Below, in pieces: positions 1-64,000 of a DNA stretch of 64,000 nucleotides (within the stretch, counting starts at the first letter, position 1; each line of letters opens with the position of its first letter). The notes below the pieces were generated by a model. That model ran no database searches, was not told where the DNA came from, and saw only the letters and a list, made by a program, of their open reading frames with translations. Both the position numbers and the translations under genes were made by a program. Source of the stretch: Liolophura sinensis (Eukaryota; Mollusca; Polyplacophora; Chitonida; Chitonidae); the NCBI RefSeq assembly GCF_032854445.1, contig NC_088300.1, forward strand, positions 18,109,570 through 18,173,569, written 5' to 3'.

Positions 1-51
1 TAAGTGAAATATTCTTGAGTACGGCGTAAAACACCAATCAAATAAATAAAT
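1..51 (+). repeat. SINE 3' tail fragment, cut by window edge
   Basis: The window opens inside the conserved 3' tail of the common SINE (AAATATTCTTGAGTACGGCG, then CACCAATCAAATAAATAAA). Only the tail is visible and the head lies outside the window. Confidence 0.85.
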
Positions 52-3000
52 TTATTCACAGCCACCGTTTCGTATTGCATCATCCTGTTCTTCAGCGTGT
101 ACCACAGATGTGTTGTGAGATAATGCCGTTGGACTCCAATCAGACTGATAGTTAATAGGATACACATTTATGCAGATATTTCCTTACCGACGGAAAGGGC
201 AGCGATAACTGTGTCGCCAAAGGTTCACTACAATGTCAGTGTATTATACGACCCAGTGATTTTGGCAGAGCTCGTATTTTGCGATTCTAGATAAGTGATA
301 GAAGAATTATGCGAGTTGTGATCATGGTTATGAAAACCGAACTTGGTAAATTACTAATCAGGAAACTCTTATGATCTGCCAGTCGTTACACACGCAACAG
401 CCAGATAAATATTGCCACGAAACACAGAAGACCCATTGAGCAGTGTAATACTTGGAGTTCTGAACCCAATATTGTTCACGAGTGTATTGGGACTTCAAAC
501 CAGCTATTAACTTAAATCCAATTTCCTTTGTATAAGAATTAAACTGGTGTTAATTATGTTTAAGGCTTGCTTCATGTGAATATACGTCTGGACAACTAAC
601 CAATGATGACAGTTTTACGAAGCCTTCATATTATTTCGGTTATATCGTTCGGTACCGTTCGCTATGGTAGAAAAAATACTTGTACATAAAATTGTGAAGA
701 TTTCCCAAGACTGCATCCCGAACCATTCCAGTGGTCTGTTGTTGCTTCCGTGACATGGGCGTTCCCTGCCGTTGTTTCAGTGTTGCCACTGCTTTGTGAA
801 ACTTTGTCTAAGAACATTAATCTGTTATGCTGTTGTTTTCGTGTTACGCGCGCTTTGTCAAACGGTGTCCAGGACCATTCCCCGTCCTGTTGATGCTTCC
901 GTGCTGCCATCTTTTTTAAATTTAAGACAGCCCTGTCATCCCTCTAATCCAAGACCTGTGTTCCTTTGTTGTTTCCATGCTATGACCATTTCTTGTCCTT
1001 CCATTGCTCCCTTCAAACAATATGTGACGACCAGTATTCATACACTGAAAGACTCCGAGAACGCATTACTAACAGACAACTAGTGGGACTGAATTGAAGG
1101 AAAACAAGTTTATCGGGCAACAAATCACAGGAGAATATAGCCCTGATCAAAAAACGGCTTTTACCACTCACATATGTTTGTCACATATTTTTGCCTGAAT
1201 TATGTAACAATTTCACCTGCTTTTTTCCGATGCGTTTTCAATGTGTGTTAGTAGTTGTGACCGAAAGGTATTGACCGAACAAGTCATTTTGTCCAATCAA
1301 AATAATCGATCTAGTTTGCCTATATTTATAGTTTACTCCAGATGTGACGTGAAAGAGTTTTGTATAATTTGTGATAAATTTAATCTTGTTCAGCGGTGTG
1401 GATAGCTGATAAGTTCATCAAATTTAATGTTTTTTAGAGATTTAATAAAGTTTGACAAGCGCAGGTAACACACCACGCTGTCACGCCATGCTTCTTTAGA
1501 TCTTTTGTAGTGAATGTTTTACCCCCCTCAGTCTGGCTCGGCGTATAAGGGAAAATGTTCTACTTAATGTCCACAATGAGTAGTACTTTTCTTACTATTA
1601 AGTGGTTAGTTGAACGTGAAAATGGAATTATTGGTGGATTTTAAAACCTTGAATCCATCATCTTTTCGCTTCGCTTAAACCCTACCTTGCTAGAACTAAC
1701 CTTTACCAAACTAGAACACTGTTCCTCGTGGATCTATCCAACAATGTCGAAACCTCACACGACACAGTCAGATATCTTGAAAAGATCTTGCACACAATAT
1801 TGGCGTTTTCGCAAAGTTCCAAATCACCAAGATGCTCGCATCCTTCAGCCTCTGACGTTACAAACTTGGCAGTTGGTTCCGTCAGTCGCTGAATGCCATT
1901 CATATCTTCGCTGAAAAGTGTGTCGAGAGTACAGCCTTGCACATCGATAGTTGAAGGAGCCGGCAAACGTAAGAGCTCGCAGCCGTTTGCCCGTTTTTCG
2001 CTCAAGTATGTTTCTGGGTTGAATGGTGTGTTTAAAGATCTGATCAATGTCCGGTGTTGTGGAGGAGAATCTATCATCCCACCACCCACCCCGGGGGAGT
2101 AGGGCGTTACCCCGGCAGCGTGCCAATTCACTCCCTAACACACTCCACACACGATATCCGATAACTTAATTACGCCATTTATTTTTATTTTTAACACCAA
2201 AAAACAAAAGGAATTACTTAATCCAATAAAATGAGGATGGTTTTTGAAAGTTATCCTCACATCAGACAGCTAATTTATTACTACAGAGTGATAATAGATT
2301 TTCACTTCTGAAATCACTTCCCCATAGACTTGTTTGACGTTAAAAAGAAACGTTCCATCGGAAATCTCTATCTTATAAAAATTATAAAATCTCGATATTA
2401 TAAAAAAAAATTAAATTTACGAATTACAAGAACATTTAAAGTGAACCATTTAATGTAATCATGAGTTATAATTAGGTATGATCTATGATACAAATACATA
2501 TATCTTGTTTATCGAGGTTTCTCTTGTATGACGAGGGTACGTTCTGTGGATGACGTACAGGCTTGTGCGCCATTTTAGTGAAAGACAAATGGATTTTAAC
2601 GATTGTTAGTACTCTTCCGGCGTCCCCGTGAGCATCGTCGATCCTTATTTTTTGTCACCAAGGTTTCAAAAAATGGTTATGAGACATGTGATTGTATATT
2701 AAATGATGACAGCACAGTATTTTGGGCAATTCTAGAACAGTGACATCTAAATAAATTGCAATTAACATCATTGCATTTTTTTACCTAAGTCTGCTGAGGT
2801 GTTTAATTTCCTACTGTTTATGCATTTATATGGCACAGTCACTATACCAATCAATTACAAAGTTCAAAAACTATAAAATAATGTGACAGTTAACTTTCCT
2901 TTTTTGTTTAACATAACAAACAAATTTGTCCGTCAACCGAAACGTTGGGCCCATATATTATTCAATTATATATATTATATATTATTTAATATCTCTGATG

Positions 3001-6000
3001 GTAGTCTCTGGTTAAAGTAAATGTCTATTTTCACTGTTGGAGCCACACCTGTGGTCTATCTTCACTGTTGGAACCACACCTGTGGTGTTTACTTCCATTT
3101 TCGCTCTTGTCTTCTGTTGCCATCAAGAGTGATGTTATCACACTAAAAGCGGATTGCTCGCAACCCCTGCAAGGAAAGAAAAATTGACCAGCTAATATGA
3201 TGAATACTGATGAAAGTGTTTTACCTCACCAATAAAGGTAAAAGATTTAAAGGGAATTCACTACCAAAAGTAATTTTCTTTCAAGATTTGATCTTGTTTC
3301 GGGTTTGGGTGCGCCGTTGTTAAAAGCACGAACCGGGTAGACTGCCTTATCTCTGCGCTTCCATCTTGGGAGCGGCGTCATGGGCTTCATTAACAGATGG
3401 GTTTAACCGTGTACTGCTAGTGATCATTTCTTCTGTACCAACACCCCGGGGGTAATCAAAAGCCATTCATTCTATAATTGTGGAAGTTCATGTCCATTCA
3501 GCTCCAGTGATTAAGCGTAAAATCAGAAAAATGTCGTTCTGTTTTCGAAGTAACTGGAATATTAAAAATCTTATCGCAAAATATTCCTCTTTTTTATTTC
3601 GAGCTTCCGTTTCACGGGGAGCCTTTTCCCTGGGAATGGCAACTCGGTTCCAAGCTGACTTGACCATTGCACTCCAGTATTGAAAGAGTATCACATTCCC
3701 AGATTCCCCACTAAACATCTTCACAAAGGCGGAAATGAGACAGAATATCGGGCGTTGGCCCGAAATGCTTCAGGTGGGAAAGGTTCCTCATAGTCGACCA
3801 ACGCATTAAATCCAGTCGAATTTTTGCTATTATTTTAGAATAGCCCAGATACATTGTAATTACCGATCACAAAATTCAGCAATGAAACTGTTTAAAGCAA
3901 AAATAAGGTGAAATTAGTTATACAAATGATGGAATCCACAGTCAGAATTATATTACATTAACAGTCTCGTTTACGCACGAATTAGTGGATAAACTACACC
4001 GTGCAAATGATGCATCGAGACCATTATAATCAAGTTGATCGTTTGTCATGTAATTAAATATAATGACACTCTCCACAACATCAAAGTAAATATATGAAGA
4101 TCGGAAATACAATTTCGTGCAAAAGATTTATGATGTTTTGATTTGAGTCACACTGCGATAAATGATACTGAAATGACGCCTTCCATAAAATCTCAATTTT
4201 TTTCAGGTTGTTTTCTTCGGGTTTCTACAGCGAGTAGACGTGCCCTGGATTGGTGAAGAAGCTATTACCATCTGTCATAGAGGAAAACCTTAGGGAAATG
4301 CTAAAACACACCGCGGCAGTACACTCTGAACTTGGAACTACTTTGGTAAATCGGTGACAATTTTCAGCCCTCATATAGTGCTCATATAGGACACATATGA
4401 TCATTACGGATAAGGACACTGGATGTTTTTAAGTCAGTCAAGATTCTATTCTGACAGTCAATGCATTGCAAAGCCTTATTTGCATAAAGCGTTAGATTCT
4501 TTCTTCTTCGTTGACACCTAAACTACCTCCATTGAGGCTAGTTTTCAACTGAGTGTCTTGCTTCACTCGAGTGACCTCGCGAAGTATGATCTCAGATAAT
4601 TAATATTACCAATTTCAGTTATTGGCTTTTTCATCTATTCAGAAAAAACGGATATGGCACTTACTTGTAAATTTCCGCTAGGATTTCTTTTCTGATACAA
4701 ATGTTAAAACACGAGTTTTGCTAAATGTATGGTGCATGGGACTGGGAATCTGTTACCACAAAAATGGGTGGAGGAAATATCATCAAGAAAGTCACCAAAA
4801 CAAGACAAGCCTATAAGGATACATCTGTCTGACATCCCGCCGAGGACATGTCATTTTACCAAACTAAATTAGCGTTCATTTATTTTACCAAACAGCTGTC
4901 TGTTTTCACAGATAAAAATATTACACATTCACCTCCAGTGTCAGTTCTGGATAACTGGTTTATGATAAGATATGAAGGGGATAACAAAGCTAGTTGTGCC
5001 CGTGATCAAAGCGAAAGTTGTGAGACAGGGGCATCTGACGGTCAGGGTAGTCCCGGGATCAATCCGACACAGACCTTATTGACAGTGTCCATACGACAGC
5101 TAGGCGAGGGGCCGCGGACATTGATCGGACTGAGATCAAAGTCATCCGCCGCACAAATGCGTGTTACACAGCATACCATGTTACTCGCTCCACGGGACGG
5201 ATGGTAAGTTAGGAGGCTAATGACCTCAAATGAACTTTACTTTAATAGTTCCTGTATTACTTTTTTGGGCTCTACACTGTGGTCGTGAAAATGAATACCC
5301 GTCTCAATACGAACAATTTGCTGATATTTTTTGCCACATTTGTTGATTTTACGATTCCAACTTTGATACTATGTTAATCATGCAATATACTTACAATATT
5401 AATATCAGCTTTTCAAGATTTTTTTTTAAAAATGTATTAACTGTAGCCCCGAAACAACAATAATTGTTTGTTGTTTGAGCTGGATTCCAATAGGCGTTTT
5501 CATCCAGAAGCGGGACACTTTAGACGAATTGGCGAACTCCTTCCTTATTCAGCCCTGTGAGCTAAGGTGTAGATTAGTAGGCGAGCATCATTGTTAAGTG
5601 TGCATGCATGTGTGGTTTCATAACAAGATATTGTTACAATTTGGGGGCACAATTTTCAAAATGTTCGCGCTTTTTTCAAAATGTCCGCGCTTACTACTAG
5701 AGCGGACATCAGCATGCCTCCGAATGTTCTTCAATCTCAACACTAGACCGGTGGACTGTAAACTGGTGCCGTCAGATACTGAGAATGCGGAATCTTTTCT
5801 AAGTTACCTTATCAACGAGTCTTGAAAGTCGTTTTATACTTAATTATTTTCGTGTGCGACAAACATTGAACGACTCCCTCAGGACTAAAACGTTCTCTTT
5901 GATGAATGTCAGGCCAACTGGTTAGAGAACGCTTACGCATAGACACAAACTAACAATATGCTGTAAACAAATATTGAAACTTTCGGGGAAAAGGACTAAA

Positions 6001-8315
6001 TCACAAATTACCGACACGAAACAATATGTGTATTGCCATTGTCCTTCTTACTGACCGAATTACCTGTCAAAACGTCAACACTTACTGCACCAAATCTAGT
6101 CTCTTTGCACTGGATGTCTGTACGATGAAATCACAGTTACTAATGAAAAATGATTTGAGGTTATCAAAAGTCATACCTAGTAGCTGAAAATTCAGCGTGC
6201 ATTTGATACAAATGCTAGGCCTGAATTTTGTGAGAAAGAACTTTCACCAGTCAGGAGGGCTTTAAAGTCAGTGTTGTCAAAATTTTTCTAAACATAGCCT
6301 TGAATTTTTCTGATAAAACCCACGCGGCAACGTATAAAAATAGAGATTTTGCCAGTTACAACATAAATAACAATGGCTAATTGCACATCTGGTTGTGAAA
6401 CACGAGTTGAGAATTAGCGATGTGTGATTCCTATCTCCCTCATTTCCACTGTGAACCAATAAAACCACGAAGCGTATAACTGTTTTCTCTAGCGTGGCTG
6501 GGGGTCTTTATTAATTCCTTCCAAAAAGCGCTCTATTTGTTTGTGACAGGAGAGGTACACATTAAAACCCCACATTGACAAGATAATTTCTCTGATAGAC
6601 AAGCTAAGTATGCTGCCAGATTTTTTCTCCAGTGTTTATGTCTGAGCTGACCGTAATTTGAGATCAATTCTACATTGCAGAAATGGCAAGACATTTTTTT
6701 TCTTCCCGTCCAACATTATAGGTTGTCCATGAAACGCTAGTTTAGCCATATCTTTATGCCAGAGCAAATCAACTATCTACGTGATAAACATAATCGCTTC
6801 CTACAAAGCGTATATAAATCAGTGAATTATACGCTGGTAAGCAACGTCTATGACGCGGACCTCAGTGAGAACCAGAACCGGGCTGGTCGATACGGGCATG
6901 ATACATCTCGCTGACGCGATCGTGATGCGACAATTGGCCATAGGATCAATCTCCACAAATAAAAATCGGATTCTTCGTGAGCGAGTTCCGTAGAGGACTT
7001 CCTCTGGAAAGAGTTAGGGTCCTGCTTTTAACTCTTCCTCTTACATACCCGTCACTGGCCATCGGATTAACCGTCTATCCAACCCTCCAGTATTATACAT
7101 ATACCCATTCATTGACCAAATCAATGGTACCAAGGTCAGTCTTTTTAGTACAAGTACTTCAGTGTCTATATCAAAATTTCTGACAAGAAACCTACTTTTT
7201 GTAGGACATTATGACATAGGTGTAACATAGAGCACGGCGAAAACCACTAACTGTTGGTAAGTTACAAGCGAAATTTCTCACCTGTTACAGACTTGCACGC
7301 CATATTGGTGGTAGATCACATCACGGGTCCTACGAACAGAGAGCAGGGCTGTCTACAAATTCACCGTCCACGCTCGGCTGCATTATTGCTAACGTGGCGT
7401 TAAATTATAATCATTCATTCGATGGCCGGGACTGAACTTCGTGCGCCTCTGTTTTGTAGCAGTGCACTTAACATCTGAGGCAAGTACGAGATCCTATGAA
7501 ATGCACTTATAGCATTGCTATGTATTCCCATATCGTATGTCACACCTACTGATTTTCATTGCAGCCATATTTGAATTATTTCAACATATTCTTTAAACTG
7601 AATCATATTATATCTCCATTTCCACTGATAAGCTTCATAAAGTAAAGTATTGTGGTAACTCCAACAAAAGATACAACGCGTTGCATGATTCAGTATTTTG
7701 GTTTTATTTAGGAATTTCAAAAATGAAAATGGTTTAAATATAAAACTTTATGAACCATATAGTATTGTTGTAATATTGTTTGACGGATTATTGTTGTAAT
7801 ACTGCTTGACCGGTTATTGTGGTAATATTGTTTTACCGATTATAGTTGTAATATTGTTTGACCGGTTATTGTTGTAATATTGTTTGACCGGTTATTGTTG
7901 TAATATTGTTTGACCGGTTATTGTTGTAATATTGTTTGGCCGGTTATTAAAATCCATCGACTTGATTAATTTGATAAATGAAATCAGCTTACCCAGAGCT
8001 TACATTTGAAAGCTATATATTAAGAGTTATGAAATCGTTACACTGCCCAATGAATTATTAATATCTCTAATGGATGAACACATTAAATATGTCATTACGC
8101 TGCTCGACACTGACATTATCACGGTGAACTCATCTTCTTACAAGACATGTTTCTCATTTGATCAAAATACGTTATTTGCAGTACAAACTTGTCAGTCAGA
8201 AGACTCCATGGCCTAGGGCCGGTAGTTAGTTTATTGCTCACTGCTGCTGAACGCAATATATACATTTGTAATACTTCCTATAGTTGATTAATTCGAATAT
8301 TTTCATTTGCATCAA
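52..8315. other. Intergenic stretch, no supportable gene
   Basis: I see no exon chain, RNA gene or recognisable protein here. Open frames are short, lie on both strands and match nothing I know. A 30-bp-class direct repeat (CACTGTTGGAGCCACACCTG, then CACTGTTGGAACCACACCTG) lies at about 3,024-3,087. Segments near 1,900-2,150 and 4,960-5,210 are richer in G+C than their surroundings, and the latter has two GATCAAAG (TCF/LEF-like) words. A 26-bp minisatellite (7,765-7,950) is listed separately. A word shared with other repeats (GCCATATTGGTGG) occurs near 7,300. Confidence 0.5.
7765..7950 (+). repeat. 26-bp minisatellite, about seven copies
   Basis: Head-to-tail copies of a 26-bp unit containing GTAATATTGTTTGACCGG are present. 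The right-hand copies are almost identical and the left-hand ones carry substitutions (ACTGCTTGACC, GTTTTACC). No coding or RNA function is visible. Confidence 0.9.
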
Positions 8316-8452
8316 TACGTGGGAAGGTCTTCCAGAAACCTGCGTATGGCTGTGGGTGTCTCTATGGCTCTGCCGGTTTCCTCCCACCGTAATGCTGGTG
8401 GTAATTCTTGAGTACGGCGTAAAACAGCAACCAGATAAATAAATAAATAAAT
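8316..8452 (+). repeat. SINE, 5'-truncated, plus orientation
   Basis: The body (GGGAAGGTCTTCCAG, then GGTTTCCTCCCACCGTAATG) joins the tail TTGAGTACGGCGTAAAAC and an AAATAAATAAATAAA end. The tRNA head is absent. Confidence 0.85.
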
Positions 8453-11400
8453 CATTTGCATCATGTCACCACACACATTCAGATAACAAAACCTTTGATA
8501 AAACCACAAGGAGTCCAGTTTCTTTCATTTTTGTAATTCATAACATACTAAGCTCGTCGATAATAAGAAATTCTGCATCTAGTCACAACCCAGACCATAC
8601 ACGATTGCCAAGATACAACGGGAACAACTCAGTTGCTTAGATTCCAACTGCTAACAGAGCTGGCCGATCGTGTGTCCAATGGAAACACTTATCTGAGGTA
8701 ATTAACTCCTGATTGTTAGCCAGTATATACCATACGCAAATGTCACAAACTGTATATCGAAAATTCTTTCTGTATCCACAAAATTTCGTAGAGCCCGATG
8801 GCATGTTGCTTTGACGACACATGCAGCACTGACGTCAGAGTTATGAATGGTTTACGAACACACACACCTGCGCTTAAATGTGTTTCACACATTTAATTTT
8901 GAACCACTAATTCGGACCCAAACTTGAGATGCGCCTTGTGTATAACAAGTCGTTTGTTGCGTTTTACCAGGTGATTTCAATCAGTCAACCATTTCCATTC
9001 ATATAGCCAACACCCACGATCATTGTATTTGATGATGATGTACTTCCGGTCAAAAAGTGCTTAGTCATTCAAGGGATGAGGAATAAAATATTGTGAGGTG
9101 CGACGCCTCAAGACGCCTAACGTTGACAAGAGGGGGCGAGGGGATGGTGGGGGGCAGGGGTTGGTTTATTAGAAGACGTGCAATCTGCGATGAGAAACAG
9201 CTTGGCAGTTTTACTCTTGCGATTCTTGTTTTAAAACGGGGAGATACCCAATGTCCTTTTCTGTGCGGTTGAAATGATGACCGCATCATTACTGCACGGG
9301 TTTATTTCACCACAGCCATCTTCTTGACGATATCATCACTTTCTGGGATTTCTTGGAATTATATATTTTTGGTATGAAATGATCACACCCCTTCACCCCC
9401 CTCACCCCCACCCCAACCCCCGACCCACCCCCCACCCCAGCCGGGTGACGTAAAGTCCAGGTCAGTGATGCTATCCCCGTCCTCTCATCTACACTCATAC
9501 TTGTGGGTGACGTAGCCGGCCGATCTCTATCGACCAGGATTTCGCTAGACACGTTCTGCCGCCCCTGACAGCCGATTCGTTTGAACTGGCAGATCATTCC
9601 ATCGATCTTGGTCATCCTTTACCGGTTCAAGTTTGACACATACCACACGGAAAATCATCTGCCAGTGTCCAACAATCCCCGCGAGAATTAATTGCGCGGT
9701 ATAAGTATCGAACCTGTCGACCAATGATTACAATTTTAATGACACCCTTCGATCGTTTACTCTGGCCTCTCCGCTGTCCCTGACTACGTGACCTGAGCCC
9801 CTACCTCCATCAAGGGGGGAGGGGGGATGGGGAATGGAACGGGGAGAGGGGCACTACCTCACCGGCACAATTCAACCTCTACGTACTCAGACTTCCGGTC
9901 ACTTGATGGTCAATCATAAAGCTGTAAACTTTATCGTGCTTAAAAACGTTCTTGTCAGCTATGCATCACCAACTGCCTATTCTGTTCTTTAACCCTATTC
10001 TTCAGGATTTATATCGCCTTCATTGTCCTGCAGCCCAAGAATTCAAATTCGATTAGGACAAGAGAGAGAGGAGTTAGTAAATCAAAAATCAAGCAAAGAC
10101 TATTATCAAGCTTTATCAAGTGAGCTAGTTCATAAGTTTATGTTATATAAACCGCTAAGTAATGTAGAATTCTGTCTTCGTCATATATGGGCATGTTTGA
10201 AGCTAGTCGTATGTAGTTGAAGTTGATATTTCAAGCACAGCAGGCATCAATTTCTCTCCTTTCTCTGGCCGAGGCAACAAAGTGAAGAACAATGAACTTG
10301 TATCACGTACAGCTGTTAAATGGCATAGTTTTCACAGGGCGATCACCCACACATAGTTTTGAAGAGACTTTAAATTATTTTCAAGTCTTTAAAACTTTTG
10401 CTAACAAACGTATAGGCACAAAGAAATAGTGGATTAAAATTGCCTGATTTAACAAACAAAGATATTGAAATTCATTAATGAAGATATCACAGTAAAATTT
10501 AAACGTAGTTAGTTAGTATTACATATACATATATACTTTGTATGTCTTTCCTCTCCGTTATTTTGTTCTTCGTTTCCTTCTGTTATGCATTATTTACGAA
10601 TGGGGGCTAGGGGAGAGTTTGGAGAAGAAATGAAAAACGAAAATGTTTAGTTTTTTGTTGAATGATGGAGGCTTGGAACTGGACACGACATCGACCTGGA
10701 AGGTTCCTCACTCATATTACGAACGCTGTACTCACAATGGCGACGAACTGATTTCTCTCGCTAACGATGAATTTTCTGCCCCACTTCTACAGAAGATGGA
10801 ATCTCTTTGGTAAGAAGAAGGTTTTTGTTTGTAGTCACCCACCCTTGGTAACCATTCCGTTCCCAGAGACCACGTGGCAAACCATTTACTCATTCATTCT
10901 AGATGAGTGCATTGGCGGCCCGCACGGCAAAATAAGGCGAACAAATTACCTCAGAAAAAAACCCTTGAAACCGGGATATTTGATAGTCAGCTGGAAGATG
11001 AGCCACAGTAAGGGAAGTACAATAACACCAAAATCACGACAGTTTATTGTTTTTTGATGTTTTTTTTTTAAGAAGAGACATCTATCATCCATTGCATGCT
11101 ACACTTGGAATCGTTACTGTATGGGACAACTTTGGTTGAGAATACTTTTGCTTCACTGGTATCTTCATGTGCAGTAGGTACACATTCCAGTTGTCTTCTG
11201 GGGACATCGTTTCTGTCAATCATGCTACCTAAACAACTAAGGTCTGAGAATTATCGACGAGATTGCGGATAATAAGTAAGAGATCTCTTGTGCCGAGATG
11301 CCACTAGGGCATAAATCCCTGTGGAGATCACGCGAATCTCTTGACCACCTTAGTCCAGCAGATCCGAACAAGCTGATTTATGATTGGCCAGATTGGCTGC

Positions 11401-12576
11401 GCCGTATCCGAGGCGGACGGAAGACACCTCAAATCAGTCTATATCACACATCTCGCCATACATCCAATAAGGAAGTATCCAACAGCATGAGGCCGGATTG
11501 TAAAAAACGACAATTTCCTCATTTGGACGGGGCTGCGAAGATGACAGACAGTATCAGAGCGGCACACGTGTTACCGTTCCATCATGTTCATTGATCCACT
11601 CGCCTCGCCGCCATTGAGAACCTTCTTCTGAGGATCCAAAACTGTAGCATTAAAACGGCAGAACTTAAATAACTATACAATAACAGCATCGAATGCAGGG
11701 GGTAAGGGAAAGGAAAATATGCCAAGGTGAATTTTCAAAAAAAAAGCGGCAATTTAATGTTCACAGGTTAATAAGTATAGTTATACATTGCTTTACTGAT
11801 GTAAAAGTTACGTGACAAATGTTACCTGCGGCAAGGTTTTATTCTGATTTCCGACTGACAAATGTTTAAATATTAACTCTGGCCCAGTATCGATATCACT
11901 GTATAGTGCATAATAACCGAAGTGGATACCTGAAATACATGACATAACTTTCAGATTTCGTATAAAACCAGTTTTAACGGACTAGGAACCAAATAAAACA
12001 ATAAAGTTTGTTCAGTGCGACAAAAACCACAAAAATAGTTCGTTCTGAGAAAATGATCGGTTGAACTAACCGGAACTCTGATGAGGATGAGTTCTTAACC
12101 CAATTAAACCACACAGTGTATTCTTTAATTAACATTACAGATACAGACAAAGGCCCTGAGGAGTTGTACACTAATTTCGCGAAGGTTAATTAACGTTTGT
12201 ACCCACTGACGAAGCTCGAGGGAGAAAGAGTAAAGAGACAGAAAAAGAAGGTCTCAATCCTCGAGCTGGTTAGACAATATTAACTTTATGACACTCACTC
12301 GCCATTATCGAGGTGGCGTTGATTGCCTTGTAACGTTGTGTAGCCAGTATGGCGTTCTGACGCCTCTTGGGTTCCCCGACGTAAGCCAGTGCCGTGAGTG
12401 AATGACGACATATCGTCGTCAACAACCATTTGCTAAATAAGTAATACCTCCGACACCACATCATTTAAACATTGCTAAACGAATGATTACGTTGTTGATA
12501 CTTTTTCCTCAGTTTGGTTGACGTTTCTGAAACCATGATAGCAACATTGGTTTACTTATATTTATTTGATTGTTGT
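8453..12576. other. Intergenic stretch with G-rich tracts, no supportable gene
   Basis: No gene recognised. Three runs able to form G-quadruplexes lie within about 720 bp: plus strand 9,132-9,160, minus strand 9,388-9,439 and plus strand 9,814-9,851. Next to them are CAATGATTACAATTTTAATG (from about 9,722) and TACGTGACC, which could be regulatory. The block 11,290-11,600 is richer in G+C and holds GATTGGCC and GATTGGCT CCAAT-type words, but no convincing exon. Confidence 0.45.
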
Positions 12577-12580
12577 ATAA

Positions 12581-15199
12581 CCCATGCACAGACAGTGTCC
12601 CATTTTTGGGACGGTCCAGATTTCCCCAGCTATAGGATATAATTTGTTATGAGACACAACTTTTAACAGTTAGATATACTCTTTGATAACAGAGAGGGCC
12701 GTATTGCAACCAACAGTGGGTACAGAGTTGTGTCCCTTCTTTCTTGATCCAAAATGGCGGCCATGGAAGCACATGGAGCAACGTTTAAGAGAAAAAAAGG
12801 CGAAAGATTCGTGCTTTGTTAAATTTTTGACTCACATAGTAGTTTCTTTGGTTTTTTTATGTCCTAGTGATATGCTAAATCTTCAGTAACAATTTACTGC
12901 GTAACACATGTAACTAGATATCACAAGTAACATGCGCGTCCTGTTCTTGGGACGCTGCCCATGAGAGGGTACATGGTTTTTATATTGCGCATTTTTGTAA
13001 AACATTTGAAACAAAACTAGAAAATGAATAACTATGCAGACAAATTTGATTTTGGTCTTTTGCATTGTACTTTTCCGTCGTTTTTATAGGATGATGAATG
13101 TCAATGATGCACAAGGCATGCTAATGGATGAATATGAAGAGTTTCATGGCGCAGATGTTTTCATTGAACCCCTGATATACATGAAGACACTGATGTTGAC
13201 AGTGGTGACGAGGATTCCGATGGAATGCCTATTTCTGTAAAAAAATTTATCCCGTAATCAGCTCTCAGCGGGCTGCTCGTTCAGGCAGACAGCTCCTTGA
13301 GGACATGGCATCGCTGAGGATGACAGTATTAACTAAAGTGAGACGGACCCTGAGGATGAGACTGTGACTGTCGTTGGGAAGAGAAAGGCTCCCGAAGTGA
13401 CAAAGCGTGTATAGTGACAAACTGAATTTGAAAACATTCGAAACAACGGCTTTGAGAAGACAGACTCAGATATTGAAAAGTCGATTTGTCACCATCAAAA
13501 ATGTTTGAACGATTTTTCGACGATGATGTGATAAGGTATGCTGTGGAAATGACAAATCTGTATGTACAACAAAAAGGAAAACAAATTTCAAAATAACAAG
13601 ATGTGATTTGAAACTGTGCGTTGCTATTATGCTCATCTCCGGGTACTGTCCATTACCAAGAAAACGCATGTACTGGGAGCAGGTCAAGGACGTACAAAAT
13701 GAATCATTGCGTCAGCTTTTTCATACAAAAGGTTTGAAGAGATCTTGAGAAAGCTCCAGCTTGCAGATAATACCAAACTTGACAAAGATGACAAGATGCC
13801 CAAACTTCGTCCCCTCATCACCATGCTAAATGATAAATAAAGTTCTTTCAGTTCTGGCCCTGTGCTGAAAGCATGAATGTAGAGGAGTCATTGATTCCTT
13901 ACTATGGAGGACATCCAGCCAAACAGTTCATCCAAAATAAACGTATTCGGTATGGATACAAAGTCTGGTGCCTGAACTCACCAAGTGGATACTTGATTCA
14001 TTACATTCCATATAAGGGAGCTTTAACAGTTAAAGCCTTTCCTGAGTTGGAAATGGGTGGGAATGGGTAACTCTTGAGTAACTTGCCGGACAAACCGTTC
14101 CAATGTATTTTTCGACACTCTGTTCACCTCCATACTCTACTGGAAAAGCTAAATGAAAAAGGAATGCACGGAACTGGAACATTGCGCCAGAATAGAACAC
14201 GGAAATGCCTCATCACCGCTGTCAATGTCATAAAGAAGAAGGAGTGCTGTTCTGTTGACTATCGCCTTGATACATCTTCGGGAGTTCCCGTATGCAGCTG
14301 GAATGACAACAGTGTGGCAACAGTGGCGTCTGCTGTTTTCAGTATCAATTCGACTGCAGCAGTGAAGAGGTGGTCGAGGAAAGAAAGCAAAAAAATCTAG
14401 GTACCCATAACACAGATGATCTTGGCGTACAACCACAATATGGTTGGGACAGACCGCATGGATAAAAACATTACCGACCCTCAGTTCGCATTAATAAATG
14501 GTGGAAAATGATAGCTGTGCGACAAACAGTGGCCACCATTCCGAATGTCTGGCAGTTGCACAGACTAAGCACTGCTTCTACGCGTAGAGCGCTTGACCAA
14601 CTTGGCTTTGTCAGAGATGTTGCGATTACTAGTACACATTGTAGTACACGGACAGAGAGGAATCTTTGCCAGTCCTAGTCGCTTTCGCTCCATGGAAACC
14701 AAAAGACGTAAAATTTGACGGCAAAGACCATCACCTGATCTCTTGTCTCACACAACGACGCTGTCGCCAGAGTGGAAAGAAAACCATGAAGCCCTGTATG
14801 AAGTGCCGAGACTGTCCTTTCCACCATTTTCTTTCAGCGCAAGAGTTAGGCGGCATTTGTCCAATTCTACAATATAATCACATGAAGTAAAAATCTACTT
14901 GACTGCAGTGTGTGAACGCAGCTTGACGTGACCATCTATGCACTTAAAACAAGTCCCTCAATGTGCCCAAAATAGACGTTTCCTTGGACAGCGTCTTATT
15001 TTCAGGTCATAATCTACCAGTAAAAAATGTACCCTTTCGTGGGCAACGTCCCACCTTTGGAAGGAATTACAAATTGAAAAAATACAACTAAATCCCAAAA
15101 TAATTGAAAAAAAAAACAAGACTTGTTTTTGACATTTTGACATAATGGGAATGGTACAACACGGGGACACCAAAATATGACAACCTGCCCATGAAAGGG
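12581..15199 (+). mobile_element. piggyBac-type DNA transposon, decayed
   Basis: The interval contains a broken piggyBac-family transposase (separate entry) and ends on the right with GGG followed by TTAA (15,200-15,203), the target site piggyBac elements use. On the left CCC follows ATAA (12,577-12,580), a one-base change from TTAA. The two ends share only a weak inverted match, so the outer boundaries are tentative. A better inverted repeat lies inside: TTGGGACGCTGCCCATGA at 12,947 against GGGCAACGTCCCACC at 15,041. The word GCCCATGAAAGGGTTAA ends the right side. These internal repeats may be transposase-binding sites. Confidence 0.65.
13080..14890 (+). pseudogene. piggyBac-like transposase, multiply disrupted
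   Basis: Segments match the piggyBac (PGBD / DDE_Tnp_1_7) transposase in order. An acidic N-terminal part (13,080-13,250) is followed by FERFFDDDVIRYAVEMTNLY near 13,505, then PLPRKRMYWEQVKD near 13,650. Next comes the DDE-core-like MNVEESLIPYYGGHPAKQF (13,873), YKVWCLNSPSGYLIHYIPYK, a KPFQCIFRHS segment (14,092), GTGTLRQNRTRKC and WNDNSVATVAS. A C-terminal Cys-rich tail contains CMKCRDCPFHHF (about 14,795-14,830). Frame changes and stops separate these blocks, for example after 13,595, before 14,074 and after 14,400, so no full protein can be made. The expected role was cut-and-paste transposition at TTAA. Family assignment is firm; the exact number of lesions was not computed. Confidence 0.85.
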
Positions 15200-15203
15200 T
15201 TAA

Positions 15204-17184
15204 CGTTCTACTGAAGAATTTTTTTACTTATCCGACTAGTTTTACAGCCAGCAGAAAAACTGGTTGGGAGTGGCCGGGGTAAACTTCCGGTGTTTGACAA
15301 GTTTCGTTCGACAAGTTTTAATAAGAATGACATACACATATTCCTGCACATTATATTGGTGGAAGGCAGTGATCTTCAAAGAATGTACTGCAAACATTCC
15401 CACCAACGCCGTCGATTGCTTCTTGTCACCTAAGGCCTCACTATCAGTGAGAGAATAGAAACCATATTAACTGGTTTGACAAAAGCAGTTTATGCCCAAA
15501 TTATAGGCCGGGGTATTAATTAAGGTGCACAACTGGTTGACTGAATCTATGCCTTGAAACAGACATTCGTATATCAGACTGGGTCAAACATCATTATCTC
15601 CTGGATAATATTCTTCCTATATCTACTATTCTCGTGTTTATTCATTAACATTGTTTCATTCAAATTTTTTGAGAGCTAAGGTGACTTTTTCAGAGAATGC
15701 TAAGCGCGGTTCGGACGTTTTTTGTTTTTTTTTTGTTTTTTTTTTTTATTACTAAGCGTACGTAGATTGAGTGTATAAAGGTCAATCTTGTCGACTTTTC
15801 AGGAGCTAGCTGAAGTCGAGTAAAAATCTAGCTGGAAGTTTCGCTTTTTATCAAAATACACAACCGTCAGACTGTAAGAAGGTGGGTTAAAAATCCTTTC
15901 GTTTGTCTCAGCTACAATGTCCAGGATTTTAGTGATGACCTCTGTAATCAGCTATGATCACAAACGTCGACCGGAAGTCGTCAACTCGGTTATCGGCCTG
16001 GTGATTAAGATGTGGAAACAAATCAGACAAATGTAGTCCGAGCAGCAGAGGCAGACGGTCAGCGGCCGGAAGGTGACACCGACCCTACTGAAACTGAAGA
16101 TGATAGGCCAAGGAATCAATTAGACAAATAGCGGTCGACCATTGGGCCCTAAGTCGGCCCGTATCCCCACGATTAGGGAGGGCAGCTCAATCGGCGACCC
16201 CCGTAATCCCTCTGACGGGCTCCACTCGGATAACCTCCACACCGACTCGGATTGCCCTGGTCCCCCAATAATGCCCCTAACAGATGGCCGATATCAGTCA
16301 GTTTCGCATAACTTTGGCCCATATAACAAAAAGAGATGGAAATCGGCTGAGTAGTCGGTGGAACCGTGGGGCATATTGACCGTGTTGGGATTATAAGAGG
16401 TTGTCGCAGGTCAATATCACATCCGAGCAGATTGTCTTCATTCATACCGGCCCTCGAGTAAATCTCGATTGAGAACGAGAGAAGACGTGGATTGCTGTAG
16501 CCAGCTTCTCACTGTTTGCATTGTACTCACCCCCTCCCTGTTGTCCGGAAAATGTACCTATCCTCCTGATGGTGTGGACAAACACAAAAACCACTACTAA
16601 GGTCTCTACCAATGGTCCATTAAAACATCCCATAGGCAAAACTGCTCAGTGGAAAGGGTACTTGAAACCAATTCTACTAGCCACTTCTGACAGAAGTCCA
16701 AAATTAAAAACGGAACATAATGTTTAGTTTTTGGCACTGGAAGGTGAAATTTGGACACGTTTGTCTTAAAATAATATTTTTGAGGTGAACAAAATTTCCT
16801 AAAGCCAAAAAATAAGCTTTAAGATTGAATTTCATATCTTGACTGAAATCAGAAATGGCTTTGTGGAATCGGCCTCAGACCTCTAACACTTTTATTTTGT
16901 CCAATTACAAGTGCATGAATCTCTCGCAGCATTTTGCTCTGTCCACTTATCGGCCATTCACCAGTGAAAATTCAGATTTTCCTTCATCTCAGTCTAAAAG
17001 TTTTGTCACATTGAGGAATGTCATCATGGATATTTTTTTCATTGTCTAAAAAATACATAAAGCACATGTTCCCTTCTGCTGATCAGATAAAAAAGCTACA
17101 ACTTTTTGACTATTATCGCACGAATTTAATTTTTTTTCTCATACAAGAAAATACCAGAAAAAATTATCTCCTTAAAGTCTTTAG
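15204..17184. other. Intergenic stretch, degraded repeats only
   Basis: No gene seen. Bases 15,250-15,450 contain CATTATATTGGTGGAAGGCA and GTGATCTTCAAAGA, which resemble words in repeats at 18,180 and 30,030, so this is probably an old SINE-related copy. T-rich runs lie at 15,718-15,748. A G+C-richer block at 16,020-16,450 has a short open frame on each strand but no recognisable protein. Confidence 0.45.
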
Positions 17185-17342
17185 GCTTCCTCTCCGGCCG
17201 TACTTGGGAAGGTCAGACAGCAGCCTGCGGATGGTTATGGGTTTCCGCCGGGCTCTGCCCGCTTTCCTTCCACCATGATGCTGACCGCCGTTGTGTAAGT
17301 GAAATGTACTTGAGTACGGCGTAAAACATTAATCAAATAAAT
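17185..17342 (+). repeat. SINE, 5'-truncated, with target-site duplication
   Basis: The body starts at GCTTCCTCTCCGGCCGTAC and ends in TTGAGTACGGCGTAAAAC plus AATAAATA. It is flanked by AAAGTCTTTAG at 17,174-17,184 and again at 17,343-17,353, an 11-bp target-site duplication. The copy was therefore inserted already lacking its tRNA head. Confidence 0.85.
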
Positions 17343-18050
17343 AAAGTCTTTAGAATTTGAAGACATTTTTCTTTTCGTGGGTAGACAAATTCTATGAATT
17401 CAAACCTTTCCTAATTTCTCTTAAGCATACGTACACTTGCTATTTTAAAACTGGTGTCTCAGTGAACTTTGTTTAATCAGTTGCACACCTTTTCATTTTA
17501 CTACTTTACAATAATAACCATTAACTGTATTCCGATTGCTCAAACTTTGAAATATGACCTTACAGGTTATCATAAGCCCCCAAAAGTTTGACTACTTCAT
17601 GAATAATATTTTCAGAGAAATGTGTCAAACTAAAAACTAAGTATTTTGATGAGGTTTTAAAGTTTGACTTAAGCTTTGTGTAATCTACCCCAGCATGGAA
17701 AAAATCTACAATTGCTTTTTCGATTAAGAGACTGTAAGAATATTTGAAAAATGTACAAGAATGATTTTTAAATGTTTTGCTTTTTCCTCAAATATTAGTT
17801 GTCCCAAACCTTCTGATGATCATTCTTGACAAATCAAAGTAGAGAGTGTATGCAAATACCTTTGTAAACTTCTTGGCACCGGATTTTCAACAGGTTAAAT
17901 CAAAGCAGATGGTTGACACTGAAAGATGCTGAGCACTGCTTGCGTATATACCACCGCTTTATGAGCACATCACATGTACAAAAAATCACAAGAATAATCA
18001 CCATGTTTTAAGAAATTTGGGACGTGGTTAGGCAGGAATATCTCTACACG

Positions 18051-18388
18051 GTTTATTTATTTATCTCTATACAAATGATGGCGATCAGGTGTCAGGGTAG
18101 AAAAAAACCCTGGCCTGGAGTAAACCCCGACCTTCGGCAAGTTATTAATAAACTTTCCTACATGTGCCACACAGATATGCACACCATTTAGATGTAAGTC
18201 AAGTGGTCTTCAACATAAGCCTATGGAAGAAGCCCTATATACGAGTCGCATCTACCGTTTAAGGCCGTATTTGAAAGGTGAGAGCAGTAGAATCTACAAA
18301 TTTCCTGTCAGAGGCTGGAGTTGAACACAAGTTCCAGCGCCTCGTGATTAGATGTAGCACACCTCACTCAATGAGCTATATACAGCCC
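18051..18388 (-). repeat. Second SINE family copy, minus orientation
   Basis: It begins with TTTATTTATTTATC (tail side). It passes AGATATGCACACCATTTAGA and CAAGTGGTCTTCAACATAAG, which are shared with 30,030-30,080. It ends with a tRNA-like head region (GTTGAACACAAGTTCC, then CACTCAATGAGCTATA). The tRNA similarity is by eye only. Confidence 0.5.
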
Positions 18389-18468
18389 GCTCTCTATATG
18401 TGTTGCTGCATGTGCATATTTAGTGTTATAACTGAGTGTTGTGGGATATACCAGTAGTTAATGTTATA

Positions 18469-18485
18469 CCCCCCCCCCCCCCCGC
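18469..18485 (+). repeat. Poly-C run
   Basis: An almost pure run of C sits inside otherwise unremarkable intergenic sequence. It is prone to length error in sequencing. Confidence 0.9.
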
Positions 18486-19394
18486 CCATGGAGGTGTGCT
18501 GCAGAGTCTCAACCAAATCTCTCCATCTGATTGAATATATTACGTCCAAACCTTTTAATTTGCCAAGCGGTGTGGCGGAAATTAAGATCTTTGAAAACGA
18601 GCCTGAAGAGGAAAGGCATCAGGCCTGGCCTATCATCATAGGCCCTTTGCAATTATAGCTGGAGTGAGCTTTGAAGTCGATGAACAAAGCACAGCAATTA
18701 CCTGAAAGAAAATGGAGTGGTGCAAGGGTAACGACCCGCCACATTTTTTCACCGCAAGTTTTCCCTTAACGCTCTATCCTGTGACTTCCGATGAGCTACG
18801 GGTATAACTACTGCCTATACAGAGGAGGCAATGTTTGCAGCCTGGAGTAACAGCCGCTCAGAAATTACACCACATAAAACACGCCTTGGTATACCTGGAG
18901 GAACAAGCACCATATTACGCCCGACCATTTTCCATTCCTTTCTGGCGCGTTAATATCAATATATATGACTTGAGCATTGGTCAGTTAACACAGATTTGCG
19001 CTGGTAGACTCAAATAACTAAATGCACTTATTCTAGACGAAGACATTTATAATCTCGTTGCTGAATATGACAGATTCGCTTTACATTCCATTATAAATTT
19101 GGATTAGAGGACAAAGTATTTTTTCTTTCCCACTCAAAGAAGTTATCTAAAATACTTAAATTCAGACCATACAGAGATAACGGCAGCGTTAAAGGGCATG
19201 TATTCGTTCAGTGAATGAATGCTTGGGATTTCTCGTCGTACTTGACATTTTTTCAATCATATAATAACGAGAAGTCATTATGTGTGTGCCCATAAACTGT
19301 GTGTTCTTGTGGCACCATGACACCTCACCCAATCACATTATACCGACACCAAGTCAACCACTCTTGTTTCCTTGCTCTATAACCTCTCAGCGCT

Positions 19395-19671
19395 GCGAGG
19401 CAGTAACAAGTACCATTTTTAAAGTCTTTGACCCGATCCGGGTTTGATCCCAGGTATCCCGCATTCGTTTAGATCTTTATAGTTATATACAGGACACATA
19501 TATAACCACACATGAGACACACAAAACTCGAGTTCAAAACCGCTCATGGGCAAGGAATTTGTAGATTTCTTCCGCTGGTTTCCTACACCCATAAATCCGA
19601 CCACCATATGCATGGTATATGTGTGAAAAACGCTTGAGTGTGGTATTAAGCTGCAATCAGAGAAATAAATC
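19395..19671 (+). repeat. Third SINE-like family copy, plus orientation
   Basis: A B-box-like GGGTTTGATCCC at about 19,440 is followed by a diverged body (GGTTTCCTACACCCATAAAT). The tail CTTGAGTGTGGTATTAAGC and CAATCAGAGAAATAAAT is clearly related to the main SINE tail although the body differs. The left edge is uncertain. Confidence 0.55.
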
Positions 19672-19818
19672 TAGTGTATTCAGATAGAGTGATTTCATGG
19701 TGGTACAACGAATCTTCCCCACCTTCACAACGACTGCATGTTGTGACATGGTAGCCTAAATTTGTAAGCTAGAGGCAGTCCTGTGGCAGATCATAGTTAT
19801 GATATCATAGTTATGATA

Positions 19819-19953
<135 letters not shown>

Positions 19954-20895
19954 CAGTTTTTCTTACCTTGAGCAGAAAGCGCATGGGTTGGCAAATACAG
20001 ATATATCAATAATAGTAAATTTCCAAAACAACGTTTAACATATATCACCGACAAAACCATAACAATAACGAAGTAAGAAATTAGGACAGAGTATGTCATG
20101 TCAAGAAGGTGTCCACAGCTTTTATTGATGCAGAAATGACGCAAGCAATGTTTTATATATATATGTATATATTTAATCAGTATCCAAATCGAGTATCATG
20201 CTAGGTTATAACTTGTCTGTAATAAACAGTATGTATGTCGATTGTGCTTTGACTGCAAAAGCTAATATGTCCAACCTGGTGATTTGATTCAACATACACA
20301 AATCCTATCGCCCCAAATTTAGCGAAATCAGACACAGCTACAGTAGACCGCCGGTCTAAGATATTCTGGACACTCCGTCCTTTTTGCTTACAATAGAATT
20401 ATACTGATTGTAAAATTTAAGAAACTTACAGTGAAGGCGATTGATGGAAAAGCCTTGATACATTAGCTTTTGTACAGTGATACTTATTTTGGGGCATCAA
20501 ATGAAATTATCACACACCACAGATGTACAAGGCGACATATATGTATATGCGGGTCATTTGAACCATGCTGAATGGCAAACGTTCATCAGGTTCTCAAATA
20601 GCGGCTCTACATAAGACATTCAGTTAAAGAAATGGGCCATGAAGAAATGGGCCATAATCTTGAAGCTGTCGTTGTAGGCATGGTTGTCTGACTTTTTCTC
20701 TTGGAAAATAGGAACCTTTCAGTATCTATAATGTGAAAAACAACATTTTAACCAAAATGTTTGAATCTCGCCCAGAAAATATCCAGATAATATATTTCAT
20801 GGTACACGTTGCTAAATTTACGGCTAAATCCACGGCAAAATGAACAGATTTATGCAGAGATTTAGTTAGCCATTTGCATGTTTTGCCAAAGCAAT

Positions 20896-20967
20896 AATTC
20901 TGGCCGCCCTCGTATAAGTGAAATATTCTTGAGTACGGCGTAAAACACCGATCAAACAAATAATTAA
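20896..20967 (+). repeat. SINE 3' tail fragment
   Basis: CTGGCCGCCCTCGTATAAGTG is followed by ATTCTTGAGTACGGCGTAAA and an AT-rich end. Only the last third of the SINE is present. Confidence 0.85.
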
Positions 20968-21799
20968 ATATAAAAGCTATACGTTATATATTGCTAAAGG
21001 AACTTACAATTCATGCCCAGATACTCCTCATGTTGCTCTGTTATATTTACACCAGTTTTTTCATAATCTAATGTCTAAAACCTCATCACACTACACAAAA
21101 ACTACTTCTACGTTAATGAAGTCTCTAGGATTTTGTTTCCAGCATTACTTGACCAATGACTGATTACAAATTATTTCTTCTCCTCGGCATAACACCTGTA
21201 TACATATGTTATAACCTCTAGAACACAGAGAAGGGCTCACACGACCTCCTGTCGAGGCCGAATGAGTGGTATTATGTATGGTTTGTCAAGGGGGGGGGGG
21301 AATTATTTGACACAGAATCTCATCTTGTTCATTTGGCTCCGCGAGACTTGGGTTTCTTCACATTGCTCTGACGATAAAAAAATAACAACCTTTGGCCGGC
21401 CTCATTTTTTTTACAATCCTTCTAAGATAGAGATATGATAACAGTCGTCGTTTGGAAACACACAAACCCAAATACTTCTTCCTTAAACGAGATGTACTTT
21501 TGTTTGAACTTTTATGAAGAAGATAAAATGATATGTATAAGCTGTCTTTTGTACGGCTTCATATATCTGGTCGTCGAGAGCCGAACAGGTCTTCAGCGCG
21601 AGACAGCCCGGACGGCATCCAGTCGCGAGAGTGTTCATTCATCAGCACAATGATGGATGGGCCGTCCCGATATGAGCCGGGACCACTGTCGATAAACGGG
21701 TCACCTCAATAAATCTGGGTGTGAAATTGGGAACACCGTGATGAATTGCCTGTTAAACACAGACAGCGATCCCGAAGTCGCAAACGCATCTGATCTTTA

Positions 21800-22590
21800 G
21801 CGAGAGTTGACTCCGAGGCCGAGGTTCAAAGCCAGCCCTGTACCAAAAGGCTCAAGTAGTTTGTGGTTCACACCCACCCTTTTACACAACAAAAATGTTT
21901 ATAGGTTTATCGCCAGCCCTCTAACAAATAAACTCAAGTAGTTTGGGGTTCAACGCCAGGCCTGTACCCAAAAGGCTCAAGTACTCTAAAGGTTCGAAGT
22001 TAGCTAGCCCTCTACCAAATAGGCTAAAGTAGCTTGGGGTTCAAAGTCAGCCTTCTACCAAACAGACTCAAGTAGTTCAAAGTGGGGTTCAAAGCCGGCC
22101 ATCTACCAAAGAGGCACAGTTGGTTTGGGGTTCAAAGCCAGCGCTCTACAAGAAGGCTCGAGTAGTTAGCGGTTCAAAGCCAACCCTCTACCAAATACGC
22201 ACAATTGGTTTAGACGTTCAAAAGCCAGCGCTGTACCAAGTAGGTTTCAAGCAGTTTAAAGTATCAGATCGGCACAAGTAGTCTAAAGATTCAAAGCCAG
22301 CCATCTACCAGACATGCTCAAGTACTTTAGAGGTTCAAACCAGCCCTTCAAAACCAAACAGACTCATGCTGCTTAGATGTTCTAAGCCAGCAATCTACCA
22401 AATGGGCACAAGTAATTTAGAGGTTCAAATCCAGCCCTCTACCAAACAGCTGAAGCACTTGACAAGTTCAAAGCTCTTGCTCTGCCAAAGAGGCTCAAGC
22501 AGTTTAGAGGTACAAAATAAGCCAGCACTCTATTTAGTAGGCTTATGGGTTCAATGCAGTCCTTTATCAAAAAGGCTCAAGTAGTCTAGG
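21800..22590 (+). repeat. Diverged 43-44-bp minisatellite
   Basis: Repeating words are GGTTCAAAGCCAGCCCTCTA, CCAAATAGGCTCAAGTAG and TTTGGGG. Spacing is about 43-44 bp with indels, so by length there are roughly 18 copies. Copies are strongly diverged, suggesting an old array. Confidence 0.85.
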
Positions 22591-22596
22591 CAACCA

Positions 22597-23112
22597 GTGG
22601 ATGGCCGTGGGTTTATCAAGCGCAAGTGTGATCTTTTGGCACTACAGCACTGTCTTCGCTGCTCAGGTTTTACTCTCTATGATGTAAGTCAAAACTTTCT
22701 TTCAACTTTAATGGTTTTTCATAAAGTTGAAAAAGGCTCGAATTATTTCTTGGAAGACTTGAATAGCCTGCTGTGCTATGTTATATTGCAGGTCATGCTG
22801 ACCGTGCCTGTATCTGTCTCGTGCGATGAATTTCATGAATGTCTTGTGGGCGAGCTTTGGCGACATTTTTCATTGGCAAAACCTAGAAACGAATATACCG
22901 CTATATTTTCCTGCACTCCTGAGACAAGCTTGAGAAAAGCCTCCATTGAAGATCGTTTTATTTCTGCACTTTATACTTGCGCAGGATTCTGTAATATACA
23001 TCTGGTGATTACTCCAGCCAGATGTAAGCGGTGTTTATTTACGCCGCAACATCAAAGGCTTAACCGAGATGCCTTACATCATTATATTAGTGTAGAGCCC
23101 CCTTTCGTCTGA
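22597..23112 (+). CDS. Unrecognised 171-codon open frame, doubtful
   Basis: This is the longest open frame outside repeats and known genes in the left half of the window. It starts with MDGRGFIKRKCDLLALQHC and is Cys-rich (CLRCS, CKRCL). I recognise no domain, signal peptide or membrane segment. It begins directly after the 43-44-bp minisatellite, and no convincing splice partners or promoter were found. A chance open frame or a fragment of an unknown element is more likely than a gene. Confidence 0.15.
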   Translation: MDGRGFIKRKCDLLALQHCLRCSGFTLYDVSQNFLSTLMVFHKVEKGSNYFLEDLNSLLCYVILQVMLTVPVSVSCDEFHECLVGELWRHFSLAKPRNEYTAIFSCTPETSLRKASIEDRFISALYTCAGFCNIHLVITPARCKRCLFTPQHQRLNRDALHHYISVEPPFV

Positions 23113-23811
23113 ACCTCATTGGCAGGTGAAAGCTATCAAATTCTGCTTAGGGCAAATAAATAAAGTGGAATCAGACTGTTAATGATCATGGATTAATACG
23201 GCAATGGTAAACCAAGGGATATGAAGTGGTCGGAAGTAATGAGTAATGGTACTGAGTATGAGAACAAATACAAGAAGAAAGGCATTACGGAACTGTGTAC
23301 TTGTTCATCTGTGAGAGGGGCGAGGTTGGGTGAGGTGAGGGGGTGGGGCTGTGAGGTGAGCTACGGGAGTTACACAACTAACACCACGTGCCATGCAGTA
23401 ATCCTGTAAGCTCAGACACTTCTGTAGCCTTCATTGAAATCAAGGTCAACATTTTCGTTGACATCTGAGATGCATGTGTAAATTTAATAATTTCGAACAG
23501 TTGGATCTTTCCCCTGGCAGAACATGCACTTTCTGGAACTGATTGTGTCATCACTAATGATCAGTGCTTCTAAGTCTCCAGGATGTCACCGTCAGCATCT
23601 AACTACAGAAATTTAGTTTTTGAATTATTAGTACTTGGAAAATTAGAATGTAAGTATAGGACAACTTCGGGATTCCGCCTCAATAATACACGCAAAGTAA
23701 TACACACTTACACTTACTACTTATGAAAGTCATTTTTTTACAGCCCACTGCATGTGTATAAAACTGCGTTATGTAGATGAGCTCTAATATTTTACCCATT
23801 ATACTGTTTCA

Positions 23812-23965
23812 ACTCTCAAGCTAGCAAGGCTCATCAACTTTCACACTAGGAAGCTCCTCAATTCTCAAGCTAGCAAGCTCCTCAACTTTCTCACTAGCAA
23901 GCTCCTCAACTCTCAAGCTAGCAAGCTCCTCAACTTTCACACAAGCAAGCTAGCAAGCTCCCCAG
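23812..23965 (+). repeat. 24/48-bp minisatellite
   Basis: Two alternating 24-bp half-units, AGCAAGCTCCTCAACTCTCA and AGCAAGCTCCTCAACTTTCA, form a 48-bp higher-order unit repeated about three times. NheI-like GCTAGC words recur in it. Confidence 0.9.
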
Positions 23966-24669
23966 TTTCGTGCGTAGGATACGTTCGCGCAACGCATTTG
24001 ATTTACGCAGATCATTAAGATTCTCGGTAAATCAGCAATAACTAAGACCTAAACAAAGTGGCTTCTCTCATAATTGTCCAAGACATGGAATTATGTGTTG
24101 AAATTGAACTGTATCGTCACGGTATCATACATATCAGTTAACTTAGACTAAGCACGAAAACTGGCTGACAGTTCCATTGTTTTACTATCCTACATACATG
24201 GTCCGCATTTTTCATGCAAGAATTGTAAAACTAGATGCATGGGTGAATTCCAATGTGACTCTGGCACCATTTATGCCTGTCTCGTCCTCGTAAACAAAAA
24301 GGGCCGCCCCTTCAGTGTTTAACACCTTGAAATTGCACACAAGGCACGTTTGTCGACATTAAGCTGGAATTTGGATCACGGGCTTTGTCTTCACTAAAGA
24401 GATGCATTTGTATGGGAAATCTAGCTGCAATTGCTCCGGTCCTGTGATGGTAGGAGGGATGAAAGACGAAGTGTAGCGTGGCGAGTGACGGTGGCAAGTG
24501 CTTGTAAACACAGCCTCCGGTAGGCCTACACCTAGTTAGCGTAACTGTAATTGATGACAAGACACTGGTTCATCAACCACTAGTACGGCCTGCCATCAAA
24601 CCAACCGAGGCCTCCCAGTCAAACTGCAAATCGGCACGGTCAAATATCCGCATGCCGACCGCTTCTATG

Positions 24670-24740
24670 AAGTCTAATTAGTTGACGCTTAATCATGATG
24701 CAGGCTAATTCAATCCTATTTTGCCTAATTATTGTGGAGG
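24670..24740 (+). promoter_or_regulatory. Possible enhancer: homeodomain-motif cluster
   Basis: TAATTA (24,675), TTAATC (24,689), CTAATT (24,705) and TAATTATT (24,726) fall within about 60 bp, embedded in balanced-composition sequence. Spacing and density resemble a conserved noncoding element. This is inference; no conservation data were available. Confidence 0.3.
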
Positions 24741-25071
24741 CTGCATTTCGCGATTCGGTAATACACACTGGTTGTTATTTATTTGGTCGATCGATGAAAG
24801 CTGACAAGGGGAAGAGGGGAGGGGAGGGAACCGGTTAGAGGGAGCAAGATGAATGAGTGTATATATCGGTACATATTTACGGATAGCCTTCCGTAGTCAC
24901 ACATCCTGTCATGCAGTGCTGGGCGAATTGTTGAAAGGTTAAAACTTAATAAATAAAAACAAACTGCATACAGTTTCACGCCTTCCAAACAGTTTTTACG
25001 AATGGTTCTCAGCTTCTGCTTGAAGCAGAGCAGTTTGCGACAAGGTTTGTAACAACCTTTCAGCAACACTG

Positions 25072-25317
25072 ATTTTTTTTTTTTTGATTGGTGTTATACG
25101 CCGTACTCAAGAATATTTCACTTATACGACGGCGGTCAGCATTATGGTGGGTGGAAACCGGGGAGACCCCGGGGGAAACCCACGACCACCCGCAGGTTGC
25201 TGACAGACCTCACGTACGGCCGGAGAGGAAGCCAGCATGAGCTGGACCGCATTGGTGAAAGACTCCTGGGTCATTACACTGCGCTAGCGCTTTAACCGAC
25301 TGAGCCACGGAGGCCCC
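25072..25317 (-). repeat. Full-length tRNA-derived SINE with target-site duplication
   Basis: Read on the minus strand the copy starts GGGGCCTCCGTGGCTCAGTC, whose TGGCTCAGTCGG is a good RNA polymerase III A-box. The B-box region is damaged. A body with the usual GGGTTTCCCCCGGGGTC-type segment follows, then the tail TTGAGTACGGCGTATAACAC and an A/T end. TTCAGCAACACTG flanks it at 25,059-25,071 and 25,318-25,330. This is the clearest reference copy in the window. Confidence 0.93.
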
Positions 25318-25677
25318 TTCAGCAACACTGGGATACTGGTATATTAAGATACAGAGTTTGCTCGGGCAAATCATCGACAGTTAACTTTAGGCAATTCAAA
25401 AGCATGTAACTGCCCCCTAGGTTTCTAAAAGCTAAATGAATGGGCTTAAATTCCCATGTCCGAAATAGGATGATGCGATTTAAACACTTCTATCGTGAAG
25501 ACCATTAAGCATAACTCATATATGTTCATATACTATGGAAGGTGCATACTTCGAGATACAATTTGGTGCAAATTACAAATCCATGGTACTAACTGCAATA
25601 GTTTTTCCATTTAAAATTATGTAAATTCAAAACCTTATATCTCAAAAATTCATGGAATGAAAAGAAAAGTAGATTCT

Positions 25678-25711
25678 GATCACCTAGCCGAAATATATCG
25701 GCTAGGTGATC
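25678..25711. repeat. Perfect 14-bp inverted repeat with 6-base loop
   Basis: GATCACCTAGCCGA is followed by the loop AATATA and the exact reverse complement TCGGCTAGGTGATC. No T-run or transposon end next to it explains the hairpin. Confidence 0.95.
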
Positions 25712-26968
25712 GGCAAGTAATATCAACATTCAGCTTCATACATTCGATGAGTTTTTACAGTTTTTAAGTGATTTTAATGTCTGTTTAAGACTAGCATAGC
25801 TGTACATGTATATAAAATTTCAGGAAGATCCGTCCATTGGTTCTTTTTGTTTGAAATCCATCATGGTCGCCAAACCAAGTGACATAAAAGAACAAACTTC
25901 AAACTCCTTAATAATAACATCTGCGAGAATTTTGCGGCCAAATTTCAAACAGCTACGATTTCCAGAAAATCGACAAAAAATTTTGTCCGAAATGAATAAT
26001 TGGAATATTTCGAGCAATAACAATAGGCACGAACATAATTTTTTTTTTTGGAAAATGAACGAAACACCCCTAACCTCCACCTGAACTTATGCACCAAGAT
26101 TTAAATGGGAGTAACCACTCATTTCGTGAAAAACTGTCGTTGAATAAAACCACTAAGCAAAACTGGCCGTGATTTTCCGTGCTGAAGCCATACATCAAGT
26201 TTCAATTCAATACAACAAACCGTTTTGAAAGAAGTCCAGAAAACTACTACAGCCCAAAGCAGATATTAAAAAAGGGCATTCAGAGAATACCGGTAGCTCG
26301 CCTGATTGAGCAGTCTGTAAACCTGTATAATGTTCAAGTCATGTGATACATTCAAATGTTGACCTCTAAACCACAATAAAGTAGAATGTTTGACACTGTC
26401 ATACACAGATATTATTCTCTAATTAAAATAGTGCTGAGATCTTGCCATTAAATCAACAAGAAAGACCAAAATTATTGTACTGTCACAAGTAGGACTTTAT
26501 CGTGTGCGTAATGATTGCAGAGCACTGACTTCATATGTTATTCGAGTTGTAAATCACTGTCCTTATAAACGACACTAGGTCGTTCGCGCACAAATTTACC
26601 GAATATAAAATATTCATTGATATGCAAATCGCGAACTACACGTAGCAATCAATGTACAATGAGTGGAAACTGCAAGTCGCCATGATGAAGTCTTGTAACA
26701 AATTTGAACACTGGGGGGGCCTTGAGTTATAACGTCACATCTTGGGGATGTCCCTTTGTGACGTGACATCGTCGCACTACGACATGGCAAAACAAATCAT
26801 TGCATGGGCGTGTGTGTGCAATAATGAAAAGTATCCACAAAATAATACTTTCTATATTTCTGGACTTACCTCGCAAATTCTCTAAAATAAATATTTCAGG
26901 TAATAAAATTCATCCATTTTATTCATATCCCACACGTTCAACATACTCCACGACTTTCTACCCTCGAC

Positions 26969-27000
26969 GGTACGGCGTAAAACACCAATCAAATAAATCC
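26969..27000 (+). repeat. SINE tail scrap
   Basis: Only GGTACGGCGTAAAACACCAA and TCAAATAAATC of the common SINE tail remain. Confidence 0.75.
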
Positions 27001-27403
27001 AATCAAATTCAACCTTCAACATTCACCTGCGCGAACTGACAAAACGCTGCATCAAATTTCAAGCAAAAATGCAGAGACAATTCTAAGCAATGATCAAGAA
27101 ATTCTGGTGGTTTTGGTGGTAAACTCCTCGATACAAAGGACGTTTTACAGACTATTGCTCGGTGAAACTGCTTTAAGTCAGCATATTACGTAGTTAGCCA
27201 AGAATCCATAAAACCCTGCGGAATGCCTATGGCCCGATTCCCATTCTCAGTTTAACGTAATCAGATTAACGCACGCTGGCTAAAATCCTGCCACAGATTC
27301 ACCAAATACAGTTTCTGTGACATTTTGGTAAAGGGCTGACTGTCACTTACACAATGGCGGTTACTTATGGGTGGAGAAAACGGGGGAAACCACCTGTCTT
27401 CAG

Positions 27404-27654
27404 TATTTATTTGATTGGTGTTTTACGCAGTACTCAATAATATTTCACTTATACGATCGGAGGAAACCGGGCAGAAGCAAGGGGAAATCCACAAGTATCC
27501 GCAGGTTGATGTCAGACCTTCCCACCCAATCCCAAGTGCAACCCGACATGAAGCCAGCGTGAGCTAGATTTGAACGCCTGATGATCGCGATCCTGAGAGG
27601 CTCCTGCGCCACTGTGTTGCATTAACACGCTCATCACAAAACCACAGAGGCCCC
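27404..27654 (-). repeat. SINE, near full length, diverged
   Basis: The copy starts at TATTTATTTGATTGGTG, contains CAGTACTCAATAATATTTCA and ends with the head complement CACAGAGGCCCC. It is more diverged than the 25,072 copy. Confidence 0.85.
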
Positions 27655-27695
27655 TCCTATCCTTTAGTAAGTTACTGACGAAATTTCCCAAGCGT

Positions 27696-27904
27696 GATTT
27701 ATTTATTTATTTATTTATTTGGTGTTTAGACTGTCGTCAAGAATATTTTATTTATACGACGGCGGCCAGCATTATCGTTGGAGGAAACCTGGAAAAGCAT
27801 TGAGTGGACTTGAACTAACAGCGATCGCATTGGTGAGAGGCTCCTGGGTCATTGTGCAGCCCGAACATGCTAAACATGCTAACCACTAGGCCAATGAGGT
27901 CCCC
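27696..27904 (-). repeat. SINE with internal deletion
   Basis: An (ATTT)n tail is followed by TCAAGAATATTTTATTTATA and GACGGCGGCCAGCATTATCG. The sequence then jumps to the head part (GAGTGGACTTGAAC, then GCATTGGTGAGAGGCTCCTG). The central C-rich body is missing. Confidence 0.85.
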
Positions 27905-28639
27905 ATTTCCACGTGACGTACCGGCGTGCACACCGTACTGGTTGATGACAAGAAGTCTTGTTTCAACAGTTTATCGTCACCAAAGCCCAAACAACAAAGA
28001 CAGCCAGGTCTTTTGAAAGAATCCGCAAACATTTAGCCAATAAATGAAAATAATATCATGTAGGTACATGGTTAAGGAAATACAATGGCATTATGTATTT
28101 ACACTGCATTGAAAATGTACGTATATGAATGATTTTCATGTATATTATAAAATGTTGAATGACTATACCAACTGATTACATCGCTATGTTGAAACCAATT
28201 GATTACATCACCCCATGCTGAGACAGTGTTCTATACAGGAGCTTACGGTGTCTTGGGAAATGTCTTCCACAGGTAATAAATTGGAAAAAAACAAGGCAAA
28301 CTCGATGAAAATTCTGCCTCTAGGCATTAAGTTTTGTTTGCTTTGCATCCTGAAACTGATTTCCTCTTAAAGAAGCCATTCATATAGTAATTTTACTTTT
28401 TTTCATGTTTGAAATCATTATCATGTCATCAACAGACGCTGCTTTTGTCTATCATCTTTTCATTATTCTGTTTTCCATGAAATGAAATCTAAACAACAAA
28501 TCCTGGATATTACTGTATGACTTTGTTACATTTTCTGCACGTTAGGACAAATGATCAGGGTTATGAGTAAATGACTGAATCAAGCAGAAGATCATTTTCA
28601 CATATTTGAAGGCAGCACTAGAATGTTCCCAATTCTATG

Positions 28640-28645
28640 TTTATT
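28640..28645 (-). terminator. Candidate polyadenylation signal for POLR2G
   Basis: TTTATT on the plus strand is AATAAA on the minus strand, about 1.0 kb after the POLR2G stop. I saw no nearer AATAAA, so a 3' UTR of about 1 kb would result. Variant signals were not excluded. Confidence 0.4.
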
Positions 28646-29663
28646 TTGTTTAAGTGATGCTTGATACACCTGACTACTAAAATGATCAAGTTAAGGGTCA
28701 GGCCACCCTTAACAATATGTTTGTTGGGTGCAACTGCACCGACACTCCATCAATTTCTTTAAAATCCCTATATTTTTCTTTAGCCAGAATAAAATTAATG
28801 GAATTCCCCAATATTTTTTGTGGAGGATTTCTTAACAAGAATTTCCTAAAAATGACCTCACAAGGAAACTGTTCGCAGCCTGAAAGAACCACTGTAACAT
28901 TCCAATACTTAACTTACTAGAGCGTAACTCTACAAACTGTAATATATATTAAACATACAAGTTACCAGTCAAGCTAAACTCCACGTATAACCATCCCACG
29001 CCATTAGTCAGTGCTTAACATATTCAACCCAGTCTAAAGTTTAAACCTTTCACAATTGAAAATTTTATGTATGAAAAAGGAGAGAAGATGACGGATATAC
29101 AATAATTTGGATGAAGATTACAGTTCAATGTGGGTTAAATTTTAAATAGAGTTTATAACCATTTTAAAAAAGGTTATACAAATACTGTACTGTTAAGTGA
29201 AGAATGTTGTACACATTTTTCTTTCTGTGCCTCTGTTACATCTACAACCTCACCTTCCTCAGCTTCCTTCACTACTGTGTAAGCATTTTATAGCGACACA
29301 GAGAGAGGACAGCAGAAGATTGCACATGCAGTTTGTATTGCACTGTCATTCACTTTGAACAGCCTTCAATTCATACACATGGCATTAGGTCTGTTGTCTG
29401 TATGCACAGTACACAGATAACCACATGTAGCCACGTGGGCGTTGGTCAGTAGCAGACCAGTCCTCTCTATATGGTTCACATCATTAAAGCTCAGCTGCCT
29501 CCGCTATCCATATGAAGCCCTGTAAGACAACCACTATCTCTTCGCCCTAATTCCCTGAGGGTGGTAACTGACCCCGCTGTGTGTCATACAGCCTTAAATA
29601 TGGACATCATGAAGTGTGACCACCGACGCCCCCACACCTCGCCAAATCAAACACATCGCATCA

Positions 29664-32600
29664 TTAGCTGATTAAACCTGAAAAAACAAACACATTCACG
29701 GTGAAAGGCAGACAGGACACACTCAATACAGCTCACTTGACTATATCCTATGACTATTATTCACAGTTCACATGAATGATGCAATTAAGGCATGAAGACC
29801 TTGTTGTTAATGTGACATTAAAATCACATGAGGCAGGTTAATGACTTAACCTTAAACTGTCAATAGCTACCCCCTCTTCTTATTATTTATCTGATGGTTG
29901 CTTAACACCATAGTCAGCATTACAGGTGGAGGAAACCGTAGTGCCTGGGGAAACTACAAACCTCAGACAATACAGGTGGAGGAAACCGTAGTGCCTGGGG
30001 AAACTACAAACCTCAGACAAGTCTGCTATATATACAGATAGGCACACCATATTGGTGGAAGAAAAGTGGTCTTCAAAGAGGATTAGGCTGATCAAATGAG
30101 TAGACGAGCGTTGTCGAGCATGCTTTTTTTCACAAACCCTGCTGGAAAATATAACTATGCGTATGTATAAATTATCAACATTACAACCTTTGCATAATGA
30201 AAATTTGTCAACAATGTTAACTCACCCAAGTAGTCATCCATAAGAGTTCCAATGGCAAACTGAAGCAAAACAATAGGCAGTCAGCAAGCATTGTCAAAAG
30301 TACAGTCAGTGACTACAGAATAGTGGTATACCTGGCTTAAAACTTGTTTCAAATAGCAGAGATAAGAATTTTTCTTGTTACGCAAAACAGTCAGTAGACT
30401 CATAGAGACAATGTGATAATGTAAGATAATGGACTAGTGTGTGTAAACTTACAATATCCTGGGCATCCACTCTGGTCCCTACAATCTTCACACGGATTTC
30501 ATCATCCTGCTGGATAACCACATCCTGTCAAAAACAAAACAGATCAACAGTTTATAATAAATTAACATTAAAGGTGGGACTTAGATTTGGTAGCAAGGGT
30601 ACAGAAAAGCTCACCTGTAGAAGACACATGAAATCAAAACTTCAGCTAAATATGTAAAGTACTGAAGTCCTGAATCTGGTAATTTACGGTAAATAATGTG
30701 CACACAGAGCATCAGTGATGGAACCTATCCATCATGGCTTTGTCCATTATATGTATGCAAAACCTCAGCTCCATACCTACAGTACCTTTTTTTTTTTTGA
30801 GATGTTACCCCTACCATTTACTTTTCACAATGATTCTAATACATTAATACACAATACAATAATTCATTGATTATGTAATTTAGGGTAAGTAATATGCACA
30901 CAACATTTGAAGAGATAGTTTTCAGAACATAGCTGTTGATCACTTATTATCAATATACGCGAATTGACCCAACACCTCATCTATCATATGATTCAAAGAC
31001 AAACATCTCAGCCACACAGCCAAACCCACTGATAAATGTGAGGCAAATGTAGATGCTTTCAAGGCAATATAATGGTCTTCATACTAACGTTATTGTGTCC
31101 AAATCAATATAACATAACTAATAATTGTTTAAATGAATGTAATGGTGTTCCAATCAATATAAAAGAGTTCAACTAAATGTTATATTGTTCTAATAAATGT
31201 AACTGTTCAAATATGTGTAACTGTTCAAATAAATGTAATAATGTTCAAATAAATATAATAGTGTTAAAAAAATGTAATAGCATTGTGATTAATGTAAGTG
31301 TTCAGACAAATGTAATTGTTCAAATAAATGTAACAGTGTTCTGACAAATGTAGTCATGTTCAGATGCATGTAACAGTTCTTACACTCGTGTGACAGAGTT
31401 TGTGTTTCTCAACCCTTAAGCCGTCCCTGATCAAGTCAGCAGAGTGAGGTAGCTGACATGTCATAAAGGCCTGCCCTCTTTAGCACAAGATATGGACCAT
31501 TTCTAACCAAGATCAATATAAAAACTGGACTAAGTCCCACAGATATCCCATCCCATATCTTTTACCCAGATTTATTCTAGATTGTTTACACAAAAAGAAC
31601 ACGATGCCCAGACCCTATTCAATATTGAGCTTAAACCCACAACTCTACCAACGGAAATTGAAATGGATTGGAATATTAATTTCTGATCTTTCAGCTGGGT
31701 GGAGTGTCTATCAAGTAGTGGGGCATTGGGAGATTCAATACTGTCTTGTCAGAAATAATATTGTGCCTGGCAAAGACACACACTCATCCCCAAATAAAGC
31801 ATTCTTCTGCTGACCCAGGATCCCGGTGTGGACAGCGCACCCCAGGAGTCAGCATTGAGGGAGTTGTGTTAACAGTTACCTCGTCTTTGGTCTTGTAGCA
31901 CGGTGGATTCGAATTGGGATCAAACTCCATGTCAGCTGGGATTGACTGCAAAAAAAAAAAAAAGGGACCATCACATGACAACAGAGACTTGTGACAGGCT
32001 CTTTATCCACCAATACCCTGCTCAATAAACAGTCTTCCCATGTGTGTTTGTGTGTGTGTGTGTACTACATCCTGCTCAATACTTACTTAGAGCACTTGGC
32101 TGACCCTTATCAACCAGAAGACCAAAAATGGATGGCAGAGTTCATGTAATGACAAACAACTATATAGAGATTAACCACTTCCATTCCATGTGGATGGTCA
32201 TGGAATTTGTCCCACCATAATCCTGGCCACCGTCATATAAGTGAAATATTCTTGAGTATGGAATAAAACACTAATCAAATAAATAATCATATTTATTTGA
32301 TTGATGTCTATATTTGATTGACACCTTACTCAAAAATATTTCACTTATGCTAAAGCACCCAGCAGTATGGTGGAACGAAACTGGGGAGAGCCCAAAGACA
32401 CCCACAATCATCTGCAGGTTGCTGGCAGACCTTTGCATGTTCAAAAGGATAGGAAGCCAGCATGTGCTGGTCAAACTCACAACAACCACATTAGTGAGAT
32501 GCTATGGGTCAATGTACTGCACTAGCAGGCTAACAACTAGTCCATGGAGGCCACCACTTATTATTTTGAAGTGATGCACATTTCACCACGTTTGACCTAA

Positions 32601-35600
32601 AAGATGTTACATTCTCACTACAATGACATGTATTCCTTGTGAACTGTTTTCCCACCCCAGCATGCCATGTGTTGGGGTCAAATCACATGATGCTGAACAG
32701 GACCCTCACATGAGTCACTGGTCAGGCTCCCAGTTAAAACCATTCCAGCCACTCACCAATGTCAAAGGGCAAAGTTCAATTTCAAGTTATGTAGGTAAAA
32801 AATGCACTTTCAAAAGCACAGGAAAAGTTCAAGTTGCCTTATAAGAGGTCTGAATTAAGCAGAACCAAGCAAAATGTGTCACTTAAAAAAAAGGCTAAAC
32901 TTCAGCAGGGCAAATACAGTATCTGAGGCGGTTTTCACCACAGCTGTTTAACTCATTAAACGTGGGTACATACATGTACAGTGACACTACTCTTCTGCGA
33001 TAATGTCCAATGCCTTATTACTTTCTGTCAAGTTGTACCCATTATGACAGGTCATGCATGTTCTTTTAAATCCTATTTAACACAAATCTATTGTTCTGTT
33101 GTTCCTATTAAAAGGATAATATTGCTACATATTTATACAAAAGGGCATTAACTCATGGCTATATGTTTGTACTGAAGGCACAGCAAGCACATAAATCATA
33201 TGTAATGTGAATCAAAAGCCACATCAATGCCAACGCCTTATCAAATTACCACTCCACCATCCAATTATTTCATTGAAAGATGATATTGATTTTAAAAGCT
33301 GGTAAAAATGTTCCCAGCTAATGGTCACTACATAGTTGTAAGCACCACTGACCTATATTTTTAATTTTTTTTTTTCCATACTAACTTAAAACATTGACAG
33401 AGAGCTTGAAACATAGCCCAACATAATTAACAGAACAACAATAAGTAAATGTCTGTACACACTTCAATCTCTATGCATCAAAATATAAAAATTTAAGTTC
33501 AAAAACATATGTAGTAGGCCTTATATGTGAGTCATGTAATATTGAGAATATCATCATAATTTGTACATTGAAAATGAAGGAAAACAGTTATCATATATTT
33601 ACTACAAATGTACAAGTAAGTCATAGCTGGAAGCTGAGCTTAATACGGTGTACTTTTTACACAGAAATACATGTATGTACACTCACAGAAATAATACTTA
33701 CTTATGTAAGATTACACTGCAAAAAAATACACGTGTATCTTATACTTACATGGCGTGAAATAAAGCAGGAGAGTGGTCCAATCTCTGTGAACAAGCCCAC
33801 CTGTGAGGAAGAGTGGGATATTTAAAAGAATACAAATCAAATTTTTCTTAACAAAATGATGATTTCATTTGACTGATTGGTCTTTAACGCTGCCCTAATG
33901 AATATTTCATTTGAAAATGTGACAGTTTTATAATGAAATGTTTTCACTATGGGTGAGGAAAGTCTGGAAATCGGAGTGCCTGGATTAAATCTCCAATCTT
34001 TGCCAGGTACCTGAAAAGTAATGTTGACTTTAGGCCGCACCCAAAACAGCAGGAACTGGGTTCAAACATTCAACCACACGGGTCAAAGGTCTGATAGTTG
34101 CACCAAGACGGCACTTTATCCATCAAAGCCAGCTAGGCCTCAACACAGAAGGGATACAATAGTTATGCTAGCAGGTTTAAATGAAATGCCTTTCTGACAG
34201 ATAACTAAGCAGGGATAACCCAGTGGGTTAGACAGAGACAAGGAGAACTGTCAAATATCACGTAAACTTGTATGAAAATATCACACTGAAAGTTAAACTT
34301 GGCCAATTTTTATATCTGGAACTGGCTTTTTTTTTCCCAGTAAAAATGGTGAATAACAGAAAGCTTTATTAACAAACCAAATATTAGGAGGATACTGTGA
34401 GTAAAGAGCTGTACCTTGTTTACTTGCGTCACTACAGCATCAAGCACTTCCCCTTTGAACGGACGGAAGACGATAGCCTTGTACTTGACGGGATAAACAA
34501 CAAAACCTCTGCTTGGCTGGATGAGCCCAGCTCCTATGTTGTCAATTGTTGTCACAGCTATCACAAAGCCATACCTGAAGAGGAACAATGTCAAATGGAA
34601 TAAGTCTACCTCAGCTATAGTAGTGATGTATTCATAAAGAAGTATATTTGCTATAAAATGTACAAGTATATCAAGGGACACAACAATGGATAACATAGGA
34701 ATCCCGATAAAATTCTTGCTCGTAGAATTATCTCCCCCTAAATGCCACCACCTCTCCATTCCTATACAACAATTTTCTCTGCAAAGCACAGCTTTTAAAT
34801 TAGACCAATTATGGGTTAGATTAATTCTGGTATAACAATATTTAGCTGCTGCTTTGGATAACATAAACATGTGTAGCACTGACAGATATATGCTTTCAAC
34901 GGTGATGTAGGAAGGCATTTTGAGAATGCATCACCCATCAATTTATTTACTTGATTGGTGTTTTACACCGTATTCGAGAATACTTCACTTATACAATGGC
35001 ATTATGGTGGTTGGAAACCAGGCGCACAACCATCGGCAGGTGGCTGGCAGACCTTCCCTCATAAAGCCGGACTGAAAGGCAGCATGAGCTGGACTTAAAC
35101 TCACATAGAACTGCATCAGTGAGAGGCTCCATGGTCACTGCGGCGTACTGGCACGCTAACCACCTCTGCCTCGGAGGCCCCCATCACCCATATATGTTGA
35201 GATCAGAATATATTAAAAAAAAAAACGTACTTTCCAGTGCAGGTACCCTCTACCTCAGTGAAGAGCTTCTGCTTGACAATGTTGAGGAGGTTAGGACCAA
35301 AGTATCTTGGATGGAGAAGAATCTCATGTTCCAGGGACACCTGGCGAAACAAAAACAGCAAATAATACTTCAGATCTGCACTTGTTCAATGACAGCGTAC
35401 TGCATATTTAATAAAAACAACATTAAACATTAAACCGATGTACCCAAATGTACATAAGTTGGCATGAATGCCTATGTTCCCAATGTTGAACCAATATTAC
35501 ATTAGTACAGGTAACTGTTACATTTATAAATAGTAAGTAAAACTAAAGAATGGTAATTTGTTATTTTCAGACGGCAAATTTATAAATCAGAGCTCTGATT

Positions 35601-37303
35601 GAAAAAGTGGCGGATTAAATTAGAAGTCCTTTATCCTCCACACGAGCTTGTAAATCAAACTTGGAATGCCATTGTGAAATCTATTTCTATTGTGTTCACA
35701 CAGCTGAAAATGGTTATTTCCAGTCTGTTCCCATGGAAACCAAACTTTTTTCTTCACTTCAAATAGAGGCCTTGTTCCCCTGGATATGGATCGACATACA
35801 CACAAAAAATGAAATCCTTGTCCTAAGTGCTTGGATTTTTATTGTTCTTACATTGCAGAAACTTGCTCACTCAGCTGCCATGGAAACCAGAAATTTGATC
35901 ACAACAGTCCAAGTTTAAATATGAACCTTGTTCACTTCAGTATGTATCTGTACACCAAATATGATATCATTACCTAACCAGCTTTCTTCTGCCATCACAT
36001 CACTGAAACTTGTTATTTAGAGTAAGATGCTCAGGTAACAGGAAAATTGAAGTAAACAGCCCCTCATTCAAATAGTTACCTACTTCAACTTACTATGAAT
36101 CTTTCCTACGCAGTGAAATAAACTCCATACACAACACACTTGTCACTAAACAGCCACTTTTGCTTTAAACTTCAAGCAGTGTAAGTATAAACTAAGGTGC
36201 CAGTCAACCTGTGTTAGGTGGAACATGACAATGGTTGATCATGCATCTTGTAAGAAGGGTCGGAAGTCGGGGGTCATGTAACCATCCTTTCGTGTTGAAA
36301 ACAAAATGACCGCACAAGGTTAAAGCATTGGGGAAAAGGTCACTTTTTGCCACTTCGCTAGCGACCAGTAAAGCCTAGTTGTACAAAATAGCATCATGAA
36401 AGCTTGGCAGAAATACTCATATTATCTGGAAAGCCAAAAATTATACAAATCCAACGGATACAAGATAACTGACAGCGATTCAGTTTGCTATGCAATAATG
36501 TTGGGAAAACAGTTTTCTTCACCCACACCGGTTGTTACAAAGAAGATCACATGGTCTCTACCTTCCAAACTGTCTTACAGAATGATGGACATCACTAACT
36601 TGATTAAATTAATTAATTTATTTATTTGATTGGTGCCTCACGCCATACTCAAGAATATTTCACTTATAAGATGCCGCCCAGCATTATGTTGCGAGGAAAC
36701 TGGGGAGAGCCCAAAGGAAACCCACAACCATCCGCGGGTTGCTGACAGACCTTCCCACGTACGGCTGGAGTCTGGAGAGGAAGCCAGCATGAGCTGGCTA
36801 ACTTGATTAAATCAAGATGGAATAACATGGGAGCCAATACTAAACTCTCTAAACCAATACTTCACGAAGACTTATAAAGACAACATATGATTTGCTGCTA
36901 TCCATGGCAGTAGTGAAGCCGTAGTTCTCTGAATACCATCAAATGTTATTTTTCCCATGCTGGAATTTGAAAATTGGGGTTGCCATCACGTGGTAAGAAG
37001 CAGCTTTTCACACACCTAGCCTTTGTATTGCGACTTTGTCGTTCAAACAGACAGACGGACAGACGAACGTGGCAAAATAATCCTTTCGGGACATTCCAAA
37101 ATGTCCAAATGAGATATAAACGTGTCCATGAAAGCGTCCCGTACGCAGATAAGAGATGTACGCCTTATTCGGATGTCAGATTTCGTCATGTATGGAACAC
37201 AAGAAACATAAATTTCGACGCTTTGAATTTACCCCATGCTGACATAGGTTACTCTAACTATAGCAGCAATAGCCTTGTTTCTCATACTTACATGGTAAAA
37301 CAT
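29664..37303 (-). CDS. POLR2G: RNA polymerase II subunit RPB7
   Basis: RPB7 forms the Pol II stalk with RPB4 and contacts the emerging RNA in the nucleus. Coding exons, in transcript order, are 37,292-37,303, 35,231-35,340, 34,415-34,574, 33,750-33,800, 31,880-31,945, 30,453-30,524, 30,226-30,259 and 29,664-29,677. Every junction is GT-AG and in phase, giving 172 aa, the length of human RPB7. The start is a tiny exon coding MFYH. Visible landmarks are [17 protein letters not shown], the tip domain containing [16 protein letters not shown] (from residue 42), [17 protein letters not shown], and the S1-like C-terminal half with [14 protein letters not shown] and [13 protein letters not shown]. 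The protein ends DDYLGLIS. Introns hold four SINEs, a SINE pair in inverted order and a minisatellite. It is divergent from MRPL4, 346 bp away. Confidence 0.96.
29882..30092 (-). repeat. SINE-related repeat containing a perfect 50-bp duplication
   Basis: Tail-like ATTTATCTGATGGTTGC is followed by the body GGTGGAGGAAACCG. The block 29,921-29,970 is repeated exactly at 29,971-30,020. The copy then reads CAGATAGGCACACCATATTG and AGTGGTCTTCAAAGAGG, as in the 18,051 repeat. It lies in POLR2G intron 7. Confidence 0.7.
31085..31400 (-). repeat. Irregular 16-20-bp minisatellite in POLR2G intron 5
   Basis: Repeats of GTTCAAATAAATGTAA and close variants have variable spacing. They are AT-rich and strongly degenerate, with no coding sense. 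Confidence 0.8.
32190..32287 (+). repeat. SINE 3' part, plus orientation
   Basis: GTCCCACCATAATCCTGGCC is followed by GTGAAATATTCTTGAGTATG and ATCAAATAAATAA. It sits in POLR2G intron 4, immediately left of an oppositely oriented copy. Confidence 0.85.
32289..32555 (-). repeat. SINE, near full length, minus orientation
   Basis: ATTTATTTGATTGATG leads into CTCAAAAATATTTCACTTAT and ends at the head complement CCATGGAGGCCACC. It is tail to tail with the preceding copy. Confidence 0.85.
33868..34140 (-). repeat. SINE of a related family in POLR2G intron 3
   Basis: The tail TGACTGATTGGTCTTTAACG and CTAATGAATATTTCAT resembles the main SINE tail. The body differs, and the right end carries another tRNA-like head (on the minus strand AGGCCTAGCTGGCTTTGATG, with a B-box-like TTTGAACCC). 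Confidence 0.55.
34939..35181 (-). repeat. Full-length SINE with target-site duplication in POLR2G intron 2
   Basis: It has the tail TTGATTGGTGTTTTACACCG, a shortened body and the head complement CTCGGAGGCCC. CATCACCCAT flanks it at 34,929-34,938 and 35,182-35,191. Confidence 0.9.
36610..36797 (-). repeat. 5'-truncated SINE with 15-bp target-site duplication in POLR2G intron 1
   Basis: The tail TTTATTTGATTGGTGCCTCA runs to GAAGCCAGCATGAGCTGG, and the tRNA head is missing. CTAACTTGATTAAAT occurs at 36,595-36,609 and 36,798-36,812, so the truncation predates or accompanied insertion. Confidence 0.92.
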
Positions 37304-37649
37304 AGTTGTGGTAAAATGTCAATAATTTCGTGTGTTTGACTTTAGTCGGGACTCGTACATCCCTCTGAAAACAACGCTTTAAAACCAACAGTAAAAACTC
37401 CCATGAACTGCTTGATTTCCTCTTCTGAAAAAATGGACTTGCTTAAAAAGATTTTACTATCAGCAAACTCACTTATAGTTAATGTAAATGGTCATTTGAT
37501 ATATTATATAAACCATAAAAACTTTATAAGAATTGTATGTGTATCTTTATTAGCCATTTATTTTTTAATACATTTCGGATCCTTTGAAGGCCGGAATTTT
37601 GCATGTTCTATCAGACACATGGTTTACAACAACAACAGCAGCCCAAGAA
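37304..37649. promoter_or_regulatory. Probable bidirectional promoter between POLR2G and MRPL4
   Basis: Only 346 bp separate the two divergent start codons, so both promoters and 5' UTRs must fit here unless upstream noncoding exons exist. Sequence elements are weak: AT-rich (TATATTATATAA near 37,499), with one ETS-like GGCCGGAAT near 37,590. No CpG-island-like composition is visible. Confidence 0.6.
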
Positions 37650-37669
37650 ATGTTGGTTTCTCGGGCTGC
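37638..37669 (+). promoter_or_regulatory. Hairpin enclosing the MRPL4 start codon
   Basis: GCAGCCCAAGAAA, loop TGTTGG, then TTTCTCGGGCTGC form a 13-bp stem with a single mismatch. The A of the ATG (37,650) closes the stem and UG starts the loop. In mRNA this would place the initiation codon at the tip of a stable hairpin. Confidence 0.6.
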
Positions 37670-40600
37670 TTCGGCGCTTTTTCATAGCAATATTCCCGTG
37701 AAGAACATCTTTACAGCTTTCACACAGGCGGTAAGTAGATAGTAATGTTTTGGATTTTGACAGGTTTTATTATTTTGTCTATCCACATCTCTATCAATGA
37801 TACTATCATTGATTTCGTGAGCACAGCCACAACACTGTCAACACTCGCTTCACTTGATACATTCAGGGCTACATTCTACGATTGTAAAAATACCACACAT
37901 GCCTAGTCGATAATCCACCGTCGGAATCTCAACGTGTAGCTGATTTGACTAAACTTTTTGTTTCAGTGTTCTCTCCATTTGTCAGTCAGGAGACCTCAGG
38001 ATTTTGACAGGTTTGAGCCCTTTGATGGAAGAGGTACGGAAATAGAGTCATTGCTGGTGTTATAATGTTTATCCTGTTTGCAGTCCCTGGTTGAATTTTA
38101 CTTTTCATATTTTCTTAACAGTTACCTAACATGGGTCATTGTAGCTCTGTTCTGCCATAGTATTAAACTATTACATCGCTGGCATTTTTCTCAGTTGCCT
38201 GCCATTGTAAGATACCTTTTAATTTCTGTCTCTGATGGATTGAATGCGGGGTGGGGGGGGTGGGGCGGTGTGGAGGCAGCCGCCATGTTTGAATACGTAT
38301 GCCTCATTGAAAAATATGACCTAAAAAACTGATGTCTTTTCTGTTTATTGGGATTTAAAAGTGATTGTTGACATCACACATCTCAAATTATAATTAGTAT
38401 GTGATGTTAATTCTGTGAGAAAATTCTACTTTAAGAAGAAATTATGTCATTTTCATCAACTGACTGTAAATCTTGTACTTTGACTTGTATAGATTTGAAT
38501 TAAAATTTAAATTACACTTTTATATTCATCACGATATCCAGTGCAGTGACAGTGACATCATTGTGTGCAAAGATATTAGAGTTCATAATGGCATGGTGGT
38601 GTTTAATACAATGAAATCATATTCATAGGACATCATGATATTCGTTGGTAATGGCTGAGTTACATCATGATGTGACATTATGACACTGTGTGTCATTGTG
38701 TGACACACCATGCTGTCTAATGTTAGCGCTAAGTGTCTAGCATACAGTAACCCGCCATGATCCCAATGCTGTGACGGAGTGTGAGCTTATCAGGAATTGA
38801 AACTTTATTGCTAAATACACAATACATGATAATTTTCCTACCTTGATGAAGGTGTCTGTATTTGGTTTGGTGTTTTACGCCGTACTCAAGAATATTTCAC
38901 TTATACGACGGCGGCCAGCAGTATGGTGGGTGGAAACCGGGCAGAACCCAGGAGAAACCCACGACCATCCGCAGGTTGCTGTCATACCTTCCCACGTTCA
39001 CCATTGGTGAAAGGTATCTGTAGGTCAAAGGCTTGTTAATATGCTGATGCATATCACTAATCTGTCAGCTTTTAATAAACCATTGTGCATCAGTTAAAAT
39101 ACCCTAAATGACCATAAAGTTTATCCATGACTAATCTGACCATTTTTTCCTGATTCTGAGAGTTTGGTTACTTTTAGAAAGGTGTGCTAAGGGTTTGCTT
39201 GCTACATGGGATGATATTCCACTGGAAAATTTTAAATTTCAACACCAAAAGTAATATTTTGTGTCATTTATTTGCCTCTAAAAATACACTTTTGTGGACG
39301 AAACTTTAGGTCATTTAAGGTAAGTGAAAATTTCTGTAAAAATGAATGTTTTAATTCATAGGCTTGCCTGAAGATGGTGCTGTCATTCCAAGACAGCGAG
39401 CCGTACCGATCATTACATCTCGCAAGGTTGAATTCCCAGATCGCTACCGACCTAATAAGGTGGCCTGGTTAGAATCACTTAACACTGCAGAGGAGGAGAA
39501 ATTAGGCCTCGTTGATCTACACCCAGATGTCTTTGCTACATTTCCACGGTTTGTGAATAGAATTCTTGCTCTATTTTTCCATGTATCTAATGCTTATTTC
39601 TAGAAATAAAATTTACATATGTGTATAGAGAGTATGTTTACTCCTGGATTCAGCTGTAAAAATTTGGATAGAACCATTTCAGTGGCTATTTAAATCACCT
39701 ACGTGTATTGTTTAATATGCAAAAGGGGCTGGACTTTTAAAGTGGCCTTACAAGATGAGCATATGACAGCTACTGCAACATGTTACCCACAGTGCTGGTT
39801 ACTATCGAAATAACGTACATGCATCACTATAGTTTTTTCGTGAATTTTTGACCCAGAATTATTTTCTTGTGAATGTTTCATTTATATTTTAGCAAAAGGC
39901 ACACACATTTATCTGGAAATCCCACGTTCTCCAGTTTTGGCTAACCAGTCCTCAAAATGATTTGTTAGCATAGTCTATATTACCCCATAATTATAACCCT
40001 GAGCATTTCGGGTGGTAAGAAACACTGGATTGGTTATTAAAGCTTGGCTTTCAGCCAGTAGGTCTTGCAAGATTCTCAAACAGAGAATTCTCTAGTTCGC
40101 AGTGCTTTCATTGTTTTTAGAGCCTTTGTGGCAGTAAATTGATCAACATGTTCTGTGTTGTCTTGCCTGAAGTTCTCTGTTTTTGGAGTCTTGGTGGCAG
40201 TAAAGTGATCAGTGTGTCCTGTGTAGACTTGCTTGAAGATCTCTGCTTTTAGAGTCTTTGTGGCAGTAAAATGATGAACGTCTCCTATGTTGTTTTGCAT
40301 GAAGCTCTCTGTTTTTAGAGTCTTGGTGGCAGTAAAGTGATCAACATGTCCTGTGCTGTCTTGTAGGAAGTTCTCTGTTTTTAGAGTCTTTGTGGCAGTA
40401 AAGTGATCAACATGTCCTGTGCTGTCTTGTAGGAAGTTCTCTGTTTTTAGAGTCTTTGTGGCAGTAAAGTGATCAACATGTCCTGTGCTGTCTTGTAGGA
40501 AGTTCTCTGTTTTTAGAGTCTGTGTGGCAGTAAAGTGATCGTGTCCTGTGTTGTCTTGTAGGAAGTTCTCTGTTTTTAGAGTCTTTGTGGCAGTAAAGTG

Positions 40601-43600
40601 ATCACATGTCCCTGTGCTGTCTTGTAGGAAGTTCTCTGTTTTTAGAGTCTTTGTGGCAGTAAAGTGATCAACGTGTCCTGTGTTGTCTTGTAGGAAGTTC
40701 TCTGTTTTTAGAGTCCTTTGTGGCAGTAAAGTGATCAACATGTCCTGTGTTGTCTTGCAGGAAGTTCTCTGTTTTTAGAGTCTTTGTGGCAGTAAAGTGA
40801 TCAGTGTGTACTGTGTTGTCTTGCTTGAAGATCTCTGCTTGTAGAGTCTTTGTGGCAGTAAAATAATGAACGTTTGCATGAAGCTCTCTGTTTTTTAGAG
40901 TCTTGGTGGCAGTAAAGTGATCAAATGTCCTGTGTTGTCTTGCAGGAAGTTCTCTGTTTTTAGAGTCTTGGTGAAGTAAAATGATGAATGTCTCCTACAT
41001 TGTTTTGCATGAAGCCCTCTGTTTTTAGAGTCTTTGCGGCAGTAAATGATGAACGTCTCTTATATTGTCTGGCATGAAGTTCTCCATTTTTAGAGTCTTG
41101 GTGGCAGTAAAATGATCCACGTCTCTTATGTTGTCTGGCATGAAGTCCTCTGTTTTTAGAGTCTTGGTGGAAGTAAAGTGATGATTGTCTCCTGTGTTGT
41201 CTTGCATGAAGTTCACTGGAGATCCCTTGCCTTCAATCAGTGTAACATACATATTTGAGTATAGCACACAATTATAGCTGCTGTATAACAACAATCAAAT
41301 AAATGAATCAAGTGGTAGGAGAAAGTGAAATATGGTGCATGTAGCACATGGGCTGATCTGTTTATCAAGGGCTGTAACTGTGTATAGAATGCCAGGGTGT
41401 TTCAAATCTCACACCTTCCCTTTTTTATTGCAGCATTGATGTTCTTCATCAGAATGTCACATGGCAGTCACTCTATAAGAAGATTGTAAGTGAATTTTAA
41501 AGGACAAGACAAATAAATTATGTTAAACAGCAAGATAGAAAGTGGTACCTTGGAAAATAATTTTAATCCTTAAATTAAATATTATTTACTTGAAGATGAC
41601 TAATGTTAGACATGTTGATGATGTTGTCAACTCAAAAAGATCCTAAAAACAAAAGATGAATTTAGTGCCATGTACCAAAATAAATAATCCTTTCTTGACC
41701 ATTAGCATTCAAAATTGTATATGCACTCTATGCCTGTGTATCAGTATCATGGATTTTTAGTTAGCATGCATGTGGTATGTTGTATTTGTATCTTACCTTC
41801 TTGACAGGACTATAAAAGAGTCCCGACAAGAGCGGAGATGAGGGGAGGGGGACGGAAACCGTGGCCACAGAAAGGGACTGGACGGGCTCGACACGGGAGT
41901 ATCCGCTCTCCTATCTTTAAGAAGGGTATATATGAAATGCTTTTACTGTGTGCTATTTAAACATCCTGGTTTATGAAATGGGAGTTTATGAAATTGCTGG
42001 GATGAAACATTGCTCTTGGTCTCGGCTCGATCACCAGGCTGGTCAGGTATGTGGCTTTCCAGCGTTGCCATTTTCTGATGAACATGACATGAGTAAAAAG
42101 ATTGTTAGTAATTATTGTAAGTACATTGTTAGACATAATTTCAAATGAAATAAATGTAATGAAATGCTTATGAACTTGGATTTAAAGTTTCCATTTATGA
42201 AAGGATAATTTTTTATCAGATAACTGATGACTTAAGAAATGTACTAAATTTCCAGTTGTATGTGTGTCCAGAACATGTTCATGTGCTAACATGCACATAC
42301 AATATGTAATATTATCATTAGGACTAAAGGGCACCCATGTTCGCATGGTTAGGAGGGTAGCACAACACATTCTTCAATTAGGAGCAACTCATCAGTGGTG
42401 GTCTCAAGTACAGCATAAAACACCAATCAGATAAGTAAATCACCAGTGTGGTTGCTGTCAGTTCAATGCCAGCTCACACTGACTTAATTCGATTCATGTC
42501 CTACATGAGAAGATCTGCCAGTGGCCTGCAGATGGTTATGAGTGTCCCCCACACTCATTCCTTCCAACATAATGCTGGCAGTCATCGTATAAATGAAATA
42601 TTCTTAACACCAATCAGATAAATAATGAAATAAATCATATGGACTACTGGTATGTTGGTTACAGGGGGTGCTGCTCACGGTCCAAGAGGTCCCAAAAGTT
42701 ACTTTTATATGTTGGCAAAGACAACCAGGGCGCTTGGTTTGCGGGTGGCATTATCTGTCAAATTGGCACAGGTATGTTTAGTTAATAAATAATCTAATGG
42801 CAATAGAAGCACATTAATAAAGAGCTTAACCAGTTTGAGTTGACTTAGAGTTTGATAATCCTGGAACTTCCTCATATAACACCCAGCATAAAGGATGAGG
42901 TGTCCAGATGCAGTGCTAAGGTCGGGTGTCATGTCTGGTGCCTTCTCCATGACAGTCCAGTGAAGCAGCAATGTCAAAAAAAAAAAACAAAAAAAAATTC
43001 AAGATTTTAGGGGAAAGAGTGTATCTAATTATGTCACATTTGCACTGATTTGATTGTGCAATGTTGACTGCATGTTACAGTAGCCATTTGCAATGGACAA
43101 ACTGTTCAGTTAGTGAATAAAAAAATTCAAGTAACCTATCATCTGACTGTCCATTTATATCTGATCTTTATGTATGTTCCCAGGGAGATTTACACATAGT
43201 AGACTCATTTGACATCCCCAGTGATCAGCCAGAGGTGAGTACAACTAGCATTCTATCCAGGTCTGTTTTATCTGCCTGGAGTAAGACGAAGGATCTTAAG
43301 AAGTGCTACACCTACATGGTCTCTTCATTGTGAGAGTACATGAAGCAAAAAGGTCGTTTATGTTGAGTATCAAGTTTTCTGCATGTAATTGTCCTCTGTC
43401 TACTTAGGCAGCAGATAATAATAATAATGATAATAATGATAATAATAAAAAGCACTCTGAGTTAATGGCAAGATCAAAGTGCCTGTGAGAAAGTGACTGA
43501 AAAAATGGTGACATATTATGATAATTTCAGTCAAATATACGAAGCAACTGAAACCCCAGTCCATTCCATTCCATGGGAATAAATAAAGTCACTAAATGGA

Positions 43601-46600
43601 GATATGGGGCCCAAGGGATGGTGTGACACATTCAGTGTGTCTTGATAAATAGCGACAAATACATAGTTGAATGAAACAAATAAGGATGTCCAAATGTTTT
43701 AAATGTCACACCTGACAAACTCAAGTCCTTGAACTTAATGTATTGAGAGAAGCATATCTTTTAACTCCTGGGTGAAGAGTACAGATATTTGTACAAAAAA
43801 GGGACAGTAACATATTTGCCCTTCAGTTACTTGGAGCTCACTTTTTGTTTCTTTTTGGCAAGATTTACTTCCCTTAGCCCAGGGCTGGTGAAAAAACAGC
43901 AATATTTTGGGGTTCTGTATTTAAGCAGTATATTAGTAGCATATATGTGGTATAAGGCTAGCAGCAGGTACTTGATGCTTTGACAGTCTATTTTATATTC
44001 TCAAGTAGTTATGAATGAAATCAAGGGAGTATTGAGCTTTCACTTGTTTAGAAATTTTTCTCGTGCATACTATGTGATATGTATGGTACATCAGACTTAC
44101 CGGTGCAACTGGCTGCTTAATTCAAAGTCCCATTGATTTTAAGCAGTTTGAATAAATGTTGAATTTGGTGTACAAATTTATTTTTTAACTTGTATGCTGT
44201 ATTTCTAGTTTGAGTCACATTGATGTTGCAGTACATGGAATCTTTAGCTGAATCTCGGAAGTGGGGCGTTTCTGTACTGTTCATAGATGAGTAAGTTCAG
44301 ACAGCTTTTCACAGCGCTGATCATCTCTTGATGACACTATGCACCTACATCCCTCTAAACTGATGACCTAACCATTCCTTGCAAAAGAAGACAAATTTAT
44401 GTCCTTTCTGATTTTGACATCAAAGCAGTAATATTTTTATGTCATGTCAGGTATACCTGTGTTCATAAAAGTGAATGAAAGATTTTGTATTTGATGGAAA
44501 AGATGGGGATTTAAAGTTCTTTCAAATTTATTTTATTTGTTGATTTGATTGGTATTTTACGCCATGCTCAAGAATATTTCACTTTATAAGACAGCAGCCA
44601 GCATTATGGTGAAAGGAAACTGTGCAGAGACCTTGCAATATACATGTAGTGTAATGTATGTCTGATTTAAAGGTTTCCTTCCACCATGATGCTGGCTACT
44701 GTTGTATAAGAGAAATATTTTTGAGTGCAGTATGCATGTCTGATTTAAAAGAACTTCTCTATGTCGTTTCCATCGTCTTTTACAACAGCAGCCAGCATTA
44801 TGTTGGAAGGAAACCGGGTAGAGCAGTTCCTTTATATCAGATATATATTACTCTATATTTCCTTAGTTATACATGTAAATTGAGGATTCTTTTAAGTTAT
44901 GTTTGAATATGTGAGTATGTCATTTGATTCTTGCCGTTTATGTTAACAGCACTGACATAATGCCAAGAAACATCAGCCTGTCTCTGAACAAAATACCAAG
45001 TTTTAACCTGATGCCAGTCTATGGTACGTCATTCACTGTTGTTTTCCTTTTTTGTTACATTAAAGATATAGATGGAGAGCATCAGTGCATACTTTTAATT
45101 TATTATATCTGTTCTCTTTGATCTGTAGTATTACATGTAAGTGTGCTGTGTAGATATGAATATAGGTATGTGTATGTATGAATGCGTGCAGCATGCTCCT
45201 ATGTTTGTGGATCTAACCTGGGACAGGCTGGAATGTGGCTATGCCCTCATCTGTGCAGCTCTATGTGTTGACATTATGCTGTATTTGTGTAGATTACTCT
45301 AAATATTTTAAATGACCGTAAATTTCGTCCATGACTGACTTGCACATTTTCTTCTGATTCTCAGAGTTCTGTTGATTTTAGAAAGGTTTTTGAGGTTAGC
45401 TTTGAACATGGGATGATATTCAACTGGAAAATTTTAAGTTTCATTGCAAGAAAAAAGATATTTTGTAACATGTATTTGCCTCTAAAAATGCACTTTTGTG
45501 GACGAAATTTGAGGTCATTTATGGTATATGCACTGTATGCTATATTTTGTGCGAGACAGAAGGCTGTACTGTTGACTTCGTTTTGTGCATATAGGGTGTG
45601 TTCTAGCATGTACTCTCTGCTTTATTACGGGTATGTATGGTGTGTTCTATACACTTAATAATAGTGCTCTGATGTGCTGTGTGTATGCCCTAGTTTGTGC
45701 CAGTCAGAGCATGTACTCTCTGCTTTATTCTGGGTATGTATGGTGTGTTCTATACACTTTATAATAGTGCTCTGATGTGCTGTCTGTATGCCCTGGTTTG
45801 TGCCAGTCAGAGCATGTACTCTCTGCTTTATTCTGGGTATGTATGGTGTGATCTATACACTTTATAATAGTGCTCTGATATGCTGTGTGTATGCCCTGGT
45901 TGTGCCAGTCAGAGCTTGTACTCTCTGCTTTATTCTGGGTAAGTATGGTGTGATCTATACACTTTATAATAGTGCTCTGATGTGCTGTCTGTATGCCCTG
46001 GTTTGTGCCAGTCAGAGCATGTTCTCTCTGCTTTATTCTGGGTATGTATGGTGTGATCTATACACTTTATAATAGTGCTCTGATGTGATGTCTATATGCC
46101 CTGGTTGTGCCAGTCAGAGCATGTACTCTCTGCTTTATTCTGGGTAAGTATGGTGTGTTCTATACACTTTATAATAGTGCTCTGATGTGCTGTCTGTATG
46201 CCCTAGTTTGTGCCAGTCAGAGCATGTACTCTCTGCTTTATTCTGGGTATGTATGATGTGTTCTATACACTTTATAATAGTGCTCTGATATGCTGTGTGT
46301 ATGCCCTGGTTGTGCCAGTCAGAGTATGTACTCTCTGCTTTATTCTGGGTAAGTATGGTGTGATCTATACACTTTATAATAGTGCTCTGATGTGCTGTCT
46401 GTATGCCCTGGTTTGTGCCAGTCAGAGCATGTACTCTCTGCTTTATTCTGGATATGTATGGTGTGATCTATACACTTTATAATAGTGCTCTGATGTGCTG
46501 TGTGTATGCCCTGGTTGTGCCAGTCAGAGCATGTACTCTCTGCTTTATTCTGGGTATGTATGGTGTGATCTATACACTTTATAATAGTGCTCTGATGTGC

Positions 46601-49600
46601 TGTCTGTATGCCCTGGTTTGTGCCAGTCAGAGCATGTACTCTCTGCTTTATTCTGGATATGTATGGTGTGTTCTATACACTTTATAATAGTGCTCTGATG
46701 TGCTGTCTGTATGCCCTGGTTTGTGCCAGTCAGAGCATATACTCTCTGCTTTATTCTGGGTATGTATGATGTGTTCTGTACACTTTATAATAGTGCTCTG
46801 ATGTGCTGTCTGTATGCCCTGGTTGTGCCAGTCAGAGCATGTACTCTCTGCTTTATTCTGGGTATGTATGGTGTGTTCTATACACTTTATAATAGTGCTC
46901 TGATGTGCTGTCTGTATGCCCTAGTTTGTGCCAGTCAGAGCATGTACTCTCTGCTTTATTCTGGGTATGTATGATGTGTTCTATACACTTTATAATAGTG
47001 CTCTGATGTGCTGTCTGTATGCCCTAGTTTGTGCCAGTCAGAGCATGTACTCTCTGCTTTATTCTGGGTATGTATGATGTGTTCTATACACTTTATAATA
47101 GTGCTCTGATGTGCTGTCTGTATGCCCTGGTTTGTGCCAGTCAGAGCATGTACTCTCTGCTTTATTCTGGGTATGTATGATGTGTTCTATACACTTTATA
47201 ATAGTGCTCTGATGTGCTGTGTGTATGCCCTAGTTTGTGCCAGTCAGAGCATGTACTCTCTGCTTTATTCTGGGTATGTATGATGTGTTCTATACACTTT
47301 ATAATAGTGCTCTGATGTGCTGTCTGTATGCCCTGGTTGTGCCAGTCAGAGCATGTACTCTCTCCTTTATTCTGGGTATGTATGATGTGTTCTATACACT
47401 TTATAATAGTGCTCTGATGTGCTGTGTGTATGCCCTGGTTGTGCCAGTCAGAGCATGTACTCTCTGCTTTATTCTGGGTAAGTATGATGTGTTCTATGCA
47501 CTTTATAATAGTGCTCTGATGTGCTGTGTGTATGCCCTGGTTGTGCCAGTCAGAGCATGTACTCTCTGCTTTATTCTGGGTATGTATGATGTGTTCTATA
47601 CACTTTATAATAGTGCTCTGATGTGCTGTGTGTATGCCCTGGTTGTGCCAGTCAGAGCATGTACTCTCTGCTTTATTCTGGGTATGTATGATGTGTTCTA
47701 TACACTTTATAATAGTGCTCTGATGTGCTGTGTGTATGCCCTGGTTGTGCCAGTCAGAGCATGTACTCTCTGCTTTATTCTGGGTAAGTATGGTGTGTTC
47801 TATACACTTTATAATAGTGCTCTGATGTGCTGTCTGTATGCCCTGGTTTGTGCCAGTCAGAGCATGTACTCTCTGCTTTATTCTGGGTATGTATGATGTG
47901 TTCTGTACACTTTATAATAGTGCTCTGATGTGCTGTGTGTATGCCCTGGTTGTGCCAGTCAGAGCATGTACTCTCTGCTTTCTTCTGGGTATGTATGGTG
48001 TGTTCTATACACTTTATAATAGTGCTCTGATGTGCTGTCTGTATGCCCTAGTTTGTGCCAGTCAGAGCATGTACTCTCTGCTTTATTCTGGGTATGTATG
48101 ATGTGTTCTATACACTTTATAATAGTGCTCTGATGTGCTGTCTGTATGCCCTAGTTTGTGCCAGTCAGAGCATGTACTCTCTGCTTTATTCTGGGTGTGT
48201 ATGGTGTGTTCTATACACTTTATAATAGTGCTCTGATGTGCTGTCTGTATGCCCTAGTTTGTGCCAGTCAGAGCATGTACTCTCTGCTTTATTCTGGGTA
48301 TGTATGGTGTGATCTATACACTTTATAATAGTGCTCTGATGTGCTGTCTGTATGCCCTAGTTTGTGCCAGTCAGAGCATGTACTCTCTGCTTTATTCTGG
48401 GTATGTATGGTGTGTTCTATACACTTTATAATAGTGCTCTGATGTGCTGTGTGTATGCCCTGGTTGTGCCAGTCAGAGCATGTACTCTCTGCTTTATTCT
48501 GGGTATGTATGATGTGTTCTATACACTTTATAATAGTGCTCTGATGTGCTGTCTGTATGCCCTAGTTTGTGCCAGTCAGAGCATGTACTCTCTGCTTTAT
48601 TCTGGGTATGTATGATGTGTTCTATACACTTTATAATAGTGCTCTGATGTGCTGTGTGTATGCCCTGGTTGTGCCAGTCAGAGCATGTACTCTCTGCTTT
48701 ATTCTGGGTATGTATGATGTGTTCTATACACTTTATAATAGTGCTCTGATGTGCTGTGTGTATGCCCTGGTTGTGCCAGTCAGAGCATGTACTCTCTGCT
48801 TTATTCTGGGTAAGTATGGTGTGTTCTATACACTTTATAATAGTGCTCTGATGTGCTGTGTGTATGCCCTGGTTTGTGCCAGTCAGAGCATGTACTCTCT
48901 GCTTTATTCTGGGTAAGTATGGTGTGTTCTATGCACTTTATAATAGTGCTCTGATGTGCTGTGTGTATGCCCTGGTTGTGCCAGTCAGAGCATGTACTCT
49001 CTGCTTTATTCTGGGTAAGTATGGTGTGTTCTATACACTTTATAATAGTGCTCTGATGTGCTGTGTGTATGCCCTGGTTTGTGCCAGTCAGAGCATGTAC
49101 TCTCTGCTTTATTCTGGGTAAGTATGGTGTGTTCTATGCACTTTATAATAGTGCTCTGATGTGCTGTGTGTATGCCCTGGTTGTGCCAGTCAGAGCATGT
49201 ACTCTCTGCTTTATTCTGGGTAAGTATGGTGTGTTCTATACACTTTATAATAGTGCTCTGATATGCTGTGTGTATGCCCTAGTTTGTGCCAGTCAGAGCA
49301 TGTACTCTCTGCTTTATTCTGGGTATGTATGATGTGTTCTATACACTTTATAATAGTGCTCTGATGTACTGTGTGTATGCTCTGGTTTCTGCCTTTGAAA
49401 AGATGTGTATGCTTTGTTTTGATGCTGGCTTGGGTATTTGCAGTACCTGCACTGTGATGTTTAGAAGCTTAGTCTATGTACATAAAGCAGTGCATCTAAA
49501 CATTGGGCCTTGCGTGTAGAAGTTTTTCCACTACATTACCTGACTGTACATACCCACCATAAACCTACATTGTACCAAAAATGCCCTGTAGTGGGAGTTA

Positions 49601-52600
49601 ATCCACTTGATTTCTCTGTCTACTTTCCTGCTATAAATTTCTCCAAAATATGACAGTGCATACCGATACAGAGTGTATGTAGGTTGTGTTGTGTGATACA
49701 TTGTGTGCATGTAGTTTTTTTTTCTTCAATTCAACCCCTGACTGTTTTGTACTGTTCAGAACATGTACTGCTGGGATCATATGCCCTGTGCAGGTTTTGA
49801 CATTTGCTGTACCAGTATGCTTCGTGGTGTTGAGATCTGGAGCTGTTCTATTAACCGTGTTTTATTCAGAGCAGAATTGTATGCTCGACATCTATGTGTC
49901 GCAGGTTTGAACATGTACAATGTGCTCTGTGGTGTGCAGATTAGAAGCTACACATATGCTTTAAGGTCTGTTTTCTTCAAACCCGAACATTTGTATGCTC
50001 TCTATCATGCAGGTTAACGCTGACAGTATGCTCTGTATCATTCTGATCTTAACATCTACAGTATGGTCACCATCATTCAGGCCTTAACATCTACAGTATG
50101 CTCACCATCATTCAGGCCTTAAAATCTACAGCATGATCTCTTTCATTCAGGCCTTAACATCTACAGTATGCTCACCATCATTCAGGCCTTAACGTCTACA
50201 GTATGCTCACCATCATCCAGGCCTTAACATCTACAGTATGCTCACCATCATTCAGGCCTTATCATCAACAGTATGCTCTGTATCATTCAGGCCTTAACAT
50301 CTACAGTATGCTCTGTATCATTCAGGTCTTTACATCTACAGTATGCTCTGTATCATTCAGGCCTTAATATCTACAGTATGCTCTGTATCACTCAGGTCTT
50401 TGCATCTACAGTATTCTTTCTGTCATTCAGTCCTTAACATCGACAATATGCTCACCATCATTAAGGTCTTAACATCGACAGTATGCTCACCATCATAAAG
50501 GTCTTAACATCAACAGTACGCTCACCATCATTCAGGTTTTACAATCCACAGTGTGCTCTCTCATGATTCAGACCTTAATATCTGCAGTGTGTTCTCTATC
50601 ATTCAGGTCTTAACATCTACATTCTGATCTCTTTCATTCTGCAGATGTTAACATCTACAGTATGCTCTCATGCATGGCATAGTCTACGGTATGCTGTCTA
50701 TTGTTCAGGTCTTAATATCTAGGTCTTCATATCTACTATATGCTCTCTGTCATGCTGGTCTTCATGTCTACAGTATGCTCTCTGTCATGCAGGTCTTCAT
50801 GTCTACAGTATGCTCTCTGTCATGCAGGTCTTCATGTCTACAGTATGCTCTCTGTCATGCAGATCTTCATGTCTACTGTATGCTCTCTGTCATGCAGGTC
50901 TTAATGCCTACTATGTGCTCTCTGGCATGCAGGTCTTCATGTCTACTGTATGCTCTTTGTCATGCATCTACAGTATTCTTTCTATCATTCAGTCCTTAAC
51001 ATCAACAATATGCTCACCATCATTAAGGTCTTAACATTGACAGTATGCTCACCATCATTAAGGTCTTAACATCTACAGTACGCTCACCATCATTCAGGTT
51101 TTACCATCCACAGTGTGCTCTCTCATGATTCAGACCTTAATATCTGCGGTGTGTTCTCTATCATTCAGGTCTTAACATCTACATTCTGATCTCTTTCATT
51201 CTGCAGATGTTAACATCTACAGTATGCTCTCATGCATGGCTTAGTCTACGGTATGCTGTCTATTGTTCAGGTTTTAATATTTACTGAACAGCATGGTGTC
51301 TATCGGGACATGGAGGTCTTCATGATTACTGTATGCTCTCTGTCATGCAGGTCTTCATGTCTACAGTATGCTCTCTGTCATGCAGGTCTTCATGTCTACT
51401 GTATGCACTGTCATGCAGGTCTTCATGTCTACTGTATGCTCTCTGTCATGCAGGTCTTCATGTCTACTGTATGCTCTCTGTCATGCAGGTCTTCATGTCT
51501 ACTGTATGCTTTTTGTCATGCAGGTCTTCATGTCTACATTATGTCTCTGTCCTGCAGGTCTTTATGTCTGCTGTATGCTCTCTGTCCTGCAGGTCTTCAT
51601 GTCTACTGTATGCTCTCTGTCACGCAGTTCTTCATGTCTACTGTATGCTCTCTGTCACGCAGGTCTTCATGTCTACTGTATGCTCTCTGTCCTGCAGGTC
51701 TTCATGTCTACTGTATGCTCTGTCATGCAGGTCTTCATGTCTACTGTATGCTCTCTGTCACGCAGTTCTTCATGTCTACTGTATGCTCTCTGTCCTGCAG
51801 GTCTTCAAGTCTACTGTATGCTCTGTGTCACGCAGTTCTTCATGTCTACTGTATGCTCTCTGTCATGCAGGTCTTCAAGTCTACTGTATGCTCTCTGTCC
51901 TGCAGGTCTTAATGTCTACAGTATGTCTCTGTCGTGCAGGTCTTCATGTCTACTGTATGCTCTCTGTCATGCAGGTCTTCATGTCTACTGTATGCTCTCT
52001 GTCATGCAGGTCTTCATGTCTACTGTATGCTCTCTGTCACACAGGTCTTCATGTCTACTGTATGCTCTCTGTCATGCAGTTCTTCATGTCTACTGTATGC
52101 TCTCTGTCCTGCAGGTCTTCATATCTACTGTATGCTCTCTGTCCTGCAGGTCTTAATGTCTACAGTATGCTCTCTGTCCTGCAGGTCTTCATGTCTACTG
52201 TATGCTCTCTGTCATGCAGTTCTTCATGTCTACTGTATGCTCTCTGTCATGAAGTTCTTCATGTCTACTGTATGCTCTCTCTCCTACAGGTCTTAATGTC
52301 TACTGTATGCTCTCTGTCCTGCAGGTCTTCATGTCTACTGTATGCTCTCTGTCATGCAGTTCTTCATGTCTACTGTATGCTCTCTGTCCTGCAGGTCTTC
52401 ATGTCTACTGTATGCTCTCTGTCCTGCAGGTCTTCATGTCTACTGTGTGCTCTCTGTCCTGCAGGTCTTCATGTCTACTGTATGCTCTCTGTCCTGCAGG
52501 TCTTCATGTCTACTGTATGCTCTCTGTCCTGCAGGTCTTCATGTCTACTGTATGCTCTCTGTCCTGCAGGTCTTCATGTCTACTGTATGCTCTCTGTCCT

Positions 52601-52895
52601 GCAGGTCTTCATGTCTACTGTATGCTCTGTCATGCAGGTCTTCATGTCTACAGTATGCTCTCTGTCCTGCAGGTCTTCATGTCTACTGTATGCTCTCTGT
52701 CATGCAGGTCTTAATGTCTACAGTATGCTGAAGCACGAGAGCCTGGTGCTGACCTTGGCCGCTGTGGAGAAAATTGAGAATCGGCTGCTGTACTTGATGC
52801 ACTCAAGCGCCGCAGACAGAAAGTACACCACCACTTGGATGTTGAAGGAAGAGGAGTGGGAACCGAATTATTTCAAGGATCAGGTCACCTGGTGA
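37650..52895 (+). CDS. MRPL4: Mitochondrial large-subunit ribosomal protein uL4m
   Basis: uL4m binds 23S-like rRNA and helps line the exit tunnel of the mitochondrial large ribosomal subunit. Coding exons are 37,650-37,730, 37,967-38,033, 39,362-39,548, 41,434-41,485, 41,808-41,925, 42,665-42,771, 43,184-43,234, 44,232-44,290, 44,950-45,023 and 52,708-52,895. All junctions are GT-AG and in phase, giving 327 aa (human about 311). Exon 1 codes an Arg/Ser/Ala-rich presequence starting [14 protein letters not shown]. Later landmarks are [20 protein letters not shown] (residues about 99-118), the uL4 loop [20 protein letters not shown] (141-160), [28 protein letters not shown] and [17 protein letters not shown] (from 266). 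The start codon sits in a hairpin. Intron 9 is 7.7 kb, mostly tandem arrays, one of which copies the exon 10 acceptor. Candidate poly(A) signals (ATTAAA 53,604; AATAAA 53,804) are distant, so the 3' end is unresolved. Confidence 0.96.
38861..39026 (-). repeat. SINE in MRPL4 intron 2, head lost
   Basis: TTTGGTGTTTTACGCCGTAC runs through GACGGCGGCCAGCAGTATGG to CGCAGGTTGCTG, followed by a fragment of head (CCATTGGTGAAAGG). The tail and body are close to the main consensus. Confidence 0.88.
39105..39317. mobile_element. 213-bp MITE, copy A, MRPL4 intron 2
   Basis: The ends are inverted: TAAATGACCATAAAGTTTAT on the left against TTAAATGACCTAAAGTTTCG when the right end is reverse-complemented. The interior (GGGATGATATTCCACTGGAA, TTTGCCTCTAAAAATACAC) matches a second copy at 45,309-45,521 of exactly the same length. 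TA at both ends fits a TA target duplication, as for mariner-type elements. Confidence 0.75.
40085..41215 (+). repeat. 66-bp minisatellite in MRPL4 intron 3, about 17 copies
   Basis: The unit contains GTTCTCTGTTTTTAGAGTC, TTTGTGGCAGTAAAGTGATC and TGTGTTGTCTTG(T/C)AGGAA. I counted 17 copies of the TTTTTAGAGTC-type word. Because 66 is a multiple of three, the minus strand stays open for 221 codons (40,076-40,741) with a 22-residue repeat ([16 protein letters not shown]). This is antisense to MRPL4 and has no recognisable domain. Each unit also has an acceptor-like CTTGTAG or CTTGCAG on the plus strand. Confidence 0.95.
42396..42625 (+). repeat. Degraded SINE copies in MRPL4 intron 5
   Basis: A tail scrap (AAAACACCAATCAGATAAGT) is followed by a second, longer copy running GATCTGCCAGTGGCCTGCAG to CACCAATCAGATAAATAATG. 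Both are plus orientation and diverged. Confidence 0.75.
43415..43450 (+). repeat. ATAAT-type microsatellite in MRPL4 intron 7
   Basis: A short run of ATAATAATAATAATG-type trinucleotide repeats. Confidence 0.95.
44521..44830. repeat. Cluster of three SINE fragments in MRPL4 intron 8
   Basis: A minus-oriented tail and body piece (TGATTTGATTGGTATTTTAC, about 44,521-44,640) is followed by a plus-oriented piece (GGTTTCCTTCCACCATGATG, 44,668-44,735). A second minus-oriented body piece (GCAGCCAGCATTATGTTGGA) lies at 44,787-44,825. Confidence 0.75.
45309..45521. mobile_element. 213-bp MITE, copy B, MRPL4 intron 9
   Basis: It has the same length and ends as the 39,105 copy: TAAATGACCGTAAATTTCGT to GACGAAATTTGAGGTCATTT. 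The internal words GGGATGATATTCAACTGGAA and TTGCCTCTAAAAATGCACTT are shared. Confidence 0.75.
45590..49385 (+). repeat. 102/103-bp tandem array in MRPL4 intron 9
   Basis: About 3.8 kb of head-to-tail units hold CACTTTATAATAGTGCTCTG, TGTGCCAGTCAGAGCATGTA and CTCTGCTTTATTCTGGGTAT. By length there are about 37 copies, alternating between 102 and 103 bp (GGTTGTG versus GGTTTGTG). Units read TTCTGGGTATGTATG or TTCTGGGTAAGTATG, so each carries a good 5' splice-donor match. The 102-bp units keep one frame open, giving Cys-rich open frames (for example 47,237-47,896) that I regard as by-products. Copies are very similar, implying recent homogenisation. Confidence 0.97.
49990..52729 (+). repeat. 35-bp tandem array made of splice-acceptor copies, MRPL4 intron 9 into exon 10
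   Basis: Two subfamilies of one 35-bp unit are present. At about 50,020-50,640 (and again near 50,990-51,230) units read TTCAGGCCTTAACATCTACA with CTCACCATCA. From about 50,740 they read TGCAGGTCTTCATGTCTACT with GTATGCTCTCTGTC. Length implies about 75 units. The last unit is the true exon 10 acceptor: CATGCAG, then GTCTTAATGTCTACAGTATG, in which the exon codes GLNVYSML. The unit has no stop in any of its three frames, so all frames stay open for long distances. The frame of exon 10 is open from 51,333 to the stop at 52,895. Confidence 0.97.
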
Positions 52896-54590
52896 CCATG
52901 TTTACTGGGATCGCGAAAAACTGTGGAGTGTAAACTTAAGTAGATATGAAAGTCTGAGTACTGATTGTGGAGTGACTTTAATACAAATACATGTAGAAGT
53001 CAGAGTTTATCATAGCCTTTGATTTTAGTTTAACAGGAATCCACAAGTGCGGGCAGGGGCAGAGGTGGTTAGCGTGCTAGCACGGCAGTGACCTAAGAGC
53101 CTTTCACCAATGTGATCTCTGTGACTTCAAGTCCTGCTCATGATGGCTTCCTCTCAGGTTGTAAGTGGGAATGTCTGACAGCAACCTGCGGAAGATCATG
53201 GGTTTCCCCCGGACGCTGCCCAATTTCCTCCCACCATAATTCTGGCGGCTGTCGTACAAGTGAAATTTTCTTGAGTATAACATAAAAAAACAATCAGATA
53301 AATAGTGTGAGCTTAGTTGCTGCACTGTGTCAGGAACTTTGAGGGTACGGTAGCTTGGGCCACATTTTACAAAAGTGTGCATCTCTCCATTACCACACAC
53401 TTCCATTACAACATCTCTTGGTGTTATATAACATCACAGATTTCTCCCACATGCCAGTCCTCCAAGTATGTGTCCTTCATATCATTTTTATTACTGTGTT
53501 CTATTGAAGAACATTTCATATAGTGCATGTGGACAGACATGTCCTCAAAAAATAACTGTTGTGATGTGGGAGAGGTGTTCTGAGATTTCTGCCATAAATA
53601 TGCATTAAACTGTGGAGTAAGGTAATGTTAGATATGGAGGAAAATCCCTATTGTTTTTAGTGAAAATGTGCCCTTGACAAGGTGAAATGGTATCATCAGG
53701 TGCTGTCCCATTTACCTGTTCGCCACATTCTTTAATGCCATGGTCAAGCACTGAATTTTTCACTTCCCTGGAATTGTTCAGGTTTATGGGTGGAGCAAAC
53801 CAGAATAAACCACCACCCATTAGCAGGTGCCCGACAAATGTCATGTCAAACTACGAACTTCATTATGAAATTATTCACCGTGCTTATCACCCACAGTGAT
53901 TTTTCATGTTTTAAAACGCTGAGTAGTTATCTTCAAGTGACAAATTTTCCTAAACTTCATTTATTTAGAAGCCCACACCGTGATGACAAAGAAGCAGAGC
54001 ACCCCTATGCAGTCATGAGTTTAAGTCATACCCAAGACTTTCAAACTGTAGTCTAAAAAAAACAGGCGAAGGTCTGGGTATATTGTGACTGGGTGCAGCC
54101 TTCAGCATTCCGTGTCTATGTACGAATGTGTGCTTGGGTTTTAACGTATGCATGTGAATATTTTACATTATGCAGCAGTATGGTAGGAGGAAACAGATAG
54201 AGTCTGCGGTAAAGTCACAACTTTCCCCAAGTTGCCAGTCATATGAGAACGAGGAGTCACGAGGTGTGTGTTTTCTGGTGGCAGAGCAAGACTATGCCGC
54301 AGTCTTCCTTGTGACCCAACCTGGGTTTGATCCCATGTTGCTCGAGTTCGTGGCGGACACTATAAGAATAATCAACACTATAAACATCACATCAAGTAAA
54401 TCAGCCTGCTACAAACAAGCACCACTATATTATTACCAAAATGATGTTGAACCCCAAGCTAACAAAGAAAGACATCCATTTTGAGGATTGAGGGGCGGGG
54501 GATTCTAATGCTGGGAAAATGCGGGGCATGCATCTCAAGAGAAATAGAGCACAAGTGCGAAGAGCCAATACTGAATTCTCACTAGAGTGT
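52896..54590. other. Intergenic stretch between MRPL4 and RAB4 3' ends
   Basis: This is tail-to-tail spacing. It contains a plus-strand SINE (separate entry), candidate MRPL4 polyadenylation words (ATTAAA 53,604; AATAAA 53,804) and a tRNA-like word CCTGGGTTTGATCCCATG near 54,320 that is probably another SINE remnant. No further gene is seen. Confidence 0.55.
53055..53305 (+). repeat. Near full-length SINE, plus orientation
   Basis: The head GGTGGTTAGCGTGCTAGCAC and a B-box-like GACTTCAAGTCC are followed by the body GTTTCCCCCGGACGCTGCCC and tail GAAATTTTCTTGAGTATAAC, then AATCAGATAAATAG. No clean target-site duplication was found. Confidence 0.88.
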
Positions 54591-54593
54591 GAC

Positions 54594-54599
54594 TTTATT
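54594..54599 (-). terminator. Candidate polyadenylation signal for RAB4
   Basis: TTTATT on the plus strand is AATAAA on the minus strand, about 3.1 kb beyond the RAB4 stop. No nearer canonical signal in sense was noticed between here and 57,708 outside the SINE-derived (ATTT) tract. That would imply a long AT-rich 3' UTR. Confidence 0.35.
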
Positions 54600-55695
54600 C
54601 AGACAATGCAGATATAAAACTCTATACAGAACATCACAAGTCATCAGGGTTATATATACACTGCCCTCCTCTCACCAACAACAGTAAGATAAAACGTATA
54701 TCTACATCGCCAAATTTCAGATGAACACTGCCTCCAGCTACATAGAAGTAGTTAGCACACATTTACAACTGCACCAGCTCAAATAGCCAAGCCACAGTAC
54801 TGGAGAATATTCACACAACACATCTTTCATACACCATAACAAACTTGAGGAATCATTTATGTGAAGCATCTGTATGCAACAAATTGTAATCTCTCATTAA
54901 CTCAACCCACCCCATCCCTTCCCAGTTAAGTGTACAGAAAACTTTATAGCAAGCCAAAAACTTGAATCTACCCCCAAAATTGTAAACCTAGTTGCATTCA
55001 CTATTAATTCAATACCCTCATTTTGAAGATTTTAGACCTTGGGGACACCCTTCATGTGCAATTCTAACAGTAACTACTGCTAAGTGTTAGGGCTGGTCAT
55101 CTGAATACACAAATGAGATTATCATATAACAAAAACATGCATGAATTGTCACATTATTTTGATTTTCTGTAGAGACAAATTCAAGCTTTCTATATTATGG
55201 CGAAAAAATGCATAAAATGGCATACTCAATCAGTTTAGGCTGTTATGTGTGACTCTCAAATGACATACAATATATCAGCAATTAAGTTTGCATGATTAGG
55301 TCTTTGTACACATATTTTGATGTAATTGCTAGCCAGATATATGCCCAGATGTTATTGAACACCTAACTGATTCCATTCCTCACAAAACAAGGACAACACT
55401 GTGACATAATATACATCCATATCCAATAATGTATAATGTACTTGTAAACACATGTTGACAGAAAGCAATGTTAAGCATGGCTGATACAAACAATGCCCAG
55501 ATAACCAAGCCAAGTCACAGACATGCACAGTCAATGCCTCATGGATGTGCTCATTAGTCTACGATTAAAAATTTGTCTTCGAGAAGCAAACACACTTTGC
55601 ACTACCTTATACTACAGATGATATGCTGATCAGATCATACAAATGAATGTACATGAACATGTGATAAATTTCTACAAACTAAAACCAACAGTGTA

Positions 55696-55728
55696 AAATT
55701 CCCCCCCCCCCCCCAAAAAAAAGCAATT
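55696..55728. repeat. Poly-C then poly-A run in the putative RAB4 3' UTR
   Basis: A run of C is followed directly by A residues. The open frame at 55,942-56,247 on the opposite strand is AT-rich and matches nothing. Confidence 0.85.
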
Positions 55729-56389
55729 AACAAAGGCATATTGGTGTTATTTTTTTTTCAAAATGTGAAGTCACTTGATGTTCAAACAAGCTAGCTTGCA
55801 TTACATGGGGATTCAAGTCACATTAGAGTACAAAGAAAACAGGGTGCACCAAAGGCCATTAAAGACAAATGCCTGTAAAAAGAAATTTTACAAAATTACA
55901 GCAAACAGCAGTCTACCAAAGATTATACCGGACATTTTTTTATGAAATATGAGAGAGCACATAAAATCATTAATGGCCTTAACGATTATACCCTGAACAA
56001 ATTTCAGATTCTGAATTCACCAAACAAAAACAACTTCATATTAACAAGTAAAAAAAAGAACAGCAGTAAAATAACATTTAGTAAATGTATTCTTGAATAC
56101 AAAACAAACATTTCAAATGAAACTAACCAAAATCAATACAAAGTAACATGGGGATCCAAAAGCATGATTTTTCTCAAGCAGAGATGTTCTTCAAGTTCCA
56201 TGAATCACCAAACTTTTTTGCACAACTTCAGAAAATTCCAATACTGACATTACCACACTTTGTGCCATTTTCATCTTGAAATGAAGGGGTATTTCTAATA
56301 CCATGGGGTTTACTTACTTGCTATTTGTGCTGAGTTGCAGCTTTTTGAAAAATGACACCCAATAATACAGATGAAAGTTATTTGCCCTC

Positions 56390-56580
56390 AAAATTCACCT
56401 GAAAAAGTGCACTTCTAGAGGCTAAGTCATAATATACTTAGTTTTGGTACTGAAACAATTTTTCCAGTATGATATCCTACCTTCTAAAAAAAAATTCTCA
56501 GACGACCTTTCTACAGGTGACAGAACTCTCAGAATCCAGCGAAATGAGTATCTTAGACACGGACGAAATTTTAGGACACA
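56390..56580. mobile_element. Diverged third copy of the 213-bp MITE
   Basis: GTGCACTTCTAGAGGC, GTATGATATCCTACC, TTCTCAGACGACC, TCTCAGAATCCAGCG and GACGAAATTTTAGGACA match the 39,105 and 45,309 copies in reverse orientation with clear divergence. The exact ends could not be fixed. Confidence 0.5.
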
Positions 56581-57708
56581 CTACAGTTACAATGGAAACA
56601 ATGCAGTTTCGAGCTATAAGCCCCAGGTAGAAATTTGTCCGCAACATTTCCCCAAGAGATGAGCAGTATAATAAATAGCCTCCCCCACACAGAATAAACA
56701 TCTGTCTCAAATCAATAAAAGGTCATATCGTCAATGTTAATCGCACTGTTCACATTGTAAACACAAAGATGCAAATCATAACTAATTCACTTGCTCAATA
56801 TTCTCTGAAAATGAAAAGGTGTCTGACGTTTTTGAAACAATGACATCAAATAAATCTCACAAAAGTTAAGACATGAAATGGAAAAAAAAAATCGAAGTCT
56901 TAAACAGTAAACTAGATCACAATGAAGTCCACGAAGGCTTGGTATATATGTATATATATTACAATCAATATAATGTTTGCTATGGTGTATATCAAGCCAG
57001 TAACAAGCCTGTATTATAATGCAAAAAGTGTTTGCCCAGTTACTATAATACAACATGTCACATGAGATGGTATATTACAGCTATGTACATAGACAGATGC
57101 AAAGCCTAGCACAGCAGACTGGGGTCCCAGGCCAACAGCTACCCAGGCTCAGCTGTTCACTGCTTGAATCCTTCTCATAATCACACAGGTTAAACTTTTG
57201 AGTTAGTGTCACCATTAATACATGACTACAACCATGATACAGAGCCTGCTCAAATGAAACGACAGTAAGCTATGCATAGCAAACCATATGAAATTAACCC
57301 TGCCTTCAGATAATGGAGTATAGTATATAAAAGTTGCCCTAAACTTCTTTCTTCTACATGTCAGAACAAGTCTGAACTTTCAAAAATAAATAAAAGTAGG
57401 TACAACACAAAGGTATACATAAATGGAATGTTAACTTAAAGTTAAAGCAGTGCATTAAGAAGTGTTTCTGCTGAAAATGACCGCAGCAGTGTACAGCTTC
57501 CCCTGGGCAGAGACTGGTGCCATCCCCCCCAGCGCCTGGGTCTCTGTGTAATATAAGTACAGTCCTACCAATGCTAGGTTACAGCAGCAAGGCTCACACC
57601 TGCTGTGCGCTTATGTACAAAGTTCACACTGAACAGTGAAGAATCTGCCTGTCATCCTGTCAGCTCCCTCATCCAGCCTTCGCCTACACTCAAACCCTGA
57701 ACACGATG

Positions 57709-63932
<6,224 letters not shown>

Positions 63933-64000
63933 TTTGATAAAACGAAGATAAACCAAACATCAAATCCCTTCCGTCAACCATGGACTACGCAAGATGGCGA
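63933..64000. promoter_or_regulatory. RAB4 5' UTR or promoter edge with a YY1-like site
   Basis: Just upstream of the RAB4 start the plus strand reads CAAGATGGCGA (63,990-64,000), a close match to the YY1 core often found at transcription starts. An ATG at 63,980 on the plus strand opens a frame that leaves the window, so a divergent gene cannot be judged. Confidence 0.35.

Follow-up and report, generated by a model that had tools for sequence, protein, structure and literature searches.

The last MRPL4 intron of the chiton Liolophura sinensis contains a minisatellite whose 35-bp unit repeats the splice acceptor of the following exon together with the first exon bases. We interpret it as a splice-boundary minisatellite belonging to the 'mirage' type, in which exon definition selects the acceptor contiguous with the exon, and give this reading a probability of roughly 0.7. 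The anatomy of the array, its source, the direction of copying and the duplication of the context around the acceptor are shown by the sequence of the window, i.e. the whole stretch of 64,000 nucleotides that we analysed.

A minisatellite built from an exon boundary

TRF identified 78.2 copies of the unit, and a wraparound alignment with the unit set to start at the exon agreed on the limits and counted about 78 units (table 1). The unit consists of 22 exon-like bases and then 13 intron-like ones, the last three being CAG. The final unit is partial: it is the exon's own first 22 nt (52708-52729). Some 77 copies of the exon start and its splice signal lie in the preceding intron (45024-52707), in register with the exon junction, and AG directly precedes 73 of the 78 unit starts. 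The complete 22-nt exon start recurs exactly at a single upstream place (52150), and the unit at 51906 repeats 20 of its bases. For the older segment 50050-50400, none of 200 shuffles reached the score, which excludes chance resemblance. Degenerate copies precede the array and show in places a higher-order spacing of about 105-115 bp. When the genome was searched with the 301-bp stretch at the exon edge, all 30 matches listed lay within this MRPL4 intron and exon; the search scores the best candidates only, and hence does not prove the absence of the repeat elsewhere.

The host gene is intact. Its eight joined exons (39362-52895) encode 277 amino acids in a single frame once one exon start is put at its AG. 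This protein hits chain 3j7y_F (39S protein L4, presumably human; E = 5e-88, residues 14-244) and the Pfam family Ribosomal_L4 (1.5e-54). The exon preceding the array stops at 45023, in phase 1, and the start of the last exon, (G)LNVYSMLKH, aligns with GLNVHSMLKH of 3j7y_F and also with another uL4m chain. The array thus has the characters of mirage-type minisatellites: a boundary-spanning unit (13 intronic and 22 exonic bases), splice signals on the copies and an intact host gene with its native junction.

Most of this agrees with the preliminary description. The identity of the gene and the conservation of GLNVYSML are borne out by the alignments, and the tandem 35-bp repetition of the acceptor junction is confirmed. 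The number of units, given there as roughly 75, is about 78. The repeats had also been called near-identical: the junction is indeed repeated, but most units near the exon carry two fixed differences from it. An exon-array likeness no better than chance, which would have contradicted that description, is at odds with the shuffles of the older segment.

Table 1. Features in the window and arrays at exon edges elsewhere in the genome.
Feature	Position	Strand	Unit	Remarks
Seven upstream MRPL4 coding exons and introns	39362..45023	+		Still earlier exons not traced
103-bp satellite	45605..49393	+	103 bp	Same MRPL4 intron; holds all 17 genome matches listed
Older, degenerate 35-bp units	49394..49992	+		0/300 shuffles reach the score
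Acceptor-type splice-boundary minisatellite	49993..52729	+	35 bp	78 units; TRF and wraparound alignment; ends 22 nt within the last MRPL4 exon
Duplicated block of ~9 units	50402..50721	+		Second copy 50964-51283; 310/320 identical
Open frame, array into last exon	51288..52895	+		535 codons, native frame
Acceptor GCAG	52704..52707	+		Taken as authentic from the protein-conserved junction; presumably used
Last MRPL4 exon	52708..52895	+		Ends FKDQVTW, stop
Donor-type array, Rab4	59624..59948	-	21 bp	Seed is the exon end ...VYDIT|donor; clear to ~59695, poorer beyond
Donor array, CCT5			109 bp
Donor arrays, CCT3 (two exons)			66/88 bp and ~50-60 bp
Donor array, Ral			34-35 bp
Donor array, PSMB1			80 bp
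Donor array, Ras-family gene	C4		95 bp
Acceptor array, CCT3			41 bp	Weaker case; ~5 exon bases
Acceptor array, Rab-family gene	C8:57088540		29 bp	Weaker case; abuts the acceptor

The exon as source of the array

The direction of copying follows from the protein. The residues GLNVYSML are conserved in the exon, which is therefore constrained, older than the array and its source. Only 4 of the 78 units encode GLNVYSM, the exon counted in, and the array must therefore derive from the exon and not the reverse. These observations support the protein-constrained acceptor of the last exon as the seed of the satellite, as had been proposed.

Identity to the exon start drops with distance (rho = -0.50), from about 17.8 of 20 positions in the nearest 1.4 kb to 13-16 in the older units farther away. 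Most units near the exon share the differences A6C and A15T, which in the exon frame would give N to H and S to C. Hence, the recent array was homogenised separately, with no reseeding by the exon. The exon copy has stayed fixed, whereas the array drifted and became homogenised independently. The array also contains a duplicated block of 320 nt, with copies 562 nt apart, whose near-identity fits a trace of unequal exchange.

A short tandem duplication may have copied the MRPL4 junction, i.e. 13 intronic bases including the AG and 22 exonic bases. The copies would then have multiplied and been homogenised within the intron by slippage and unequal exchange, whereas the copy attached to the exon would have been kept fixed by selection on the protein. 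We infer this mode of growth, and the neutrality of the array, from the anatomy described above.

Arrays at other exon edges

The phenomenon, known from amphioxus and human, recurs in the window and elsewhere in the genome, a point absent from the preliminary description. An exon of Rab4 is directly followed, from 59948 down, by a 21-bp repeat whose units keep the register of the last 17 exon bases and the donor. Together with the next exon it matches a chain aligned across all 72 amino acids (E = 2.4e-37), and Rab4A and Rab4B come next in the match list. When 21-mers of the window were used as seeds, 1 in 1500 forward and 1 in 1500 reverse scored as high as the Rab4 seed. All aligned intronic copies (12/12) have lost the donor GT.

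Clear donor arrays also occur in CCT5, CCT3 (at two exons), Ral, PSMB1 and a Ras-family gene. Five genes were compared with solved orthologues (Rab4, CCT5, Ral, PSMB1 and, for the first of its two exons, CCT3), and their exon peptides match. One downstream copy is identical with the exon copy over all 109 bases in CCT5, and another over all 35 bases in Ral. The acceptor arrays found are weaker cases; that of the Rab-family gene was counted as weak, its true AG lying just outside the repeated motif.

We surveyed 207 internal exon edges in three families and counted as a hit any TRF array reaching into the exon match. The intake was 48/50 for PF00118, 21/21 for PF00227 and 59 of the 150 scored matches for PF00071 (36 in loci L013-L042, 21 in L082-L101 and 2 outside these loci); 44 edges at domain ends and one with less than 300 bp of flank were excluded to reach this total. 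For CCT, six stretches were picked first for exons in long open frames, and the sampling later covered all nine multi-exon CCT clusters, three of them partially. Both window cases, MRPL4 and Rab4, lie outside the 207 edges. Arrays were found at eight edges, six of 100 donors and two of 107 acceptors, a difference that is not significant (p = 0.16). Both acceptor hits carry few or no exon bases. If a unit must contain about 10 exon bases or more, the counts are 6/100 donors and 0/107 acceptors (p = 0.012), with a cut chosen post hoc. Since acceptor arrays are rarer than donor arrays in this survey, acceptor copies may carry a cost. If the imbalance is real, acceptor decoys are costlier than donor decoys and MRPL4 is an unusual case.

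It is possible, though we regard it as doubtful, that exon edges in general act as seeds of satellites in this mollusc, and that the exon-contiguous copy is still spliced through exon definition, on information outside the shared bases. If so, arrays of near-identical donors or acceptors sit at a few per cent of the conserved boundaries of exons, and these are natural experiments on the rule of exon definition. Another reading, in which splice junctions are preferred seeds because breaks linked to transcription or splicing at exon edges favour tandem duplication, predicts enrichment relative to intron interiors. At 5 of the 207 edges an array end lies 0-40 bp inside the exon match, where the intron rate predicts 1.5 (one-sided P = 0.019). 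This excess is only 8 against 4.5 when the bin is 0-120 bp (P = 0.087), so that a strong enrichment, significant or not according to the bin, was not retained. The HMM edges are inexact and the counts small, and random seeding followed by selection inside exons fits about equally well. We regard preferred seeding as rather unlikely; the counts are compatible with random seeding, with a modest excess at edges at most.

Possible use of the upstream acceptors

Upstream acceptors might really be used, yielding MRPL4 isoforms that carry additional residues encoded by the array. At every third unit the frame would be preserved, with the protein lengthened in steps of about 35 amino acids. The native frame stays open through 1.4 kb of the array, the AG is kept in nearly all units, and the native C-terminus would be kept from 13 of 73 acceptors (12 upstream and the true one). 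Boundary repeats of human duplicated genes are also described as yielding alternative transcripts in excerpts of the source (PMC2812944). However, the long open frame exists because the array unit is stop-free: TAA occurs in three units, in another frame, and simple arithmetic gives a chance of ~0.3 that all three miss the native one. The native C-terminus would be lost from 60 of 73 acceptors, the AG columns (0.96) are conserved no better than several other columns of the unit, and a 253-aa piece of the array-coded peptide matched no Pfam family. We therefore consider isoforms of this kind distinctly unlikely.

Other repeats and assembly quality

The same intron contains a 103-bp satellite. 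Its kinship with the 35-bp unit is suggestive by eye and by spacing, but 30/500 and 157/500 shuffles reach the score and we rejected it; between the 103-bp unit and the stretch 49581-49963, 4 of 300 shuffles do. A 66-bp array at 40112-41218 was likewise rejected as kin (111/500 and 53/500 shuffles, not significant), an earlier result of 0/200 having been inflated since the null did not preserve the period. Some stretches of the window resemble what we take to be a molluscan SINE; a search for their letters in open-licence papers gave no match.

Could the array be a mis-assembly or the product of polymerase stutter? The assembly is flawed elsewhere, with mitochondrial COX1 recurring at ~15.5-kb steps within one contig. 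Yet the substitutions that separate the units are patterned, one side of the array is older and degenerate, a block is duplicated within it, and arrays of like design occur in other genes and contigs, which makes an artefact very improbable. Two further observations concern the assembly as a whole. Its COX1 reads in the invertebrate code and resembles that of protostomes. The hemocyanin beta-sandwich family has eight matches in one 11-kb cluster of the genome; the eight-unit hemocyanin gene is molluscan, which points to a mollusc and away from amphioxus.

Probable selection of the exon-contiguous acceptor

The local context of the true acceptor is duplicated within the array. Its 64 upstream nt have an identical copy at the acceptor 52219, its 22 downstream nt at 52149, and 40 nt upstream with 5 nt downstream are identical at four further acceptors (51453, 51488, 51974 and 52009). 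The full 92-nt context (-70 to +22) is exact in no single copy; at 50827, 89 of the 92 positions match. Upstream acceptors have at least as many pyrimidines between -22 and -5 as the true one in 39 of 72 cases, and a YTNAY motif stands at -45 to -16 for 66 of 73 acceptors, the true one among them. The exact duplicates rule out that the last unit is singled out by a hidden branch point or by a better pyrimidine tract, options raised in the preliminary description alongside the seeding that did hold; comparison of the array acceptors gave neither any support, and we find them scarcely credible.

Local sequence alone can thus hardly select the site. The true acceptor differs from the decoys in what comes after the 22 common bases, i.e. 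the exon body and the transcript end, from which we infer exon definition, with the site that adjoins the real exon as the likely winner. In donor arrays the presumed true site comes first among the copies and in acceptor arrays last; either way, it is contiguous with the exon. The array would be tolerated because exon definition, here through exon enhancers and, for a last exon, the polyadenylation side, picks the acceptor attached to the true exon body. Choice would then follow neither local strength nor the first AG. As the true site and its decoys are near-identical locally, genes with such arrays allow a direct test of exon definition against local site strength or first-AG choice, with sites that nobody engineered.

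Comparison with known systems

Several known systems share parts of this design. Human genes in segmental duplications are described, in excerpts of the report, as having variable tandem repeats at exon-intron boundaries, which cause alternative splicing and novel introns; alternative transcripts support 66% of such intron changes (PMC2812944). Boundary copies are therefore sometimes not ignored. These repeats resemble the MRPL4 array in being minisatellites with units of ~30 bp, but have about four units on average and lie in recent primate paralogs, whereas MRPL4 has 78 units in a conserved gene. The dual-specific AGGT splice sites of polyubiquitin UBC are likewise tandem AG|GT copies, and the true MRPL4 acceptor is CAG|GT; in UBC, however, the repeats reportedly belong to the coding sequence and splicing removes them as entire units (PMC10809524), while the MRPL4 units are intronic. 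The GT of the MRPL4 units is followed by CTTC or CTTA. We take GTCTTC to be a poor donor relative to the consensus. Introns are also reportedly gained by tandem genomic duplication, when a duplicated segment with splice signals creates a new intron. The MRPL4 array would likewise have started from such a duplication, but its intron pre-existed and had its edge multiplied. Splice-boundary arrays may nevertheless feed both intron growth and intron gain.

Among molluscs, excerpts on Conus introns describe simple repeats, and boundary arrays were not found there (PMC3862624). Open-licence papers gave no splice-boundary array in a mollusc, although a case may be in print elsewhere. The 78-unit mollusc case and the 8 of 207 sampled edges suggest that splice-boundary minisatellites are more widespread.

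The closest counterpart is the amphioxus mirage, known from the globin genes BflGb6 and BflGb9 and from Adh3 (PMC3087553), and also from PGBD5 and troponin C (PMC3902484). As far as excerpts of these reports go, mirages are, like the MRPL4 array, tandem minisatellite copies across an exon/intron boundary, many with AG/GT signals; they occur on either side of the boundary, the authentic gene parts are still used, and regular splicing is reportedly undisturbed (PMC3087553, PMC3902484). Regular splicing is thus suggested by data in amphioxus, whereas the MRPL4 array is known from genomic sequence alone. The scale also differs, with 6 and 3 units in the two BflGb6 haplotypes and 78 at the one MRPL4 acceptor. 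The published mirages are cephalochordate and this array is molluscan, but taxon is no part of the structural definition. Hence, the MRPL4 array belongs to the known mirage kind, in a phylum that is new for it as far as our searches show.

Other arrays in the window

Two further arrays lie in MRPL4 introns. Many units of the 103-bp satellite contain the donor-like motif GGGTAAGTATGG, and these units sit 5' of the acceptor-rich 35-bp array; all 17 genome matches listed for this satellite fall within the same intron. Many units of the 66-bp array carry an acceptor-like motif, TTGTCTTG(C/T)AGGAAG, and the array stops about 216 bp short of the following exon. Outside MRPL4, the GT has been lost in 12 of 12 aligned intronic copies of the Rab4 array, and the 112 aa tested from the open frame next to the remaining array had no Pfam match.

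Arrays in the window besides the 35-bp MRPL4 array
Feature	Position	Strand	Remarks
66-bp array	40112-41218		different MRPL4 intron from the 35-bp array
103-bp satellite	45605-49393		~37 copies, 96% alike
21-bp array, Rab4	59624-59948	-	donor side; seeded by conserved Rab4 exon end
21-bp array	62595-62696		adjoins open frame 62911-62507 (minus)

Arrays elsewhere in the genome

Contig C99 holds seven COX1 matches in steps of ~15.5 kb; these are head-to-tail mitochondrial copies, probably a product of assembly. The survey of exon edges found three arrays in the CCT3 gene (C8:53404001-53413000). CCT3 also has what looks like a further repeat immediately 3' of a donor; the match to the exon concerned begins at 53412482. 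Several intronic copies within the Ras-family (95 bp; L100) and PSMB1 (80 bp; L079) arrays have common differences from the exon copy: they were homogenised separately from it. The MRPL4 array presents the same pattern, its intronic copies sharing differences from the exon copy.
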